From contig NZ_VTRS01000007.1 in the NCBI RefSeq assembly GCF_008641065.1, positions 62,001 through 126,000 of the forward strand: 64,000 bases of DNA, written 5' to 3'. Numbering within the stretch: the stretch's first letter is position 1; every line of letters begins with the position of its first letter. The position numbers and the translations under genes are program-made. A model generated the notes under the pieces. It was not told the origin of the DNA and did no database searches. It saw only the letters and a program-made list of their open reading frames with translations. The stretch comes from Rhabdaerophilum calidifontis. Its GTDB lineage: Bacteria > Pseudomonadota > Alphaproteobacteria > Rhizobiales > Beijerinckiaceae. Of this stretch, positions 1 through 64,000 are shown in pieces.

Positions 1-1
1 G

Positions 2-460
2 CAGGGGCTCCGGGATGCCTGGGCGATCACCGATATCGAGACCCAGCTCGCCGACGAGTTCCTGATGATGACGGACCGGTTCTCGATGGCGCATGGCCTC
101 GAGGCCCGCACGCCGTTCCTCGACAACGAATTCGTGGACCTGGTCCGCACCATCCCGGAAACGGTGCGCACCGCCCCCGGCGATCTCAAGGGTCTGCTCC
201 GGGAGGCCGTGGCGCCCCTGCTGCCCGCGGCCTTGCTGAATGCTCCCAAGCGCGGTTTCGTCCTCCCGCTCGCGAACTGGCTCCGCGGCCAGCTCCGCGG
301 CCTTGTCGAGGAGAGGCTGGCCGAGCCGGCGCTGCGCCGGCAGCGGATCTTCCGCCCGGAGGCGGTCGCCGCCATCACCGCCGCCCATTTCGCCGGCGAG
401 AACCGCACCGCCCAGCTCTGGCCGCTCCTGATGTATCAGCTCTGGATCGACAGCCGGTGA
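2..460 (+). CDS. asnB: Asparagine synthase (glutamine-hydrolysing), C-terminal part, cut by window edge
   Basis: The last 152 residues of an AsnB-type amidotransferase; the gene begins before the window. The reading frame is open from base 2. Visible is the synthetase-domain end, with the segment MTDRFSMAHGLEARTPFLD, which in this family forms part of the ATP/aspartate site, followed by the usual D-N-E-F-V-D-L motif and a basic K-R-G-F patch. AsnB paralogues in polysaccharide loci usually amidate sugar acids or supply asparagine; which applies here cannot be told. Its stop overlaps the next start (GTGA), so it is cotranslated with the glycosyltransferases downstream. Confidence 0.9.
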   Translation, partial: QGLRDAWAITDIETQLADEFLMMTDRFSMAHGLEARTPFLDNEFVDLVRTIPETVRTAPGDLKGLLREAVAPLLPAALLNAPKRGFVLPLANWLRGQLRGLVEERLAEPALRRQRIFRPEAVAAITAAHFAGENRTAQLWPLLMYQLWIDSR

Positions 461-1704
461 CCCTCTCCGTCGTCCATATCTCCACGAGCGATATCGAGGG
501 CGGCTCCGCACGCTCCGCCTGGCGCATCCATTCCGGGCTCCTGGCGCGGGGCCTGCGCTCGCGCATGCTGGTCGGCTGGAAATCCTCGGCGAGCGCGGAG
601 GTGGCGGAGATCGCGGAGGCGCGCTGGCTCCGCCGCCTCGACAATCTCGCGAGCCGGATCACCGGGCGCATCGGGCTGCAATATTGCGCGATTCCCTCCT
701 CGTTCGGGCTGCCGGGGCATCCCTGGCTTGCCGATATCGATGTCATCCAGCTCTACAATCTTCATGGCGGGTATTTCGATCTCGCGGCGCTGCCCGCGCT
801 GGCGCGCCGCGCGCCCATCGTCTGGCGGCTTTCCGATCTCTGGCCGGTCACCGGGCATTGCGCCTATCCCGGCTCCTGCGAGCGCTGGCGCATCGGCTGC
901 GGCCAATGCCCGGATCTTGCGACCTATCCGGCCATCGGGCTCGATTTCACCCGCTTTCTCGCATCCCGGAAGCGCCGGCTCTACCGGCGGATCGCGCGGA
1001 TGACGATCGTCGCGCCGTCGAGCTGGACCGAAAGCCAGGCCCGTGCGGCGCCGGCCCTTGCCGGGTTTCCGGTTCTCCGCATCCCGAACGGGATCGACAC
1101 GCTGCGCTTCCGGCCGCAGGATCGCATTGCGGCGCGCGCGCGGCTGGGGATCGCGGATGACCGGCCCGCGATCCTGTTCAACGCCCATATCGCCTTCGAC
1201 AATCCGCGGAAGGGCACGGATATGCTGCTGGCGATCCTGCGCGCCCTGCCGGAGCCCGAACGCTTCTGCCTGATCGTGGCGGGGCGCGACAGCGAGAAAT
1301 GGCGCGGGCAGACGCCGCTCGCCACCTATCCGCTGGGCTATGTCACCGGGGAGGCGCGCCTTGCCGATCTCTACGCGGCCTGTGATCTCGTCGCGCTGCC
1401 CTCCGGCGTCGAGAATCTGCCGAACACCGCCCTGGAGGCGCTGGCCAGCGGCCGGCCGATGATCGCGTTCGATATCGGCGGGATGCGCGACGCGGTTCGC
1501 GACGGCGAGAGCGGCTTCTGCGTGCCGGCGGGGGATCGGGACGCCTTCGGCGCGGCACTCACAGGCCTCGTCAGGGATGCCGCGCTCCGGTCGCGGCTCG
1601 CCCATGGCGCGCGGGCGCTCGCCGAGCGGGAATTCGCCCATGCGATCGAGATCGACCGTTTCGCGCGGCTTTATGCCGAATTGGGGAGCCGGAGCGCGCC
1701 ATGA
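457..1704 (+). CDS. Glycosyltransferase, GT4-like (GT-B fold)
   Basis: 415 residues, GTG start overlapping the preceding stop. The N-terminal Rossmann half opens with SVVHISTSDIEGGSARSA, typical of WcaC/WbaZ-like enzymes, and the C-terminal half has the family-4 nucleotide-sugar signature around residues 310-330 (LPSGVENLPNTALEALASG), where the Glu residues bind the donor ribose/phosphate. A cysteine-rich stretch near residues 130-155 (C-x5-C-x5-C-x2-C) is common in this subgroup. Expected to add one sugar to a lipid-linked polysaccharide unit at the cytoplasmic membrane face. The acceptor and donor cannot be predicted. Confidence 0.88.
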   Translation: MTLSVVHISTSDIEGGSARSAWRIHSGLLARGLRSRMLVGWKSSASAEVAEIAEARWLRRLDNLASRITGRIGLQYCAIPSSFGLPGHPWLADIDVIQLYNLHGGYFDLAALPALARRAPIVWRLSDLWPVTGHCAYPGSCERWRIGCGQCPDLATYPAIGLDFTRFLASRKRRLYRRIARMTIVAPSSWTESQARAAPALAGFPVLRIPNGIDTLRFRPQDRIAARARLGIADDRPAILFNAHIAFDNPRKGTDMLLAILRALPEPERFCLIVAGRDSEKWRGQTPLATYPLGYVTGEARLADLYAACDLVALPSGVENLPNTALEALASGRPMIAFDIGGMRDAVRDGESGFCVPAGDRDAFGAALTGLVRDAALRSRLAHGARALAEREFAHAIEIDRFARLYAELGSRSAP

Positions 1705-3107
1705 TTGCAGGTTCCCCGGACACCGTCCCCGGCGCGCTGCCGCGCGTGCTCTTCGTGACGCCGCACGCATTCAATGCCGTCACCGGCGGGGGGATCACGT
1801 TCTCGGCGCTGTTCCGCGGCTGGCCGGAGGACCGGATCGCGACCGTGCACAACGATCCCGAACCGACGACCGGCGATGTCTGTCGCCGCTATTTCGTTCT
1901 CGGCCGCGACGAACTGGATTATGCGCCGCCGCTGCCGGCGATCCGCCGGCTGCTCGGACGCGGCGCGGGGGGCGATGGCGGCCCCTCGGGGCCGACCGTC
2001 GGCGTGAACGCCGCTGCCGGCGGCGGCGCAGGAGGAGGCGCGGAGGGAGGCGCGGAGGGAGGCGGCCGCGCCGGCCGCTGGCTCCGCAACGCCGCGATCG
2101 CTGCGCTCGGGGACGGGTTTCCCGAGCGCGCGGTGCTGACCCCCCGGCTCGCGGCCTGGATCGAGGCGTTCAAGCCGGACGTGCTCTACACCATCCTCGG
2201 ATCGAACGGCATGATGGCGCTGACCGAAGCCATCCGGCGCCGCTTCGCGCTGCCGATGATCGTGCATGTGATGGATGACTGGATGTCCTCGCGGCATCGC
2301 CATGGTCTGCTCGCCCCCTTCCTGCGCCATGCCATGGAACGCCGGGTCCGGCACGCCATGCAGGTCGCATCGGGGCATTTCAGCATTTCCCCCGCGATGA
2401 CGGTGGCGTTCTCGGAACGCTACGGCCGCCCGTTCGAGGCCTTCCAGAACACGATCGACACGGCGCGCTGGCTCCCCCGTGCGCGGCGCGCGGCGGCGGC
2501 CGGATCCCCGGCGGATATCCTCTATGTCGGCTCCATCTTCCCCGAGGCGCAGCTCGAAACGCTGGCCTCGGCGGCGCGGGCCGTCGCGATGCTCGACGAA
2601 TCCGGCTTTCCCGCCACCCTGACGATCAGCACCCCGTCCGGCCATGCCGAGCGCCATCGCGCGCGGCTGGCGATCCACCCCGCCATCCGGCTCATCGACA
2701 CGATCCGCGACGACGATGCGTTCTTCGCGCGCATCGCCGCAGCCGACCTGCTGCTGCTGCCGGTGAATTTCGATGCCGGAAGCATCGCCTTCATCCGCTA
2801 TTCGATGCCGACGAAGGTGCCGGCCTATCTCACGACCGGCGCCCCCATCCTGGCCGTCGGCCCGGCCGAGGTCGCGCAGATCGCCTATGCCATGGCGGAG
2901 GGCTGGGCCTTCACCGAGACCCGACCGGGCGACGAACCGCTCGCCGCGGCGATCCGCCTGGCCCTGACCGACCGGGAGGGGCGCGAACGGGTGATGGCGC
3001 GCGCCCGGGTTGTGGCACGCGCCCATCACGATGCCGGCATGGTGCGCGCGCGGTTCCGTGCCCGTCTGACCGCGATCGCTGGAGGAGGCGGCCCGTGCTC
3101 CCCCTGA
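1701..3107 (+). CDS. Glycosyltransferase family protein with Gly-rich insert
   Basis: 468 residues, overlapping the previous gene by four bases. It opens with RVLFVTPHAFNAVTGGG, a GT-B N-terminal strand and glycine loop, and carries a C-terminal donor-binding half (for example LPVNFDAGSIAFIRYSMPTKVPAYL). Sugar specificity is unknown. Residues about 92-128 form a low-complexity Gly/Ala/Glu linker absent from usual family members; its DNA contains a repeated 12-base unit (GCGGAGGGAGGC, bases about 2039-2062) encoding A-E-G-G, so repeat number can change without a frameshift. Part of the same operon as its neighbours. Confidence 0.8.
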   Translation: MIAGSPDTVPGALPRVLFVTPHAFNAVTGGGITFSALFRGWPEDRIATVHNDPEPTTGDVCRRYFVLGRDELDYAPPLPAIRRLLGRGAGGDGGPSGPTVGVNAAAGGGAGGGAEGGAEGGGRAGRWLRNAAIAALGDGFPERAVLTPRLAAWIEAFKPDVLYTILGSNGMMALTEAIRRRFALPMIVHVMDDWMSSRHRHGLLAPFLRHAMERRVRHAMQVASGHFSISPAMTVAFSERYGRPFEAFQNTIDTARWLPRARRAAAAGSPADILYVGSIFPEAQLETLASAARAVAMLDESGFPATLTISTPSGHAERHRARLAIHPAIRLIDTIRDDDAFFARIAAADLLLLPVNFDAGSIAFIRYSMPTKVPAYLTTGAPILAVGPAEVAQIAYAMAEGWAFTETRPGDEPLAAAIRLALTDREGRERVMARARVVARAHHDAGMVRARFRARLTAIAGGGGPCSP

Positions 3108-4243
3108 AAGGCAGGACGATCCTCTATCTCGTCACCGAGGACTGGTATTTCTGGTCCCATCGGCTGCCGGTCGCGCGGGCAGCGCGCGATGCCGGCGCGC
3201 GCGTCGTCGTGGCGTCGAATTTCGACCGGCATCGCGACCGCATCCTCGGCGAGGGGTTCGAGACCGTGCCGGTGCCGTTCGACCGCTCCGGGCTCAACCC
3301 GTTCCGCGACGCGGGCACCCTCGCGGCCATCGTCTCGGCCTATCGGCGCATCCGGCCGGACATCGTCCATCAGGTCGCGGTCAAGCCGGTCCTCTACGGA
3401 ACGCTCGCCGCATGGCTGACCGGCCGGCACGCCGTGATCAATGCGATGGCCGGCCTCGGCTTCCTCTTCACCGGAGGCGGCGCGCGGGCCCGGCTCCTGC
3501 GCGCGCCCTTTGCCCTGGCGCTGCGGCTGCTCGACCGGGCGACATCCGCCCGCACCATCGTCCAGAACCCGGATGATCGCGCCGCGCTCGTTGCGGCGGG
3601 TCTCGATCCGGGCAGGATCGTGCTGATCCCCGGCTCGGGGATCGACACGGCGGCGTTCACGCCGCAACCCGAGCCCGGCGAGGGGCCGGTTGTCGCGGTA
3701 TGCGTCTCGCGCATGCTCTGGGACAAGGGGATCGGCGAACTGGTGGAGGCGGCGCGGCTGCTGCGGCAGCGCGGCGCGCCGGTCCTGGTGCGGCTCGTCG
3801 GCGGCACCGACAGCAACCCGGCGCGGATCGAGCCGGCGCAGCTCGATGCCTGGCAGCGGGAGGGGATCGTCGAGATCGCGGGGCACCGGACGGATATCGC
3901 CGCCGAATATGCCAGGGCGCATATCGCTGTCCTGCCCTCCTACCGCGAGGGATTGCCGAAATCGCTGCTGGAGGCCGCGGCCTGCGGGCGGCCGATCATC
4001 GCCACCGATGTTCCCGGCTGCCGCGAGATCTGCATCGCATCCGAAACCGGTCTCCTCGTGCCGCCGCGCGATCCCGCCGCGCTCGCGGCGGCGATCGCCA
4101 CGCTCGCGGCGGACCAGGCGCTGCGCCACACATTCGGCCGCAAGGCCCGGCATCTGGCGGAGACACGGTTCGATCAGGGCCTGATCGCCGCCCAAACCCT
4201 GGCGCTCTATCGCCGCAGCCTCGGCGCGCCCGACGGGACGTGA
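3095..4243 (+). CDS. Glycosyltransferase family 4, PglA/Cap-like
   Basis: 382 residues. GTG start preceded by GGAGGAGG at about 3081-3088, lying inside the end of the previous gene. The N-terminus (ILYLVTEDWYFWSHRLPVA) and the segment VHQVAVKPVLYGTLAA with NAMAGLGFLF are characteristic of enzymes like PglA/WbpT that add N-acetylgalactosamine or a related sugar to undecaprenyl-diphosphate-linked bacillosamine or QuiNAc. The donor signature is LPSYREGLPKSLLEAAACG with the E-x7-E motif. This fits the CapD/WbpM-type dehydratase encoded next door, which would make the first sugar. Confidence 0.87.
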   Translation: MLPLKGRTILYLVTEDWYFWSHRLPVARAARDAGARVVVASNFDRHRDRILGEGFETVPVPFDRSGLNPFRDAGTLAAIVSAYRRIRPDIVHQVAVKPVLYGTLAAWLTGRHAVINAMAGLGFLFTGGGARARLLRAPFALALRLLDRATSARTIVQNPDDRAALVAAGLDPGRIVLIPGSGIDTAAFTPQPEPGEGPVVAVCVSRMLWDKGIGELVEAARLLRQRGAPVLVRLVGGTDSNPARIEPAQLDAWQREGIVEIAGHRTDIAAEYARAHIAVLPSYREGLPKSLLEAAACGRPIIATDVPGCREICIASETGLLVPPRDPAALAAAIATLAADQALRHTFGRKARHLAETRFDQGLIAAQTLALYRRSLGAPDGT

Positions 4244-4261
4244 CCGCCGGGCCGCGCCGGC

Positions 4262-6238
4262 TTAGGCCGATGCGCCGCCCGGCGGGTTGAACTTCACCAC
4301 GTTGCCGCTGGCGTGCTTGGAATCGTCGGGGGCGAACCGGGTTCCTCCCCCGATCTCGGCGCCCGAGACGAGCGCCATCAGCAGCCGCCGCGCTTCCGGT
4401 GCATTACGGCTCTGCAGCGCCTGTTCGAGCAGCTGGAGCTTCGGGCGGAGTTCGGCGAGGGAATTGAGCCGCGCATTGGCGATGAACACGCCGTCCGCCT
4501 CGCTCTTCACCGCGCCTTCCTCACTGTCGAACAATTCCTCGAACAGCTTCTCGCCCGGCCGCGGGCCGGTGAATTCGATGGCGATATCGTCGCCAGGGCG
4601 GAGGCCGGCCAGTGCGATCATCGTCCGCGCGAGATCGACGATCCGCACCGGCTCCCCCATGTCGAGCACCATGATCTTGCCGCGCGGCGCGCTGGGGCGC
4701 GTGCCGAAGGCCGCGGCCTGGAGCACCAGCTCGCTCGCCTCGCGGATCGTCATGAAATAGCGCTTCATTTCCGGATGCGTCACCGTGACCGGGCCGCCGG
4801 CGAGGATCTGCCGCTTGAACAGCGGCACCACCGAGCCGGTCGAGCCGAGCACGTTGCCGAAGCGCACGGTGACGAACCGTGTCGCGACCCCGCTGACATC
4901 CAGCGCCTGGCAATAGATCTCGGCTGCGCGCTTGGTTGCGCCCATCACGCTCGACGGGCGGATCGCCTTGTCGGTCGAGATCATCACCAGCGCCTCGCTG
5001 CCATGCTCGACCGCGCAATCGGCGACGTTGCGGCTGCCGAACAGGTTGGTCAGCACGCCCTCGCACACATTCTGCTCGACCAGCGGGACATGTTTCAGCG
5101 CCGCGGCGTGGAAGACGAGGCGCGGCTTCTCCTCGGCGAACACGGCGGCGAGAGGTGCCCTGTCCCGGACATTGCAGATGACAGGCCGGTGGAACACCGC
5201 CGGCGCCTCGCGCCGGAGCATCTGGTCGACCTCGTAGAGCGCGTATTCCGAATGATCGAGCAGCACGAGCCGCGCCGGCCCATAGGCCGCCACCTGCCGG
5301 CACAATTCCGAGCCGATGCTGCCGCCGGCGCCGGTGACGAGCACGACCGAGCCCTCGATCAATTCGCGGATATTCTCGATATCGAGCGAGACGGCAGGCC
5401 GGCCAAGCAGATCCTCGAGCGTCACATCCTCGAGACTCGGTTCCATGCCGTCGAGCTTCGGCGCCCCCACCCGCAACAGCCGCAGCCGCAGCCGCGCGGC
5501 GATGGTCGCGATCTGGCTCAGTTCGCTGCGCCCGGAGCCCGAGGCCGCGATCAGCAGCGAGGAGATCGTCGTGCCGCGCCGCCCCAGGCCCGCGACGATC
5601 TCCTCGAGGTCGCGGATCTGGCCGATGAACGGAATGCCCCGGATCTGCCGGCCCTGCCGCCCGTCGGCGTAATCGATGATGCCGCAGACCCGGTAGCGCC
5701 GCGACGCCTCGAGATTGTAGGTGCGGATCAGGCGGTCGGCCTCGGTCGCATTGCCGACGATGACGAGATACTCGACCCCGTCGGGGGTGAAATCGCGCGG
5801 CCGGAAATTGGCCAAGCCGCCATCCTTCAGGAACCGGTAGGCGAGGCGCGGCGCACCGATCATCACGATCATCACGAACCAGGTGATGACGAGCGTCGTG
5901 CGCGGCATGCTTTCGAGCCGCTGCAGGATGAACATCGTGACCAGGAAGGCGAGGATCGTCGTCGTCGAGGCGAGCACGATCGCCCGAAGATCGGTCACCG
6001 ACGAGAAGCGCCAGATTCCGCGCCCGAGCCCGTAGATGCGGAAGGTGATGCCGGCGATGACCATGAACACGCCGAGCCAAAGGACCAGGCGTTCATCCCA
6101 CGGCACATCCTCGAGGCCGTAGCGCGCAACGAGGGCGATCAGCAACGAGAGACCGGCGATCAGGATATCGTGGATGCCCGCGAGCAGCCGCTTCCACGAA
6201 ATCGCCCGCAACATCATGATATCCTCGAATATTGTCAC
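4262..6238 (-). CDS. Membrane-bound UDP-sugar 4,6-dehydratase (CapD/WbpM/FlaA1 family)
   Basis: 658 residues, the normal length for the long, membrane-anchored form. The first ~120 residues contain four hydrophobic helices; residues ~130-260 form a CoA-binding-like Rossmann domain; residues ~290-600 form the SDR catalytic domain with VTGAGGSIGSEL (NAD binding) and the ISTDKAIRPSSVMGATKR region, where S-M-x3-K replaces the classic Y-x3-K as in WbpM. It should convert UDP-GlcNAc to the 4-keto-6-deoxy intermediate for QuiNAc, FucNAc or bacillosamine. Start is ambiguous: Met1 (bases 6236-6238) or the Met-Met pair seven codons later. Transcribed away from the WecA-like gene. Confidence 0.92.
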   Translation of the reverse strand: MTIFEDIMMLRAISWKRLLAGIHDILIAGLSLLIALVARYGLEDVPWDERLVLWLGVFMVIAGITFRIYGLGRGIWRFSSVTDLRAIVLASTTTILAFLVTMFILQRLESMPRTTLVITWFVMIVMIGAPRLAYRFLKDGGLANFRPRDFTPDGVEYLVIVGNATEADRLIRTYNLEASRRYRVCGIIDYADGRQGRQIRGIPFIGQIRDLEEIVAGLGRRGTTISSLLIAASGSGRSELSQIATIAARLRLRLLRVGAPKLDGMEPSLEDVTLEDLLGRPAVSLDIENIRELIEGSVVLVTGAGGSIGSELCRQVAAYGPARLVLLDHSEYALYEVDQMLRREAPAVFHRPVICNVRDRAPLAAVFAEEKPRLVFHAAALKHVPLVEQNVCEGVLTNLFGSRNVADCAVEHGSEALVMISTDKAIRPSSVMGATKRAAEIYCQALDVSGVATRFVTVRFGNVLGSTGSVVPLFKRQILAGGPVTVTHPEMKRYFMTIREASELVLQAAAFGTRPSAPRGKIMVLDMGEPVRIVDLARTMIALAGLRPGDDIAIEFTGPRPGEKLFEELFDSEEGAVKSEADGVFIANARLNSLAELRPKLQLLEQALQSRNAPEARRLLMALVSGAEIGGGTRFAPDDSKHASGNVVKFNPPGGASA

Positions 6239-6314
6239 GTCTCAGAGCATTGCGCGACTTGGGAAAGTCCTAACACCGCAATGCCCTTGAAACAAGCTGA
6301 CGCGGCGCCGGGAA

Positions 6315-6343
6315 TTGTCAGCGCCCCCTTCGCGTCCTAGTAA
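6315..6343 (+). promoter_or_regulatory. Predicted sigma-70 promoter for the WecA-like gene
   Basis: TTGTCA at 6315-6320 and TAGTAA at 6338-6343 with a 17-base spacer, about 45 bases before the start codon and in the divergent gap with the dehydratase. Prediction by eye only. Confidence 0.45.
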
Positions 6344-6385
6344 GGGCGCACCGCTCGGGCGAGGCGGTGCCGGGGAGGCAGGCCC

Positions 6386-7417
6386 ATGGTTGTATTTCTG
6401 AGCGGCGCGGCGGCGCTGCTTTTGTGTTGCGCGTTGCTGCCGCTGCTGATGCCGCTGCTTCGCCGTTATGCGCTGGCGCGCCCCAATGCCCGTTCGAGCC
6501 ATCGCGAGCCGACGCCGCAGGGGGGCGGGATCGCGGTCGTCGCGGCGATCCTCGCCGTGTGCCTTGCCGCCGCGGCCGGGCTGTTCGGGCCCGGCTTCGT
6601 GGCGCAGCCGCCGAGCTTCTGGCTCGCGCTTCTGCTCCTCGCCGGAATCGGCGCCGCGGACGATATCCGGCCGCTGCCGGCGCTGCTGCGGCTCGGGGTT
6701 CATGCTGGGGCGGTCGTCCTGGTGCTGTGGGGTGCGGGGGCCGCGCAAGTCTTCGCCGTTCAAGCGCCGGCGCTGGCGCCCGGCCTCTGGCTGTTCGCGA
6801 TCCTGGCCGGCGCCTGGATGGTCAACCTGACCAATTTCATGGACGGGCTCGACTGGCTCACCGTCGCCGCCGTGGTGCCGCTGGCCGCCGCCCTGGCGCT
6901 GCTTGCGCCCGTTGCCGGGCTCGCTCCGGCCGATGCGGTGCTCGCTGCCGCGCTGGCCGGCGCCCTGCTCGGTTTCGCGCCGTTCAACCGCCCGGTGGCA
7001 CGGGTCTTCCTCGGCGATGTCGGCTCGCTCCCGGTCGGGCTGCTGGTCTTCTACCTGCTCTACCGCGTCGCGGAAGCCGGGCACCCGGCCGCGGCGCTCA
7101 TCCTTCCAGCCTATTCGGTCGCGGATGCGACACTGACCCTGCTGCGCCGTCTGCTGAACCGCGAGGCGGTTTGGCAGGCGCATCGCAGCCATTTCTACCA
7201 GCGGGCGACGGATAACGGCTTCACCGCGCGCGGCGTGTCGCTGCGGCTCCTTGTGCTCAATATCGGCCTCGCCGGGCTCGCGACGCTGACGATCCTGACG
7301 GATTCGCCCGCTATCGACATGGCGGCGCTGCTGGCGGCGGCGCTGCTCGTCGCCCTGCTGCTCCGGCATTTCATACGGCCCCGCGAGCGGGGCTTGCCGG
7401 TCAGAAGCAGCGCATGA
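6386..7417 (+). CDS. Undecaprenyl-phosphate sugar-1-phosphate transferase, WecA/WbpL-like
   Basis: 343 residues, about eleven hydrophobic segments. Family hallmarks are present: ADD near residue 92 (Mg binding), NFMDGLDWL near residue 150, and AHRSHFYQ near residue 270 corresponding to the HxxH loop. Enzymes of this group move a HexNAc-1-phosphate from UDP to undecaprenyl phosphate and so start O-antigen or capsule repeat units. Start ATG follows GGGGAGGC at 6372-6379. The next gene overlaps by four bases and is an epimerase, the usual WbpL/WbpV-type partner. Confidence 0.9.
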   Translation: MVVFLSGAAALLLCCALLPLLMPLLRRYALARPNARSSHREPTPQGGGIAVVAAILAVCLAAAAGLFGPGFVAQPPSFWLALLLLAGIGAADDIRPLPALLRLGVHAGAVVLVLWGAGAAQVFAVQAPALAPGLWLFAILAGAWMVNLTNFMDGLDWLTVAAVVPLAAALALLAPVAGLAPADAVLAAALAGALLGFAPFNRPVARVFLGDVGSLPVGLLVFYLLYRVAEAGHPAAALILPAYSVADATLTLLRRLLNREAVWQAHRSHFYQRATDNGFTARGVSLRLLVLNIGLAGLATLTILTDSPAIDMAALLAAALLVALLLRHFIRPRERGLPVRSSA

Positions 7418-8367
7418 GCCGGAGCATGGATGCGGACAAGGGCGGTCCGGTCGCGGTCACCGGCGCGACCGGGTTCGTCGGCGGCCATCTGCTGCGCCTG
7501 TGGCGGGCGGAGGGGCGGGCGGTGCGGCCGCTCCTGCGCGATCCCGCGTGGCGCGATCGGTTCCCGGAGGCGCGCCTCATCGGCGACACGCGCGACCCCG
7601 CCCGGCTCGCCGAGGCGCTCGCGGGCTGTCGCGCCATCGTCCATCTCGCCGGCCGCGCCCATACCGGCGAGACCGACGAGACGCCCTATCTGCGCGACAA
7701 TGCCGAACTGACTGCCGCCTATGCCGAGGCGGCGCGGCAGGCGGGCATCACCCGGTTCGTGTTTCTGTCCTCGATCCGCGCGCAGGCGGGGATCGCCGCC
7801 GAGGGAATCCTGACCGAGGCGGACCCGGCGCGACCGAGCGATGCCTATGGCCGCTCGAAACTGGCGGCGGAAGCCGCGCTGGCGGCGAGCGGGCTCGATT
7901 GGGTCGCGCTGCGCCCGGTTCTGGTCTACGGCGCCGGCGCGCGCGGCAATCTCGCGGATCTCCTGCGCCTCGCCCGGCTGCCGGTGCCGCTGCCGCTGGG
8001 GGCGGTGACGGCGCGGCGCTCGCTGGTTTCCGTGGAATCGCTCATCGCCGCCATCACCCTCGCGCTCGAGGCGCCGGACGCGGTCGGACGCCCCTTCGTG
8101 GTCGCCGAGGAGGAGCCGCTCACGATCGGCGAGATGATCGCGGCGCTCCGCGCCGGGCTCGGCCGCTCGCCGGGGCTTGTCCCCCTCCCGGTTCCGCTTC
8201 TGCGGATCGCGGCGTATATGATGGGGCAAAAGCAAAGGATCGACCGGCTGCTGGGGGCGCAGCGGGTGGATGCCGCGGCGCTGCGGGCGCTGGGCTGGAA
8301 ACCGGTCTTCGATGCGCGGACGGGGCTTGCCCGTCTTGCCGCTGGGCAGGCGGGCGAGGGGCGGTGA
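7414..8367 (+). CDS. NAD-dependent epimerase/dehydratase (extended SDR), WbpV/GalE-like
   Basis: 317 residues. NAD-binding motif TGATGFVGGHLL at the N-terminus; catalytic YGRSK (Y-x3-K) near residue 145 with an upstream serine in FLSSIRAQAG. In operons of this kind the enzyme reduces the 4-keto sugar made by a CapD/WbpM dehydratase (giving QuiNAc) before the WecA-like transferase uses it. That role is inferred from the neighbours. Starts inside the stop of the transferase (ATGA). Confidence 0.88.
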   Translation: MSRSMDADKGGPVAVTGATGFVGGHLLRLWRAEGRAVRPLLRDPAWRDRFPEARLIGDTRDPARLAEALAGCRAIVHLAGRAHTGETDETPYLRDNAELTAAYAEAARQAGITRFVFLSSIRAQAGIAAEGILTEADPARPSDAYGRSKLAAEAALAASGLDWVALRPVLVYGAGARGNLADLLRLARLPVPLPLGAVTARRSLVSVESLIAAITLALEAPDAVGRPFVVAEEEPLTIGEMIAALRAGLGRSPGLVPLPVPLLRIAAYMMGQKQRIDRLLGAQRVDAAALRALGWKPVFDARTGLARLAAGQAGEGR

Positions 8368-9596
8368 GGGTGCGTAGTGTTTCAATCCGCGGGGCGGAGG
8401 GCGCAGGCACGGCGGCAATGCTGCTCTGCCTTGCGACGCCGCTCGCGATGCTGGTTTCGCGCGGCATCGCGCCGCTGGCGCTGACGCTCATTACGGCCCT
8501 GCTCGTGGCGGGCCTGGTCACCCGGCCGGGCCCGGCACGCCTCGCCGGCGGCCTTGCTCCGCCATCGACGCGCGGGCTCGACGCGGCAGCCGTGGCGTTC
8601 CTCGGCCTCATCTGCGTGCGGCTGCTGACGGATCGGATGGGCGGCGGCCCGGATCGGCTGGCGATGCTGCTCACCTTTTCCGGCAGCCTCGTGCTGCTGC
8701 TCCTCGCCGCCCGCGTTCCGATCGAAATCCGGAACGGCAGCCGCTGGTTCGGCGCGGCCCTTGCCGGGACGATCCTCCTTGCGACGCTGCTGATCACGGT
8801 CGAGATCCGCAGCGCCGGGGCGCTGAAGCGCGCGGCGGGGATCTCGCCGGACCTGTTCCGGATGAACCGGACGGCGGTCATGCTCGCGCTGCTCCTGCCG
8901 GTTCTGGCGCTTCCGGCCCTTCCAGCCCTCCGGCCGCGCTTGGCCTTGCGCATGCTCGCGATCCTGGCCGCCGCCATCGGCATTTTCCACTCGCAGAGCG
9001 AATCCGCGAAGCTCGCGCTGCTTGTCGTGCTGGCGGTACTCGGGCTCGGGCTGCGGTTTCCACGGCCGGTCTTCCGGCTCGTCGCGGGGGCGGCGCTCGC
9101 CGGCACGCTCCTCATGCCGCTGATCGCGCCGAACATCCTCGCCGTGATCCCGCATGCCGTGCAGGAGGCGGTCGGCTATGGTTCGCTCACCATCCGCGGC
9201 GAGATCTGGCGGGAATTCGGCGTGCTGTTCTGGCAGCACCCCTTGGTGGGGCAGGGCTTCGACGCGAGTTCCTGGGTTGCCGGGACGCCGGCCGCGGCGA
9301 TGCTCGATCCCGCCCGCCGCGCGCTTCTCGCCTGGGGGCATCCGCATAATATCGTGCTCCAGGTCTGGTTCGAATTCGGGCTTTTCGGCGGGCTGGCGCT
9401 GGCGCTGCTGCTCGGCGCGGTGCTGCGCCGGATCGGGCGGCTGCCGGACGCGGTGCTGCCGGCCGCGACCGCGATCTTCGCCGGCGCCTATGTCGTCAGC
9501 GCCGTCAGCCACGGGGCCTGGCAGGAATGGTGGTGGTGCCTGCTCGGCATCGTCGTCCTGCTGTTCCGCGCGGGCGCCGCTCAGCGCCCGGCGTAA
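8364..9596 (+). CDS. O-antigen ligase/polymerase family membrane protein (WaaL/Wzy-like)
   Basis: 410 residues from a GTG that overlaps the preceding stop (GTGA). About ten hydrophobic helices and one larger periplasmic loop. The diagnostic motif GHPHNIVLQVWFEFGLFG lies near residue 325; in WaaL/Wzy proteins this His and the following E-x-G segment are functionally important. It either polymerises repeat units or attaches them to lipid A core; sequence alone does not separate the two. Converges with the downstream epimerase gene, with a 16-base overlap of coding ends. Confidence 0.85.
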   Translation: MRVRSVSIRGAEGAGTAAMLLCLATPLAMLVSRGIAPLALTLITALLVAGLVTRPGPARLAGGLAPPSTRGLDAAAVAFLGLICVRLLTDRMGGGPDRLAMLLTFSGSLVLLLLAARVPIEIRNGSRWFGAALAGTILLATLLITVEIRSAGALKRAAGISPDLFRMNRTAVMLALLLPVLALPALPALRPRLALRMLAILAAAIGIFHSQSESAKLALLVVLAVLGLGLRFPRPVFRLVAGAALAGTLLMPLIAPNILAVIPHAVQEAVGYGSLTIRGEIWREFGVLFWQHPLVGQGFDASSWVAGTPAAAMLDPARRALLAWGHPHNIVLQVWFEFGLFGGLALALLLGAVLRRIGRLPDAVLPAATAIFAGAYVVSAVSHGAWQEWWWCLLGIVVLLFRAGAAQRPA

Positions 9597-10603
9597 TCGC
9601 GATACCAGCGGACGAAGGCGCCGACACCTTCCGAGACGGGGGTCGCGGGCCGGGCACCGGTGAGCGCGACGAGCAGCCGGGTATCGGCGACGGTCGAGGG
9701 CACGTCGCCGGGCTGGAGCGGCAGCATGAGCTTCTTTGCCGGAATGCCGAGCGCCTCTTCGATCGTCGCGATGAAATCGTCGAGCCCGACCGGGCTTCCG
9801 CCGCCGATATTGACGATGCGGTGCGGGGCGACGGGAGACAGCGAATCGATCTCCGGCGCCACCGGCTCCCCGAGCCGCGGCGCCTGCGCCATCAGCCCGA
9901 CAATGCCATCGACCAGATCGTCGATATAGGTGAAATCGCGCTGCATCGCGCCGCCGGCATAGACCTCGATCGGCTCGCCGGCGAGCATCGCGCGCACGAA
10001 CTTGAACAGCGCCATGTCCGGCCGTCCCCAGGGGCCGTAGACGGTGAAGAAGCGGAACATCGTCGTCGGCAGGCCGTGAAGATGCGCGTAGGCATGCGTC
10101 ATCAGCTCCGCCGCGCCCTTGGTTGCGGCATAGAGCGTCAGGGGATGCGCGGTCCGCGCGGTCTCGCGGAAGGGCTGGTCGAGATTGCCGCCATAGACGG
10201 AACTGGTCGAGGCCATCAGGAAATGGCGCGGCGCGGCCTCGCGCACAGCCTCCATCAGGTTGAACGTGCCGACGAGATTGGCGTCGAGATAGGCGCGCGG
10301 ATTTTCGAGCGAATAGCGCACGCCGGCCTGCGCCGCCAGATGGACCACGATCTCGGGCCGGAAATCCCGGAACACCGCCTGGGTCGCGGCCTCGTCCTCA
10401 AGCATGATCTCGTGCGCCGAGAACCGGTTCGAGGCCCGCAGCAGCCCGTGGCGGCGGCGCTTCAGCCCGACATCGTAATAGGCGGTCATGCCGTCGATGC
10501 CGCAGACGACATGGCCGGCATCGATGAGGCGTCGCGCGAGATGGAATCCGATGAAGCCGGCGGTGCCGGTGACAAGGACGCGGGTCGGAACGGGCAGGCT
10601 CAT
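9581..10603 (-). CDS. lspL: UDP-glucuronate 4-epimerase-like NAD-dependent epimerase
   Basis: 340 residues. NAD motif GTAGFIGFHLA at the N-terminus; VVHLAAQAGVRYSLENP near residue 85, STSSVYGGN near 130 and YAATKGAAE (Y-x3-K) near 155, a pattern typical of LspL/Cap1J enzymes that interconvert UDP-glucuronate and UDP-galacturonate. Product would feed an acidic sugar to the polysaccharide. Lone minus-strand gene between two plus-strand segments of the locus. Confidence 0.9.
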   Translation of the reverse strand: MSLPVPTRVLVTGTAGFIGFHLARRLIDAGHVVCGIDGMTAYYDVGLKRRRHGLLRASNRFSAHEIMLEDEAATQAVFRDFRPEIVVHLAAQAGVRYSLENPRAYLDANLVGTFNLMEAVREAAPRHFLMASTSSVYGGNLDQPFRETARTAHPLTLYAATKGAAELMTHAYAHLHGLPTTMFRFFTVYGPWGRPDMALFKFVRAMLAGEPIEVYAGGAMQRDFTYIDDLVDGIVGLMAQAPRLGEPVAPEIDSLSPVAPHRIVNIGGGSPVGLDDFIATIEEALGIPAKKLMLPLQPGDVPSTVADTRLLVALTGARPATPVSEGVGAFVRWYRDYAGR

Positions 10604-10680
10604 GGCGCTAGCGGCTAGCCGATTTGTCGCCGCGCGGCTACTGCTTTCCGCCGCCGGGCCGCGGCGGGCTGGCCTTTTTC

Positions 10681-10707
10681 GGCGGCACTCTTTAAGGCGG
10701 TGCCGCC
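10681..10707 (+). promoter_or_regulatory. Inverted repeat in the gmd leader
   Basis: GGCGGCAC at 10681-10688 and its exact complement GTGCCGCC at 10700-10707, 27 bases before the gmd start. It could form an RNA hairpin or bind a dimeric regulator. No T-tract follows, so it is not a normal terminator. Confidence 0.3.
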
Positions 10708-10734
10708 GGCCGCGCTGCCGGCGGAAGGATCCGC

Positions 10735-11802
10735 ATGACCAAGACCGCTCTCATCACCGGCGTCACCGGCCAGGACGGCGCCTATCTCGCCGAATTGCTG
10801 CTGGCCAAGGGCTACCGCGTCCACGGCGTCAAGCGCCGTTCCTCCTCGTTCAATACCGGCCGGATCGACCATCTCTACCAGGATCCGCACGAGAAGGACG
10901 TGCGCTTCCGGCTCCATTACGGCGACATGACCGACGCGACCAATCTCATCCGCATCGTCCAGGAGACGCAGCCGGACGAGATCTACAATCTCGCGGCGCA
11001 ATCGCATGTCCAGGTGAGCTTCGAGACCGCGGAATATACCGGCAATGCCGATGCGCTCGGCACGCTGCGGCTGCTGGAGGCGATCCGCATCCTCGGGCTC
11101 GAGCGCAAGACGCGCTTCTACCAGGCCTCGACATCGGAACTCTACGGCAAGGTGCAGGAGGTGCCGCAGCGCGAAACCACCCCCTTCTACCCGCGCTCGC
11201 CCTATGCCGCCGCGAAGCTCTATGCCTATTGGATCACGGTCAATTACCGCGAGGCCTACGGCATCCACGCCTCGAACGGCATCCTCTTCAACCATGAGAG
11301 CCCGATCCGCGGCGAGACCTTCGTCACCCGCAAGATCACCCGTGCGGCGGCCGCGATCCGGCTCGGGTTGCAGGACATGCTCTATCTCGGCAATCTCGAC
11401 GCCAAGCGCGACTGGGGCCATGCGCGGGATTATGTCGAGGGCATGTGGCGCATGGTCCAGCAGCCGGAGGGCGACGATTACGTGCTCGCAACCGGCGAGA
11501 CCCATTCCGTGCGCGAATTCGTCGAGCGGGCCTTCGCCGCCATCGGCATCACGGTCGAATGGCGCGGCACCGGCGTCGAGGAGCGGGGAATCGACGCCGC
11601 GACGGGGCGCGAACTCGTCGCCGTCGATCCGCGCTACTTCCGCCCGACCGAGGTCGACCTGCTGATCGGCGATCCGAGCAAGGCGCGCGAGAAGCTCGGC
11701 TGGACCCACCGGACGCCCTTCGCCACCCTTGTCGAGGAAATGGTCGCCGCCGATCTCGTCGCCGTGCGGCAGGAACGGGACCGGACGGAGCGCCATGGCT
11801 GA
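10735..11802 (+). CDS. gmd: GDP-mannose 4,6-dehydratase
   Basis: 355 residues, the standard length. NADP motif [16 protein letters not shown] at the N-terminus, [13 protein letters not shown] near residue 85, [11 protein letters not shown] near 130 and [12 protein letters not shown] (Y-x3-K) near 155, then the Gmd-specific [15 protein letters not shown]. Makes GDP-4-keto-6-deoxymannose, first step to GDP-L-fucose or GDP-D-rhamnose. GGAAGG lies seven bases before the ATG. Directly coupled to fcl. Confidence 0.97.
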
Positions 11803-12757
11803 ACCGCTGCGCAAGCTCTTCGACCTGACGAACCGCTCGGTCTATGTCGCCGGCCATCGCGGCATGGTCGGCGCGGCGATCTGCCGGGCGCTGGCCGATC
11901 GCGGCATCCGCCCGCTGGTGGCGACGCGCGCGGAAGTCGATCTCGAACGGCAGGACGCCACCGAGGCCTTCTTCCGGCGTCGGCGGCCGCAGGTCGTCAT
12001 CCTGGCGGCCGCCCATGTCGGCGGCATCAAGGCCAACAACGATTTCCCCCGCGATTTCCTCTACAAGAACCTGATGATCGCCGCGAATGTCATCGAGGCG
12101 GCGCAGCGCAACGGGGTGCTCAAGCTCGCCTTTCTCGGCTCGTCCTGCATCTATCCCAAATTCGCCAAGCAGCCGATCACCGAAGATGAATTGCTGACCG
12201 GCGCGCTCGAACCCACCAACGAATGGTATGCGATCGCCAAGATCACCGGAATCAAGCTGGTGCAGGCGTATCGCCGGCAATACGATGCCGACATGATCGC
12301 GCTCATGCCCTCGAATCTCTACGGGCCGGGCGACAATTACCACCCCGAGCACAGCCATGTCGTCGCGGGGCTGATCCGGCGCTTCCACGAGGCGAAGCTC
12401 AGCGGCGCGCCGAGCGTCACCATCTGGGGCACCGGCACGCCGCGCCGCGAATTCCTCTATGTCGACGATTGCGCCGAGGGCGTGCTGCACGCGCTCGAGC
12501 ATTACACCGGCGAGAGCCATCTCAATCTCGGCACCGGCACCGATGTCACGATCGCCGATCTGGCGCGGCTCATTCGCACCATCACCGAATACGAGGGCGA
12601 GCTGGAATTCGATCATGCCCGGCCGGACGGCACCCCGCGCAAGCTGCTCGACGTGAGCCGCATGCGCGATCTCGGCTGGAAGGCCACCACCACGCTGGAG
12701 GCAGGACTTGCGAAGGCCTATGCCGATTTCCTGAAGGGCGGCGGGCGGAACCGCTGA
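11795..12757 (+). CDS. fcl: GDP-L-fucose synthase
   Basis: 320 residues from the ATG at 11795, which lies eight bases inside gmd; the protein then begins [15 protein letters not shown], as usual for the family. NADP loop [12 protein letters not shown], active-site GSSCIYPK and [11 protein letters not shown] (Y-x3-K), and the [13 protein letters not shown] segment are all present. Epimerises and reduces the gmd product to GDP-L-fucose, so the surface polysaccharide probably contains L-fucose. A longer frame back to 11729 exists but adds non-conserved sequence. Confidence 0.96.
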
Positions 12758-12771
12758 CCCGCCCGCCATGC

Positions 12772-13851
12772 TTAGCCGCGATAGGCGTGCCAGCGCCCGG
12801 CCGGATCGCGGATTTCGACCTGCCCCTCGGCATCCGCGCGGACATGGTCTTCCGAGACCGGAACCTTGCCGAACCCGCCCGGCAGATCGAGCATATAGGC
12901 CGGGATCGCATGGCCGGAGAGCCGGCCGCGCAGGGCGGCGTGAATCGCCCGGCCCTCGGCGAGGCTCGGCCGGAAATGGCCGGTGCCCGGCGCAAGATCG
13001 GGATGGTGGAGATAGACGGGCCGGATGCGGTTCGCCGCCATCTCGGTGAAGAGCGCCGCCAGCGTTTCCGCATCGGCGTTCACCCCGCGCAGCAACACCG
13101 TCTGGCCGAGCAGCGCGATGCCGGCATCGGCGAGCCGGGCGACGGCGGCACGGGCCTCGGCGGTGAATTCGCGGGCATGGTTGGCGTGAACCGAGACATA
13201 GATGGCCCGGCCCGGCACCTTCAGCGCCGCGACGAGCGCCGGCGTGATCCGCTCCGGCGCGACGACGGGCACGCGGGAATGCCAGCGGATCATCCTGAGC
13301 TGCGCAAGTGCTGCCGCCCGCGCGCCGAGCGCGGCGATCCGGCGCGGCGAGAGCACCAGCGGATCGCCCCCCGTCACCACCAGTTCGACGATCTCCGGAT
13401 GCGCCGCGATATGGGCGAAGGCGCGATCAAGCTCCGCTTCGGTCAGGTTGCCGTCGCCCTCCGGCCCCACCATCTCGCGGCGGAAGCAGAAGCGGCAATA
13501 GACCGGGCAGGTATGCGTGACCTTGAGGAGCGCCCGGTCCGGATAGCGGTGGACGAGCCCCTTCACCGGCGAATGGGCGTGATCGCCGATCGGATCGGCG
13601 CGCTCCTCGGGGCGCGCATCGAGTTCGGCCAGCGCGGGCAGGAATTGCCGGCCGATCGGATCCTCGCGCCCTTCGATCAGCGCCGCCATCGCCGGCGTGA
13701 CCGAAACCGCGTAGCGCGCCGCGACCGCCTCCAGCGCCGCCGCCTCGCCCGGCGCAACGAGCCCCGCCGCCGCAAGATCGGCAAGGCGGGTCAGTGCGCG
13801 CGGCGGCAGCGGCAGGGCGAGCGGCGCGTGTTCGGGGTCGGTCTTGGCCAT
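12772..13851 (-). CDS. epmB: EF-P beta-lysylation radical SAM aminomutase
   Basis: 359 residues. Radical-SAM cluster motif CPVYCRFC (C-x3-C-x2-C) near residue 120, glycine-rich VTGGDPL, and PGGFGKVPV near the C-terminus, whose lysine is the expected PLP anchor in lysine 2,3-aminomutases. EpmB turns (S)-alpha-lysine into (R)-beta-lysine for attachment to EF-P. The family alone could also be a clostridial-type aminomutase, but epmA and efp next door settle the role. Confidence 0.94.
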   Translation of the reverse strand: MAKTDPEHAPLALPLPPRALTRLADLAAAGLVAPGEAAALEAVAARYAVSVTPAMAALIEGREDPIGRQFLPALAELDARPEERADPIGDHAHSPVKGLVHRYPDRALLKVTHTCPVYCRFCFRREMVGPEGDGNLTEAELDRAFAHIAAHPEIVELVVTGGDPLVLSPRRIAALGARAAALAQLRMIRWHSRVPVVAPERITPALVAALKVPGRAIYVSVHANHAREFTAEARAAVARLADAGIALLGQTVLLRGVNADAETLAALFTEMAANRIRPVYLHHPDLAPGTGHFRPSLAEGRAIHAALRGRLSGHAIPAYMLDLPGGFGKVPVSEDHVRADAEGQVEIRDPAGRWHAYRG

Positions 13852-13881
13852 GCCGCGCCATAGCCCGAAACGGCGTCGGCT

Positions 13882-14967
13882 TCAAACCGCCGCCTCTCCG
13901 AACGGCCAGGGCGTGAAGATCACGTCATGCACGCTCGAGGCGCCGGCGGCGAGCATCGCGAGCCGGTCGAAGCCGAGCGCGATGCCGGAACAGGCGGGCA
14001 GATGCGCGAGCGCGGCCAGAAAATCCTCGTCGATCGGGTAGCGCTCGCCGTAGATTCGCGCCTTCTCGGCCATGTCCGCCTCGAAGCGGCGGCGCTGCTC
14101 GATGGGGTCGGTCAGTTCGCCGAAGGCATTGGCGAGTTCGACGCCGCAGACATAGAGTTCGAAACGTTCGGCGAAGCGCGGATCATCGGCGCAGGGCCGC
14201 GCGAGCGCCGCCTCGCAGAGCGGATAGCGGTCGAGGATCGTCGGTCGCCCGATGCCGAGATGCGGCTCGATCCGCTCGGCGAGGATGCGCGAGAAGATGT
14301 CCGACCACGTATCATCCGCCGCGACGCGGATGCCGATCCCGCCGGCGGCGCCGGCGAAGGCCGCCCGGTCGTCGAGGCAGGCTTCGAGATCGAGCCCCGC
14401 ATGGCGCCGGAACGCCTCGACGAGGCTGAGCCGCTCCGGCCCGGCCTGCGGGTCGCATTCCCGCCCGCGATGGCTGAAGCGGGCCCGCCCGCCGATCTCG
14501 GCCGCGACCCGGAGGAGCGCCGCGCTGTCCGCCATCAGCGCGGTGTAATCCGTGCCGGCGCGATACCATTCGAGCATCGTGAATTCCGGCGCGTGCAGGC
14601 GCGAAGCCTCCCGCGCGCGGAAGCAGGGCGCAAACTGGTGGATGCGCGCTTCCCCCGCGGCGAGGAGCTTCTTCATCGCGAATTCCGGCGAGGTATGGAG
14701 GAAGGCGCGGCCCCGCGCCCCGGCGGCATCGGTCCATTCGGTCGCGAAGGCATGCAGATGCGTCTCGTTGCCGGGCGAGACCTGGACGATGCCGGTCTCG
14801 ACCTCGAGGAAGCCGCGTGCCTCGAACCAGCCGCGCAGCGCCGCCTTGAGCCGCGCGCGGATCACCAGCCCCGGCCGTCGCGCGGCATGGTGCGGCCCGG
14901 CCCAGAACGGTGGCGCGGGGGAGGGCGAATCGGCCAAGCGGTCCTCGTCGAAAATGGCGGGGCCCAC
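13882..14967 (-). CDS. epmA: Elongation factor P--(R)-beta-lysine ligase
   Basis: 361 residues. A class II lysyl-tRNA synthetase catalytic core without the anticodon-binding domain, as in EpmA/GenX/PoxA. Motif 2 region [19 protein letters not shown] near residue 120 and motif 3 [12 protein letters not shown] near residue 335 are intact. It adenylates beta-lysine and joins it to Lys34 of EF-P. Lies 30 bases upstream of epmB in the same direction, divergent from efp. Confidence 0.95.
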
Positions 14968-15059
14968 GTCCCCGCTTGGCGTTTGCGCGCCGAGCGGTTA
15001 AGGGGTGCGCCTCGAATTCAACCAATCGGGCGCATCAAGCGCTAGGCATCGGGGACAAT

Positions 15060-15629
15060 ATGGTCAAGGTCATCGCCTCCTCCATCCGCAAGGGCAATGT
15101 CATCGAACTCGACGACAAGCTCTATTCCGTGATCTCGGCGGAGAGCTTCTTTCCCGGCAAGGGCACGCCGACGACCCAGATCGACGCCCGCCGACTCTCC
15201 GACGGCGTGAAGACGACCGTCCGCTACCGCACGACCGAACAGGTCGAGAAGGCCTATGTCGAGGAGAAGGACTACACCTATCTCTACGGCGACGATGACG
15301 GCTTCACCTTCATGGACCAGGAGAATTTCGAGCAGATCATGGTGCCCAAGGAGGTGATCGGCGACGGGGTGCCCTATCTCCAGGAGAACATGGTCTGCCA
15401 GATCGGCGTCTATAACGGCGTGCCGGTGACGATCACCCTGCCGCAGCGCGTGATCCTCGAGATCGTCGAGACCGAGCCGGTCACCAAGGGGCAGACCGCG
15501 TCGTCTTCCTACAAGCCGGCGATCCTCTCGAACGGCGTGCGCACCGCCATCCCGCCGCATGTCACCGCCGGCACCCGGGTGGTCATCAACACCGAAGACG
15601 GCAGCTACGTGGAGCGCGCCAAGGATTGA
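15060..15629 (+). CDS. efp: Translation elongation factor P
   Basis: 189 residues from the ATG at 15060; the frame is open further upstream but family members begin at [13 protein letters not shown]. Three beta-barrel domains (KOW-like, then two OB folds). The loop PGKG places a lysine at position 34, the residue beta-lysylated in E. coli. Rescues ribosomes stalled at polyproline. The modifying enzymes are encoded divergently 92 bases away. A possible -10 core GCTAGGCA sits at 15041-15048. Confidence 0.97.
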
Positions 15630-15639
15630 GGCGGGCCGC

Positions 15640-16587
15640 TCACCCCATCGCCTGCCGCACCGCCTCCGCGCGCGGGATCGGCGCAACGGCGCCATAGCCT
15701 TCAGTCGAGAGCGCGGCGGCGACGCCGGCATAGCACCCCGCCGCCGCGATCGAATCGCCCGCAACGAGCCGGGCGACGAAGGAACCGCCGAAGCAATCGC
15801 CCGCGCCGGTGGCATCGACCGGCCGGCAGGGATGGGGCGGAATGCGGTGGCGGGCCTTCGCATCCGCCACCAGCGCGCCCTCCGAACCGAGCTTGAGCGC
15901 GACGACCTTCGCCCCCTTCGCGAGGCACCAATCGACGAGCGCGTCGGGGTCCGTCAGCTCGGTGATGGCGACGATGTCGTCGTAGCTCGGCAGGAGGATG
16001 TCCGAAAGGCCGATGATGTCGGTCATGATCGCGCGCGCCCGGTCCTTCGACCAGAGCTTGAGGCGCAGGTTGGTGTCGAAGGAAACCAGCGTGCCGCCTT
16101 CGCGCGCGGCATGGATCGCGGCATAGGCCGCGTCGCAGGCGCTGTTCGAGATCGCGAGTGAGATGCCGGAAAGATGCAGGGCCTTCGCGGCCCGGATCGC
16201 ATCAGCCGGCACATCGGCCGGGCCGTAGAGGCTCGCGGCGGAACCGGCGCGGGCGAAGCTGAAGGCGTGCCCGTCCGGCCCGTGGGTCACGAAATACATG
16301 CCCGTCGGCGCGGTGCGGTTCTCGATGACCAGCGAATGATCGACTCCCTCCGCCTCCCACAGCCTGCGGAACATCTGGCCGTTGGCATCCGCCCCGAGCG
16401 CCGAGACATAGCCCGTGCGTGCGCCCTGGCGCGCCGCCGCGATGATGAAATTCGAGGTATCCCCGCCAAAACCCTGAAGGTAATCGCGCCCGTCGCCGCC
16501 CTTCACCTGGTTGAACTCGATCATCGCCTCGCCCATGGCGAGGATTTCGGCGGCGGATGCGGGCGCGGCGGCGTCGGCCTTGGTCAT
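15640..16587 (-). CDS. kdgK: 2-keto-3-deoxygluconate kinase-like PfkB sugar kinase
   Basis: 315 residues, PfkB/ribokinase fold. N-terminal GEAMIEFNQV and GFGGDTSNFIIAAARQG are typical of KDG kinases, as is the catalytic DATGAGDCFGGSFV near residue 265 (anion hole and catalytic Asp). Phosphorylates KDG to KDPG for the Entner-Doudoroff route. Convergent with efp, ten bases apart. Confidence 0.85.
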   Translation of the reverse strand: MTKADAAAPASAAEILAMGEAMIEFNQVKGGDGRDYLQGFGGDTSNFIIAAARQGARTGYVSALGADANGQMFRRLWEAEGVDHSLVIENRTAPTGMYFVTHGPDGHAFSFARAGSAASLYGPADVPADAIRAAKALHLSGISLAISNSACDAAYAAIHAAREGGTLVSFDTNLRLKLWSKDRARAIMTDIIGLSDILLPSYDDIVAITELTDPDALVDWCLAKGAKVVALKLGSEGALVADAKARHRIPPHPCRPVDATGAGDCFGGSFVARLVAGDSIAAAGCYAGVAAALSTEGYGAVAPIPRAEAVRQAMG

Positions 16588-16672
16588 GGCAATGGTTCCG
16601 TATAGGAAGGGCTCAGCCTTCTAGGGCGAAAGCGCGCAGCGCGGAAGTGGTATGGAAGAGGATACGAGCGGG

Positions 16673-17680
16673 ATGGACGCTCCGGTTCTGGTTGAGGTCA
16701 CGCGCGGCGGCATCGTCGAATCCGCGCATCGCGGCGCCGTGGCGGTGCTCGACGCGGCCGGCCGGCCGCTTCTGGCGCTCGGCGATATCGACCGCCCGGT
16801 CTTCCCGCGTTCGGCGGTGAAGGCGCTCCAGGCGCTGCCGCTCATCGAGAGCGGCGCAGCCGAGCGCTTCGGGCTGACCGATGCCGGGATCGCGCTCGCC
16901 TGCGCGAGCCATTCCGGCGAGCCGGAGCACGCGGAAACGGCCGCCGCGATGCTGGCCGCGGCCGGGCGCGATTCGCAGTGCCTCGAATGCGGGGCGCATT
17001 GGCCCATGGGCGATGCGGCGGCACGCGCCCTCGCGGCCTCCGGGCGGCAGCCGAGCGCGCTGCACAACAATTGCTCCGGCAAGCATGCCGGCTTCATCTG
17101 CCTGGCGCTGCACGAGGGGCACGATCCCCGGGGCTATATCGGCCCGGATCACCCGGCGATGCGCCGCGTCACCGCCGCGCTCGGCGAGATGACCGGCTTC
17201 GATCTCGCCCGGACCGCGCGGGGCATCGATGGCTGCTCGATCCCGACCTATGCGGTGCCGCTGCGCAACCTCGCGCATGCCTTCGCCCGCTTCGGAACCG
17301 GTGCGGGGCTCGCGCCGGATCGGGCGCGGGCCGCGGCACGCATCCGGGCGGCGGTGGCGGCGTCGCCCTTCCATGTCGCCGGCAGCGGTCGGTTCGACAC
17401 GCTGGCGATGACGGCGCTCGGCGCCCGCGCCTTCGTCAAGACCGGGGCGGAAGGCGTCTATTGCGCGGCTCTGCCCGAAGCGGGGCTCGGCATCGCGCTC
17501 AAGATCGAGGACGGCGCCAGCCGCGCCGCCGAAATCGTCATGGCGGCGCTGATCGCGCGGTTCCTGCCGCTCGCGGCGCAGGAGGCGGCCGCGATCGCCG
17601 CGCTCGCCGACAAGCCGCTCACCAACTGGAACGGGGTGGAATTCGGCCGGCTCCGCCCGGCGCCGGCGCTCGCTGGCTGA
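16673..17680 (+). CDS. L-asparaginase, ReAV/class 3 type
   Basis: 335 residues from the ATG at 16673 (MDAPVLVEVTRGG, aligning with family N-termini); an upstream ATG at 16652 is the alternative. Belongs to the asparaginase II family unrelated to E. coli AnsB. Residues described for Rhizobium etli ReAV are visible: the S-x2-K tandem in PRSAVKAL near residue 44, and the zinc ligands in NNCSGKHAG (C-x2-K) and GIDGCSIPT. Hydrolyses asparagine to aspartate and ammonia in the cytoplasm. Its 3' end overlaps the pyroglutamyl peptidase gene tail to tail by 62 bases. Confidence 0.9.
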   Translation: MDAPVLVEVTRGGIVESAHRGAVAVLDAAGRPLLALGDIDRPVFPRSAVKALQALPLIESGAAERFGLTDAGIALACASHSGEPEHAETAAAMLAAAGRDSQCLECGAHWPMGDAAARALAASGRQPSALHNNCSGKHAGFICLALHEGHDPRGYIGPDHPAMRRVTAALGEMTGFDLARTARGIDGCSIPTYAVPLRNLAHAFARFGTGAGLAPDRARAAARIRAAVAASPFHVAGSGRFDTLAMTALGARAFVKTGAEGVYCAALPEAGLGIALKIEDGASRAAEIVMAALIARFLPLAAQEAAAIAALADKPLTNWNGVEFGRLRPAPALAG

Positions 17681-18356
17681 GGCGCGCGCGGGCGATCATC
17701 GCCGCGACGAGCCATGTCAGCGCGTGCGCCATCCGCGCCCGGTCGGGGCGGGGATCGCGCCGCCGCCACGGCGCCTGCGGCATCGGCACATGCACGAACA
17801 CGATCTCGGTGGGGGCCGGAAACGCGCCGAGCATGTGCCAATAGGCGAAATTGCAGACATAGCGCCCGGCGCTGAAGCTCGGTTCGGCCGGAACCCCGGC
17901 CTTCCGCAGCGCCCGCACCAGCACCGGCCCGGCATGGCGCCCGCGCCGGATCGCTCCGGCCGCCGGCGCGATGACAGCCGCGCCGGGGCGCGCCATGCCC
18001 GCATCGCGGTGGATGGCCGAGACGCGGTTCTGCGCGACCATCTCGACCCGGAGCCGCCGCGCGCGCGCCGCGACACCGAGCATGACCACGAAACGCGGCG
18101 GCGTCTGCGCCGCGAGCCGGGCGATCGTCTCGGCCACAATGCCGTATCGTGTTGGGAAGATCCCGGCCTCGATCCGCCAGCCGAGCCGGCGCCAGCGCCG
18201 ATCCTGCGCGACGATCCGCGCGATCTCGGCGCTTGGGTTGCATGGCACGCGCGGGAAGGGGCCGAACCCGGTGATGAGCGCGAAATCGCCGGCTTCATCT
18301 TTTCGCCCGGTTTGGAGGTCAGGGAGCGGAAGGGGTCCGGTCCGGGCGCGCGGCAT
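17619..18356 (-). CDS. pcp: Pyroglutamyl-peptidase I-like cysteine peptidase
   Basis: 245 residues from the ATG at 18356; usual Pcp is about 215, and the first ~28 residues are non-conserved. The core starts at LITGFGPFPRVPCNPS. The expected Glu-Cys-His triad is visible: Glu in RVEMVAQN near residue 105, Cys in GRYVCNFAYW near 170, His in FVHVPMPQ near 195. Removes N-terminal pyroglutamate from peptides. The last ~20 codons lie in DNA that also encodes the end of the asparaginase. An upstream Met would overlap the divergent hydrolase gene, which argues for the start chosen. Confidence 0.78.
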   Translation of the reverse strand: MPRARTGPLPLPDLQTGRKDEAGDFALITGFGPFPRVPCNPSAEIARIVAQDRRWRRLGWRIEAGIFPTRYGIVAETIARLAAQTPPRFVVMLGVAARARRLRVEMVAQNRVSAIHRDAGMARPGAAVIAPAAGAIRRGRHAGPVLVRALRKAGVPAEPSFSAGRYVCNFAYWHMLGAFPAPTEIVFVHVPMPQAPWRRRDPRPDRARMAHALTWLVAAMIARARLSQRAPAPGGAGRIPPRSSW

Positions 18357-18428
18357 CAGGCTTGTTTCCGTTCCGCATTTCGTCCAATCCGGCAGGGAAC
18401 AAGCCAGCAGGGGCCAAACGACCGCAAC

Positions 18429-19463
18429 ATGCCGCATTCTGACGCCGCTTTTCCGGCCACCGCAAGCCGTTTCCGCCTCTCGCGCCGCGCCTTTTTCGCC
18501 ACGCTTGGCCTGCTGCCGCTCGGCGGTTGCATCGGCTCGACGCGGAGCTTCAACGCCCATGCCGGCAATACCCATGCCGGCGCCGTGCCGCTGGCGGCGG
18601 ACCCGACCCTGCACGTGATCACCACCCGCCGTCTCGCCGGCAACGGCCGGACGGCGCCGTTCCTCGATTCAACGCGGGCCCGCGAGGCGCGCTATCTCCG
18701 CGCCCGTCTCGAGGCGCCGGACGGCTCGGTCTTCGGCCAGATCAACGCCCTTGTCGGCGGCGAGTTCGCGGTGACGCGCGTCGAGCCGGTCGAGGGGGCC
18801 GGGCCGCAGGCGGCGGCGGAAGCCCTGCGCGGGCGCGACACGCTGCTGTTCGTCCATGGCTACAACCAGAGCTTCGAGGCCGCGAGCCGCGATGCCGCGC
18901 AGCTCTCGAACGGCATCGGCTTCGCCGGCAACACGGCGCTCTTCGCCTGGCCGTCGCGGGGCGGGCTGCTCGATTACGGGTATGACCGCGAATCGGCGCT
19001 GCTCGCGCGCGATCCGCTCGTCGCCCTGCTCGCGGCACTGCTCCAGGATCCGTTCGGGGCGCGCCTGCATGTCGTCGCGCATTCCATGGGCACGCATCTG
19101 ACGCTGGAGGCCCTGCGCGTCTACCGCGACCGCCACGGCGAGAAGGGCCTCGACCGGCTGGGCGCGCTCGTCTTCGCGGCGCCGGATATCGATGCTGACG
19201 TCTTCCGGGCCGGGCTCGACCAGATCGGCCCGTGGCGCGGCCGGCTGACCGTGATCAGCGCGACCAATGACCGCGCGCTCGATCTCTCGCGCCGGCTGGC
19301 GGGCGCCGCCCGCGCGGGCGCCCTGCCGCGCGCCGAACTGGAATCGCTCGGCATCCGGGTGATCGACGCCACCGACTTCGCCTCCGGCCTCGTCCGGCAC
19401 GATGCCTTCGTCGCCAATGCCGATGTCCGCGCGGCGATTCGCCGCGCGGTCGAGCGCGCCTGA
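18429..19463 (+). CDS. Exported alpha/beta hydrolase, DUF900 family, lipoprotein-like
   Basis: 344 residues. N-terminus has SRRAFFATLG followed by LLPLGGC: a twin-arginine-like motif and a lipobox with Cys36, so a Tat-exported lipoprotein is likely. The DUF900 body carries LLFVHGYNQSF (oxyanion strand), the nucleophile elbow VAHSMGTH near residue 220, Asp in APDIDAD and a late His in VRHDAFV. Substrate unknown; related proteins are annotated as esterases. No strong ribosome-binding site is visible before the ATG. Confidence 0.82.
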   Translation: MPHSDAAFPATASRFRLSRRAFFATLGLLPLGGCIGSTRSFNAHAGNTHAGAVPLAADPTLHVITTRRLAGNGRTAPFLDSTRAREARYLRARLEAPDGSVFGQINALVGGEFAVTRVEPVEGAGPQAAAEALRGRDTLLFVHGYNQSFEAASRDAAQLSNGIGFAGNTALFAWPSRGGLLDYGYDRESALLARDPLVALLAALLQDPFGARLHVVAHSMGTHLTLEALRVYRDRHGEKGLDRLGALVFAAPDIDADVFRAGLDQIGPWRGRLTVISATNDRALDLSRRLAGAARAGALPRAELESLGIRVIDATDFASGLVRHDAFVANADVRAAIRRAVERA

Positions 19464-19471
19464 CGCGGCCG

Positions 19472-19858
19472 TCAGACGAACTGGCCGAGGCCGGGGATGG
19501 CGCCCACGATCGCGCCCATCACGTCCTCGCCGGCCTTTTCCTGACCATAGGCGAAGACTTCCTTCGAAAGCCCCTGGATCTGGCCCATGCCGATCCCGGC
19601 GCCCATGAGCTGCTGGCCGAGCGCCATCACGCCGCCGCCGCCCATCATGCTCATCAGCCCGCCCATCAGGCCGCCGCCCTCGCCGGGCGCATGCGCTGCC
19701 GCGAGCGCCTCGGCGCCCGGCATCGCCGCCATGAGCTGGCCGATCTCGGCCTCCGGCCCTTCCTTCTTGAGGAAAGCCAGGATCATCCCGATGGCCTTCT
19801 CGGCGAGCGCGGCGTCGAGCCCGACATTGGTCACGACGCGATTGATCAGATCCTGCAT
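19472..19858 (-). CDS. Small DUF2267/DUF2780-like protein
   Basis: 128 residues, no signal peptide. Two helical segments flank a central Gly/Met-rich low-complexity stretch (GGGLMGGLMSMMGGGG, residues ~61-76). The N-terminal pattern (DLINRVVTNVGLDAALAEKAIGM) resembles DUF2267/DUF2780 proteins, whose function is unknown. Convergent with the hydrolase gene, nine bases apart. Confidence 0.65.
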   Translation of the reverse strand: MQDLINRVVTNVGLDAALAEKAIGMILAFLKKEGPEAEIGQLMAAMPGAEALAAAHAPGEGGGLMGGLMSMMGGGGVMALGQQLMGAGIGMGQIQGLSKEVFAYGQEKAGEDVMGAIVGAIPGLGQFV

Positions 19859-19948
19859 GTTCCCCTCCGGTTCGGCGCCGAATGCGCGCCCGAACCGCTA
19901 CGCGATGCCCGTGGCACTGGCAAGACGGTTTGGTTCACATGTCAACGA

Positions 19949-20029
19949 TCACATGGCCGCAGCCCGCGCGGCCGTGACGATCGCGAACACGGCGAGCGCG
20001 GTGAAGAGGGCGATCGCGAGGCGGGGCAT
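19949..20029 (-). CDS. Possible 26-residue hydrophobic microprotein
   Basis: An ATG at 20029 preceded by AGGAGA (complement of bases 20035-20040) at five bases' distance opens a 26-codon frame: Met-Pro-Arg-Leu, then a run of Ala/Ile/Leu/Val/Phe with one Arg, ending in TGA. It would be a single membrane span or a short signal-like peptide. It fills the otherwise empty 332-base gap between the DUF2267-like gene and the HerA-like ATPase. Real expression is unproven. Confidence 0.4.
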
Positions 20030-20190
20030 CGGCGTCTCCTGTCGGTTTCGGAACGCGGCCATCCTCGTCCGCCGCACCTGACCGGGCGCCTGCCGAAACC
20101 TTTCCGGAAGATGAAATCGGCGGGCCGCAGCCGTTTTGCGCCCCGCGAAAACCAGCTATAGCAAGCCCTGTCCAGGGCTTGGAGGGCATG

Positions 20191-21720
20191 ATGGCGGCGG
20201 AAGACGGCACGATCCTGATCGGCAAGAGCGCGACGAAATTCGAACGGCTGATTCTCCGGCTCGCCAATCGCCACGGGCTCGTGACCGGCGCCACCGGCAC
20301 CGGCAAGACCGTGACGCTCCAGAAGCTGGCGGAGGGGTTCTCGGATGCCGGGGTGCCGGTCTTCACCGCCGACATCAAGGGCGATCTTGCGGGGATCGGC
20401 GCCATGGGCAATGCGCTGCCGCCCTTCGTCAACCGCGCGAAGGAGATCGGCGTCGAATATCGCGCCGGGCAATATCCGGTCGTGTTCTGGGACCTGTTCG
20501 GCGAGCAGGGGCACCCGGTCCGCGCCACGGTGGCGGAGATGGGCCCGCTGCTGCTCTCCCGCCTGCTCGAACTCAACGAGGTGCAGGAGGGGGTGCTCAA
20601 CATCCTCTTTCGCTACGCCGACGAGCAGGGGCTGCTGCTGCTCGACCTCAAGGACCTGCGGGCGCTGCTGCAGGAACTCGGCACCAACAAGGATCTCCAG
20701 GCCGAATTGCAGGCCGCCTACGGCAATGTCTCGCCCGCTTCGGTGGGGGCGATCCAGCGGCAATTGCTGACGCTGGAGAACCAGGGCGGGGCGCGCTTCT
20801 TCGGCGAGCCGGCGCTCGACATCCACGATTTCATGCGCCTGGACGAGGATGGGCGCGGCCATGTCAACGTGCTCGCGGCCGAGAAGCTGATGCAATCGCC
20901 GCGGCTCTACGCGACCTTCCTGCTCTGGCTGCTCTCGGAACTGTTCGAGACATTGCCGGAAGTGGGCGATCCCGAGAAGCCCAAGCTGGTCTTCTTCTTC
21001 GATGAGGCGCATCTCCTGTTCGAGAACGCGCCGCCGGCGCTGCTGGAGAGCATCGAGCAGGTGGTGCGCCTCATCCGCTCGAAGGGCGTCGGCGTCTATT
21101 TCGTGACGCAGAACCCGCTCGACGTTCCGGACAAGGTCGGCGCCCAGCTTGGCAACCGCGTCCAGCACGCGCTGCGCGCCTTCACCCCGCGCGAGCAGAA
21201 GGCGGTGCGCGCCGCGGCCGAGACCTTCCGCCCCAATCCGAATCTGAAGACCGCGGAGGTCATTACCCAGCTTGGCGTCGGCGAGGCGCTGGTCTCGGTG
21301 CTGGAGGGCAAGGGCGCCCCCTCGATGGTCGAGCGCACGCTGATCGCGCCGCCGGGTGGGCGGGTCGGGCCGCTGACGGCGGCGGAGCGTCAGGCGCTGC
21401 TGCGCGAGAGCCCGTTCCGGACCAAATATACCGAAACGATCGACCGCGAATCCGCCTTCGAATTGCTGGCGCAACGCGCGGAGGAGGCGGCCAAGGCCGC
21501 CTCCGGGGGCGGTGGCCTGCTCGGCTCGGTGCTCGGCGGCATCCTGGGCGGCGGCGCGGCACCTGCGCCGGGCCGGCGCGCCGGGGGGCGCCAGCCGCAG
21601 AGCATGACCGAGAAGATCGTCACCTCGGCCGCGCGCTCGGTCGCAACCTCGGTCGGCCGGCAGATCGGCACCGCGATCGTGCGCGGCGTGCTCGGGAGCC
21701 TGCTCGGCGGGAGGCGGTGA
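20191..21720 (+). CDS. HerA-like ATPase, DUF853 (YjgR) family
   Basis: 509 residues from the ATG at 20191, with GGAGGG at 20181-20186; an ATG one codon earlier is nearly as good. Walker [10 protein letters not shown] near residue 30, Walker [14 protein letters not shown] near residue 270, and an arginine-finger region near [14 protein letters not shown]853 proteins are FtsK/HerA-type P-loop ATPases of unclear function, possibly DNA translocases. C-terminus is Gly-rich. Overlaps the exporter gene downstream (GTGA). Confidence 0.88.
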
Positions 21721-22334
21721 TCCTCTCCGCCTTTCTCTCCGGGTTCGGCATCGGCTTCGGGCTGATCGTCGCCATCGGCGCGCAGAACGCCTTCGTGCTC
21801 CGGCAGGGCATCCTGCGCGCGCATGTCTTCGCGATCTGCCTCGTCTGCGCGCTCTCTGACGCGCTGCTGATCCTGCTCGGTGTCGCCGGGCTCGGCGCGC
21901 TGATCGAGGCCTTCCCGGCGCTGCTGACGGCGGTGACGCTGTTCGGGATCGGCTTTCTCGTCTGGTATGGCTTCTGCGCCCTGCGCCGGGCGCTCGCGCC
22001 GGCGGGGATGGCGGCGGAGGCGGGCGGCCCGGCCGGGCTCCGCGCGGCGCTCGCCACCTGCCTGACGCTGACCTTCCTCAACCCGCATGTCTGGCTCGAT
22101 ACGGTGATCCTGGTCGGCAGCCTCGCCGCGCCCTATTCCGGCCCGGCGCGTGCGGCCTATGCCGCCGGGGCCATGGCGGCCTCCTTCCTGTGGTTCTTCG
22201 GCCTCGGCTACGGCGCGCGGGCGCTGACGCCGCTTTTCGCAAGGCCCGCCGCCTGGCGCGTGCTCGATGCGCTGATCACGCTGGTCATGTTCGCGATTGC
22301 GGGGAAGCTCGCGCTCTGGCTAGTCTCGCGCTGA
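21717..22334 (+). CDS. argO: LysE/ArgO family amino-acid exporter
   Basis: 205 residues, GTG start overlapping the previous stop. Six predicted membrane helices and the family motif [18 protein letters not shown] at the N-terminus; [13 protein letters not shown] near residue 118 is also typical of ArgO/LysE. Expected to export arginine or lysine across the inner membrane. Usual LysR-type regulator (ArgP) is not adjacent. Confidence 0.9.
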
Positions 22335-22361
22335 CCCTCCCTCCAGATCCGGACAATCCCG

Positions 22362-23741
22362 ATGTCTCTCGCCGCCGTTCTCGCCCGTCTCGATCGCGAT
22401 CTCGACACCAACGCCCGCCGGCTGTTCGACTGGCTCGCCATTCCCTCGATCTCGACCGACCGCGCCTATGCCGGGGATGTCCGCCGCGCGGCGGCGCATC
22501 TCGTCGATGATCTGCGCTCCATGGGGTTCGAGGCCGCGGCGCGGCCGACGCCGGGGCACCCGGTCGTGGTCGGGCATCGGCGTCGGCCCGGCCGGCCGCA
22601 TGTGCTGTTCTACGGCCATTACGACGTGCAGCCGGTCGATCCGCTCGAACTCTGGACCAACCCGCCCTTCGAGCCGCGGATCGTCGAGATCGAGCCCGGC
22701 CGCAAGGCGATCGTCGCGCGCGGGGCGGCGGACGACAAGGGCCAGATCATGACCTTCCTCGAAGCCTGCCGCGCCACCATCGCCGAGACCGGCGACCTGC
22801 CGATCTCGCTGACAGTGCTCGTCGAGGGCGAGGAGGAGAACGGCTCGATCAACCTGCCGGCTTTCGTCGAGGCGAACCGCGCCGAATTGCAGGCGGATCT
22901 GGCGCTTGTCTGCGACACCGGCATGTGGGATCGTGGCCGGCCGCAGATCACGTCGAGCCTGCGCGGCCTGCTCTACGAGGAGATCATCGTCCGCGCCGCC
23001 GATCGCGACCTCCATTCCGGCCATTTCGGCGGCACGGCGCAGAACCCGATCCATATCCTCGCGCGCATCATCGCGAGCCTGCATGATGCCGGCGGCCGGG
23101 TCGCGGTGCCGCATTTTTACGAAGGCGTGCACGAGACCGGCGCCAACCGGCTCGCGCAATGGGAGGCGCTCGGCCTTACCGAGGCGGATTTCCTCGGCAC
23201 CGTGGGGCTCAAATTCGCCGCGGGCGAAAAGGACCGGACGCTGATCGAGAAGATCCAGGCCCGCCCGACCTGCGATTGCAACGGCATCTGGGGCGGCTAT
23301 ACCGGCGAGGGCACCAAGACCGTCATCCCGGGCGAGGCGCGGGCCAAGGTTTCCTTCCGCCTCGTCCATGACCAGGACCCGCAGGCGATCCAGCAGAATT
23401 TCCGCGCCTTCGTTGCCGCGCAGATCCCGCCGGATTGCTCGGTCGAGTTCATCGGCTACAAGGGCAGCCGCGCGGTGCAGGTGCGGGAGGACAGCCCGGA
23501 ACTGCGCAAGGCGGTGGCGGCGCTCAAGGAGGAATGGGGAGTCGAGCCCGTGGTGCTCGGCCATGGCGGCTCGATCCCGATCGTCGGCGATTTCAAGCGC
23601 GTGCTCGACCTCGACGCCCTGCTGATCGGCTGGGGGCTCGACGACGACCGCATCCATTCCCCGAACGAGAAATACGACCTCGCCAATTTCCACAAGGGCC
23701 AGCGGAGCTGGGCGCGGATCATCGACGCGCTGGGGACATAG
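22362..23741 (+). CDS. M20 family metallopeptidase (dipeptidase)
   Basis: 459 residues. Metal ligands and catalytic residues are visible: GHYDVQPVDP near residue 88 (His and catalytic Asp), RGAADDKGQ near 120 (bridging Asp), VEGEEENGS near 155 (general-base Glu pair), CDTGMWDRG near 187 (Asp), and GHGGSIPIV near 400 (His). The layout with a lid domain matches cytosolic non-specific dipeptidases/carnosinase-like enzymes. Follows the exporter by 28 bases in the same direction. Confidence 0.9.
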   Translation: MSLAAVLARLDRDLDTNARRLFDWLAIPSISTDRAYAGDVRRAAAHLVDDLRSMGFEAAARPTPGHPVVVGHRRRPGRPHVLFYGHYDVQPVDPLELWTNPPFEPRIVEIEPGRKAIVARGAADDKGQIMTFLEACRATIAETGDLPISLTVLVEGEEENGSINLPAFVEANRAELQADLALVCDTGMWDRGRPQITSSLRGLLYEEIIVRAADRDLHSGHFGGTAQNPIHILARIIASLHDAGGRVAVPHFYEGVHETGANRLAQWEALGLTEADFLGTVGLKFAAGEKDRTLIEKIQARPTCDCNGIWGGYTGEGTKTVIPGEARAKVSFRLVHDQDPQAIQQNFRAFVAAQIPPDCSVEFIGYKGSRAVQVREDSPELRKAVAALKEEWGVEPVVLGHGGSIPIVGDFKRVLDLDALLIGWGLDDDRIHSPNEKYDLANFHKGQRSWARIIDALGT

Positions 23742-23758
23742 GCTGGGAGGGGTCTGCT

Positions 23759-23986
23759 TCACCCGCAGCACGAACCGGAACCGGTTCCGCGCTCCTTCCG
23801 GACAGGGGGGCAGGGGACTGATCCATAGGAGCAGAAGACACAGCAATCGCCCGGCTTCGGACGCAGCAGGGCATGGCACGACTCGCATTCATAGAAATAT
23901 TGGCATGCATCATCGGGCATGCTCTCGGTCTTGACATGCCCGCAGGCAGGGCAGGTGATCTCTGAGAGATTGTCTATACTGATCAT
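23759..23986 (-). CDS. GDCCVxC-domain small cysteine-rich protein
   Basis: 75 residues, eleven cysteines. An N-terminal CPACGH zinc-knuckle, a second C-x2-C (YECESC), then GDCCVFCSYGSVPCPP, the signature of the GDCCVxC family in which one Cys is selenocysteine in some species; here all are Cys codons. C-terminus ends in SCCG. Probably binds metal; function unknown, often found near metal or redox genes. Good Shine-Dalgarno (AAGGAGG) and an ATGA overlap with the upstream HAD gene suggest cotranslation. Confidence 0.8.
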   Translation of the reverse strand: MISIDNLSEITCPACGHVKTESMPDDACQYFYECESCHALLRPKPGDCCVFCSYGSVPCPPVRKERGTGSGSCCG

Positions 23987-24651
23987 GAAATGCCTCCTTG
24001 TTCGTGCAGTTTGCCGAGGGATGAAAGATCGCGCATCACGGCCGCCGGCTCGAGCTCCGGATATTCCCCCGGCTGGCCGCTCCGGTTCACCCAGATTGGC
24101 GTGAACCCGGCATGGGCCGCCGCCGCCACGTCCCAGCGGTTCGAGGAGACGAAGACGATCTTTCGCGGCGGCGGGGCGCCCGCTTCGGCGCGCGCATGGG
24201 CGTAGACGGCGGGATCCGGCTTGAACCGCCCCGTCGGCTCGACCGTGATGACGTGGTCGAGCATGGCGCCGATGCCGCTCGCGGCGATGGCCGCCTCGAC
24301 CATGCGCCGTGTCCCGTTCGTGAAGATCGCGGTGCGGTGCCCCGCGGCCTTGAGCGCGGCCAGGGCCGGCGCGACATCCGGATAGGCGTCGAGCAGGGCG
24401 CCGCGCAGGGCGGGATCGTCGATCGCAAAACGCGCCAGCGCGAAATCCAGCGCGCGCCCGGTCAGCGTCCAGAAATCGACCTCGCCGGCGCGGCCCATCA
24501 GCGTCATGGTCCAGCTGTATTCGAGCTGCTTCGCGCGCCACAGCGCCGAGAGCGCCTCGGCGCGCGCGCCGAGCGATGCGCCGGCCCGGGCCACGGCGGC
24601 ATGCACGTCGAACAGCGTGCCATAGGCATCGAACATGAAAATGCGCGGCAT
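23983..24651 (-). CDS. Haloacid dehalogenase type II (HAD superfamily)
   Basis: 222 residues from the ATG at 24651. HAD motif I FDAYGTLFD (Asp nucleophile; the Ala-Tyr after Asp is typical of L-2-haloacid dehalogenases), motif II IFTNGT, lysine in GRFKPDP, and motif III FVSSNRWDVAAA. Catalyses hydrolytic dehalogenation of short 2-haloacids, although many genomic copies have other HAD roles. Followed in the same transcript by the GDCCVxC gene. Confidence 0.87.
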   Translation of the reverse strand: MPRIFMFDAYGTLFDVHAAVARAGASLGARAEALSALWRAKQLEYSWTMTLMGRAGEVDFWTLTGRALDFALARFAIDDPALRGALLDAYPDVAPALAALKAAGHRTAIFTNGTRRMVEAAIAASGIGAMLDHVITVEPTGRFKPDPAVYAHARAEAGAPPPRKIVFVSSNRWDVAAAAHAGFTPIWVNRSGQPGEYPELEPAAVMRDLSSLGKLHEQGGIS

Positions 24652-24691
24652 GCCCGCCCCCTGAATTTTCGTTTCCGGCGACACTACCGGA

Positions 24692-24706
24692 CAGAAAAAT
24701 TTTCTG
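24692..24706. promoter_or_regulatory. Lrp-like operator
   Basis: CAGAAAAATTTTCTG, a 7-1-7 palindrome. It matches 14 of 15 positions of the E. coli Lrp consensus YAGHAWATTWTDCTR (as recalled). It lies in the divergent gap between the HAD gene and the branched-chain aminotransferase gene, about 80 bases before the latter. The AT-rich core stands out from the surrounding GC-rich DNA. Confidence 0.5.
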
Positions 24707-24725
24707 CGAGGGGCCTCACGGCGTG

Positions 24726-24768
24726 TTGACCGCCGCCGCGACACCCGGTCGAATGCGGTCATCCGCAT
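24726..24768 (+). promoter_or_regulatory. Predicted promoter and inverted repeat before the aminotransferase
   Basis: TTGACC at 24726-24731 and TCGAAT at 24749-24754 (17-base spacer). The -10 overlaps a perfect inverted repeat, ATGCGG-TCAT-CCGCAT at 24753-24768, just before the GGGAGG ribosome-binding site. Sited right after the Lrp-like box. Confidence 0.35.
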
Positions 24769-24785
24769 GATCGGGAGGCAAGCAG

Positions 24786-25640
24786 ATGGCGTGGTCCGAG
24801 ACCTGGACCTTTTTCGACGGCGCCTGGCACGAGGGCAACCCGCCGATTCTCGGGCCGCGCAGCCACGGATTCTGGCTCGCCTCGAGCGTGTTCGACGGCG
24901 CGCGCATCTTCGAGGGCGTCGCCCCCGATCTCGACGCGCATGCCGCGCGGCTCGTGCGTTCGGCGGAAACGATCGGCCTGCGCTGTCCGGTCGAGGCGGC
25001 GCGCATTGTCGAGCTGACGCTGGAGGGCGCGCGGAAATTCGCGCCCGGCACCGCACTCTATGTCAAGCCCATGGTCTGGGGTGAGGGCGAGAAGGGCTCG
25101 GCCATTCTCCCCGATCCGGATGACAGCCGCTTCCTGCTCTGCCTGTTCGCGGCGCCGATGCCGGCGCCGGGCCCGTCCTCGATCACGCTTTCGCCCTATC
25201 GCCGGCCCTCGATCGAATGCATGCCGACCGATGCCAAGGCCGGCTGCCTCTATCCCAACAACGCCCGCGCCCTGCGTGAGGCCCGCGCGCGCGGCTTCGA
25301 CAACGCGCTGCTGCGCGATCTCCTCGGCAATATCGCCGAAACGACGACCGCCAACATCTTCATGGCGAAGGACGGCGTGGTCTTCACCCCGGCGCCGAAC
25401 GGCGCCTTCCTCAACGGCATCACCCGCCAGCGGGTGATCGCGCTGCTGCGCGCGGCGGGGGTAAGCGTGGTCGAGACGAGCCTGACCTATGCCGATTTCG
25501 CCGGCGCGGACGAGATCTTCTCCTCCGGCAATTACTCGAAGGTGATGCCGGTGACCCGGATCGACGACCGTGATCTCCAGCCCGGCCCGCTCTATGCCCG
25601 CGCCCGCGCCGCCTATTGGGATTTCGCGCACAGCCGCTGA
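24786..25640 (+). CDS. ilvE: Branched-chain amino acid aminotransferase (class IV)
   Basis: 284 residues, fold-type IV PLP enzyme. Visible are SVFDGARIFEG at the N-terminus, the likely PLP lysine in MPTDAKAG near residue 158, and GNIAETTTANIFMAKDG near residue 185, where E-x4-N-I-F binds the cofactor phosphate. Interconverts valine, leucine and isoleucine with their 2-oxo acids; a D-amino-acid transaminase-like specificity is possible in this subgroup. Preceded by GGGAGG and by an Lrp-like box, consistent with leucine-responsive control. Confidence 0.87.
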   Translation: MAWSETWTFFDGAWHEGNPPILGPRSHGFWLASSVFDGARIFEGVAPDLDAHAARLVRSAETIGLRCPVEAARIVELTLEGARKFAPGTALYVKPMVWGEGEKGSAILPDPDDSRFLLCLFAAPMPAPGPSSITLSPYRRPSIECMPTDAKAGCLYPNNARALREARARGFDNALLRDLLGNIAETTTANIFMAKDGVVFTPAPNGAFLNGITRQRVIALLRAAGVSVVETSLTYADFAGADEIFSSGNYSKVMPVTRIDDRDLQPGPLYARARAAYWDFAHSR

Positions 25641-25680
25641 GCGGCCGGTTGTGCCAGAATGAGGAAAGGCCGAATTTTCG

Positions 25681-25840
25681 CCCTTACCCCTCCTTAATCG
25701 GGGAGCATTAGCGTCACCCTGCGGTGATGGGACTTCGCCCCCCGGGGGCCTGCCCCCAAGGAATTCTCTGTGCCGCCAAAGGTTCGAGACCCTTTGCCGG
25801 AAAGGCCGCGCTCCCCCCGTCGCGGCCTTTCCCTTTTCGT
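25681..25840 (+). ncRNA. Candidate structured RNA: tandem hairpins ending in an intrinsic terminator
   Basis: The 204-base gap between the aminotransferase and DUF305 genes has no credible ORF but a row of short hairpins: TCACC-ctgc-GGTGA, a GGGGG-cctg-CCCCC stem, AAAGG-ttcgaga-CCTTT, and finally a 10-bp stem AAAGGCCGCG/CGCGGCCTTT (25801-25830) followed by CCCTTTTC. It may be a small RNA, or simply the 3' UTR of the aminotransferase mRNA. No match to tmRNA, SRP or 6S RNA is apparent. Confidence 0.3.
25801..25836 (+). terminator. Strong intrinsic terminator
   Basis: A perfect 10-bp stem (25801-25810 with 25821-25830) with a C-rich 10-base loop and a T-rich tail. Placed between convergent genes, so it may stop transcription of the aminotransferase and, in reverse, of the DUF305 gene. 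Confidence 0.7.
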
Positions 25841-25844
25841 GCGC

Positions 25845-26204
25845 CTATTTGCCCTTCCTGCGGAGCCATTCGCGCATGAAGGCGATCTCCTTCTCCTGCG
25901 CGGCGATGACCGCCTCGGCGAGCCTGCGCACCTCGGGATCCTTCCCATGCGCGAGCACGACCCGCGCCATGTCGATCGCGCCCTGGTGATGCGGGATCAT
26001 GCCGCGGAAGAAATCGACATCGGCATCGCCCGAGAAGGCGATATCCATGTCGCGATGCATCTTCTCGTTTGCGGCGCGGAACCCGGCCGTTGCCGCCGAT
26101 CCGGCGGGGCTGGCGGCATGCGCTCCGTGGGAACCGTGCTGCTGGGCGAAGGCGGCGCCTGCGGTGAGCGCCGCAAGCCCGGCAAGGAAGAAACGGCGGA
26201 ACAT
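25845..26204 (-). CDS. Secreted DUF305 protein
   Basis: 119 residues with a signal peptide ([16 protein letters not shown]...AFA, cleavage after about residue 20) and a His-rich mature N-terminus ([10 protein letters not shown]). The DUF305 core shows [19 protein letters not shown] with its tandem His and a late His in LAHGKDP, ligands likely to bind copper or another metal. Family members occur with copper-resistance genes, but none lies beside this one. Confidence 0.85.
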
Positions 26205-26354
26205 CGGTCTGGGGTCTCCTGCCTCGTCTGGTCATCCTGATCATGCCGGAACGGACCGCTGCAATCAGGACATGGTTGGGGATGGCGCAGGAATCCTGTA
26301 TGCCTCGCGCGGCGCGGTGTTCCGGACACCGCGATGATTGGGGGAAGGATCGCC

Positions 26355-26663
26355 ATGGTCAACCGTCTGCTCGCCGGCGCCGCGTTCTCGCTCGGCCTTC
26401 TCGCCGCATCCGGGGCTTCGGCCTGGACACCGCCGCAGGTCGGAGCCGCCTGCAAGGGCGCGCGCGGGCCGGGTCCGAAACTCACCGCCATCGCCGGCAA
26501 TTATCTCGGCGGGCGGCATATCCGCGACGGCATCGTCGATTGGAAATCGTTCCAGGGCTGCTTCCGCACCGCCGAGGCCTGCGAGATCTGGCTTGCCGGC
26601 CAGGCGCGCCGCTTCCCCGTCACCCCTTCCCGCGCGACCTGTGTCAGCGTGACGCTGCGCTGA
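26355..26663 (+). CDS. Small secreted protein of unknown function
   Basis: 102 residues from the ATG at 26355, preceded by GGAAGG. A clear signal peptide (AGAAFSLGLLAASGASA, cleavage near residue 23) leads to a mature protein of about 79 residues with four cysteines (AACKG, FQGCF, EACEIW, RATCVS), likely two disulfides in the periplasm. I do not recognise the family. Divergent from the DUF305 gene. Confidence 0.7.
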   Translation: MVNRLLAGAAFSLGLLAASGASAWTPPQVGAACKGARGPGPKLTAIAGNYLGGRHIRDGIVDWKSFQGCFRTAEACEIWLAGQARRFPVTPSRATCVSVTLR

Positions 26664-26672
26664 CCGGGAGCC

Positions 26673-28193
26673 TCACCCGGCGGTGGGCCTGCGCAGCGTG
26701 AGGGGAATGCGCGCGAGGCGGAAGCCCAGCACGACGATCCCCCCATAGAGCAGGCCGCCGCCCAGTCCGAGCGCCGCGAGTCGCGCGATCGGGGGCAGGC
26801 CGGCCAGCGGAGCGGCGAGCGCGGCGAAGGCCGCCGCCAGCGCGCTTCCGGCGACGAGGATCACGGCAAGCGCCCGGCCCAGCAGTGCATCCGGCGCGGC
26901 CTTGCCCTGCCGGATCGCGAGCCCGGCGAGGATCGCGAGATTGACGAGCGCGCCGAGCGAGGTGGCGAGCGCCAGGCCGGCCGCGCCATGCTCGCGCCAG
27001 AGCAGCAGCTTCAGCGCCAGATTGAGCGCGAGCCCGCTCAGCGAGGCTAGGAGCGGCGTCGCGGTATCGCCCCGCGCGGTGAAGCTCGCGACTGCCGAGC
27101 GGATCGCGATCGCTGCCGGCAGGCCGAGCGCGTAGGCGGCAAGCACGCCCGCCGTCGCCTGCGTGGCGGCGGCATCGAAGGCGCCGCGCTCGAAAAAGGC
27201 CTGGACGATGAGATGCGGCAGCACGAGGAAGCCGACGAGGAACGGCGCCGCCGCGAGCCAGCCGAGCACCAGCGCGCGGTTCTGCGCCGCATACGCTGCC
27301 TCCGGCCGGTTCTCGGCCAAGAGCCGGCTCATCTCCGGCACGATCACCGTGCCGGCGGCAATCCCGATCACCCCGATCGGGAGCTGGTAGAGCCGGTCGG
27401 CGTAATAGAGCGCCGAGGCGCCGCCCGGGGGCAGGAAGGTCACGATGATCGTGTCCATGAACATCGCGATCTGCACCCCGGCGGCCCCGATCACCGCCGG
27501 GACGAAGGCGCGGAAGAACCGCGCGAGTTCCGGGTCCGGCCGCGGCAGGCGCGGCGGCGCGATGAGCCCGGCCCGCGCGGCGGCGAAGGCGAGCAGGCCC
27601 GCCTCCAGGATGCCGGCCGCCAGCACGCCCCAGGCTGCCGCATGCGCGAGGCTGGGAAACAGCCCCCCGGCGAGCAGTGCGCCGATCATCGCCGCATTGA
27701 GCAGGATCGGCGCCGCCGCGCCGGCGACGAAGCGCTTCTCGGCGTTGAGCACGCCCTTCCACAGCACCATCAGCGTGACCAGCGCGAGATAGGGGAAGGT
27801 GATGCGCGTGAGTTCGGTCGCAAGCCCGAACAGATCCGGCCGCGCCGCGAAACCCGGCGCCAGGAGCCGCACCGCCACGGGCGTGAAGATGAGTACCAGC
27901 ACGAGCAGCAGCCCCTGCGAGCCGAGCACCAGCGCCAGGATCCGCCCCTGGAACAGCGTCGCCGCCTCCGCGCCGATCTGCGCGCGGATTCGGGTCAGGG
28001 CGGGCACGAAGGCGTTCTCGAACGCGCCCTCGCCGAAAATGGCCCGGAAATGATTGGGCAACCGGAAGGCGACCGTGAAGGCATCCATCATCTGCCCGGC
28101 GCCGAGGCTGCCGGCGAGCAGGATGTCGCGCAGGAAGCCGGTGATGCGCGACAGCAGCGTCCAGAACCCGACGGAGAGGAAGGCGCGGATCAT
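26673..28193 (-). CDS. murJ: Lipid II flippase MurJ
   Basis: 506 residues, about 14 membrane helices, MOP superfamily. N-terminal SVGFWTLLSRITGFLRDIL, GAGQMMDAFTVAFRLPN and the FGEGAFENAFVPAL segment are hallmark MurJ sequences (the Arg residues in TM1-2 are essential in E. coli). Moves lipid II to the periplasm for peptidoglycan synthesis. Cotranscribed with the glycosyltransferase upstream. Confidence 0.96.
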   Translation of the reverse strand: MIRAFLSVGFWTLLSRITGFLRDILLAGSLGAGQMMDAFTVAFRLPNHFRAIFGEGAFENAFVPALTRIRAQIGAEAATLFQGRILALVLGSQGLLLVLVLIFTPVAVRLLAPGFAARPDLFGLATELTRITFPYLALVTLMVLWKGVLNAEKRFVAGAAAPILLNAAMIGALLAGGLFPSLAHAAAWGVLAAGILEAGLLAFAAARAGLIAPPRLPRPDPELARFFRAFVPAVIGAAGVQIAMFMDTIIVTFLPPGGASALYYADRLYQLPIGVIGIAAGTVIVPEMSRLLAENRPEAAYAAQNRALVLGWLAAAPFLVGFLVLPHLIVQAFFERGAFDAAATQATAGVLAAYALGLPAAIAIRSAVASFTARGDTATPLLASLSGLALNLALKLLLWREHGAAGLALATSLGALVNLAILAGLAIRQGKAAPDALLGRALAVILVAGSALAAAFAALAAPLAGLPPIARLAALGLGGGLLYGGIVVLGFRLARIPLTLRRPTAG

Positions 28194-28214
28194 CGCGAGG
28201 CGGCGCCGGCGGGC

Positions 28215-29243
28215 TCAGCCGGCCGGCATGTTGCGGCCGCGGCGCTGCTCGCCGGCGCGCTCGCGCCGCTCGATCGCTTCCGCCTCCCGCACAACCGCCT
28301 CGCCCGCATGCCGCGACCCCACCTCCTCGGCGACGATGTAGAGCGGCCGCCGCTTCACCTCGGCGAAGATCCTCCCGACATATTCGCCGATCACGCCGAG
28401 GAAGACGAGCTGGATCCCCGAGAACAGCATGACCGACACGATGAGCGAGGGGAAGCCCGGAACATCGACCCCCAGCAGCAGCGTGCGTGCGACGATCAGC
28501 AGCGCATAGGCGAAGGCGATCAGCGAGATGACGAGGCCGAGATAGGTCGCGAGCTTCAGCGGCAGCGTCGAGAAGGAGGAAAGCCCGTCGAAGGCGAAGC
28601 GGGTCAGCTTGCGGTAATTCCATTTCGATTGGCCGTGCAGCCGCTCGCCGACCTCGAAGGGCACGCCGATCGACCGGAACCCGACCCAGGCATAGAGCCC
28701 CTTCGAGAAGCGCGCGCGCTCGCCGAGCCGGCGCATCGCATCGACGACCTTGCGGTCCATCAGCCGGAAATCGCCGGCGCCCGGCGGCAGCGGCGTCTCC
28801 CCGAACCGCGCGAAGAGCCGGTAGAAGAGTTCAGTGAACCAGCGCCGTACGGGACCATCCGCCGAACGGTCGATGCGCTGGCCGAAGACCATGTCGTAGC
28901 CCTCGCGCCATTTCTCGACGAAGACGGCGATCATTTCCGGCGGATGCTGGAGATCGGCGTCGATCAGGATCACGGCCCGGCCATGGGCATGGTCGAGCCC
29001 GGCGGCGATGGCGATCTCCTTGCCGAAATTGCGGCTGAAGGCGAGGCCGCGGATGCGCGGATCCGCCCGCGCGGCGCGGCTGATGCGGGCGAAGGTATCG
29101 TCCTGCGAGCCGTCATCGATGAACAGGATCTCGAACCGCTCGACGAGCCCCTCCAGGACGGGGACCAGCCGCGCCACCAGGGCCTCGATATTCTCGCCTT
29201 CATTGAAGGCCGGCACGACAATCGACAGGTCGGGATGCTGCAT
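28215..29243 (-). CDS. Family 2 glycosyltransferase, GtrB/DPM1-like
   Basis: 342 residues from the ATG at 29243 (MQHPDLSIVVPAFNEGENI). GT-A domain with DDGSQDD and the metal-binding ILIDADLQHPPE (DxD), plus LHGQSKWNYRKL, followed by two C-terminal membrane helices (residues ~235-305). Such enzymes charge undecaprenyl phosphate with glucose, aminoarabinose or mannose for later transfer outside. Neighbours murJ and a ChbG/HpnK deacetylase suggest a lipid-linked sugar, possibly deacetylated. Confidence 0.9.
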   Translation of the reverse strand: MQHPDLSIVVPAFNEGENIEALVARLVPVLEGLVERFEILFIDDGSQDDTFARISRAARADPRIRGLAFSRNFGKEIAIAAGLDHAHGRAVILIDADLQHPPEMIAVFVEKWREGYDMVFGQRIDRSADGPVRRWFTELFYRLFARFGETPLPPGAGDFRLMDRKVVDAMRRLGERARFSKGLYAWVGFRSIGVPFEVGERLHGQSKWNYRKLTRFAFDGLSSFSTLPLKLATYLGLVISLIAFAYALLIVARTLLLGVDVPGFPSLIVSVMLFSGIQLVFLGVIGEYVGRIFAEVKRRPLYIVAEEVGSRHAGEAVVREAEAIERRERAGEQRRGRNMPAG

Positions 29244-29302
29244 CGTATGACACTCGGGCGGCGGCGCGCGTTCCGGGCGCCGCGGAACCGTTCTTTGCAC
29301 CC

Positions 29303-30193
29303 ATGCCGATGAATGCAAGCGAAATGAATGCGGAGCCGGAGATCGGAGCGCAAACACGCGGCTTCGCGCTGGTGGCCGATGATTTCGCGATGACGCCGGC
29401 GGTGACGCGCGGCATCCTGCGCCTTGCGGAAGCCGGGCGCATCAATGCCACCGGCGCGATGACGAACCGGCCCGCCTGGCCGGAGGCGGCGCGGGCCCTG
29501 CGCGGCCTTGCAGGCCGGCTCGATCTCGGCCTGCATCTCAACCTCACCGCCGGGCAGGCGCTGACGGGCGCCTCGGCGCTGGCGCCGGGCGGCGCACTGC
29601 CGCGCCTTGCGCCGCTGATCGCGCGCGGGCTGGCCGGGCGCTTGCCGCTGCCGGCGCTCGCGGCCGAGATCGAGGCCCAGCTCGACGCCTTCGAGCAGGC
29701 GACGGGCGCGGCGCCCGATTTCATCGACGGCCATCAGCATGTCCACGCCATGCCCGGCATCCGCCGGGTGCTGCGATCGGTGCTGCTGCGCCGCTATCCC
29801 GGCGCGAAGCCCTGGCTTCGCGATGCCGGAGACCGGCTTGCCGCGATCCGCGCGCGCCGGGTCGAGGCGCGCAAGGCGGCGCTGGTCGCGGCGCTGACGC
29901 GTCCCTTCGCGCGCGCCATGCGCGAAGCCGGCTTCCGGCTCAATGCCGGCTTCGCCGGATTTTCCGCCTTCGACCCCGCCGCGGATTACGCCGAGCAGTT
30001 CCGCACCTACCTGGTCGCGCCCGGCGCGCGGCATCTGGTGATGTGCCATCCCGGCGAGGTCGATGACGAACTCCGCGCCCTCGACCCCGCGACCGGCAGC
30101 CGCCCGAACGAGATCGCCTTCTTTCTCTCGGAGCGCTTCGCCGGGATCTGCGCCGAGGCCGGCATGAAGCCGGCGCGGTTTTCCGAACTCTGA
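29303..30193 (+). CDS. ChbG/HpnK (YdjC) family sugar deacetylase
   Basis: 296 residues. YdjC-fold metal site visible as VADDFAMTPAV (Asp pair) near residue 25, LGLHLNLTAGQ (His) near 75, and DGHQHVHAMPG near 148. HpnK removes an N-acetyl group from acetylglucosaminyl hopanoids and ChbG from chitobiose; here the divergent GtrB-like gene 60 bases away suggests a glycolipid substrate. That link is an inference. Confidence 0.82.
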   Translation: MPMNASEMNAEPEIGAQTRGFALVADDFAMTPAVTRGILRLAEAGRINATGAMTNRPAWPEAARALRGLAGRLDLGLHLNLTAGQALTGASALAPGGALPRLAPLIARGLAGRLPLPALAAEIEAQLDAFEQATGAAPDFIDGHQHVHAMPGIRRVLRSVLLRRYPGAKPWLRDAGDRLAAIRARRVEARKAALVAALTRPFARAMREAGFRLNAGFAGFSAFDPAADYAEQFRTYLVAPGARHLVMCHPGEVDDELRALDPATGSRPNEIAFFLSERFAGICAEAGMKPARFSEL

Positions 30194-30230
30194 CGCCGCC
30201 CGGCCGCCCGGCCCCAACCCCGGACCCCCG

Positions 30231-30587
30231 ATGACCAGCCTCACCCCCGCCCATCTCTATCCCGTGCTGCTGCTCGCCGCCTCGAACGTCTTCATGACCA
30301 TCGCCTGGTATGGGCACCTGAAATTCAAGGGCACGGCGCTGCCGGTCGTGATCCTGGCGAGCTGGGGCATCGCCTTCATCGAATATTGCCTCGCCGTGCC
30401 GGCGAACCGCATGGGACATCAGGTCTATTCGGCGGCGGAGCTGAAGACCATCCAGGAGGTGATCACGCTCCTCGTCTTCGCCGGGTTCTCGGTCTTCTAT
30501 CTCGGCGAGAAGCTGACGCCGAACCACGCGATCGGCTTCACGCTGATCTGCGCCGGCGCCTGGTTCGTCTTCCAGGGGCGGGGCTGA
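30231..30587 (+). CDS. DMT-superfamily membrane protein, DUF486
   Basis: 118 residues with four hydrophobic helices, the standard size for DUF486. Conserved AWYGHLKFKG and EYCLAVPANRMGH are visible. Related to half-size drug/metabolite transporters (EamA-like); substrate unknown. Confidence 0.88.
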   Translation: MTSLTPAHLYPVLLLAASNVFMTIAWYGHLKFKGTALPVVILASWGIAFIEYCLAVPANRMGHQVYSAAELKTIQEVITLLVFAGFSVFYLGEKLTPNHAIGFTLICAGAWFVFQGRG

Positions 30588-30688
30588 TCCGCCGAAGGTC
30601 GAACCCGCCGGGCCTGACCAAGATCATTGGCGGGGCGGTGCTCGCGCTGCTAAGGAAAAGCGGAGTGCATCCGAAAAGGGGAACCCGC

Positions 30689-30910
30689 ATGAGCCAGACG
30701 ATGGACCGGCCGAAAGAGATCATCGAATTCTGCCTGAAGCCGCTCGGCCTCCAGAAGGACGACCCCGCCTATGAGGAGGTCTATCGCCGGCTCGAGCACG
30801 TGATCCGCACCTATCAGGGCCAGCTCGCCAAGGCCAAGGCGCCGGTGGCGGTGGATTTCTCGCAGATGCGCACGCTCACCATCAACGAGGACGCGCACGG
30901 CCAGGATTGA
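30689..30910 (+). CDS. Small conserved hypothetical protein
   Basis: 73 residues from the ATG at 30689, with AAAAGGGGA about six bases before it. Soluble, acidic, mostly helical; no signal peptide, membrane span or metal motif. The sequence around KPLGLQKDDPAYEEVYRRLE looks like a small helical-bundle protein. Function unknown. Confidence 0.7.
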   Translation: MSQTMDRPKEIIEFCLKPLGLQKDDPAYEEVYRRLEHVIRTYQGQLAKAKAPVAVDFSQMRTLTINEDAHGQD

Positions 30911-30915
30911 GCCGG

Positions 30916-31362
30916 CTAGTTGAGCGCCACGCCGCGCCGCGAGAGCTGGAAGCCGGCGCCGTCATCGCGCCGGCACAGGATTCCGGCCTCGGTGCTCTCG
31001 CAGGTGAAGGGCGGCTGGCGCCACACCGTGCCATACCGCAGCACCGGCCCCGCTCCGCAGCACGACGGGTCGCCGACATTTCGCATCACCTGCACCGCGC
31101 CGCGTGCGCGCAGCACAACCCGGAGGTAGCTCGGCGCCGCCCGATCGCAGACCAGTTCGGCGATGCCGCCCTGCGGCCGGTAGACCGACGCTCCGGCCGG
31201 CCCGGTATAGGTGCATTCGACATTGCCGGAGGGCATGACGAACGTCTCCTGCTGGGCGAGGGCGGGGCTGGCGGCCAGCCCCAGCACGATGGCCGTCGCG
31301 GGCATGATGCGGCGCGCGCGTGTCGCGGGTTTCGGGGCGGTGATCGTTCGGCGTGACGGCAT
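30916..31362 (-). CDS. Secreted DUF6636-like hypothetical protein
   Basis: 148 residues from the ATG at 31362, chosen because GGAGGGG lies just upstream; a shorter start at 31305 would begin directly at the signal peptide (MPATAIVLGLAASPALAQ). Mature part has FVMPSGNVECTY and six cysteines, resembling DUF6636-type periplasmic proteins. Function unknown. Overlaps nothing; convergent with the gene to its left. Confidence 0.65.
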   Translation of the reverse strand: MPSRRTITAPKPATRARRIMPATAIVLGLAASPALAQQETFVMPSGNVECTYTGPAGASVYRPQGGIAELVCDRAAPSYLRVVLRARGAVQVMRNVGDPSCCGAGPVLRYGTVWRQPPFTCESTEAGILCRRDDGAGFQLSRRGVALN

Positions 31363-31482
31363 GGCCCCTCCGGTTGCATGTGCTGTCATCCGCGCGGCGG
31401 CATCAGCGCTGCCGCCGCGGCAATCCGGAACCTTGCGGAAACATCCGGATTGCTTCCCCTGCGCGCGCGACGACGTTTCGCC

Positions 31483-32082
31483 TCAGATACCGGCCTTCTC
31501 GGCCAGTTCCGCCACGTAATCCCAGTTCACGAGATGGTCGACGAAAGCCTTGAGGTAATCGGGCCGGCGGTTGCGGTAATCGATGTAATAGGAATGCTCC
31601 CACACGTCGCAGCCGAGGATCGGCGCCGCGCCATGGACAAGCGGGCTCTCGCCGTTCGGGGTCTTCATGACGGTGATGCGGCCGTCCTTTACGGCGAGCC
31701 AGTTCCAGCCCGAGCCGAACTGCGTCACGCCGGCCTGGATGAAATCTTCCTTCATCTTCTCGACCGAGCCGAGATCCTCGATGATCTTCTTCTCAAGCCG
31801 GCCGGGGATCGCGCCGCCGCCATTGGGCTTCATCCAGCGCCAGAAATGGATGTGGTTGAAATGCTGGCCGGCATTGTTGAAGAGCCCGGCATTCTTGCCG
31901 AACGAACCCGTCACGATCTCCTCGAGGCTCTTACCCTCGAATTCCGAACCCTTGAGCAGGTTGTTGCCGTTGTTCACGTAAGCGAGGTGATGCTTATCGT
32001 GATGATATTCCAGCGTTTCCTTCGACATGTAGGGCTGGAGCGCGTCATGGGCGTAAGGCAGGTCCGGCAGGGTGAAGGACAT
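31483..32082 (-). CDS. sodB: Superoxide dismutase, Fe/Mn family (probably Fe)
   Basis: 199 residues from the ATG at 32082. Metal ligands: His in EYHHDKHH (residue ~27), His in GQHFNHIHFW (~75), Asp and His in DVWEHSYYIDYRN (~160). The QHFNHIHFWRWM segment is typical of alphaproteobacterial Fe-SODs. Dismutates superoxide in the cytoplasm. The 231-base divergent gap to the next gene is GC-rich next to sodB and AT-richer near 32240-32280, and holds no further ORF. Confidence 0.95.
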   Translation of the reverse strand: MSFTLPDLPYAHDALQPYMSKETLEYHHDKHHLAYVNNGNNLLKGSEFEGKSLEEIVTGSFGKNAGLFNNAGQHFNHIHFWRWMKPNGGGAIPGRLEKKIIEDLGSVEKMKEDFIQAGVTQFGSGWNWLAVKDGRITVMKTPNGESPLVHGAAPILGCDVWEHSYYIDYRNRRPDYLKAFVDHLVNWDYVAELAEKAGI

Positions 32083-32313
32083 CGCGATCGATCCGTGGCT
32101 CGGGTGGGGTGAGGGGCGGGGCCCAGAGGCCCGCCCGCGCTTAATTAGGTCCTGCAAGGCGGCATGGCAATCGCCGGGCGGCACGGCCGCGCGGGCCCGC
32201 AACCGCAGCGTTAGGCATAACCGCGAATCGCGCGTGATGTTTGCCGCCGCTAAGCGTATCTTTACCTTAACGGCGCGGAATGTCTGGTTGTCCAGGGCCG
32301 GAGTTAGACAGGC

Positions 32314-33369
32314 ATGGTTTTGGTGATCCATCTTCTCGCCTTCGGCATGATTGCCGCAGGCATTGCGTCCCTCCTCATCGGCACGAGCCTTGTGCCGACC
32401 GACCTTGGTTTCAGCTATGCCCAGGTCGGCGCCATCTTCCTCGCTTCCGGGGTCGTCACGCTCGCAATCGGGCTCGCGACCCGCGCCCTGAGCCGCGCGC
32501 TCGAACGGATCACCGCGCCGCAGCCGCTCCGCGTCGAAGCGGAATCGCCCGCCCGCGCGCCCGGGCTCGCCGGCGCGGAGGCGGTGATCGCCGCGGCGGG
32601 AGGAGGAGCGCTGGTCGCCGGAGCGGCGCTGGCGGCGGACCAGACGCGTGGATCCGTAGCGGAATCCGCGGGCGAGCCTGTCGCGGGTGCCACGCCGATG
32701 CCGCCTGTATCCGCCATGCCGGACCCCATGATGCCGGACCCCATGATGCCGGAACCCGCCTTTGCCGAGCCGCGCATTCCGGAGCCGAGCCTCCCCGCAT
32801 TCCCGACCCCCGAATTCCCGCCCCCCGAAGCCCGTATTCCCGAGGCCCGCATTCCCGATGCCCGGAGCCCGGAATTCCGTCCCGCCCCGCCGGCGCCGCA
32901 GCGCGATCTTTTTGGCGATCTCGCGCCGCCGCCCGCCCCGGATTTGGATGCTGGCCGGATAGGCATGGCACTGGAAATCCCGGTGCCGCCGCGCGCCGCG
33001 GAAACCCCCGCCGACACACCTTCCGCCGTGGAGCTGCCCGCGACGGAACCCGTCGCGGCTCTGGACGCCGCCAATCCTGCAGATTCTGCGGCCGACGCCT
33101 CGCCGGAAGCGCCGGAGGCCGGCGCATCTCCCGAAACGCCGCCGGTTCCGGGGTTGATCGCGGATGCCGATCTTGCCGCCATCGCCGAGGCGGAGGAGCC
33201 GCCGCTGGCGCCGATCGAAACGCTCGATATCGTCGGCTCCTACGATTCCGCCGGAACCCGCTTCACGATGTACTCGGACGGCTCGGTAACGGCGGTCGGT
33301 CCCGACGGCGAGCGGCGCTTCCGCTCGCTCGAGGCGCTGCGCCGCCATCTCGACCAGCAGCTCGGATGA
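32314..33369 (+). CDS. Membrane-anchored Pro-rich protein with conserved C-terminal domain
   Basis: 351 residues. Two hydrophobic helices (residues ~3-25 and ~35-57) anchor it; then follows a long low-complexity region rich in Pro, Ala and Glu with short repeats (PDPMMPDPMMPEP near residue 137, and IPEP/IPEA units), then a compact C-terminal domain (ETLDIVGSYDSAGTRFTMYSDGSV...LRRHLDQQLG, last 50 residues). The last domain occurs at the end of other alphaproteobacterial proteins of unknown role. Possibly a spacer-type envelope protein. Confidence 0.65.
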   Translation: MVLVIHLLAFGMIAAGIASLLIGTSLVPTDLGFSYAQVGAIFLASGVVTLAIGLATRALSRALERITAPQPLRVEAESPARAPGLAGAEAVIAAAGGGALVAGAALAADQTRGSVAESAGEPVAGATPMPPVSAMPDPMMPDPMMPEPAFAEPRIPEPSLPAFPTPEFPPPEARIPEARIPDARSPEFRPAPPAPQRDLFGDLAPPPAPDLDAGRIGMALEIPVPPRAAETPADTPSAVELPATEPVAALDAANPADSAADASPEAPEAGASPETPPVPGLIADADLAAIAEAEEPPLAPIETLDIVGSYDSAGTRFTMYSDGSVTAVGPDGERRFRSLEALRRHLDQQLG

Positions 33370-33372
33370 GGC

Positions 33373-35523
33373 TCACGCCGCCGGCGGCGCGCCCCCGGTT
33401 CCCGCAAGGCCGGTGACGGCTAGCGCGAAGGCATAGACCAGCGCCACGTCGTCGAGCTGTTCGAACCGGCCGGAGGCGCCGTCATGCCCGGCGCCCATAT
33501 TGGTCACGAGGAAGACCGGGCCGCCCCCGGTCATGGTCGCACGCAGCCGTGCGACGAATTTCGCGGGTTCCCAATAGGTGACGCGGGGATCGGTCAATCC
33601 CCCGATGAGCAGCATGGGCGGATAGGGGCGCGCGGCGATGTTGTCATAGGGCGAATAGGCCCGCATCGCCGCGAACGCCGCGGCATCTTCGATCGGGTTG
33701 CCCCATTCCACCCATTCCGGCGGCGTGAGCGGCAGGGTCGGGTCGAGGATCGTGTTGAGGCTGTCGACGAAGGGCACTTCCGCGACGATCCCGGCGAATT
33801 TCTCGCCGGCCATGTTCGCAACCGCCCCCATCAGCATGCCGCCGGCCGAGACGCCATGCGCCACGATCCGTCTCGGCGCCGCGTAGCCTTGCGCCACGAG
33901 GAAATCGGCCGCGGCGATGAAATCGGTGAAGCTGTTGATCTTCTTTTCGCGCTTGCCCTCGCGGTACCAGCGGAACCCCTTCTCCATGCCGCCGCGGATA
34001 TGCGCAACGGCATGGATGAAGCCGCGGTCGACAAGGCTCAGCCGGTCGGTTTCGAATCCGGCATCCATCGCGTGGCCATAGGCGCCGTAGCCATAGAGCA
34101 GGCAGGGCGCCGTGCCGTCGACCGGCGTGTCGGCGCGCCGCAGCAGCGTTACCGGCACCCGCTCGCCATCGGCGGCCGGCGCGAAGACGCGCTCGACGAG
34201 ATAGGCCGCCGGGTCATGCCCCGAGGGCACCTCCTGGCGCTTTACCAGAATCTCGGCGCCGGTCTTGAGATCGCGGTCGAGGATGGTTTCCGGCTCGTTC
34301 GGCGCGGTGAAGGCGAGGCGGAGCGTGTCGGACGCGAATTCCAGCCCGACGCTGGCCCCGATCTCGCCCACGGCCGCGCGCGGCGCGAAATGCTGCTCGG
34401 CGCCGCTTCGCCAGTTCCGGGCATGGACGCGCGGGCCATCCTCGCCGAGATCGGACCAGATCAGCCAATCCTTCAGGACGAAGAGCGAGAGGATCGCGCG
34501 GCCGGGGCATTCCGGCACGAGGATTTCGGACCTGCCGAGATCCGTCTCCCCGACCGGCAGCGCCACGATCCGATAATCGGCCGCGCCTCCCTGGTTGGTG
34601 CGGATGATGAAGCGGCCCTCATGGTGATCGAGTTCGTATTCCACCCCCTGCACGCGCGGGAAGACCGGCTCGGCGCGCTCGACCGGGTCGTCGAGATCGA
34701 GGAGCAGGATCTCGCTCGTCTCGTGATCATGCACCGAGATGAAGCCGAAACGCTCGTCCTGGGTGATGTCGAGGCTCACGAACCAGCCGGTATCGGCCTC
34801 GCGATAGATCTCTACATCCTCCTTCTGCCGGGTGCCGAGCACATGGCGCAGCACCCGGAACGGACGCTGCGAGGCATCGAGCGCGACATAATAGAAGAAC
34901 CGGCCTGAGCGGCCCCAGATCACCTCGCCGCTGGTGCGGACCAGCCTGTCCCGGTCCTTGCCGGTCGAGAGGTCGCGCACGCGGATGACATAGCTCTCCG
35001 CCCCGGTCGTGTCTGCCGCCCAGGCAAGAAGGCAATGGTCGGGCGAGATTTCGCAGCCGCCGAGATCGAAATACGCATGCCCTCTGGCCTCGCGCGGCCC
35101 GTCGATCAGGATCTCCTCCCGTCCCCCCGCCACCGGGCGGCGGCAATAGAGCGGATATTGCTGCCGCTTGCGGAACCGCTCGTAATAGAGGAAGGCGCCG
35201 TCCTTCATCGGCGGCTCGGCATCATCCTCGCGCATGCGCCCGCGCATCTCGGCGACCAGCGTCTTGCGCAGCGCGGCGAGCGGCCGGAAGGCCGCGGCGG
35301 CGTAGCGATTCTCGGCGCAGAGATAGCGGCCGATCTCCGCCGGCAGCGTCTCCGGCGCCTCGATCACCCGTTGCCAGTTGCGCGCGCGCAGCCAGGCATA
35401 GGGATCCTCGATCAGGACGCCGTGGACGCGGCGGCGTTTCGGCTTCCGCATCGCCAGCGGCGGCTTGCGGTCGAGATGGGGGAAGGCGGGATGTTCCGGG
35501 CGCATGCGGCGGCGATGCGGCAA
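33373..35523 (-). CDS. ptrB: Oligopeptidase B (S9A prolyl oligopeptidase family)
   Basis: 716 residues: N-terminal seven-bladed propeller, C-terminal alpha/beta hydrolase. Triad: Ser in AHGVSAGGMLMG (residue ~555), Asp in GGLTDPRVTYWEP (~640), His in GAGHDGASG (~675). Cleaves small peptides after Arg/Lys. Met1 or the Met seven residues in could be the start. Converges on the Pro-rich protein gene, three bases apart. Confidence 0.93.
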   Translation of the reverse strand: MPHRRRMRPEHPAFPHLDRKPPLAMRKPKRRRVHGVLIEDPYAWLRARNWQRVIEAPETLPAEIGRYLCAENRYAAAAFRPLAALRKTLVAEMRGRMREDDAEPPMKDGAFLYYERFRKRQQYPLYCRRPVAGGREEILIDGPREARGHAYFDLGGCEISPDHCLLAWAADTTGAESYVIRVRDLSTGKDRDRLVRTSGEVIWGRSGRFFYYVALDASQRPFRVLRHVLGTRQKEDVEIYREADTGWFVSLDITQDERFGFISVHDHETSEILLLDLDDPVERAEPVFPRVQGVEYELDHHEGRFIIRTNQGGAADYRIVALPVGETDLGRSEILVPECPGRAILSLFVLKDWLIWSDLGEDGPRVHARNWRSGAEQHFAPRAAVGEIGASVGLEFASDTLRLAFTAPNEPETILDRDLKTGAEILVKRQEVPSGHDPAAYLVERVFAPAADGERVPVTLLRRADTPVDGTAPCLLYGYGAYGHAMDAGFETDRLSLVDRGFIHAVAHIRGGMEKGFRWYREGKREKKINSFTDFIAAADFLVAQGYAAPRRIVAHGVSAGGMLMGAVANMAGEKFAGIVAEVPFVDSLNTILDPTLPLTPPEWVEWGNPIEDAAAFAAMRAYSPYDNIAARPYPPMLLIGGLTDPRVTYWEPAKFVARLRATMTGGGPVFLVTNMGAGHDGASGRFEQLDDVALVYAFALAVTGLAGTGGAPPAA

Positions 35524-35536
35524 GGCGCGGACGCCG

Positions 35537-35941
35537 TCAAGCCTCGGCGTCGGCGGTGAAGGTCAGGGCATGGCCGTTCATGCAATAGCGCAGCCCGGTG
35601 GGAGGCGGCCCGTCCGGGAAGACATGGCCGAGATGCCCGTCGCAGGTTGCGCAGCGGATCTCCACCCGTCGCATCCCGTGCGATCGGTCGTCGAGCTCGA
35701 TGACCGCATCCGGCGTCACGGTGGCGAAGAAGCTCGGCCAGCCGCAGCCGGATTCGAACTTGGTGTCCGAGCGGAAGAGCGGCGCGTGGCAGGCGGCGCA
35801 GGAGAAGGTGCCGAGCCGCTTCTCGTCGAGATGCGGGCCGGTGAAGGCGCGCTCCGTACCCTGTTCGCGCAGGATGCGGAACTGCTCCGGGCTCAGCATC
35901 GCCCGCCATTCCGCCTCGGAGCGGATGATCTTGGGTTTCAT
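35537..35941 (-). CDS. msrB: Peptide-methionine (R)-S-oxide reductase
   Basis: 134 residues. Two zinc pairs, [11 protein letters not shown] and [14 protein letters not shown], and the catalytic Cys in [11 protein letters not shown] near the C-terminus. Repairs methionine-R-sulfoxide. The gene ends 13 bases before oligopeptidase B on the same strand. Confidence 0.95.
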
Positions 35942-36065
35942 GGTCTTCTCTCTCTCCTGTAGAAGCGCTTGCCGGCAAGAAATGCGCGTCCCGGCGCCGC
36001 GAACAAGAGCACGAGAGCCAACTTTGCGGCCGTTCTTGTCCTTGCAGGATCAAGATTGCGTCAGA

Positions 36066-36092
36066 GCGATGTTATTTGATGTGGATCATCGC
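36066..36092. promoter_or_regulatory. Inverted repeat in AT-rich region upstream of mucR
   Basis: The 348-base gap between msrB and mucR has no gene and is clearly more AT-rich than its surroundings, with T-runs at 36094 and 36160. GCGATG (36066-36071) pairs with CATCGC (36087-36092) around an AT-rich 15-base centre. MucR/Ros proteins bind AT-rich DNA and repress their own genes, so this may be an autoregulatory site. Confidence 0.3.
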
Positions 36093-36289
36093 AGTTTTTC
36101 ATTGAAGGCCTTGAAACTGTGCGCAGAGATAACCAAACACAGTGCAAGGTCTGATTCTCGTTTTTCGGGTGCTGGGTGCTGTCGCCGCCAGTCCTGAAGC
36201 GGTTTCGCCAGGTTTTTGTTTGGGTGCGTTTCGCGCATATCGCCGGGGGGCGGTGAAACCACGCGCGCTGAAAGAGAAGGAAGAGCACA

Positions 36290-36706
36290 ATGTCAGGCGC
36301 AGTCGAGAACAGCGAATTGATTGAACTGACGGCCGAAATCGTTTCGGCCTATGTCAGCAACAATTCGGTTCCGACCGGAGAATTGTCTGGTCTCATCAAC
36401 GACGTCTATCTGGCGCTGACGCGTGTCGGCACGGCTCCGGCCGAAATCGTCGCCGAGCCGCTGAAGCCGGCCGTTCCGGTGAAGAAATCCGTGCACAACG
36501 ATTTCATCATCTGCCTGGAGGACGGGAAGAAATTCAAGTCGCTGAAGCGGCATCTGCGCACACAGTACAACATGTCGCCCGAGCAATATCGCGAGAAATG
36601 GGCGCTGCCGCCGGATTATCCGATGGTCGCGCCGAATTACGCGGCCGCGCGCTCGCGCCTCGCCAAGGAAATGGGCCTCGGCCAGCAGCGCCGCCGCGGG
36701 CGCTGA
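36290..36706 (+). CDS. mucR: MucR/Ros-family transcriptional regulator with degenerate zinc finger
   Basis: 138 residues, the usual size. Helical oligomerisation N-terminus ([14 protein letters not shown]), then the MucR DNA-binding region [18 protein letters not shown] and [11 protein letters not shown], ending [11 protein letters not shown]. In Ros the zinc is held by C-x2-C and two His; here the second Cys is Asp (CLED) and the last His is replaced (RTQY), as in Mlr-type homologues that fold without zinc. Global repressor of exopolysaccharide, motility and cell-cycle genes. Followed by a clear terminator. Confidence 0.93.
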
Positions 36707-36740
36707 GAGCGGCCGGGATCGCCGGCTCCGGCCGGTCGGA

Positions 36741-36764
36741 AGGGCGCCTCGGGCGCCCTTTTTC
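36741..36764 (+). terminator. Intrinsic terminator after mucR
   Basis: AGGGCGCC-TCG-GGCGCCCT stem (36741-36748 with 36752-36759) followed by five T residues. Begins 35 bases after the mucR stop and separates mucR from the HTH/DUF6456 pair. Confidence 0.85.
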
Positions 36765-36872
36765 ATGGGCGGCACGGCGTGCTGCCGGCTTCGGTCGCTC
36801 GCCGGAATAGGCGCGGCGGGTCTGCGGCTATGCGCGGATTGCGATGTACCCGATTGGCGCAAAATTCATTGT

Positions 36873-36957
36873 GAACCCTAGAACGAGGATAAAATAGGAA
36901 TAAAAACTTACGACCTGATCTTTCTCCTTGAACTTCAACACGATGCAACCCTAGCGT
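36873..36957. promoter_or_regulatory. AT-rich upstream region of the HTH/DUF6456 operon with motifs shared with the GTA promoter
   Basis: Between the mucR terminator and the HTH gene lies a ~225-base non-coding stretch, AT-rich from about 36855 to 36960. It contains AACCCTAG at 36874-36881, ATAGGAAT at 36894-36901 and AACCCTAGCGT at 36947-36957. The exact 11-mer recurs (opposite strand) at 47498-47508 and the 8-mer at 47464-47471, both at the GTA operon promoter. TTGAAC at 36928-36933 could be a -35 element. Confidence 0.5.
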
Positions 36958-36990
36958 TGCGGCGGGGAGTTGAGGTGGCTGGAGCTGATC

Positions 36991-37443
36991 ATGGCGTCTT
37001 GCAGCGATCCGGGAGCGGATCTCCCTTGTCTTGTCCCATCCTTGTCTGAGGCGGCCGGAACGACGCGGCGGCGCGGGCGTCCGGCCTTGCCGCGGCCCTG
37101 CCGCGCGGGGATTGCGGCGCGGCGGGCGCTCGGCGAAAGGCTGAGCGAGGCCGCCGCGGCCGCCTGGCGGGCCGTTCCGCCGGCCGATCTGCGCCGGCCC
37201 ACGCGCAGCCGCGCCGAGATCGCGTTCGCGCGGCAGGCGGCGATCTATTTTGCGCATGTGATCTTCGGCGCGACGCTGACCCGCGCCGGCGGTATTTTCG
37301 GCCGCGACCGGACCACCGCCCGCCATGCCTGTTCGCGGATCGAGGATCAGCGCGACGATCATGCGATCGACCGGTCGATCGACCTGCTGGAACCGGCGAT
37401 CCGGTACTGGTTCGCGGCCTTCGCCGCGGAGGGCGATCGATGA
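36991..37443 (+). CDS. DnaA-domain-IV-like HTH protein, candidate GTA activator (GafY-like)
   Basis: 150 residues from the ATG at 36991 (GGAG six bases upstream). After a basic, Arg-rich N-terminal 60 residues comes a helix-turn-helix resembling DnaA domain IV: SRAEIAFARQAAIYF then FGRDRTTARHACSRIEDQ, matching the DnaA signature ARQxAMYL...RDHTTVxHA. No ATPase part is present. GTA activator GafA of Rhodobacter is described as having a DnaA-like HTH; in Caulobacter the function is split into GafY and GafZ. This gene overlaps a DUF6456 gene by ATGA, fitting a split pair. Assignment as GafY-like is inference. Confidence 0.72.
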   Translation: MASCSDPGADLPCLVPSLSEAAGTTRRRGRPALPRPCRAGIAARRALGERLSEAAAAAWRAVPPADLRRPTRSRAEIAFARQAAIYFAHVIFGATLTRAGGIFGRDRTTARHACSRIEDQRDDHAIDRSIDLLEPAIRYWFAAFAAEGDR

Positions 37444-38300
37444 GCGGCGCGCAGGGCCCCATTCCGGGCGCCGGTCCCGGTGCCGTCGCTGCCGATTACG
37501 CGCGCCACGCGGCCCGGCTTCTGGCCCGGCTCGCGGAACCCGGACTCCATGCCGAGCGCCGGGAGGATCGGGTGGTGCTGGTGCGCGGGCCCGGCGCCGT
37601 CGCTACGGCGACCGGGATCCCGGCCGGCGCGCTCGCCGATCTCCTGCATTGCGGCGCCGTGCGCTGCGAGACGCGGCAGGGGCGGGCGCGCTTCCTCATC
37701 ACCGAGGAGGGGCGGGCGCGGCTCCGGCGCGCTGCCGCGGAGGATGACGGTTTCGGCGCGCAGCACCGGCGGATCGAGACACGGGTCATCGCCGAGAACG
37801 GCGCGGGAGAGACCGTCCGGATCAATGTCCGGGAGGATGCGCTGAGCCTGATCCGGCATGGCCGGCTCGCGACGCGCTTCCTCGGCGCGGCCGAAATCGA
37901 GGCCGGTGAACGCCTGCGCCGCGATCTCGCCGCGGCGCAGATGATGCCGCGGGTCACCTCCGATTGGTCGCGGCTTGTGGTCGACGGCGTGGCGCCGGGG
38001 CGGGGGCTTTCGCTCTCCGAGGCGGCAATGGCGGCGCGCCAGCGGGTCTCGGCGGCGTTGGCGGCGGTTGATGCCGATCTGCGCGGCATCCTGATCGATG
38101 TCTGCGGCTTCGCGAAAGGGATCGAGACCCTGGAGCGCGAGCATGACGTGCCGGCGCGTTCGGGCAAGGTGGTGCTGGCCTTCGCCCTGCGGCAACTCGC
38201 CCGGCATTACGGGCTCAGAAATGCCGCCCAGGGCCCGCAAACTGCGCCGATCTGCGCCTGGGGAACCCCCGATTCCCGGCCCAGGCTCCGGGCAGGGTGA
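37440..38300 (+). CDS. DUF6456 protein, candidate GTA antiterminator/activator (GafZ-like)
   Basis: 286 residues. N-terminal half looks like a winged-helix module (residues ~15-100); residues ~130-265 are the DUF6456 domain, with INVREDALSLIRHGR and DVCGFAKGIETLERE. Translationally coupled to the HTH gene. In Caulobacter, GafZ is reported to act with NusA/G/E as an antiterminator on the GTA operon, and GafZ corresponds to the C-terminal part of GafA; I infer the same role here from the partner gene and from the GTA cluster 9 kb downstream. Without that context it would be a conserved unknown. Confidence 0.7.
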   Translation: MSGAQGPIPGAGPGAVAADYARHAARLLARLAEPGLHAERREDRVVLVRGPGAVATATGIPAGALADLLHCGAVRCETRQGRARFLITEEGRARLRRAAAEDDGFGAQHRRIETRVIAENGAGETVRINVREDALSLIRHGRLATRFLGAAEIEAGERLRRDLAAAQMMPRVTSDWSRLVVDGVAPGRGLSLSEAAMAARQRVSAALAAVDADLRGILIDVCGFAKGIETLEREHDVPARSGKVVLAFALRQLARHYGLRNAAQGPQTAPICAWGTPDSRPRLRAG

Positions 38301-38329
38301 GGTCGGAGGGAGCTGCGGCGCGTCCCCGT

Positions 38330-38752
38330 TCAGCCGGCCCGCGCCGCCGCCTCGGCCTTGATCCGCGCGACCATGGAGGCGAGGCCGTTCGAGCGTTGGG
38401 CGGTGAGATGGTCCTTGAGGCCGATTTCGGCGAACACCGCCTGCGCGTCCAGGGCGATGATCTCGTCGAACGGCCGATCGTCGAACATCGCCAGCACCAG
38501 GGCGACGAGACCCTTGACGATCATCGCGTCGCTGTCGCCCGCGATCCGCAGCGTGCTGCCGTCCGGCCCCGGCCGCATCAGCAGCCAGACCTGGCTCGCG
38601 CAGCCCTGGACCCGGTTCGCCTCGGTATAGGCATCGGCCGGAAGCGGCGCAAGCCGGCGGCCGAGATCGATGAGATAGGCGTAGCGATCCTCCCAATCGT
38701 CGAGAAAGGCGAGATCGTCGCGGATGGCTTGCAGGGCGGCGTTGGCCGGCAT
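38330..38752 (-). CDS. sufE: SufE family cysteine desulfurase activator
   Basis: 140 residues from the ATG at 38752 (GAGGA upstream). The sulfur-accepting Cys lies in RVQGCASQVWL near residue 51, and GDSDAMIVKGLVALVL is typical. Takes persulfide sulfur from SufS for Fe-S cluster assembly. Converges with the DUF6456 gene, 29 bases apart. Confidence 0.93.
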   Translation of the reverse strand: MPANAALQAIRDDLAFLDDWEDRYAYLIDLGRRLAPLPADAYTEANRVQGCASQVWLLMRPGPDGSTLRIAGDSDAMIVKGLVALVLAMFDDRPFDEIIALDAQAVFAEIGLKDHLTAQRSNGLASMVARIKAEAAARAG

Positions 38753-38851
38753 GGGAAGGCTCCTCGGGCCGGCATATCGCGCCGGCATTCGGGGGGCTTG
38801 GGGCGGCGCGCGGCGGGCGTCAAGGGGCTCGCCCCGAGATCGGCGCGGCGT

Positions 38852-39142
38852 TCAGGCGCGGGGATGGGCCGGCCGCCGCGGCGGCAGCGGATAAGCGCCG
38901 GCCGGCAGGGCGAGGAGCGGTTCCGGCTCGGCCGTCTTCGGCGTCGCCGCGACGCGGGCGAGGCCGGCCGCCTGCCCGATGGTCTCGATGCAGCGCGCTG
39001 CCTGGTCCGCGCAGAGCCGGATCACGGCCTCCGGCGCGCGCTCGCGCAGGGTGCCGGCAAGTTCGACGCCGTCCTGCCGCGTGCGATCCGCGCCGTGAAC
39101 GAGCGTGAGGGCGACGATCGCCGCCGAGATGCGCCAGAGCAT
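38852..39142 (-). CDS. Small secreted protein (DUF5330-like position)
   Basis: 96 residues, with an AAGGGA ribosome-binding site six bases upstream. Short signal-like N-terminus (MLWRISAAIVALTLVHG) and a mature part with two Cys (RLCADQAARCIE) and a Pro-rich tail. In related genomes a DUF5330 gene occupies this place beside sufE; similarity is suggestive only. The 307-base gap to its right holds the hairpin, the palindrome and the CtrA-like site listed separately. Confidence 0.6.
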   Translation of the reverse strand: MLWRISAAIVALTLVHGADRTRQDGVELAGTLRERAPEAVIRLCADQAARCIETIGQAAGLARVAATPKTAEPEPLLALPAGAYPLPPRRPAHPRA

Positions 39143-39200
39143 GTCCGTCCCTTTCCGTCCCGGTCTCGGCCTAGCATGGCGGGGCTTGCGGCGGGCTGAA

Positions 39201-39228
39201 GCGATTGCACCGCATTTTATTCAATCGC
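39201..39228. repeat. Inverted repeat in the 39143-39449 gap
   Basis: GCGATTG (39201-39207) and CAATCGC (39222-39228) with a 14-base AT-rich loop. A second element in the same gap is the 12-base perfect palindrome GGTTTTAAAACC at 39310-39321. Either could be an operator; no gene-length ORF is credible in the gap. Confidence 0.35.
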
Positions 39229-39372
39229 CCGGCAGAGGCGGGGGACGCCCTGGAATCGCGGCGGGATCGCGATCCGCTCGAAGGGTATGGAGAGGGGTTG
39301 TTCACCATAGGTTTTAAAACCGCGCTTGATCGCGCCGGAACCGCCGCCCGGCGGGCTGGCGGGCGGCGGCTC

Positions 39373-39388
39373 TTAGGCTCCGTTTAAG
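39373..39388 (+). promoter_or_regulatory. CtrA-like site upstream of the kinase gene
   Basis: TTAG-N7-TTAAG, close to the CtrA consensus TTAA-N7-TTAAC, about 60 bases before the histidine kinase start. A sister site with TTAG-N7-TTAAC is at 42238-42253. Two deviations from consensus make this tentative. Confidence 0.3.
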
Positions 39389-39449
39389 GACCCGCACCGC
39401 AGGGTCTCGTGCGGGGTTGGGGCGAGACAGAACGGGAAGCCGCGTATCC

Positions 39450-41051
39450 ATGGCGATTGATCCGAGGCAGGATCGGCGGGCGCATCCGGGCGCCGACGAG
39501 GCGGAGGAGGCCGTGTGCCGCGCGCGCCTTGTCGCGCGCGGCGCCGGTGTGCTCGCGGCCGCTGCGGCGCTCCTTCAGCCTTTCTTCACGCATGCCGCCG
39601 AAAGCGCCGCTCTGGCCGCGCCGGCGGCCGGGCTTCTCGTCTGGAATCTGCTCGGGCTGGTGCTGCATGTGCGTTTCGGGCCGCGCGGCGCCCCGGCGAT
39701 GCTTGCCGCCGCCGGTTTCGCGCCGCTGATCGCCGCCGCCGCGGCGCCCTGGCCGGTGACCGCCGCGATCGGGCTTGTCGCGCTGAGCGATGCGGCGATC
39801 TCGGCCGAGGCACGCCCCGGCCCGCGCGCCCTGCTGCTCGGCCTTGCCGCGTTGGCCGTGGCGCTGACGGCCGCGATCCTTGTTCCCGCCGCCCTGCCGG
39901 TCCTGTTCGCGGCGCTGCTGCCGGTGCCGGTCGAGGCGCTCCTGCGCCGGCACCTTGGCCGTGCGGACCCCACGGCGCTCGGCGCCGAGATCCTGCGCCT
40001 GCGGGCCCTGCTCGCCGCGCAGGCGCGGGGGAGCGGCCGCCGCGTGGTGGTGACGGATATCGTCGGCATGATCGACCCCGTCCTGTCCGCGGCGGAGAGG
40101 GACGCGGCGGAAGCGGCATCGCGCGGAGCCGCGGAGGCGGAATCGCTTGTCGCCGCCACCCTGATCGCCGATCGCCCGATGCTGCTCGAGGCGCTGTCGC
40201 GCGCGGTGCACGGCGGCGTCGCGAGCCGCGATCTGGCGCTGCGCATGCTGGAGGCGCCGGCCGGGGCTGGTTACCCCGCGCCGCCGCGCTTCTCTGTCCG
40301 GCGGCTCGGCGTCGAGCCGCTGCCCGGTCTTGCCGGGCGCGCGATCGTGGTGATCGAGCGCGATGGGGAGGCGCCGGCGGCCGATGCCGCGCCGGGCCCG
40401 GTGGCGACGCTCGACCCGGTGCCGCTCCGGCGGGCACTGCATGATTGCGTCGCCCCCTTCAATGCCGGCCTCGGATTTCTCGACATGATCGCCGATCCGC
40501 AGCTCGCGCCGCGGGACATCGCGACCTATCGCGATTTCGCGGCCGAAGCGCATCGCGCCATCGCGGAGGCGCATCGCAACGCCGTCCTGCTCGGCCGTCT
40601 GCTCGATCTGGCACGCCATCCGCGCGCGGCGCGGGAGACGATCACACCCGGCCGGCTCGTCGGCGACGCGATCCGCGCGCTGCATCTGCGCCGGGCGGTC
40701 GAGATCGGTCAGATCCGCCTGGGCTCCGCCGAGGCGCTGCCGCCGGCCGCGCTCGAACCCGCCACCGCGCGGCTCGCGGTCGAGGCGCTGATGCGCCACG
40801 CTGCCGGGGCTGCACGCGCCGAGATCGTCTTCGCACGCGAGGGAGAGGATCTGGTCCTGACCTGCTACCGCGACGAAGGCGCAGACCCGGCCGCGCCGGA
40901 CGGGCTCCAGGCCGAGATCGAGGCGGCGGCGGCGGCCGGCGGTGCGCTGGTCTTCGAGGACGGCGAAGCGGATGCGCGGCGGCTGCGCCTTCGCGGCGCC
41001 TATGCGGCGGAATGCCGGGCGGATGCGCCGGCGGTCCGGCTCGCGTCGTGA
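39450..41051 (+). CDS. Membrane histidine kinase-like protein with divergent ATPase domain
   Basis: 533 residues from the ATG at 39450. Residues ~25-170 are hydrophobic with about five or six helices. Residues ~320-395 resemble a HisKA dimerisation domain: LHDCVAPFNAGLGFLDMI matches the H-box pattern H-(E/D)-x3-P-x-N, with His331 as phosphoacceptor, and ends in LLGRLLDLARH. The following ATPase-like part lacks recognisable N, G1 and G2 boxes, so it may be a pseudokinase or phosphotransferase in the manner of DivL or ChpT. Shares a transcript with the peptidoglycan-binding protein gene 13 bases downstream. Confidence 0.6.
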   Translation: MAIDPRQDRRAHPGADEAEEAVCRARLVARGAGVLAAAAALLQPFFTHAAESAALAAPAAGLLVWNLLGLVLHVRFGPRGAPAMLAAAGFAPLIAAAAAPWPVTAAIGLVALSDAAISAEARPGPRALLLGLAALAVALTAAILVPAALPVLFAALLPVPVEALLRRHLGRADPTALGAEILRLRALLAAQARGSGRRVVVTDIVGMIDPVLSAAERDAAEAASRGAAEAESLVAATLIADRPMLLEALSRAVHGGVASRDLALRMLEAPAGAGYPAPPRFSVRRLGVEPLPGLAGRAIVVIERDGEAPAADAAPGPVATLDPVPLRRALHDCVAPFNAGLGFLDMIADPQLAPRDIATYRDFAAEAHRAIAEAHRNAVLLGRLLDLARHPRAARETITPGRLVGDAIRALHLRRAVEIGQIRLGSAEALPPAALEPATARLAVEALMRHAAGAARAEIVFAREGEDLVLTCYRDEGADPAAPDGLQAEIEAAAAAGGALVFEDGEADARRLRLRGAYAAECRADAPAVRLAS

Positions 41052-41064
41052 GGGGGAGGAGAAC

Positions 41065-41868
41065 ATGGTGGAACGCGAAGCCCCGATGAAGCCGCGCCCC
41101 GCCGGTGCGCCGCATCCGCGCCGGCCGCGGCTTGGCCGCGTGCTCACGCGCCAGCGCGCCATCCTGGCCGGGCTCGTGCTGTTTGCCGGCATCGTCGCGG
41201 TCAATGCGGTGGTGCTCCAGAACGACCGGCATCCCGCGCCGCTCTTCCGCACGCTGGCGCGCGGCGCCGACGGCGCGCCGCTGCCGCCGCTGCGGCCGGA
41301 TGGCGGTTCCACCATCCGGCAGGCGGCCTTCACGCCGGTGCCGCTGGGCAGCGGCCGTGCCGAGCGGATCGAGAAGCCCGCCGATCGCGGGCAGGGCGAG
41401 AAGCCGAAATCCGCCGGCGAGGGCGGCGACGCGCTGGTGGCTGAGATCCAGCGCGAACTCGCGCGGCGCGGGCTCTACAAGGGCGAGGCCGACGGCCGGA
41501 CCGGGCCGATGACCGTGCAGGCGATCCGCGATTTCCAGTTCGGCCAGCGCCTGCCGGTGGACGGCCGGGCGAGCGAGGAATTGCTGCGCGAACTGAGCGG
41601 CAGCCGGGCGACGATGAAGGACGAACTGCTCGACCTGCTGCGCAAATCGGTGGAGCCCGAGAAGCCGAACCGCACCGTTCTCGATGTCCAGCGCGCGCTG
41701 AACAAGGCCGGCTACGGGCCGCTGACCGAGGACGGCCAGCTTGGCCCCTCGACGCGGGCGGCGATCGCGAAATTCGAGACCGACCGCAAGCTGCCGCCGA
41801 AGGGCGAGCCGAAGGGACCGGTGCTTCAGGCGCTGGCGGCGGCGACCGGCATCGCGATCGCGCGCTGA
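41065..41868 (+). CDS. Membrane-anchored protein with two peptidoglycan-binding domains
   Basis: 267 residues from the ATG at 41065, after GGGGGAGGA. One membrane helix (residues ~32-52), a Pro/Gly-rich linker, then two PG_binding_1 repeats: VAEIQRELARRGLYKGEADG (residues ~132-175) and VLDVQRALNKAGYGPLTEDG (~210-255), each with GxxT(R/V)xAIxxF. Probably sits in the periplasm on the cell wall. Its stop overlaps the DUF1491 start. Confidence 0.85.
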   Translation: MVEREAPMKPRPAGAPHPRRPRLGRVLTRQRAILAGLVLFAGIVAVNAVVLQNDRHPAPLFRTLARGADGAPLPPLRPDGGSTIRQAAFTPVPLGSGRAERIEKPADRGQGEKPKSAGEGGDALVAEIQRELARRGLYKGEADGRTGPMTVQAIRDFQFGQRLPVDGRASEELLRELSGSRATMKDELLDLLRKSVEPEKPNRTVLDVQRALNKAGYGPLTEDGQLGPSTRAAIAKFETDRKLPPKGEPKGPVLQALAAATGIAIAR

Positions 41869-42215
41869 TGGCGCGGCTGACGAGCGATTTCTTCGTCTCC
41901 GCCCATCTGCGGCGCTGCGCCGCCGAGGGGGTTTTTGCCGCGCTGCGCCGCCGCGGCGGCGCGGAGGCCGGCGCGATTCTTGTCGTGGTCGACCGCCTCG
42001 ACGGCACGGGGACGCTCTACGGCCCCGCGCCGCAAAGCAGTTACGGCGCGCAGGCGCCGGGGCGCGCCTTCTCCCGCCTTCACAAGGACGAGGTGCTCCC
42101 GCGCGCCGAGATCGAAGCGCGTCTCGTGCGCGAGATCGATTTCGACCCCGATTGCTGGATCATCGAGATCGAGGATCGGGGCGGGCGGCATTTCCTCGAT
42201 CTTTCGCCGGAATGA
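41868..42215 (+). CDS. DUF1491 family protein
   Basis: 115 residues. Begins LTSDFFVSAHLRRCAAEG and ends DFDPDCWIIEIEDRGGRHFL, the two conserved blocks of DUF1491, an alphaproteobacterial family of unknown function. One-base overlap with the previous gene implies coupling. Confidence 0.88.
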   Translation: MARLTSDFFVSAHLRRCAAEGVFAALRRRGGAEAGAILVVVDRLDGTGTLYGPAPQSSYGAQAPGRAFSRLHKDEVLPRAEIEARLVREIDFDPDCWIIEIEDRGGRHFLDLSPE

Positions 42216-42237
42216 CGGCTCCGTTTCGGGACGCCCG

Positions 42238-42276
42238 TTAGGCCTCCGTTAACGATTTCCGCCGAGTTTGACGCTA
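42238..42276 (+). promoter_or_regulatory. CtrA-like site and possible promoter core
   Basis: TTAG-N7-TTAAC at 42238-42253, one base off the CtrA consensus TTAA-N7-TTAAC. Right after it, TTGACGCTAGATG (42267-42279) carries GCTAGAT, like the alphaproteobacterial -10 core GCTANAWC, and shares TGACGCTAG with the GTA promoter. About 60-95 bases before the small gene at 42335. Confidence 0.35.
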
Positions 42277-42334
42277 GATGCCCGATTCGGAACGCCCGGC
42301 AGGCGTTGCCGTCGCGGCATCGAAGGAACTGGCC

Positions 42335-42526
42335 ATGGGCGAAATCATCCGCTTGCGGCCTCATCTGGAGGCCAGACAGAAAAACGCCGCGCCCCAAGGC
42401 GCGGTGGGCGGGCGCACCGCGACGATCCTCCTTTTCCTTGGTGTTCGCTACGAGCGCCATGACGACCCGATTCTCGCGCCCACGACCCGCGATGCGCCGC
42501 GGGGCCGGCGGCGCAAGCGTGCGTAG
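42335..42526 (+). CDS. Small conserved alphaproteobacterial protein
   Basis: 63 residues from the ATG at 42335, with GAAGGAA seven bases upstream. Begins MGEIIRLRPHLEARQ and carries ATILLFLGVRYERH, a motif seen in short proteins across Rhizobiales; the tail is very basic (RGRRRKRA). Function unknown. Longer frames upstream look non-conserved. Confidence 0.65.
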   Translation: MGEIIRLRPHLEARQKNAAPQGAVGGRTATILLFLGVRYERHDDPILAPTTRDAPRGRRRKRA

Positions 42527-42597
42527 CCTCGCGTTCCGCGTATCCGCGTTCCCGATTCCGTTCCGTTTCCGCATCCGGCGTCTCGGAGGCCCTCGCG

Positions 42598-43467
42598 ATG
42601 GCGCGCCATCCTCTCCCGTCGAACCCGTCCCTCCGCGCTGCCTGCGGTCTCGCCACGGCGCTGCTGCTCGGCGGCTGCATCTCGACGACCGGTGATTTCG
42701 GTCGCCCGCAGCCCGGTTTCACCAACGACGTGCTGCTGCCCTTCACCGGCATGCTCGCCGCCAAGGCGCGGGGCGAACCCTCCTCCAGCTACGCGCTGAC
42801 CGAGGACGAGAAGGTGCTGCGCAACCGCGCCTGGAACTTCCTGATGCCCGAGAACGACGCGCCGCGCGGCACATGGATGGAGCACAACCTCGCCTTCCAC
42901 CGCATCCTGCCGCCGCGCTCCCAGGACGTGACGCTCTATCACCGCACAATCATGGGCGGGCCGCAATTCGGCGGCGGGCGCGGCCTCGGCGATTCGCCCA
43001 ATCTGCGTGCGATCACCAGCCCCGGCGGCAATTTCAGATCGCTGACCTCGCGCTACAACCGGGTGCGCGATTCGATCGCGGCGGATCACGCGCTGATCCC
43101 CTATTTCAAGCTGGTCGCGAGCCAGGTGCGGCAGGCGGACCATATCCGTCTCCAGAGCCTCGGCCATGTCCGCTATCTGACCGAGGAGCACCGCGCCGAG
43201 GCGATCGCGCGCGTATGCGAGAACGCGATCATCATCGCGCGGGTCAACTGGGCCTTCTTCGACAAGGCCGAGCAATACCGCTATTCGCTCGAGCATCTGA
43301 TCGTCGAGGGCCCGGAGCGCGAGGCGATTCCGGCCGAGCGGACGCTGATGGCGTTCGAGCGCGACATCGCCGGCTTCCGCAAGGATGCGGTGATTCCGCC
43401 GCAATGCCTGCCGGAGGCCGAGATGCCGCCGGTGATCACGCCGCGCCCGCTCGTGCGGAAATATTGA
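42598..43467 (+). CDS. Conserved lipoprotein of unknown function
   Basis: 289 residues, with GGAGG eight bases before the ATG. Lipoprotein signal: hydrophobic GLATALLLGGC with lipobox Cys at residue 27. The remainder is hydrophilic and helical, with an N-terminal FLPFTG-like stretch (LLPFTGMLAAKARGEPSS) typical of alphaproteobacterial conserved lipoproteins. No enzymatic motif. Probably anchored in the inner or outer membrane facing the periplasm. Confidence 0.75.
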   Translation: MARHPLPSNPSLRAACGLATALLLGGCISTTGDFGRPQPGFTNDVLLPFTGMLAAKARGEPSSSYALTEDEKVLRNRAWNFLMPENDAPRGTWMEHNLAFHRILPPRSQDVTLYHRTIMGGPQFGGGRGLGDSPNLRAITSPGGNFRSLTSRYNRVRDSIAADHALIPYFKLVASQVRQADHIRLQSLGHVRYLTEEHRAEAIARVCENAIIIARVNWAFFDKAEQYRYSLEHLIVEGPEREAIPAERTLMAFERDIAGFRKDAVIPPQCLPEAEMPPVITPRPLVRKY

Positions 43468-43494
43468 CCCTGCCCTGAACCATCGCCTGCCGGT

Positions 43495-44043
43495 TCAGCC
43501 CGGCAGCGCCTCGCTGCCGCATTGCGCGCGGCGGAGCACGGCCTCCGCGCGCTCCCGCGCGCTGGGACGGTCGACGATCACCTTGAGGATCGCGAGCCCG
43601 GCAGGGCGCGGCGCGACGATGCGGATTTCCTCCACCGCCTGATCCTCCTCGTCGAGGCGGGTGATGCGGTCGAGCTGGGCCTCGGTCGCGAGCACGACAT
43701 CGAGCGCCCCGCCGGTTGCCGCGCGGTCCGAAACGCTGGCGAAAATGCCGCGGCGCGGCAGCGCGAAGGTGATCGACAGGAAGGTCTCGGACAGCGGCAC
43801 GCGGATGCGCACCGGCCCCTCGGCGAGATCGTAGCGGCAGACCGCGATCGCCATGGCCGGATCGGCATAGGGCCAGGACATGAGCGCCCGGCGATCGACC
43901 AGCGCCATCGCGTTGACCGGCGCCTCCTCGTCGAGGCGCGAGAAGATGTCCGAGCGCGCGAAATGCGGGAGGGCGAAGATCGCCGCGATATGCGTGATTC
44001 CGGCGACGATCATGAACAGCGCGGCGTGGAGGAGGATCGTCAT
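43495..44043 (-). CDS. DUF1254-like membrane-anchored protein
   Basis: 182 residues from the ATG at 44043, overlapping the stop of the DUF1214 gene (ATGA). One N-terminal membrane helix (LLHAALFMIVAGITHIAAIF), then DPAMAIAVCRYDLAEGPVRI, resembling the partner proteins of DUF1214 genes in Rhizobiales. Function unknown; the pair is commonly found together. Confidence 0.7.
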   Translation of the reverse strand: MTILLHAALFMIVAGITHIAAIFALPHFARSDIFSRLDEEAPVNAMALVDRRALMSWPYADPAMAIAVCRYDLAEGPVRIRVPLSETFLSITFALPRRGIFASVSDRAATGGALDVVLATEAQLDRITRLDEEDQAVEEIRIVAPRPAGLAILKVIVDRPSARERAEAVLRRAQCGSEALPG

Positions 44044-44621
44044 GGCGCGCACCCGATCCGTTCGAGGCGCGGCAGCATGCGCGGATCGAGTTCGGTCGCA
44101 CTGGCGCTGAGCGGGGTCTCGTAGAAGCGGAAAACGATGGTGAAGCGCCGCTGCGCGCGGGAGGAGGGCAGCCAGTTGCCCGGCAGCGGATCCGGCCCGA
44201 TCTCGATCGCGAACCGCCCGTCCTGGTCGCGGATGATCTCGGCCGAGGTGAAGCCGTGCCGCTCGGCGAGATTGGCGACGAGGCGACCGGCGGAATCGGT
44301 GAGCGTCACCGTCCAGAATCGCGCGGGCGGAACGGGCGAGGAGAGCCGGTAATGGCAGGCGGTATCGAGCGGCTGCCCGCCGGCATCGCGGCTGGCACGC
44401 AGCGCATAGCCCTCGCCGGAGGCCAGCGGCAGCTCGCCTTCCGAGAACAGACGCGCGCGGGCATAGGGATCGATCTCGGCCGAGCCGACCCGCGGAGAGA
44501 ATTCCCAAGGCCCGACATGGCGGGTGATCAGCGCCGCGCCGGGGCCGATCGCGCTGATCGTCAGCGCGATGCCGGCGGCGAACCCGGCGATGATGGTCAG
44601 CAGGACGAGAAGCGCGCGCAT
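44040..44621 (-). CDS. DUF1214 domain protein
   Basis: 193 residues with an N-terminal signal anchor (LLVLLTIIAGFAAGIALTIS). DUF1214 block visible: FWTVTLTDSAGRLVANL, then FRFYETPLSASATELDPRMLPRL. Role unknown. Twelve bases separate it from the PBP gene upstream, so it probably belongs to the same transcript. Confidence 0.82.
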   Translation of the reverse strand: MRALLVLLTIIAGFAAGIALTISAIGPGAALITRHVGPWEFSPRVGSAEIDPYARARLFSEGELPLASGEGYALRASRDAGGQPLDTACHYRLSSPVPPARFWTVTLTDSAGRLVANLAERHGFTSAEIIRDQDGRFAIEIGPDPLPGNWLPSSRAQRRFTIVFRFYETPLSASATELDPRMLPRLERIGCAP

Positions 44622-44632
44622 GGCCGGAACGT

Positions 44633-46846
44633 TCAGGAGCGTCGCGCGGGCTCTGTCGGCGCGGCGGAAAGCGGGCCCTCCGCCGGCTCTTCCGCGAGAA
44701 GCTCGATCTCCTTGAGGATCGCCCGGCCGCGATTGGTGAGGCGATAGGCGCGGCGGGCCTGGATCGTCGTCGCCTCGACGGCGCCGGCGATCTCGGCGAG
44801 CTTGGGGTCGCGCACCGGCCTGTCGGTCTCCGGCAGGCCGATCAGCGGCTTCAGTTCGACATCGAGATGGGCGAAGGCCATCACCTGCTGGAAGGTCATC
44901 GCTGGCAGCGAGCCGCCGGTCATGTTGTTGGTGGGGGAATAATCGTCGTTTCCGAACCAGATTGCGGTGGTGAAATTGCCCGAATAGCCGACATACCAGG
45001 CGTTACGGTATTCGTCCGTCGTGCCGGTCTTGCCGGCATGCGGCACGCCCGGCAGCGCCGCGCGGCGGCCGGTTCCCTCGGTCGGCACCTTGGAGAGCAT
45101 GAAGTTGAGGTCTCGCGCCGCCTGCTCCGGCATCACCTGGGGATGGCGGTCCGGCTCATCCTCCACGCGGTAGAGCACGGCCCCGGCGGCGCTGAGGATC
45201 TCCCGCGCCGCATAGGCTTTCGCCCGCCTGCCGCCATTGGCGAAGGCGTTGAACCCGTTGGCCATGTCCACCACCGTCAGTTCCGAGGCGCCGATCGGCA
45301 GCGGCACCACGTCGCGCAGATTGGTCGTGAAGCCGAGCGCGCGGGTCAGGGCGATGACCTTCTTGCGGCCGCGGGCATGGGCCTTGTCGCTGGTCGCATC
45401 GCGGCCGTTCTGGCCGAGCAGTCCGGTCAGCTGCACGGGAATGGTGTTGATCGATTTCGCAAGCGCCACCGTCGCCGGCACCGAGCCCGCGAAGGAGCGG
45501 CCGTAATTCGCCGGGCACCAGGTGAAACCGGCATAGACGCAGGTCGGGCGGTCCGTCACCACGGTATCGGGGCGGATCAGCCCCTGCGCCAGCGCCGCGG
45601 CGTAGATATAGGGCTTGAACGAGGAGCCCGGCGGGCGCATCGCGATGGTCGCGCGGTTGAACTGGCTCTGGCCGTAATCCCGCCCGCCGACCATGGCCTT
45701 GAGGCCGCCATCGAGATCGAGCGTGACGATCGCGTATTGGCGCACGCCGTAAGTCGCGCCGTGCTGGCGCAGGATCGCCTCGGCGGCGCGCTCGGCATGC
45801 CGCTGGAGGCCGCGATCAATCGGTGTGCGCACCGTGAGGATGCGCTCATGGCCGAGCCGCCCGGCCAGGGCGAGCTGGCGCACCTCCTCGAAGGCGAAAT
45901 CGAGCGCGTAATCGGCGATGTTCTCGTTCTGGCGCTCGACCGGCGTCGCGGGGTTGCGCAAGGCGGTCGCGATCTGGCCCTGGGTGAGGAACCCGGCCTC
46001 GACCATGTTCGAGAGCACGTCGGCCGCGCGGGCGCGGGCGGCGGGGAGGTTGATGGTCGGGGAATATTTCGACGGCGCCTTGAACAGCCCGGCGATCATC
46101 GCCGCCTCCGCGAGCGTGATGTCGCGGACATCCTTGCCGAAATAATGCTCCGCGGCCGATTGCACCCCGAACACTCCGTTCCCGAGATAGGCGCGGTCGA
46201 GATAGAGCTTGAGGATTTCGGGCTTGGTGAGCCGCGCTTCGAGCCAGAAGGCGAGGAACGCCTCCTTGATCTTGCGTTCGAGCGAGCGCTCGTTGGAGAG
46301 GAACAGGTTCTTCGCGAGCTGCTGGGTGATGGTCGAGCCGCCCTGCACCACGCCGTTGGCGCGAGCATTGGCCATCAGCGCCCGGGAGAGGCCGCCGATA
46401 TCGATGCCGAAATGGTCATGGAAGCGGCGATCCTCGGTTGCGAGCGCCGCCTTGACGAGATGCTCCGGCAATTGTTCGAGCGGTACCGATTCCGAATGCA
46501 GGATGCCGCGCCGCCCGATCAACTCGCCGTTCTGATCGAGAAAGGTGACGGCGAGATCCTGCCGCTTCAGCCAATTGTCCTCGTCCACGGCGCGGAAGGC
46601 GGGCTTGGCCAAAGCCGTCATCAGCACGCCGCCGATTGCGGCATAGGTCAGCGCCTCGCAGGCGAAGGCCACGAGCGCGCGGCCGGCGGGGGAGGGTTCG
46701 AGCGCGTCGGAGGCATGGCGTATCCGCCACAGCCCCTCCTTGATGCGCTCGCCGAGCGCGTGCAGCGAATGTTCGAGCCAGGCGTCGAGATCGCGCGCCC
46801 GGCGGGCGATCTTCTCGGCAAGACTGATCTTCCGGAACTCGGCCAT
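44633..46846 (-). CDS. Class A penicillin-binding protein (PBP1 family)
   Basis: 737 residues from the ATG at 46846. N-terminal cytoplasmic tail, membrane helix near residues 60-80, glycosyltransferase domain with [16 protein letters not shown] and [15 protein letters not shown], then transpeptidase domain with SxxK in [12 protein letters not shown], SxN in AKSINTIP and KTG in [15 protein letters not shown]. Polymerises and crosslinks peptidoglycan; reads as PBP1C/2D-like by length. A longer frame reaches 47068 but would overlap the divergent YcgN gene. Confidence 0.93.
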
Positions 46847-46961
46847 GCTATCAACCGCCTGCGACGCAAAGGATGTTTCTACTTCACCGCCTCCGCTCTG
46901 GCCAGTGTTGGCGCGGCATCGGGGGCTTGACCTCGGTGATAGGCCGGTGAATGGCAGATGG

Positions 46962-47447
46962 ATGCCGGCCGATGCCCCGCCCTTCTGGAAAACCAAGCCC
47001 CTCGCGGCCATGAATGCGGCGGAATGGGAGAGCCTGTGCGATGGCTGCGGCCGCTGCTGCCTCATCAAGATGGAGGACGAGGACAGCGGGCAGTTCTATT
47101 TCACGGATGTCGCCTGCCGGTTGTTCGATGCCGGCACCTGCCGCTGCCGCGATTACGAGAACCGCGACGCATTGGTGCCCGATTGCGTGCGCCTCACGCC
47201 CGAGAATGCCGGCGCGCTCGGCTGGATGCCGCCGAGCTGCGCCTATCGGCTGCTGGCCGAGGGGCGGGATCTTCCGGCCTGGCATCCGCTTGTCAGCGGT
47301 CGGGCGGAGAGCGTCGAGGAAGCCGGCGCGAGCGTCCGGGGGCGCGTTTCCGGGCTGGAGGATGCCTTTACCCTGCCCGAACTCGTGGCGCGCATCCGGC
47401 AATGGCCCGGGCGCTGGCCGCGGCGGCGGAGAAATCCCCGCGATTAA
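46962..47447 (+). CDS. YcgN family cysteine-cluster protein (UPF0260)
   Basis: 161 residues from the ATG at 46962 (a GTG five codons earlier is possible). Conserved [10 protein letters not shown] and [14 protein letters not shown], then [17 protein letters not shown] and [10 protein letters not shown]: eight Cys in the YkgJ/YcgN pattern that probably holds a metal or Fe-S centre. Function unknown. Divergent from the PBP gene. Confidence 0.9.
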
Positions 47448-47454
47448 GGTAAAT

Positions 47455-47471
47455 ATTCCTAGTATAGGAAT
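47455..47471. promoter_or_regulatory. Palindrome upstream of the GTA promoter
   Basis: ATTCCTA-GTA-TAGGAAT, perfect 7-base arms, in an AT-rich pocket that starts directly after the YcgN gene. Part of it (ATAGGAAT) recurs at 36894-36901 before the candidate regulator operon. Candidate activator-binding site just upstream of -35. Confidence 0.5.
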
Positions 47472-47478
47472 TATATCG

Positions 47479-47507
47479 TTGACAGCGTCACGGCCTGACG
47501 CTAGGGT
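47479..47507 (+). promoter_or_regulatory. Predicted GTA operon promoter with internal inverted-repeat operator
   Basis: TTGACAG at 47479-47485 and GCTAGGGT at 47500-47507 fit the alphaproteobacterial pattern TTGACGS-N10-14-GCTANAWC with a 14-base spacer. Between them lies a perfect inverted repeat GCGTCA-CGGCC-TGACGC (47485-47501), so a bound dimer would block RNA polymerase. The sequence 47498-47508 matches, on the other strand, the 11-mer at 36947-36957. Confidence 0.6.
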
Positions 47508-47599
47508 TCGGACACGCTCCCGAATTGCGGGCGGATGGCGCTCTCCGCCGCCGGAACCTTCCTCATGATCATTCTCGCGACGTCCGAGGGGGCGTCCGT

Positions 47600-47683
47600 C
47601 CCGGTTTGCACCGGGCTCATCCATATCGTCAGGGCTCGCGGCGACGCGGGCCCTTTCCTTTGCGGCGCCCCGCAGCCGGGGCG
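47600..47683 (+). promoter_or_regulatory. Structured GTA leader with terminator-like hairpin
   Basis: Leader of about 200 bases before the first GTA gene. Hairpin 1: CCCGG-TTTGCA-CCGGG (47600-47615). Hairpin 2: 10-bp stem 47631-47640 with 47645-47654 (one G-T pair), GCGA tetraloop, followed by TTCCTTT, resembling an intrinsic terminator. Hairpin 3: CGCCCCG-cagc-CGGGGCG (47666-47683). No convincing short gene is present, although an ATG-initiated frame enters from 47535 in phase with the small terminase. Confidence 0.5.
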
Positions 47684-47708
47684 TCTGCCGGGCAGGGACA
47701 ACGAGACC

Positions 47709-48140
47709 ATGACCAGCATGAGACCCGAAGAGGCCGGGCACGCGGCACCGCCCCCCATCCGCCGGGCGCGCCCGGCGGGCCGCCGCCGCCTCGTGGCGCG
47801 GCTGTGGCGGACGGCCGAGCGGCAGGTGGCCGAGATCGAGACGCGGCTTCAGGCGGCGGAGACCGATCCCGCCCATCTCGAGCGCGATGCCAAGACGCTG
47901 GCGATCCTCGCGCGGACGGTCCGCGACCTCGTCGCGCTCGAGGTCGAGGCGGCGGAGGCCGCTGCGCCGGCGCCGCGACGCAGCCGCCTGATCGCCGATT
48001 CGCGAATGCCCGCCCGCGGCGAGGCCGGAGACAGCACGGATGACGCAGGCGAGGCCCGAAACCTCGAAGATTTCCGCGCCGAGCTTGCGCGACGCCTTGA
48101 TCAGCTGCGTCGAGAGCGGCCAGGGGAGGCACCTGCTTGA
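47709..48140 (+). CDS. GTA gp1: small terminase subunit
   Basis: 143 residues from the ATG at 47709; the frame extends upstream to 47535 but without conserved sequence. Helical core RLWRTAERQVAEIETRLQ and RDAKTLAILARTVRDLVALE is typical of the first gene of RcGTA-like clusters, shown in Rhodobacter to be a small terminase. Binds DNA loosely and recruits the large terminase so that random host DNA is packaged. Lies on the promoter-proximal end of the cluster; its last 101 bases also encode the start of the large terminase. Confidence 0.78.
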   Translation: MTSMRPEEAGHAAPPPIRRARPAGRRRLVARLWRTAERQVAEIETRLQAAETDPAHLERDAKTLAILARTVRDLVALEVEAAEAAAPAPRRSRLIADSRMPARGEAGDSTDDAGEARNLEDFRAELARRLDQLRRERPGEAPA

Positions 48141-49419
48141 AGGGCTCCGCGGCGGCGACCTCGTCTGGTTCCTGACGGACTGGCTGCTGTTCGCGCGGCC
48201 TGACCAATTGCCGCCGGAAACGGCGCGGGGCGGCGGCGACTGGAGCACCTGGCTGGTGCTCGGCGGCCGCGGCGCCGGAAAAACCCGCACCGGCGCCGAA
48301 TGGGTCCGGGGGCTGGCGCTCGGACGCCCGCCCTTCGCGGCGCGCCCCGTCGGCCGGATCGCGATCATCGGCGAGACGATGCAGGATCTGCGCGAGGTGA
48401 TGGTCGAGGGCGTCTCCGGCCTCCGCGCCATCCACCCGCCGGCCGAGCGGCCGGTCTGGCATGCCTCGCGGCGGCGACTCGAATGGCCCAACGGCGCGGT
48501 GGCGCAGGGGTTTTCGGCGGAGGATCCGGAATCGTTGCGCGGCCCGCAATTCGAGGCCGCCTGGTGCGACGAACTCGCGAAATGGCCGCATGCTGCGGAG
48601 GCCTTCGACATGCTGCAATTCGGGCTGCGGCTCGGCGCGCGACCGCGGCAGGTGATCACCACCACGCCGCGGCCGACACCCTTGCTCAAGCGCCTCGCGG
48701 CCGACCCCCGCACGGCCCTGAGCCATGCGCCGACCCGGGCCAATGCCGCCAATCTCGCGCCGAATTTCCTGGCTGAGATCGTCGGCCGCTATGCCGGAAC
48801 GGCGCTCGGGCGCCAGGAACTCGACGGCCTGTTCATCGAGGAGCGGCCGGACGCGCTGTTCCGGCGCGAGGCGATCGAGGCCGGCCGCTGCGCATCGCCG
48901 CCGGCGCTGGCGCGGATCGTCGTCGCGGTCGATCCGCCGGCGGGCGGGCGGCGCGGCGGACGCTGCGGCATCATCGTCGCGGGACGGGACGCGGCGGGGC
49001 TCGTCTATGTCGTCGAGGACGCCTCGCTCGAATCGGCGCCGCCGGAACGCTGGGCCGCGCGCGCCATCGAGGCCTATCGCCGCCACGAGGCCGATGCGCT
49101 CGTCGCCGAGATCAACCAGGGCGGGGCGATGGTCGCGAGCGTGCTCGGCGCGGTGGATGCCGCCGTGCCGGTGACGCCGGTGCGCGCGCGGCGCGGCAAG
49201 CATGTCCGCGCCGAGCCGGTGGCGGCGCTCTACGCCCAGGGCCGGGTGCGCCATGCCGGATGCTTCCCGGCGCTCGAGGACGAGATGGTCGCCTTCGGCC
49301 CCGACGGGCTGGCGGAGGGACGGTCTCCGGACCGGCTCGACGCGCTCGTCTGGGCGGTGACGCATCTCGCGCTCGACGGCGAGGCCGGCGCGCCGCGGGT
49401 GCGGCGGCTGATCGGTTGA
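48040..49419 (+). CDS. GTA gp2: large terminase subunit
   Basis: 459 residues. Walker A LGGRGAGKTRTG near residue 75, Walker B-like FEAAWCDELAKW near 180, motif III TTTPRPTPLLK near 207; C-terminal RNase H-like nuclease domain with IVVAVDPPAGG (Asp) near 290 and a late SPDRLDALVWA (Asp). Packages about a headful of host DNA into the particle. The ATG at 48040 gives a 101-base overlap with gp1 in another frame. Confidence 0.94.
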   Translation: MTQARPETSKISAPSLRDALISCVESGQGRHLLEGLRGGDLVWFLTDWLLFARPDQLPPETARGGGDWSTWLVLGGRGAGKTRTGAEWVRGLALGRPPFAARPVGRIAIIGETMQDLREVMVEGVSGLRAIHPPAERPVWHASRRRLEWPNGAVAQGFSAEDPESLRGPQFEAAWCDELAKWPHAAEAFDMLQFGLRLGARPRQVITTTPRPTPLLKRLAADPRTALSHAPTRANAANLAPNFLAEIVGRYAGTALGRQELDGLFIEERPDALFRREAIEAGRCASPPALARIVVAVDPPAGGRRGGRCGIIVAGRDAAGLVYVVEDASLESAPPERWAARAIEAYRRHEADALVAEINQGGAMVASVLGAVDAAVPVTPVRARRGKHVRAEPVAALYAQGRVRHAGCFPALEDEMVAFGPDGLAEGRSPDRLDALVWAVTHLALDGEAGAPRVRRLIG

Positions 49420-49449
49420 GCGGATTCTGTCGAAGGCAAGGAGACACGG

Positions 49450-50643
49450 ATGCCTGGCATTCTCGGCCGTCTGATCGGCGGCAAGGGGCGAAAGAAGGCC
49501 GCGCGGCCGGCGCCCTTCGTGGCCTTTCATCAGCCCGCGCCCGGCCTGTTCCGCGAGCGTGCCGGCGCGGGGCTCGTCCGGGCCGGCTACCACCGCAACG
49601 CGATCGTTCACCGCTCCGTTCGCCTCGTCGCCGAGGCGGCCGCGAGCGTGACCTGGACGATCCTTGCCGACGGGGCCGAGCGGCGCGACCACCCGGCCGA
49701 GCAGCTGCTGCGCCGGCCGAACCCGCGCCAGAGCGGACCGGAGCTGATGGAGGCGGTCTATGGCCATCTCCTGCTTTCCGGCAACGCCTATTGCGCGCTG
49801 CTCGCCGAGGCGGATGCGCCGCGCGAGATCCATGTCCTGCGCCCGGACAGGGTCTCGGTCGTCACCGGCCCGGATGGCTGGCCGGCGGGCTATGAATACG
49901 CGGTCGGCGCTTCGGTGACGCGCTTCGGGGTGGAGCCGTCCGGTCTGTCGCCGATCCTGCATCTGCGGCTGTTCGATCCGCTCGAAGATCATTACGGCTT
50001 CGCCCCGCTCGCGGCGGCGCAGGTCGCGCTCGAGATGCACGAGGCCGCGAGCCGCTGGAACAAGGCGCTGCTCGACAATTCCGCGCGCCCCTCCGGTGCG
50101 CTGGTTTATGCGAGCCAGGGCAACGACAATCTTTCGGACGATCAGTTCGACCGGCTGAAGGCCGAGCTGGAAACGGCGTTCCAGGGCTCCGGCAATGCCG
50201 GCCGGCCGATCCTGCTCGAAGGGGGGCTCGACTGGAAACCGCTCTCGCTGACGCCCAAGGACATGGATTTCCTCGAGGCGCGGGCCGGTGCGGCGCGCGA
50301 GATCGCGCTGGCGCTTGGCGTGCCGCCGCTGCTGCTCGGCCTGCCGGGGGACAATACCCACGCCAACTATGCCGAGGCGAACCGCGCCTTCTGGCGTACG
50401 ACGGTGCTGCCGCTCGCCTCGCGCACCATGGCGGCGATGGCGCATTGGCTCCAGCCGCTCTTCGCCGAGACGCTGCGCTTCGAGCCCGATCTCGACCGGA
50501 TCGAGGCGCTGGCCGCCGAACGCGCCGCATTGTGGAAGCGGGTCGGCGAGGCGCCCTTCCTCACCGAGGAGGAGAAGCGCGAGGCGCTCGGCTACGGCCG
50601 CCGCACGGCTCCCCTGACCGGAACGGGCCGGGAGGAGGCATGA
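49450..50643 (+). CDS. GTA gp3: portal protein (HK97 family)
   Basis: 397 residues. Shows the HK97 portal pattern: HRSVRLVAEAAASVTW near residue 58, NPRQSGPELMEAVYGHLLLSGNAY near 95, and GLPGDNTHANYAEANRAFW near 300. Forms the dodecameric ring through which DNA enters the head. Ribosome-binding site AAGGAG about seven bases upstream. Overlaps the next small gene by ATGA. Confidence 0.94.
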   Translation: MPGILGRLIGGKGRKKAARPAPFVAFHQPAPGLFRERAGAGLVRAGYHRNAIVHRSVRLVAEAAASVTWTILADGAERRDHPAEQLLRRPNPRQSGPELMEAVYGHLLLSGNAYCALLAEADAPREIHVLRPDRVSVVTGPDGWPAGYEYAVGASVTRFGVEPSGLSPILHLRLFDPLEDHYGFAPLAAAQVALEMHEAASRWNKALLDNSARPSGALVYASQGNDNLSDDQFDRLKAELETAFQGSGNAGRPILLEGGLDWKPLSLTPKDMDFLEARAGAAREIALALGVPPLLLGLPGDNTHANYAEANRAFWRTTVLPLASRTMAAMAHWLQPLFAETLRFEPDLDRIEALAAERAALWKRVGEAPFLTEEEKREALGYGRRTAPLTGTGREEA

Positions 50644-50831
50644 GCGCGGTCACGGAATTCGTGCTCTCGCGCGGGGATCTCGCCGATCTCGCGCTGTTCC
50701 TCTGGGCGAGCGGTGCCTCGGCGCTGCTGGTGCAGGTGCTGCGCGAGAACGCCGCCGCCAACCGGCGCTTCGACGCCTTCCTGCGCGAGCTCGCGCGCTT
50801 CAACGCCCGCCATGGAGATATCGAGCCATGA
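50640..50831 (+). CDS. GTA small protein (gp3.5-like position)
   Basis: 63 residues, ATGA overlap with the portal gene. One hydrophobic helix (LADLALFLWASGASALLVQVL, residues ~14-34) and a charged C-terminus. RcGTA-type clusters often have a short gene here of unknown function. Coupled at its own stop to another small ORF. Confidence 0.7.
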   Translation: MSAVTEFVLSRGDLADLALFLWASGASALLVQVLRENAAANRRFDAFLRELARFNARHGDIEP

Positions 50832-51013
50832 TGCTGCCCCGCCTCTCCCTTTGCAGGCGGAAAGGGGCTGAACGCCCCGATCCGCGCCACGCGGACCTGA
50901 TCTTCCGCCGCTTCTTCACGCTGATCGGCCGCCTGGAGCGGCCGCAGCGCGCCGCGCCCGAGACCAAGGCGCGCATCACGCGCCTTGACGATCCATCCCA
51001 TCGCCCGTCCTGA
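50828..51013 (+). CDS. Possible small GTA protein
   Basis: 61 residues, very basic (Arg-rich), ATGA overlap with the preceding gene. Contains DLIFRRFFTLIGRLERP. Not recognised. The strict overlap spacing in a tightly packed operon is the main argument for reality; composition like a non-coding frame argues against it. Confidence 0.4.
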   Translation: MMLPRLSLCRRKGAERPDPRHADLIFRRFFTLIGRLERPQRAAPETKARITRLDDPSHRPS

Positions 51014-51026
51014 CCCGGATTTCCCG

Positions 51027-51629
51027 ATGACGAAGCTTCCCGATTTCGGCCGGCTAACCTCCCCACCGGCCGGAAGAGGCGTCCGCGCGCCTGCCCCCTC
51101 CCTCAAGCGCGCGGACGCCGACCTTCTCCCGCCCGATGCCGCCGGCGAGTTCGAGGGCTATGCCTCGGTCTTCGGCGTGATGGATCTCGGCCGCGACGTC
51201 GTGCTGCCGGGCGCCTTCCGCGCGACGCTGGAAAGGCGCGGCGCGCGGGGGGTGAAGCTGCTCTGGCAGCACGATCCGGCGCAGCCGATCGGCGAATGGC
51301 GCGAGATCCGCGAGGACCGGCACGGGCTCTATGTCCGCGGCGCGCTCGATCTCGGCCATGCGCGGGGGCGCGAGGCGCTGCGCCTGATGCGGCGCGGCGC
51401 CGTGGACGGGCTGTCGATCGGCTATCGCAGCGAGGCGGAGCGGCGCGATCCCGCGACCGGCCTGCGCCGGCTCGAACGCGTCGATCTCTGGGAAATCTCG
51501 CTCGTGACCTTCCCGCTCCTGCCGCAGGCCAGGGTGCGCTCGGTCAAGGCGGCGTGGGCCGCCCTCATGCCGCGCCGAGGCGGCGCGGCGACTTCCGCCG
51601 GCTGGCCGGCATTCCAGCAAAGGACCTGA
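51027..51629 (+). CDS. GTA gp4: prohead protease (S78/HK97 family)
   Basis: 200 residues from the ATG at 51027. Herpesvirus-type serine protease fold: FEGYASVFGVMDLGRDVVLPGAF, catalytic His in LLWQHDPAQPIGEW near residue 82, Ser in VDGLSIGYRS near 127. Cleaves the scaffold delta-domain of the capsid protein encoded next. The ORF continues upstream to 50985 from a TTG, considered less likely. Confidence 0.92.
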   Translation: MTKLPDFGRLTSPPAGRGVRAPAPSLKRADADLLPPDAAGEFEGYASVFGVMDLGRDVVLPGAFRATLERRGARGVKLLWQHDPAQPIGEWREIREDRHGLYVRGALDLGHARGREALRLMRRGAVDGLSIGYRSEAERRDPATGLRRLERVDLWEISLVTFPLLPQARVRSVKAAWAALMPRRGGAATSAGWPAFQQRT

Positions 51630-51632
51630 ACC

Positions 51633-52832
51633 ATGGACCATCAGAACGAGGCGCAGGCCGCGCCGGAGACCAAGGTGCTCGAGGCTTTCGAGGCCTTCCG
51701 GGCCGCCAATGACGAACGGCTCGCCGAGATCGAGCGCCGCCAGGGCGCCGATATCCTGCTCGAGGAGAAGGTCGACCGCATCGGCCGTGCGATCGATCGC
51801 CTCGCCACATGGTCGCGCCGGCCAGCGCTGGCGCCGATGCCGGGGCGCGAGGGCGGCGATGTGCTCGAGCACAAGACCGCCTTCGACGCCTATATCCGCA
51901 CCGGCCAGGGCGAGGCGTTGCGCCTCATCGAGGCCAAGGCGCTGAACGGCGCGATCGCCCCCGATGGCGGCTATCTCCTGCCGCCGGACGCCGAGGCTGG
52001 CATCCTCGCCCGCATGGCCTCGCTCTCGCCGATCCGCTCGGTGGCGAGCGTCCGCCCGCTCGCGAACATCTCGCTCAAGAAGGCGGTCTATCCCGTGGGC
52101 GCCAATGCCGGCTGGGCGACGGAGACCCCGCCGAGCAACACGATCGGCGCCTCGAGCTATGGCGAGATCACCTTCAACACGATGGAACTCTTCGCCCAGC
52201 CGGCGGCGACGCAGGCGATGCTCGACGACGCTGCCGTCGATGTCGAGGAATGGATCGCCGACGAGATCCTGATGTCCTTCGCGGAGCAGGAAAGCGCGGC
52301 CTTCGTCAACGGCGACGGCACCAACAAGCCCAAGGGGTTCATGACCTATCCGAAGGTCGCGGACAGTGCCTTCACCTGGGGCAATATCGGCATGATCGCC
52401 ACCGGCGTCTCCGGCGCCTTCCCGGCCTCCAACCCCTCGGACACGCTGGTCGACCTCGCGCATGCGGTGAAGAGCGTCTATCGCCAGAACGGCGTCTTCG
52501 TCATGAACCGCAAGACGCAGAACGCGATCCGCAAGTTCAAGGATGCCTCGGGCCAGTATCTCTGGGCGCCGGCGACGACGCCCGGTGCGCGGCCGAGCCT
52601 CATGGGCTTCCCCGTGATCGAGAGCGAGGACATGCCGGACATCGCCGCGAACAGCCATTCGGTTGCGTTCGGCGATTTCCGACGCGGCTATCTCGTGGTC
52701 GACCGGATCGGCATCCGCGCGTTGCGCGATCCCTATTCCGCCAAGCCCTATGTGTTGTTCTACACCACGAAGCGCGTCGGCGGCGGCGTCCAGGATTTCG
52801 AGGCGATCAAATTGCTGCGCTTCGGCACCTGA
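51633..52832 (+). CDS. GTA gp5: major capsid protein (HK97 fold)
   Basis: 399 residues. Residues ~1-70 are charged, partly coiled-coil delta/scaffold sequence (VLEAFEAFRAANDERLAEIERR) expected to be cleaved; the rest is the HK97 capsid body with NGDGTNKPKGFMTYP near residue 225 and GFPVIESEDMPDIA near 325. Forms the icosahedral head. Confidence 0.95.
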   Translation: MDHQNEAQAAPETKVLEAFEAFRAANDERLAEIERRQGADILLEEKVDRIGRAIDRLATWSRRPALAPMPGREGGDVLEHKTAFDAYIRTGQGEALRLIEAKALNGAIAPDGGYLLPPDAEAGILARMASLSPIRSVASVRPLANISLKKAVYPVGANAGWATETPPSNTIGASSYGEITFNTMELFAQPAATQAMLDDAAVDVEEWIADEILMSFAEQESAAFVNGDGTNKPKGFMTYPKVADSAFTWGNIGMIATGVSGAFPASNPSDTLVDLAHAVKSVYRQNGVFVMNRKTQNAIRKFKDASGQYLWAPATTPGARPSLMGFPVIESEDMPDIAANSHSVAFGDFRRGYLVVDRIGIRALRDPYSAKPYVLFYTTKRVGGGVQDFEAIKLLRFGT

Positions 52833-52836
52833 GCCG

Positions 52837-53595
52837 TCAGGGCGCGGCGGCGCTCCGCCCCCAGCGGCCGAGCACGCCATCAATCCAGCCGGCCTGCGGC
52901 GCGACGCGCACCGCCTGTGCCGTCGTGCCGCAGCTCTTCGCGCGGCCGAACGCCTCGCGGCCATAGACCACGCCGACGACGAGCCGGTCCTCCAGGACCG
53001 GACCGCCGGAATCGCCGGTGCAGACGGCGAAATCGTCGAGCCCGGCATCCGGCGTGTAGCCGAGGCGCATGAAGCGCGGGTAGAAGCGCGGCAGAACCGA
53101 GACGCGGGCGCTGCGCAGGGTGCCCGCGCTTTCCTCGAGGCCGTCGACCGCGAGGCCGAACCCCGCGATCACCCGCCGCGCGCCGACGGCATGCCCGCCC
53201 GCGCCGCGGTCGATCGCCATCGGCAGGAAGCGGGCCGGAAGCTGGCCTTCGAGCCGGATCAGCGCGATGTCGATCGAGACGCGCGAGCGCGGCGAGAAGC
53301 CGGGATGGATCGCCTTCGCCGCGACACGCTGAAGGACATGCGAGCCGTTCTCGGGATAGGCGACCGCGATCCGCTTGTTGCCGGCGACGCAATGCGCCGC
53401 CGTGAGGATGATGTCGCGCGCGATGGCGGTGCCGGTGCAGGCGCCGTGCCGGTTCCGCTCGTTCGAGAGCACCATGACGAGATGCGCACCGAGCCCTGAA
53501 TCCGGCCCGGACGCCCGCCCGCCAAGCGCCCACGCCTCCGGCACGGCCGCGGCGAGCACCAGTGCGAGAACAGCGAAGCGGCGAGCCTTGATCAC
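52837..53595 (-). CDS. Secreted trypsin-like serine protease, antisense within the GTA cluster
   Basis: 252 residues from a GTG at 53595; a longer frame upstream would run deep into gp6. Signal peptide (FAVLALVLAAAVPEAWA). S1 triad visible: His in TAAHCVAG near residue 67, Asp in SIDIALIRLEG near 112, Ser in CTGDSGGPV near 195; both the ACTGTAIARDII and GDSGGP segments are typical of periplasmic V8/trypsin-like proteases. It occupies the whole space between the capsid and connector genes on the opposite strand. No counterpart in RcGTA is known to me. Confidence 0.85.
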   Translation of the reverse strand: MIKARRFAVLALVLAAAVPEAWALGGRASGPDSGLGAHLVMVLSNERNRHGACTGTAIARDIILTAAHCVAGNKRIAVAYPENGSHVLQRVAAKAIHPGFSPRSRVSIDIALIRLEGQLPARFLPMAIDRGAGGHAVGARRVIAGFGLAVDGLEESAGTLRSARVSVLPRFYPRFMRLGYTPDAGLDDFAVCTGDSGGPVLEDRLVVGVVYGREAFGRAKSCGTTAQAVRVAPQAGWIDGVLGRWGRSAAAP

Positions 53596-53664
53596 GGGCC
53601 GGACCTTGGCACCGGACCGGGCCCCGCGCAAGCGCCATGCGGCGCTGTCGAGAGGATGGTTGCG

Positions 53665-54240
53665 ATGATACCCGTTTTGATCGAGGGGCCGGCGCTGGAG
53701 CCGGTGACGCTGGCCGAGGCGAAGCTCTGGCTGCGGCTCGACGGCCCCGACGAGGACGATCTCGTCATGGCGCTGATCGTGGCGGCCCGGCTGATGGTCG
53801 AGGCCGAGAACGGCCAGGTGCTGATCGGTCAGAATTGGCGCCTCGTCGGCGATCGCTGGCCGGAAGGCGGGCTGATTCCGGTGCGGATCGGGCGGATTCT
53901 GGCAGTCACCGGCGGGCGCGTCTTCCCGTCGGAGGGGCCGGCGGTGCCGATCGCGGCCGATCGCTTCACCGTGTTCCCGCATGCCGATCCGCCCGGGATC
54001 CTGCCGCTGGAAACGCCCAATCCCGGCCGGGTTGCCTCCGGGATCGAGATCGACCTGCGCCTCGGCTTCGGCGAGACGGCCGGCGCCGTGCCCGAGACGA
54101 TCCGCCTCGCGATCCGCCGCCTGGTGATGCTCTGGTACGAGAATCGCGGCGATGCAGGGGATGTCGAGGCCGGGCTGCCGCCCGCGATCCGCGCATTGCT
54201 CAAGCCGTTCCGGCGCTTCCGCCTGGGGAGCGCGCGATGA
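53665..54240 (+). CDS. GTA gp6: head-tail connector (adaptor)
   Basis: 191 residues from the ATG at 53665 (GAGAGG ten bases upstream); the ATG at 53656 is an alternative. Starts with LEPVTLAEAKLWLRLDGPDEDDL, the classic HK97 gp6-like/adaptor opening, and ends with a helix RLAIRRLVMLWYENRGD. Sits under the portal. Overlaps gp7 by ATGA. Confidence 0.9.
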   Translation: MIPVLIEGPALEPVTLAEAKLWLRLDGPDEDDLVMALIVAARLMVEAENGQVLIGQNWRLVGDRWPEGGLIPVRIGRILAVTGGRVFPSEGPAVPIAADRFTVFPHADPPGILPLETPNPGRVASGIEIDLRLGFGETAGAVPETIRLAIRRLVMLWYENRGDAGDVEAGLPPAIRALLKPFRRFRLGSAR

Positions 54241-54578
54241 GTGCGGCGCGGCGGATTGTTGCCGGCGGCCTGCGCCGGCACCGGATCGTGGTCGAGGCGC
54301 CGGCCGAGATCCCCGATGCGCTCGGCGGCGCCCGGCCGGGCTGGGCGGTGCTCGCGACCCTGTGGGCGCGGATCGAGGCGACGGGCGGGCGCGAGCCGGT
54401 GGAAGCCGGCCGGGCCGAAGGCCGGACGGAGACGCGCATCACCCTGCGCCACCGGCCCGGCATCGATCCCCGGATGCGGTTCCGGCTCGGCGCGCGGATC
54501 TTCCTGATCCGCGCCGTGTTCGATCCGGACGGACGCCGCCGCGACCTCGTCTGCCTGTGTGAGGAGACGACGCCATGA
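54237..54578 (+). CDS. GTA gp7: head closure/head-tail adaptor
   Basis: 113 residues. Beta-rich small protein with VLATLWARIEATGGREPVEAG and RITLRHRPGIDPRMRFRLG, the pattern of SPP1 gp16-like head closure proteins in GTAs. Coupled by four-base overlaps on both sides. Confidence 0.88.
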   Translation: MSAARRIVAGGLRRHRIVVEAPAEIPDALGGARPGWAVLATLWARIEATGGREPVEAGRAEGRTETRITLRHRPGIDPRMRFRLGARIFLIRAVFDPDGRRRDLVCLCEETTP

Positions 54579-54988
54579 CCGTGCCGCTCCACCCGATCCT
54601 GAGCCTCAAGGCGGCGCTGCGGACGCGGCTTCTCGCCGATCCGGATCTCGCGGCCTTGATCGGAGGCGCCGTGCATGACGCGCCGCCGCGCGGCCTCGAC
54701 CCGCCCTATCTCGCCCTCGGCGATGCCCGGCTGACGGAGAACGGCGCAAGCCTTGCCGAAGGTGCGATCATCGATTGCGAACTCGTCGGCGTGACACGGG
54801 AGCGCGGCAGCGCCGGCGCGCTCGAACTGGCTGCGGCGGTCGCTGCTGCCCTGGCGGACCCGCTTCCCGTGCTGAGCGCGCATCGGCTCGTGGCGCTCGA
54901 TCTCCGTCAGGTCGAAACCCGGCACGATCCCGCTTCCGGCCTCACCCGCGCGATCCTCCGGTTTCGCGCCTTCACCGAACCAACCTGA
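54575..54988 (+). CDS. GTA gp8: tail terminator, DUF3168
   Basis: 137 residues. PILSLKAALRTRLLADPDLAALIGG opens the DUF3168 fold; C-terminal LRQVETRHDPASGLTRAILRFRAF matches. Caps the tail tube where it meets the head. Confidence 0.9.
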   Translation: MTVPLHPILSLKAALRTRLLADPDLAALIGGAVHDAPPRGLDPPYLALGDARLTENGASLAEGAIIDCELVGVTRERGSAGALELAAAVAAALADPLPVLSAHRLVALDLRQVETRHDPASGLTRAILRFRAFTEPT

Positions 54989-55005
54989 ACCCGACGGGGG
55001 ATTCC

Positions 55006-55416
55006 ATGGCGGCGCAACGCGGCAAGGATCTGCTTCTCAAGGTCGATGACGGAACCGGCCTTCTCGTAACCGTGGCGGGGCTGCGCACGCGCCGCCTTGC
55101 CTTCAATGCCGAGGCGGTCGACATCACCCACTCGGAATCGGCCGGACGCTGGCGCGAACTGCTCGACGGCGCCGGCGTGAAACGCGCGAGCATCACCGGC
55201 GCCGGCGTGTTCCGGGACGCGGCCTCGGATGCGCTGATCCGCCAGATCTTCTTCGACGGGCTGATCCGCCGGTTCCAGGTGGTCCTGCCGGATTTCGGCA
55301 CGATCGAGGGGCCGTTCCAGGTCGCCGCATTGGATTTCCGCGGTGAGCACCAGGGCGAGGTCACGTTCGACATGACGCTCGAGAGCGCCGGCGCGCTCGT
55401 CTTCACCGCGCTGTGA
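55006..55416 (+). CDS. GTA gp9: major tail protein (TP901-1 family)
   Basis: 136 residues. QRGKDLLLKVDDGTG at the start and GLRTRRLAFNAEAVDITHSESAGRWRELL are typical TP901-1 tail-tube sequences. Hexameric rings stack to form the tail tube. Confidence 0.93.
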   Translation: MAAQRGKDLLLKVDDGTGLLVTVAGLRTRRLAFNAEAVDITHSESAGRWRELLDGAGVKRASITGAGVFRDAASDALIRQIFFDGLIRRFQVVLPDFGTIEGPFQVAALDFRGEHQGEVTFDMTLESAGALVFTAL

Positions 55417-55423
55417 GGGCGAA

Positions 55424-55786
55424 ATGGCGAACAGGCATCGTGGCGAGGTGACGCTTGTGCTCGACGGCACCCGCTTCACCCTGCGCCTGACGCTCCAGGC
55501 ACTGGCCGAGATCGAGACCGCGCTGGAGCTTCCCGGCCTCGGCGCGCTCGGCGCCCGGCTCGGCGGCGGGCGGCTCTCGGCGCGCGACCTCGCGATCGTG
55601 CTCGCGGCCGCGATCCGCGGCGGCGGTGCGGCGATCGATGATGAAACGGTGGCCGCCCGCGTGGCGGCCTCGGACCTGCCGGCGGTTCTTGCGGCGCTCG
55701 GCGTGCTGTTCGAGGCGAGCTTCGCGGGGGAGGCCGGCGCGGCGCGCCCCCCGGACCCTCCGCTGCCGGCGGCGCGGGGAGCCTGA
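55424..55786 (+). CDS. GTA gp10: tail assembly chaperone (gene transfer agent family protein)
   Basis: 120 residues. N-terminus RGEVTLVLDGTRFTLRLTLQALAEIE is characteristic of the GTA_TAC family. Acts as a chaperone on the tape measure, like lambda gpG. The C-terminal codons include a C CCC CCG heptamer at 55747-55753 in the right phase for a -1 shift into the next frame, which would yield a longer chaperone. Confidence 0.9.
   Translation: MANRHRGEVTLVLDGTRFTLRLTLQALAEIETALELPGLGALGARLGGGRLSARDLAIVLAAAIRGGGAAIDDETVAARVAASDLPAVLAALGVLFEASFAGEAGAARPPDPPLPAARGA
55747..55753 (+). other. Candidate -1 ribosomal frameshift site joining gp10 to gp10.1
   Basis: In gp10 the codons CGC CCC CCG contain the heptamer C CCC CCG. 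A -1 slip would continue as GGA CCC TCC and run open through gp10.1 to 56031, giving a fusion of about 202 residues (110 from gp10, 92 from the -1 frame). Phage tail chaperone pairs use this arrangement widely. Confidence 0.5.
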
Positions 55787-55821
55787 ACCCGGACGCGGAT
55801 GCCGGCCTGCCCTGGCCGGAC

Positions 55822-56031
55822 ATGCTCGCCTTCGGGCTCGGGATCCTCGCCCTGCCGCCGGATGCCTTCTGGCGCCTGACGCTGCCGGAATTCCTCGCGG
55901 CGCTCGAAGCGCGCACCGGCCGTCGCCGTGCCGTGTCGCCGCTCGGACGCGCCGAATTCGCCGCGCTGATGGCGCGCTTTCCCGATGATTCCGTTCCGAT
56001 TGCTGCAAGGAGCCATCCCCATGGCGCATGA
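55822..56031 (+). CDS. GTA gp10.1: tail assembly chaperone, C-terminal partner
   Basis: 69 residues from the first ATG in frame. The conserved part begins slightly earlier (LPWPDMLAFGLGILALPPDAFWRLT), and no ATG, GTG or TTG precedes it back to the frameshift site, so the natural product is more likely a gp10-gp10.1 fusion. Matches the short W-x-x-L-T protein (phage_TAC/rcc01693-like) found between gp10 and the tape measure in RcGTA. Its end overlaps the tape measure start by 11 bases. Confidence 0.72.
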   Translation: MLAFGLGILALPPDAFWRLTLPEFLAALEARTGRRRAVSPLGRAEFAALMARFPDDSVPIAARSHPHGA

Positions 56032-56488
56032 TCTCGACGAGGCGGCCGAGGCCCTGGGCGGGCTTGGCGACCATATGTCCCGGCTCGACCAGCTCGCGAC
56101 CCAGTTCGGCCGCTCGCTTTCGCGCACGCTCGCCTCGGGCATCGCGCAGGGCCGGAGCTTCGACGACATCCTCCAGCGGCTCGGGGAGCGGCTCGTCGAA
56201 CTCTCCCTGCGCGCGGCCTTCAAGCCGCTGGAGACCGGGCTCGGCTCGGTCTTCAACGGGATCAGCGGCGCGGTTTCCGGGCTGTTCGGCGGCGGTGGTG
56301 GCGGCGAGGGGCTTTTCTCGGGCGGTACCGGGGGCGGGGAGGCGGGGTTCGGCGGGCTGTTCGGTGGCGGCGGCGTGACCGTCAACATGGCGGTCTCGAC
56401 GCCGGACGCGGAGAGCTTCCGCAATTCCGAGGGGCAGATCGGTGCCGCGCTCGCCCGCGCCGTGACGCGCGGCCAGCGCAATCTCTGA
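56021..56488 (+). CDS. GTA gp11: very short tape measure protein
   Basis: 155 residues from the ATG at 56021 (AAGGAGC upstream). N-terminal helix LGGLGDHMSRLDQLATQFGRSLSRTLASGIAQG, then DDILQRLGERLVELSLRAAFKPLE, a Gly-rich segment (GGGGGGEGLFSGG), and VTVNMAVSTPDAESFRNSEGQI. Tape measure length sets tail length in siphoviruses; RcGTA's own is about 220 residues, so a short tail is expected. Confidence 0.85.
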   Translation: MAHDLDEAAEALGGLGDHMSRLDQLATQFGRSLSRTLASGIAQGRSFDDILQRLGERLVELSLRAAFKPLETGLGSVFNGISGAVSGLFGGGGGGEGLFSGGTGGGEAGFGGLFGGGGVTVNMAVSTPDAESFRNSEGQIGAALARAVTRGQRNL

Positions 56489-56499
56489 CGGAGGACAGG

Positions 56500-57147
56500 A
56501 TGAGCATCGCCGGCTTTCACGAGGTGCGCTTCCCGCTCGATATCGCGCTCGGCGCGCGGGGCGGGCCGGAGCGCAAGACCGAGATCGTCACCACCGCCAC
56601 CGGGCGCGAGGAGCGTAACGCGCGCTGGGCGCATTCCCGCCGCAAATACGATGCCGGCTACGGCGTGAAGACCATCGCCCGGCTCGCCGAGATCGTGGCC
56701 TTTTTCGAGGAGCGGCGCGGCCGGCTGCACGGCTTCCGCTTCCGCGACCGCCTCGACTGGACCTCGGCGCCCGGCAACGCCGCGCCGGGCCCACTCGACC
56801 AGGCGCTCGGCACCGGGGATGGTGCCCGTGTCGAATTCGCGCTTCGCAAGACCTATGGCACGGTCTTCGCCCCCTATTCCCGCCCGATCCTCAAGCCGGT
56901 CTCGGGGTCCGTCCGGGTGGCTGTGGCCGGGATCGAGGCCGTGGCGGGAACCGCATTCCATGCCGATGCGGCGAGCGGGATCGTCACCTTCCAGCCCGGC
57001 CATGTCCCGCCCCCCGGCGCGGCGGTGACGGCGGGCTTCGTGTTCGATGTGCCGGTGCGTTTCGACACGGATTTCCTCGAATTCGACCTCTCCGCCTTCG
57101 AGGCGGGGGCGATCCCCTCCATCCCGCTCGTCGAATTGAGGGCCTGA
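56500..57147 (+). CDS. GTA gp12: distal tail/baseplate protein, DUF2460
   Basis: 215 residues with GGAGGACAGG before the ATG. GFHEVRFPLDIALGARGGPE at the start and RNARWAHSRRKYDAGYGVK are the DUF2460 (TIGR02217) signature. Caps the end of the tail tube and attaches the baseplate. Confidence 0.92.
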   Translation: MSIAGFHEVRFPLDIALGARGGPERKTEIVTTATGREERNARWAHSRRKYDAGYGVKTIARLAEIVAFFEERRGRLHGFRFRDRLDWTSAPGNAAPGPLDQALGTGDGARVEFALRKTYGTVFAPYSRPILKPVSGSVRVAVAGIEAVAGTAFHADAASGIVTFQPGHVPPPGAAVTAGFVFDVPVRFDTDFLEFDLSAFEAGAIPSIPLVELRA

Positions 57148-57149
57148 CC

Positions 57150-58034
57150 ATGCGCATGCTGCCCCCCGTTCTCGCCGCGGGCCTCGCCTCCGGCGTGACC
57201 ACGCATTGCCGCTGCTGGCTGCTGACGCGCCCGGACGGCTTCGCGCTGGGCCTGACCGATCATGACCGCGACCTCGTGATCGACGGCCGGACCTTCGAGG
57301 CGCAGGGTGGCTTCGAGGCGAGCGCGACCGAGGCGGGCGCCGGGATGGCCGTTACCGGCGGCGAGGTGGCGGGCTCGCTGTCGAGCGCCCGCATCCTGCC
57401 CGAAGAGATCGAGGCCGGGCTCTATGACGGCGCCGAACTCCGGACCTATCTCGTCGACTGGTCGGCTCCCGCGCTCGATGGCCTGATCGAGGTGGCGACG
57501 CTCGGCGAGATCCGGCGGCTCGACGGCCGCTTCGTCGCCGAGACGCGCAGCGCACTGCACGCCTACGACCAGGCGCGCGGCCGGCTCTTCGCCGCCGCGT
57601 GTGACGCCGAACTCGGCGATACGCGCTGCGGGATCGGGCTCGGCGGCCCGCCCTATCGCCTCGACGGGGTGATCGGGGAAACGGACGGATCGCTGACCCT
57701 TGCTGTGCCGGCGCTTGCCGGCAGCGCCACCGGGCTGTTCACCCGCGGGCTGCTGCATTTCATCTCCGGCGCCAATGCGGGCGGCTCGGCCCTGATCAAG
57801 GAGCACCGCCCGGGCGGCGTGCTCGTTCTGTGGCAGCCGCTGGTCCGCGCGATGGCGCTCGGCGATTCCGTTACTGCCAGGGCCGGCTGCGACAAGCGTT
57901 TTGCGACCTGCCGCGACCGGTTCGGCAATGCCGTGAACTTCCGCGGCTTTCCCCATATCCCGGCGCCGGATTTCGTGCTGACCTATGCCCGGACGGGCGA
58001 GGGCCGGCATCTCGGCCGGCCGCTGGTTGCGTGA
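57150..58034 (+). CDS. GTA gp13: baseplate hub protein, DUF2163
   Basis: 294 residues. Conserved THCRCWLLTRPDG, GLTDHDRDL, and four downstream cysteines in ACDAELGDTRCG and GCDKRFATCRDRFGN. In RcGTA structures the hub carries an iron-sulfur cluster, and the Cys pattern here is compatible. Two bases separate it from gp12. Confidence 0.92.
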   Translation: MRMLPPVLAAGLASGVTTHCRCWLLTRPDGFALGLTDHDRDLVIDGRTFEAQGGFEASATEAGAGMAVTGGEVAGSLSSARILPEEIEAGLYDGAELRTYLVDWSAPALDGLIEVATLGEIRRLDGRFVAETRSALHAYDQARGRLFAAACDAELGDTRCGIGLGGPPYRLDGVIGETDGSLTLAVPALAGSATGLFTRGLLHFISGANAGGSALIKEHRPGGVLVLWQPLVRAMALGDSVTARAGCDKRFATCRDRFGNAVNFRGFPHIPAPDFVLTYARTGEGRHLGRPLVA

Positions 58035-58043
58035 GGGCGGCCG

Positions 58044-58499
58044 ATGAGCGCCTCCGCAGCCCCGCAGCCGACCCGCGCGGCGATTGTCACCGCCGCGCGC
58101 GGCTGGATCGGAACCCCCTACCGGCATCAGGCCTCGCTGCGCGGCGCGGGCTGCGATTGCCTCGGGCTGCTGCGCGGCCTCTGGCGCGAGCTGATCGGCC
58201 CGGAACCGGCGGCACTAGGCCCCTATTCCCCCGCCTGGGCTGAGATCGGCGGCGGCGATCCGCTGATCGAGGCGGCCCGGCGCCATCTCGCGCCGCGCGC
58301 GGACGGCAGCATCGCCCCCGGCGCGGTGCTGCTCTTCCGCTGGCGGCCCGGCCTTCCCGCCAAGCATTGCGGCATTGCCACGGCGCCGGACCGGATGATC
58401 CACGCCCATGATGGCGCCGCGGTCGCCGAGGTGGCGATCGTTCCCCAATGGCGGCGGCGGCTCGCCGCGACCTTCGACTTTCCCGGCATGGTGGATTGA
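58044..58499 (+). CDS. GTA gp14: NlpC/P60 cell-wall peptidase
   Basis: 151 residues. Catalytic Cys in AGCDCLGLLRGLW near residue 36 and His in KHCGIATAP near 107; RGWIGTPYRHQ precedes, as in TIGR02219. Located at the tail tip to breach recipient peptidoglycan. Stop overlaps the gp15 start (TGATG). Confidence 0.93.
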   Translation: MSASAAPQPTRAAIVTAARGWIGTPYRHQASLRGAGCDCLGLLRGLWRELIGPEPAALGPYSPAWAEIGGGDPLIEAARRHLAPRADGSIAPGAVLLFRWRPGLPAKHCGIATAPDRMIHAHDGAAVAEVAIVPQWRRRLAATFDFPGMVD

Positions 58500-61400
58500 T
58501 GGCGACAATTGCGCTCCAGATCGCGGGAACCGCGGTCGGCTCCTTCCTCGGCGGGCCTTTCGGCGCCGCGATCGGCTCGGCGGTCGGCGGCACCGTCGGC
58601 GCGATGATCGACCGCTCGCTGCTCGGCGCCGGCAAGCGCGTGATCGAGGGGCCGCGCCTCTCCGATCTCGCGGGGATCTCCGCCAGCGAGGGCGCGCCGA
58701 TTCCGCGCGTCTATGGCCGGGTGCGCATCGGCGGCCAGGTGATCTGGGCGACCGAGTTCGAGGAGAGCCGGACGATCGAGCGTTCCGGCTCGGGGGGCGG
58801 CAAATCGCTCGGCGGCGGGAGCGCGCCCGTCACCGAGACCGTGCGCTACAGCTATTTCGCCAATGTCGCGATCGGCCTCTGCGAGGGGCCTGTCGCCTTC
58901 CTGCGCCGTATCTGGGCCGATGGCGAGGAACTCGACCTCGCCGGCGTGGCGATGCGCTTCTACCCCGGCACCGAGGATCAGGCGCCCGACCCGCTGATCG
59001 TCGCCAAGCAGGGCACGGCGGCGCTGCCGGGCTTCCGCGGCCTCGCCTATATCGTCTTCGAGCGCCTGCCGCTCGAACGCTATGGCAACCGCCTGCCGCA
59101 ATTCGCCTTCGAGATCGTGCGGCCCGCGCCGGGACTTCCCAGGATGATCCGCGCGATCAACATCATTCCCGGTTCGACGGAATTCGGCTACAGCACGGGC
59201 GAGATCCGCGAGGATTTCGGCTATGGCGCCTCGCAGGCGGTCAACCGCGCGCAATGGACGCATGCGACCGACTGGGACGCCTCGCTCGACCAGCTCCAGG
59301 CGCTGATGCCGGAACTCGAACGCGCGACGCTGGTTTCCGCCTGGTTCGGCGACGACCTGCGCGCCGCGCATTGCACGCTGCGGCCCAGGGTCGAGAAATC
59401 CGGCAAGGCGATCCTCGGCGGCGAATGGCGCGTCTGCGGGCTGACCCGCGCCGAGGCGCTCCCCGTCTCGGCCTATGACGGTCGCCCGAATTACGGCGGC
59501 ACGCCCGCCGACCAGAGCGTGATCGACGCCATCCGCGATCTGCGCGCACGTGGGCTCCAGGTGGCGCTGCATCCGTTCATCCTTATGGATATTCCGGCCG
59601 GGAATGGCCGGCCGGATCCCTATGGCGGCGGCGCGAATCAGCCCCCCTTCCCCTGGCGCGGGCGGATCACCTGCGACCCCGCGCCGGGGCAGTCCGGTTC
59701 GCCGGAAGGCACGCCGGCGGTATCCGGGCAGATCGCTGCGCTGATCGGCACCGCATCCCCGGCGCATTTCGCGCTCGACGGCGACACGGTGCTCTATTCG
59801 GGCCCGGAGGAATGGAGTCTCCGGCGCATGGTGCTGCACCATGCGATGCTGGCCAGGGCGGCAGGCGAGGTCGAGACCTTCATCCTCGGCTCCGAACTGG
59901 TGGGTCTGACGCATCTCTCTGCCGGCAACGGCGCCTATCCCTTCGTTCAGGCCCTGCTCGCGCTGATCTCGGATATCCGCGCGATCCTCGGCCCGGGCAC
60001 GGTGATCACCTACGCGGCGGACTGGACCGAATACGGCGCGCAAGCCCGCGACGGCGGGCAGGAGCTGCGCTTTCCGCTCGATCCCGTCTGGGCGCATCCA
60101 GAGATCGGCGCCATCGGCATCGATTTCTACATGCCGCTGTCCGATTGGCGGCCCGGCCGCGACCATCTCGACGCGGCGGAGGCCTATGGTCCGGCGGATC
60201 CGGATTACCTGCGCGCGCGGATCGCCTCCGGCGAGGGATATGACTGGTATTACGCCGATGATGCGGCGCGCACGGGCCAGATCCGGCAGCCGATCACCGA
60301 CGGCGCCTATGGCAAGCCATGGGTCTTCCGGCCGAAGGATCTCGCGGGCTGGTGGCTCGGCCCGCATGTCGAGCGCGTCGGCGGCCTCGAACTCGGCCAG
60401 CCGACCGCTTATCCCGGCCCGGTCAAGCCGATCTTCCTGACCGAGATCGGTTGCCCGGCGGTGGACAAGGGCGCGAACCAGCCGAACGTCTTTCCCGATC
60501 CGAAATCCTCCGAGAACGCCTTCCCTTACGCCTCCATCGGTGCGCGCGACGATCTCGTGCAGCGCCGCGCGCTGGAGGCGATCCTGCGCCATTTCGATCC
60601 CTCCGCGCCGGATTTCGCGGCGGCGAACAATCCGCTTTCGCCGATCAACGGCATCCGGATGGTTGCGCCGGGTTTCATCGCGCCCTGGGCCTGGGATGCG
60701 CGCCCCTATCCCGCCTTCCCGCGCCTGACCGGGCTGTGGTCGGACGGAGGGAACTGGCATCGCGGCCATTGGCTCAACGGCCGGATCGAGGCGGTGCCGA
60801 TCGCGGCGCTGATCGCGATGATCGCGGCGGATCTCGGGCTCGATCCGCCCGCCTTCCGCGCGGTGGACGGGATCGTCGACGGCTATGTGATCGAGCGTCC
60901 GATGAGCGCCCGCGCCGCAATCGAGCCGCTCGCCGGTCTCTTCGGGCTTGCGGTGCGCATCGAGGGCGATCGCGTGGCCTTCATCGGCCGCCCGAGTGCT
61001 GTCGTCGCGACCATCCCCGAGGAGATGCTCGTCGAGGCCCGCGACGGACGCCGGATCGAGATCACGCGCCGGCAGGAAACCGAGATGCCGCGCCGGCTCC
61101 AGCTGCAATTCACCGATTCGGAGCGCGATTTCCGCCGCGCCGTGGTCCAGGCCGAGAAGAACGATGCCCGGACGATGCGCGAGGAGGGCGAGGCGGTGGC
61201 GATCCATGTCCCGCTCGCCGCCGCGCAGCGGATCGCCGAGACGCGGCTCCAGGATATCTGGTCGGCGCGCGAGAGCTTCCGCTTCTCGCTCGCGCGCGGG
61301 GCGCCGCCGATCGAGCCTGGCGATCTGGTCGAAATCCCGACCGCCTCCGGCCCACGCCGGGTTCTGGTCGACCGGCTCACCGATCGCGGCATCCGCGATG

Positions 61401-62419
61401 TCGAGGGGCGCGGCCTTGATCCCGCCTTCGCCGATGACGTGCCGGCGCTCGACGAACAGCCCGCCGCGCCGTCGCCGCCCCCGTTGCCGGGGCCGGCCGA
61501 GGCGCGTCTGCTCGAATTGCCGCTGCCGCGCGGCGCCGGCGGGCTCCTCGTCGCCTCGGTCCGCGCCGAACCCTGGCGCGGGCCTTATGCGATCGCGCGG
61601 GTGGATGGCGGGGGCGTCCGGCCTCTCGGGAGCGCGATCGCGCCGGCACGGATCGGCGAGACGCTGACGGCGCTGCCGCCGGGGCCGCTCTGGCGCTGGG
61701 ATCACGGCGCGCGGCTGGAGATCCGCCTCGAGGGCGGCGCGCTGGCGAGCCTCTCCGAGGCCGAGACGCTCGCGGGCGGCAATGCGCTGGCGCTGATCGA
61801 TTCCGCTGGCGGAATCGAGCTCGTGCTCGCGCGCGAGGCGGCGCTCATCGGCGCGAATACCTATCGCCTGACAGGGTTGCTGCGCGGAATCGGCCTTTCC
61901 GAGGCTGCGGCCGGCCGCCTGCTGCCTGCCGGCGCGGCTTTTGTCGTGCTCGACAATGCGCTGGTCGATCTCGGGCTCGGGACGGAGGCGATCGGCCAGC
62001 AGGTCGCGGCGATCGTGCTGCCGGCCGGCCGCGCGCCCGGCGATCCCAGCCAGACGGCGCTCGCGGCGACGATCGCCGGCCACGCCTTGCGGCCGCTGGC
62101 GCCCGTCCACCCCACCGCGCACCGCGAGGCCGGGGGCATCCGGATCCGCTTCATCCGGCGCGCCCGCACGGGGGGGGATTCGCTCGATCTGTTCGAGGTG
62201 CCGCTCGCCGAGGATCGCGAGGAATACCAGCTTGAGATCCTGGATGGCGCCATTCCCATCCGCACGATCGCGCTGGGCGGGACGGAATATCTCTACCCGT
62301 CGGCGGAGGAAATCGCCGATTTCGGCGTCGCGCAGACCGCGCTCGCGGTCCGTATCCGGCAGATGAGCATGCTCGTCGGGCCGGGCGATGCGCTGGAAAT
62401 GCTGCTGCCCGTGCGCTGA
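58499..62419 (+). CDS. GTA gp15: tail tip/host specificity megaprotein (gpJ-like, GTA TIM barrel)
   Basis: 1306 residues from the ATG at 58499. Gly-rich hydrophobic N-terminus (AGTAVGSFLGGPFGAAIGSA), tail-hub region to ~residue 300, then the GTA TIM-barrel glycoside-hydrolase-like domain (~residues 300-720; AHPEIGAIGIDFYMPLSDW, IFLTEIGCPAVDKGANQP with a Glu that could be catalytic), then the phage-tail/gpJ-type domains. Central spike of the baseplate that contacts the recipient. Last gene of the conserved GTA set. Confidence 0.95.
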   Translation: MATIALQIAGTAVGSFLGGPFGAAIGSAVGGTVGAMIDRSLLGAGKRVIEGPRLSDLAGISASEGAPIPRVYGRVRIGGQVIWATEFEESRTIERSGSGGGKSLGGGSAPVTETVRYSYFANVAIGLCEGPVAFLRRIWADGEELDLAGVAMRFYPGTEDQAPDPLIVAKQGTAALPGFRGLAYIVFERLPLERYGNRLPQFAFEIVRPAPGLPRMIRAINIIPGSTEFGYSTGEIREDFGYGASQAVNRAQWTHATDWDASLDQLQALMPELERATLVSAWFGDDLRAAHCTLRPRVEKSGKAILGGEWRVCGLTRAEALPVSAYDGRPNYGGTPADQSVIDAIRDLRARGLQVALHPFILMDIPAGNGRPDPYGGGANQPPFPWRGRITCDPAPGQSGSPEGTPAVSGQIAALIGTASPAHFALDGDTVLYSGPEEWSLRRMVLHHAMLARAAGEVETFILGSELVGLTHLSAGNGAYPFVQALLALISDIRAILGPGTVITYAADWTEYGAQARDGGQELRFPLDPVWAHPEIGAIGIDFYMPLSDWRPGRDHLDAAEAYGPADPDYLRARIASGEGYDWYYADDAARTGQIRQPITDGAYGKPWVFRPKDLAGWWLGPHVERVGGLELGQPTAYPGPVKPIFLTEIGCPAVDKGANQPNVFPDPKSSENAFPYASIGARDDLVQRRALEAILRHFDPSAPDFAAANNPLSPINGIRMVAPGFIAPWAWDARPYPAFPRLTGLWSDGGNWHRGHWLNGRIEAVPIAALIAMIAADLGLDPPAFRAVDGIVDGYVIERPMSARAAIEPLAGLFGLAVRIEGDRVAFIGRPSAVVATIPEEMLVEARDGRRIEITRRQETEMPRRLQLQFTDSERDFRRAVVQAEKNDARTMREEGEAVAIHVPLAAAQRIAETRLQDIWSARESFRFSLARGAPPIEPGDLVEIPTASGPRRVLVDRLTDRGIRDVEGRGLDPAFADDVPALDEQPAAPSPPPLPGPAEARLLELPLPRGAGGLLVASVRAEPWRGPYAIARVDGGGVRPLGSAIAPARIGETLTALPPGPLWRWDHGARLEIRLEGGALASLSEAETLAGGNALALIDSAGGIELVLAREAALIGANTYRLTGLLRGIGLSEAAAGRLLPAGAAFVVLDNALVDLGLGTEAIGQQVAAIVLPAGRAPGDPSQTALAATIAGHALRPLAPVHPTAHREAGGIRIRFIRRARTGGDSLDLFEVPLAEDREEYQLEILDGAIPIRTIALGGTEYLYPSAEEIADFGVAQTALAVRIRQMSMLVGPGDALEMLLPVR

Positions 62420-62445
62420 TTCCCGGACCTGCGAGGCTGTTTGCG

Positions 62446-63234
62446 ATGGCGCACGACATGTTCCAGACTGCACTTGCCGCCGTGCTCCGGCACGAGGGCG
62501 GTTTCGCCGACCATCCGGACGATCCCGGCGGCGCGACGATGATGGGCATCACGCAGGCGACGCTCGCCGAATGGCGCGGGCGGCCCGTGACCCGCGACGA
62601 GGTGCGGGCGTTGAGCCGCGCGGAGGCGGCAGCGATCTACCGCGCGCGCTATTGGGACCGTATCCGGGCCGACGAACTGCCCGCCGGGCTCGACCTCGCG
62701 GTGTTCGATCTCGCGGTCAATTCCGGCCCCGGCCGAGCCGTGCGGCTGCTGCAACGGGTTCTCGCAGTGCCAGCCGACGGGCTGATCGGCCCGAGGACGC
62801 TGGCGGCGGCGCGGGCGGCGGACAGCGCGGCGAGCATCCGCGCGCTCTGCGCCGCGCGACGCGCCTTTCTTCAATCCCTGCCCGCCCATGGCGTGTTCGG
62901 CCGCGGCTGGGCACGGCGCGTCGCCGCGATCGAGGCGCGCGCGCTCGCGCTGGCCGCTGGACAGGGACGGCCGGAGGGAAAGCGGCAGGCTGACAAGAAT
63001 AGCAACAGCATCAAGGAGAAAGATACCATGGAGACCACCAAGACCATTCTGTCGAGCCGCACGGTCTGGGCCAATGCCGTCGGGTTCGCGGCGCTTGCCC
63101 TGTCCTGGCTCGGCTTCGACGTGGGCGGGCTCGACCGTGACGCGCTGGTCGAGAACTTGCTCCAGGGGCTGGCCGGGCTCGGCTTCGTGCTCTCGACGAT
63201 CTTCCGCGTGATCGCGACCCGGCGGCTGATCTGA
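62446..63234 (+). CDS. Lysozyme (GH108) fused in frame to a holin-like membrane domain
   Basis: 262 residues. Residues 1-180: glycoside hydrolase family 108 with HEGGFADHPDDPGGATMMGIT (catalytic Glu) and FDLAVNSGPGRAVRLLQ plus a peptidoglycan-binding-like end. Residues 195-262 form a separate two-helix membrane unit (WANAVGFAALALSWLGF and LQGLAGLGFVLSTIFRVI), typical of short phage holins. The linker is unusually AT-rich and contains AAGGAGA (63013-63019) eight bases before an in-frame ATG at 63028, so the second part can also be made alone. It follows gp15 by 26 bases and probably serves GTA release. Confidence 0.85.
   Translation: MAHDMFQTALAAVLRHEGGFADHPDDPGGATMMGITQATLAEWRGRPVTRDEVRALSRAEAAAIYRARYWDRIRADELPAGLDLAVFDLAVNSGPGRAVRLLQRVLAVPADGLIGPRTLAAARAADSAASIRALCAARRAFLQSLPAHGVFGRGWARRVAAIEARALALAAGQGRPEGKRQADKNSNSIKEKDTMETTKTILSSRTVWANAVGFAALALSWLGFDVGGLDRDALVENLLQGLAGLGFVLSTIFRVIATRRLI
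63028..63234 (+). CDS. Holin-like protein from internal start
   Basis: 68 residues if translation begins at the internal ATG 63028, which has the best ribosome-binding site in this area (AAGGAGA). METTKTILSSRTVWANAVG starts like short phage holins of the S-R-T-V-W type; two membrane helices follow. Either an independent holin or only the C-terminal domain of the lysozyme fusion. Confidence 0.6.
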   Translation: METTKTILSSRTVWANAVGFAALALSWLGFDVGGLDRDALVENLLQGLAGLGFVLSTIFRVIATRRLI

Positions 63235-63243
63235 TCGCCGGGC

Positions 63244-63274
63244 TTGCCTCGCCCGCCGGTGAAGCTGGTATAGG
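63244..63274 (+). promoter_or_regulatory. Possible promoter of the response regulator gene
   Basis: TATAGG at 63269-63274, preceded by TGG (extended -10-like), with TTGCCT at 63244-63249; the spacer is long (19 bases), so the -35 match is doubtful. AGGAG at 63292-63296 is the ribosome-binding site. Confidence 0.35.
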
Positions 63275-63302
63275 AGGGCGTCGGCATTGTCAGGAGTGAA
63301 CC

Positions 63303-63986
63303 ATGCGCCTTCTCGTCGTCGAGGATGACCGCGACCTCAACCGCCAGCTCGTCGCGGCGCTGGAGGATGCCGGCTATGCCGTGGACAAGGCCTTCGACGG
63401 CGAGGAGGGGCATTTCCTCGGCGATACCGAACCCTATGACGGGGTGGTGCTCGATATGGGCCTGCCGCTTCTGGACGGGATCCGCGTCCTGGAGAAATGG
63501 CGCCGCGACGGCCGCACCATGCCGGTGCTGATCCTCACCGCGCGCGACCGGTGGAGCGAGAAGGTCCAGGGCTTCGATGCGGGCGCGGATGATTACGTGA
63601 CCAAGCCCTTCCACATGGAGGAGGTGCTCGCCCGCCTGCGCGCGCTGCTGCGCCGGGCAGCGGGCCATGCGACGAGCGAACTCCATTGCGGCCCGGTGAC
63701 GCTCGATACGCGGTCGAGCCGCGTCGTCGTCGACGGCAATGCGGTGCGGCTTACCTCGCACGAATACCGCCTGCTCGCCTATCTCATCCATCACCAAGGG
63801 CGCGTGGTCTCGCGCACGGAACTGGTCGAGCATCTTTACGACCAGGATTTCGACCGTGATTCCAATACGATCGAGGTTTTTGTCGGGCGTCTGCGCAAGA
63901 AGCTCGGCGTCGACATCATCCAGACCGTGCGCGGCCTCGGCTATATCGCGCAGGCCGGCGAGGCGCCGGGCGCGCCCAAGCGCTGA
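63303..63986 (+). CDS. feuP: OmpR-family response regulator, FeuP/PhoP-like
   Basis: 227 residues. Receiver domain with acidic pocket VVEDD, phospho-acceptor Asp in GVVLDMGLP near residue 51, and Lys in VTKPFHMEE near 101; winged-helix domain with LTSHEYRLLAYLIHH and FVGRLRKKLGVDIIQTVRGLGY. EGHFLGDTEPYDG closely resembles rhizobial FeuP, which with FeuQ senses envelope or osmotic conditions. An ATG at 63991, five bases after the stop, may begin the cognate kinase, cut off by the window end. Confidence 0.88.
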   Translation: MRLLVVEDDRDLNRQLVAALEDAGYAVDKAFDGEEGHFLGDTEPYDGVVLDMGLPLLDGIRVLEKWRRDGRTMPVLILTARDRWSEKVQGFDAGADDYVTKPFHMEEVLARLRALLRRAAGHATSELHCGPVTLDTRSSRVVVDGNAVRLTSHEYRLLAYLIHHQGRVVSRTELVEHLYDQDFDRDSNTIEVFVGRLRKKLGVDIIQTVRGLGYIAQAGEAPGAPKR

Positions 63987-64000
63987 CGCGATGGCCTGGC

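Follow-up and report, generated by a model that had tools for sequence, protein, structure and literature searches.

The closest described system is the RogA–GafYZ–GTA system of Caulobacter crescentus (PMC9632790, PMC11150451), with which the genome studied here shares the gafYZ operon, the GTA cluster, and an S24-type repressor. The operator described below has the palindrome and spacing of the Caulobacter RogA repeat at gafYZ, GGAA-N4-TTCC, as given in the available portion of PMC9632790. That portion places Caulobacter RogA at gafYZ and CCNA_02002 and not at the GTA promoter, whereas the operator here stands at the GTA promoter too. An inverted repeat between the −35 and −10 elements of the GTA promoter is common to Caulobacter (PMC11150451) and the window—the whole 64-kb stretch of DNA analysed. 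The GTA −35 element is perfect here but poor in Caulobacter (AATCAT), where GafY and IHF are needed, and the terminator lies after the first gene in Caulobacter, whereas a hairpin is found in the leader here. Caulobacter RogA (CCNA_00080) is stated to lack key catalytic residues. One GafY element (YBE, which includes ACTATG) was mapped in Caulobacter by truncation (PMC11150451); according to PMC9632790, a GafY motif could not be predicted.

Three further systems are related in part. In the GafA–RcGTA system of Rhodobacter capsulatus (PMC9638019, PMC6363796), DnaA-type and GafZ-type domains likewise control a homologous GTA, but GafA is one protein, acts through the omega subunit of RNA polymerase, and depends on CtrA. 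Hyphomicrobiales are described as having the pair split, with gafY and gafZ located between mucR and sufE; RogA is not mentioned in PMC9638019. Late-operon antitermination of the lambda Q type (PMC11150451) shares a loading element inside the promoter, a conserved early transcribed region, and a terminator before the first gene; GafZ has no sequence or structural similarity to lambda Q (PMC11150451), and the likeness here is one of sequence layout. LexA/CI repressors share an N-terminal HTH, a C-terminal S24 fold, a palindromic operator, and, in many relatives, a site upstream of their own gene; the window's genus differs by lacking the serine and lysine motifs and by having mostly lost the own-gene site.

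The gafY gene of the window (36991–37443, + strand; start from the translation) encodes a small protein with the DnaA domain IV fold (Bac_DnaA_C, E=1e-10) and lies directly 5′ of its partner gafZ (37440–38300, + strand), which encodes a DUF6456-type protein (PF20057, E=1.5e-36). A first scan of genome contigs with GafZ found no relative. The GTA cluster is of the RcGTA type as judged by its genes, with terminase, portal, protease, HK97 capsid, and GTA-specific tail genes in order. Its first gene, in the small-terminase position (47709–48140, + strand; in-frame ATG at 47709 of the ORF 47535–48140), has no Pfam match, and the large terminase (48040–49419, + strand) carries Terminase_6N and 6C. 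The proposed core promoters are TTGAAC-N18-TAGCGT for gafYZ (36928–36957, + strand; sequence and alignment of same-genus relatives) and TTGACA-N17-TAGGGT for the GTA operon (47479–47507, + strand; sequence and alignments of relatives). A strict promoter scan finds neither, and both rest on alignment.

The initial annotation proposed that one protein binds both promoter regions through an 11-mer, AACCCTAGCGT. All coordinates it gave are correct: the 11-mer lies at 36947–36957 (+) and 47498–47508 (−), ATAGGAAT is repeated at 36894–36901 and 47464–47471, and AACCCTAG occurs additionally at 36874. Both stretches are indeed AT-rich islands, with approximately 48% GC in a window of 70% GC. An occurrence of ATAGGAAT at 31588 had not been listed. 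The restriction of the 11-mer to these two regions holds within the 64-kb window, where no other copy occurs at up to one mismatch, but not in the 3.09-Mb genome: A third exact copy (G000:C11:540571-540581) lies 28 bp 5′ of the ATG of a gene for a small secreted-looking protein. Allowing up to one mismatch gives six copies in the genome, whereas the reversed-pattern control gives 27. The 11-mer covers the proposed −10 boxes TAGCGT (36952–36957), where the gafYZ copy ends, and TAGGGT (47502–47507), where the GTA copy lies on the opposite strand; since CTAG reads the same on both strands, the two copies match in opposite orientation. Conservation in relatives, whose absence the initial annotation had named as grounds for refutation, is not found: At zero to one mismatch, the 11-mer occurs upstream of gafY in 1/17 same-genus genomes and 0/18 other Hyphomicrobiales; before the GTA operon it occurs in 1/15 same-genus and 0/29 other genomes, the single hit being the own genome each time. 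That the 11-mer itself is a lineage-specific regulator site is, hence, extremely improbable, even though two of the three genomic copies sit at the gafYZ and GTA promoters and an 11-mer is shared in merely 0.25% of 20,000 dinucleotide-preserving shuffles of both regions—a figure that applies to one chosen pair, picked after reading 64 kb. Its absence at these places from all relatives examined, its position over two −10 boxes, and the unrelated gene behind the third copy stand against such a site. The match is probably a chance agreement of two ordinary −10 regions beside operators, in opposite orientation. The 11-mer was dropped as a binding site, as was its palindromic reading (AACSCTAGSGTT), which is likewise not conserved.

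As read from the sequence, the informative shared motif is ATAGGAAT and not the 11-mer. ATAGGAAT forms the left half of the palindrome TAGGA-N6-TCCTA, an operator described here by a matrix trained on 31 sites from other genera, with the rogA regions kept out of the training. The three best sites of the window lie at the two promoters: RogA-like operator 1 of the GTA promoter (AAGGTAAATATTCCTA, 47446–47461) with 20.6 bits; the operator of gafYZ (TAGGAATAAAAACTTA, 36895–36910, containing ATAGGAAT) with 17.6 bits; and operator 2 of the GTA promoter (TAGGAATTATATCGTT, 47465–47480) with 17.2 bits. The next site reaches 7.4 bits. GTA operator 2 contains most of ATAGGAAT, overlaps the perfect −35 TTGACA, and in the alignments belongs to an order-wide block before the −35. 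The right halves of this site and of the gafYZ site are degenerate. A pattern drawn from the three window sites has no other location in the 3.09-Mb genome. Across 61 genomes, a strict version of the pattern, TAGGAWNNNNNTCCT, shows no over-representation: By manual summation it has 117 matches, whereas the reversed control has approximately 374.

Relatives were read at 49 gaf loci, 36 with GafY (G038 was left out because its start is unclear), and at 49 GTA regions minus five in which the core promoter was not found or out of reach (G015, G041, G047, G053, G058). In the same genus, sites of at least 10 bits occur at 13/15 GTA promoters and 9/17 gafYZ regions, leaving 8/17 genomes without a gafYZ site. 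Overall, 22/35 gafYZ regions carry one at this threshold, the counts for gafYZ and GTA regions outside the genus being partly circular. In other orders, 11/15 gafYZ regions have the operator, in one case (G063) just inside the assumed start codon; before terL it is found in none of the 16 genomes read, of 17 with a match.

The rogA-like gene of the genome lies elsewhere (G000:C1:2880-3497) and encodes 206 residues, compared with approximately 213 in RogA, with an N-terminal HTH and a C-terminal S24-like part; Peptidase_S24 scores above its cut-off, HTH_26 and HTH_3 below theirs. The serine motif G[DE]SM is present in 0/17 same-genus proteins, 12/13 from other Hyphomicrobiales, and 14/14 from other orders, and all 17 proteins of the window's genus have lost the lysine motif along with the serine motif. 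Presence of the operator follows presence of this gene. At 10 bits, the GTA-promoter operator occurs in 33/40 genomes with the gene and 0/4 without (p=0.0024), and at 8 bits in 33/40 and 1/4 (p=0.03); these Fisher tests take no account of kinship. Of the four genomes lacking the gene, two have a completeness of just 84% and 88%. At gafYZ, the figures are 22/32 and 0/3. The seven of 40 genomes with the gene and no GTA site include a Microvirga-like pattern (six named loci). Upstream of rogA-like genes themselves, read in the 30 of 50 matching relatives with a locus and in 14 of the 15 genomes from other orders (G320 is split), sites of at least 10 bits occur in 9/13 Hyphomicrobiales outside the genus and 11/14 genomes of other orders; own-genus genes are mostly without one (1/17; the own gene scores 3.5 bits).

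Operator conservation together with this co-occurrence suggests that one RogA-like repressor binds both regions. The idea of one protein for both is, thus, probably right, though not via the 11-mer and probably not through the adjacent HTH protein. A different XRE/CI-type repressor on the same, genuine operator is unlikely: The site precedes rogA-like genes in two independent samples (9/13 and 11/14) and its presence tracks theirs, while in favor of such a protein, the rogA-like gene of the window's genus has lost its site, the genome encodes a further XRE plus S24 protein (L119), and in Caulobacter, gafYZ is bound by the XRE repressor CdxB as well and can be repressed by additional XRE proteins (PMC13236601). 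Binding of the palindrome by GafY itself, the self-control first suggested for the HTH protein, is very improbable, since 10/12 genomes that lack a GafY match (absence meaning no match at E up to 1e-17) but have a readable GTA promoter keep the GTA operator. The site also stands upstream of rogA-like genes, and Caulobacter GafY binds far upstream of the −35 (PMC11150451). The palindrome does abut the −35, Caulobacter GafY contacts sigma-70 domains 3–4 (PMC11150451), and in some genomes of other orders the palindrome overlaps TTATCCT (L243, L244, L251). The gafYZ and GTA promoters are, with good confidence, targets of one LexA/CI-type RogA-like repressor, with GafZ acting downstream as proposed below.

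For GafY, a DnaA-box-like motif upstream of gafY, TTATCCYCG (TTATCCTCG, 36884–36892, − strand), is a candidate site. It occurs exactly upstream of gafY in 4/17, 8/18, and 7/24 genomes (0.1–0.2 in shuffles). It could also be a site of the divergent XRE gene that adjoins gafY in four genomes from other orders. Compared with TTATCCACA, the ending is YCG in place of ACA; a re-coded box of this kind would be in line with the His-to-Arg change in the GafY recognition helix. No resemblance is seen to the Caulobacter YBE bases quoted in PMC11150451 (ACTATG), the comparison covering the quoted bases alone. CGGGGAW was considered as a common element of both promoters and kept only in part, because it fails outside the genus: It lies upstream of gafY in 16/17 and of the GTA operon in 10/15 same-genus genomes, but at only 3/29 GTA promoters outside (2.5 in shuffles). 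WATCCCCGY was rejected as a regulon-defining motif for being too frequent (272 matches in the own genome); many of these fall in one array with a 61-bp period.

In the GTA promoter, the inverted repeat GCGTCA-N5-TGACGC (47485–47501) is positioned like the Caulobacter GafZ-binding element (ZBE; PMC11150451) and is a putative GafZ site. Spacer conservation is inflated by promoter picking in an alignment of 98 promoters, and the spacer alignment was repeated on 69 promoters for which operator half and −35 were the sole selection criteria. A conserved early transcribed region (47514–47530, + strand), with a presumed start site near 47514, appears in the 98 promoters and in the 69 chosen without it. 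A terminator-like hairpin precedes the first GTA gene (47631–47654, + strand); such hairpins occur in 36/98 GTA leaders.

The RogA-like repressor would occupy a single operator before gafYZ and a pair at the GTA promoter, of which operator 2 lies across the −35, and would block RNA polymerase at both promoters. Its release would allow GafY and GafZ to be made; GafZ would load at the inverted repeat in the spacer of the GTA promoter and take the polymerase through the terminator in the leader and on into the GTA operon. In a joint reading, the order-wide promoter would have the operator against a near-perfect −35, a GafZ-loading repeat in the spacer, a conserved early transcribed region, and in many cases a terminator in the leader. 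RogA-like proteins outside the window's genus mostly keep the LexA/CI-type serine and lysine motifs, and therefore gafYZ and GTA could be derepressed jointly by DNA damage there, a trigger that would be lost within the genus. The full reading—a strong Hyphomicrobiales GTA promoter with a RogA-type repressor as its direct first gate and antitermination as the second, with GafY reading the re-coded box and release by damage outside the genus—is tentative, a possibility short of even chances.

A base-level candidate motif for GafY is now available, and the promoter description allows GTA control to be compared across an order. If the RogA counterpart also sits on the Hyphomicrobiales GTA promoter, the control logic would differ: a strong promoter kept shut rather than a weak one activated.

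The window corresponds to G000:C17:62001–126000 of its own genome (G000, 3.09 Mb). It carries gafY (36991–37443), encoding a DnaA-type HTH protein, and gafZ (37440–38300), encoding a DUF6456 protein, flanked by mucR and sufE, a neighborhood of the pair described for Hyphomicrobiales in the portion of the literature consulted (PMC9638019). The gene transfer agent (GTA) cluster starts at 47.7 kb and features terminase, portal, protease, HK97 capsid, gp10-type tail protein, and GTA_TIM. The repeats reported in the initial annotation lie at their reported positions, among them an 11-mer found upstream of gafY (36947–36957, forward strand) and of the GTA operon (47498–47508, reverse strand) and taken to suggest one protein that binds both. 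An 11-mer common to two such regions occurs in 0.25% of 20,000 shuffles. With up to one mismatch, it is present upstream of gafY in 1/17 same-genus genomes and 0/18 others; for the GTA operon, the figures are 1/15 and 0/29, the single genome being the window's own in both cases. That genome has a third exact copy, 28 bp 5′ of the start codon (ATG) of a small gene unrelated to either. The 11-mer covers two proposed −10 boxes: TAGCGT of gafYZ (36952–36957), 18 bp past TTGAAC, and TAGGGT of the GTA operon (47502–47507), 17 bp past TTGACA, both read along transcription. The copies match in opposite orientation because both boxes contain the self-complementary CTAG. In aligned relatives, the −35/−10 pairs are kept at both places, with differing letters. 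A strict promoter scan detected neither core promoter; hence, these rest on the alignment. Being unconserved and covering −10 boxes, the 11-mer was rejected as a shared binding element, and we read its recurrence as coincidence.

The two regions share a different element. In 49 aligned GTA upstream regions, most carry TAGGAA at a fixed distance 5′ of TTGACA, and a palindrome of the same kind occurs in many gafYZ regions. This putative operator, TAGGA-N6-TCCTA with up to two mismatches, is found in GTA regions of 14/15 same-genus and 19/29 other genomes; for gafY regions, the counts are 7/17 and 12/18. Shuffled regions give 0.6 to 1.5 on average. A matrix trained on 31 sites, all from other genera, places its three best matches in the 64-kb window at 47446 (AAGGTAAATATTCCTA, 20.6 bits) and 47465 (TAGGAATTATATCGTT, 17.2 bits) before the GTA operon and at 36895 (TAGGAATAAAAACTTA, 17.6 bits) before gafYZ; the fourth scores 7.4 bits. 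A pattern drawn from these three sites has no further match genome-wide; because the pattern derives from the sites themselves, this absence is its sole informative result. The left-half motif ATAGGAAT begins one base 5′ of two of the three operators; its third copy, at 31588, is within coding sequence and not among the top matrix matches. Strict TAGGAWNNNNNTCCT matches number 0 to 13 per genome and, at 117 in total against about 374 for the reversed control (summed by hand), are no commoner than the control. Comparison of match lists with gene locations nevertheless assigns at least 17 of them: nine to the GTA promoter, five to gafYZ, and three to the rogA-like gene. Among 80 named loci, 78 have a core of sufficient score, and 38 of these carry the operator at the exact expected place (up to two mismatches); in some of the remainder it is off by one base. 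Six Microvirga loci (L150, L161, L168, L176, L192, and L194) lack it at the usual place; their GTA promoters still keep TTGACA and the spacer. Outside the window, in G000:C12:260872–264481, TATCCCCGC recurs many times among the matches listed, at 61-bp intervals, and the stretch looks like a CRISPR array.

The operator has the same palindrome and spacing as GGAA-N4-TTCC, on which the Caulobacter GTA repressor RogA acts at gafYZ (PMC9632790, in part). A 206-residue HTH and S24-like protein is encoded at G000:C1:2880–3497, with a match in 50/61 relatives; three comparisons, including one on GafY below, favor it as the probable binder. With no rogA site in its training set, the matrix scores an operator at 10 bits or more in the 150 bp preceding the rogA-like gene in 9/13 non-genus Hyphomicrobiales and 11/14 genomes of other orders. 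At the GTA promoter, an operator of at least 10 bits occurs in 33/40 genomes with the gene and 0/4 without (p = 0.0024; 33/40 and 1/4 at 8 bits, p = 0.03), two of these four being incomplete (84% and 88%). At the 10-bit threshold, the gafYZ operator occurs in 22/32 with the gene and 0/3 without; in other orders, at 8.8 bits or more, in 11/15 and 1/9. This co-occurrence, and the operator before the rogA-like gene itself, make it improbable that another XRE repressor is the binder, although such repressors also act at Caulobacter gafYZ (PMC13236601, in part) and the rogA-like gene of the window's genus has lost its own operator (site in 1/17; 3.5 bits in the window's genome). The gafYZ operator is missing in 8/17 genomes of this genus. 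Among the RogA-like protein and its orthologues (L201–L230, L280–L293), all 17 same-genus members have lost the S24 serine and lysine motifs, which are kept in 12/13 other Hyphomicrobiales and 14/14 genomes of other orders; a loss of self-cleavage is possible in this genus.

The initial annotation had offered the HTH protein, GafY, as an example of such a regulator. This is probably wrong: 10/12 genomes without a GafY match keep the GTA operator, which makes GafY an unlikely binder. A gafZ with no GafY adjacent or elsewhere (E up to 1e-17) is seen in G017, G018, G020, G024, G026, G028, G030–G032, G034–G036, and G054. GafY may instead have a box of its own. Exact TTATCCYCG, TTATCCTCG in the window (36884–36892, reverse strand), lies upstream of gafY in 4/17 same-genus genomes, 8/18 other Hyphomicrobiales, and 7/24 of other orders, as against 0.1 to 0.2 in shuffles and 0/29 rogA-like upstream regions used as controls. 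Within 1100 bp upstream of a gafZ match, it occurs in 10/19 genomes with GafY and 0/13 without (p = 0.0016). Its last three bases depart from those of the DnaA box, TTATCCACA, and in the proteins compared the recognition helices read GRDRTT in GafY and GRDHTT in DnaA, two GafY loci and one DnaA locus having given no motif or another one. GTA promoters outside the genus show no enrichment of TTATCCYCG (exact in 1/29). It was rejected as an element common to both regions; an autoregulatory site of gafY is possible. It bears no resemblance to ACTATG, part of the element mapped for Caulobacter GafY (PMC11150451, in part). Four genomes of other orders have a divergent gene next to gafY that shares its upstream region; by translation, it encodes about 195 to 201 residues with an N-terminal XRE-type HTH (L233, L238, L239, and L242).

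The GTA promoter differs from that of Caulobacter, which has a poor −35 and, given a near-consensus one, is freed from GafYZ dependence, and where IHF is essential (PMC11150451, in part): in the window, the −35 is TTGACA and the operator sits on top of it. The only places where Caulobacter RogA was found are gafYZ and CCNA_02002 (PMC9632790, in part). The portions consulted of the open-access GTA literature contain neither a RogA site at a GTA promoter nor a GafY consensus (PMC9632790, PMC13236601, PMC6363796, PMC9638019, and PMC11150451). In 16 genomes of other orders, the 1300-bp stretch that precedes terL has no site above 7.6 bits, confining the GTA operator to Hyphomicrobiales in this sample. 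Between −35 and −10, the window carries GCGTCA-N5-TGACGC, in the same place as the GafZ-binding element of Caulobacter (PMC11150451, in part). In 69 promoters selected solely on the operator half and the −35, the spacer runs gCGt.aCGcTg.tcgGg, followed by the −10 TAg and CA.GcTCcagAa.Tg. The first transcribed bases, CAYGCTC.AGAATTGYG (47514–47530), are strongly conserved across the order's GTA promoters, beyond the needs of a core promoter, and may serve GafZ as a pause or loading element. A terminator-like hairpin (47631–47654) precedes the first GTA gene, whereas the Caulobacter terminator follows it (PMC11150451, in part). Such hairpins occur in 36/98 leaders, compared with 10 on the other strand and 2 to 9 in five shufflings; thus, most leaders have none by that search.

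Of the earlier proposal of one regulator for both regions, the common regulator is probably right: the shared operator makes one acting at both the gafYZ and the GTA promoters likely. As a whole, the comparison points to a circuit that would be of a known kind.
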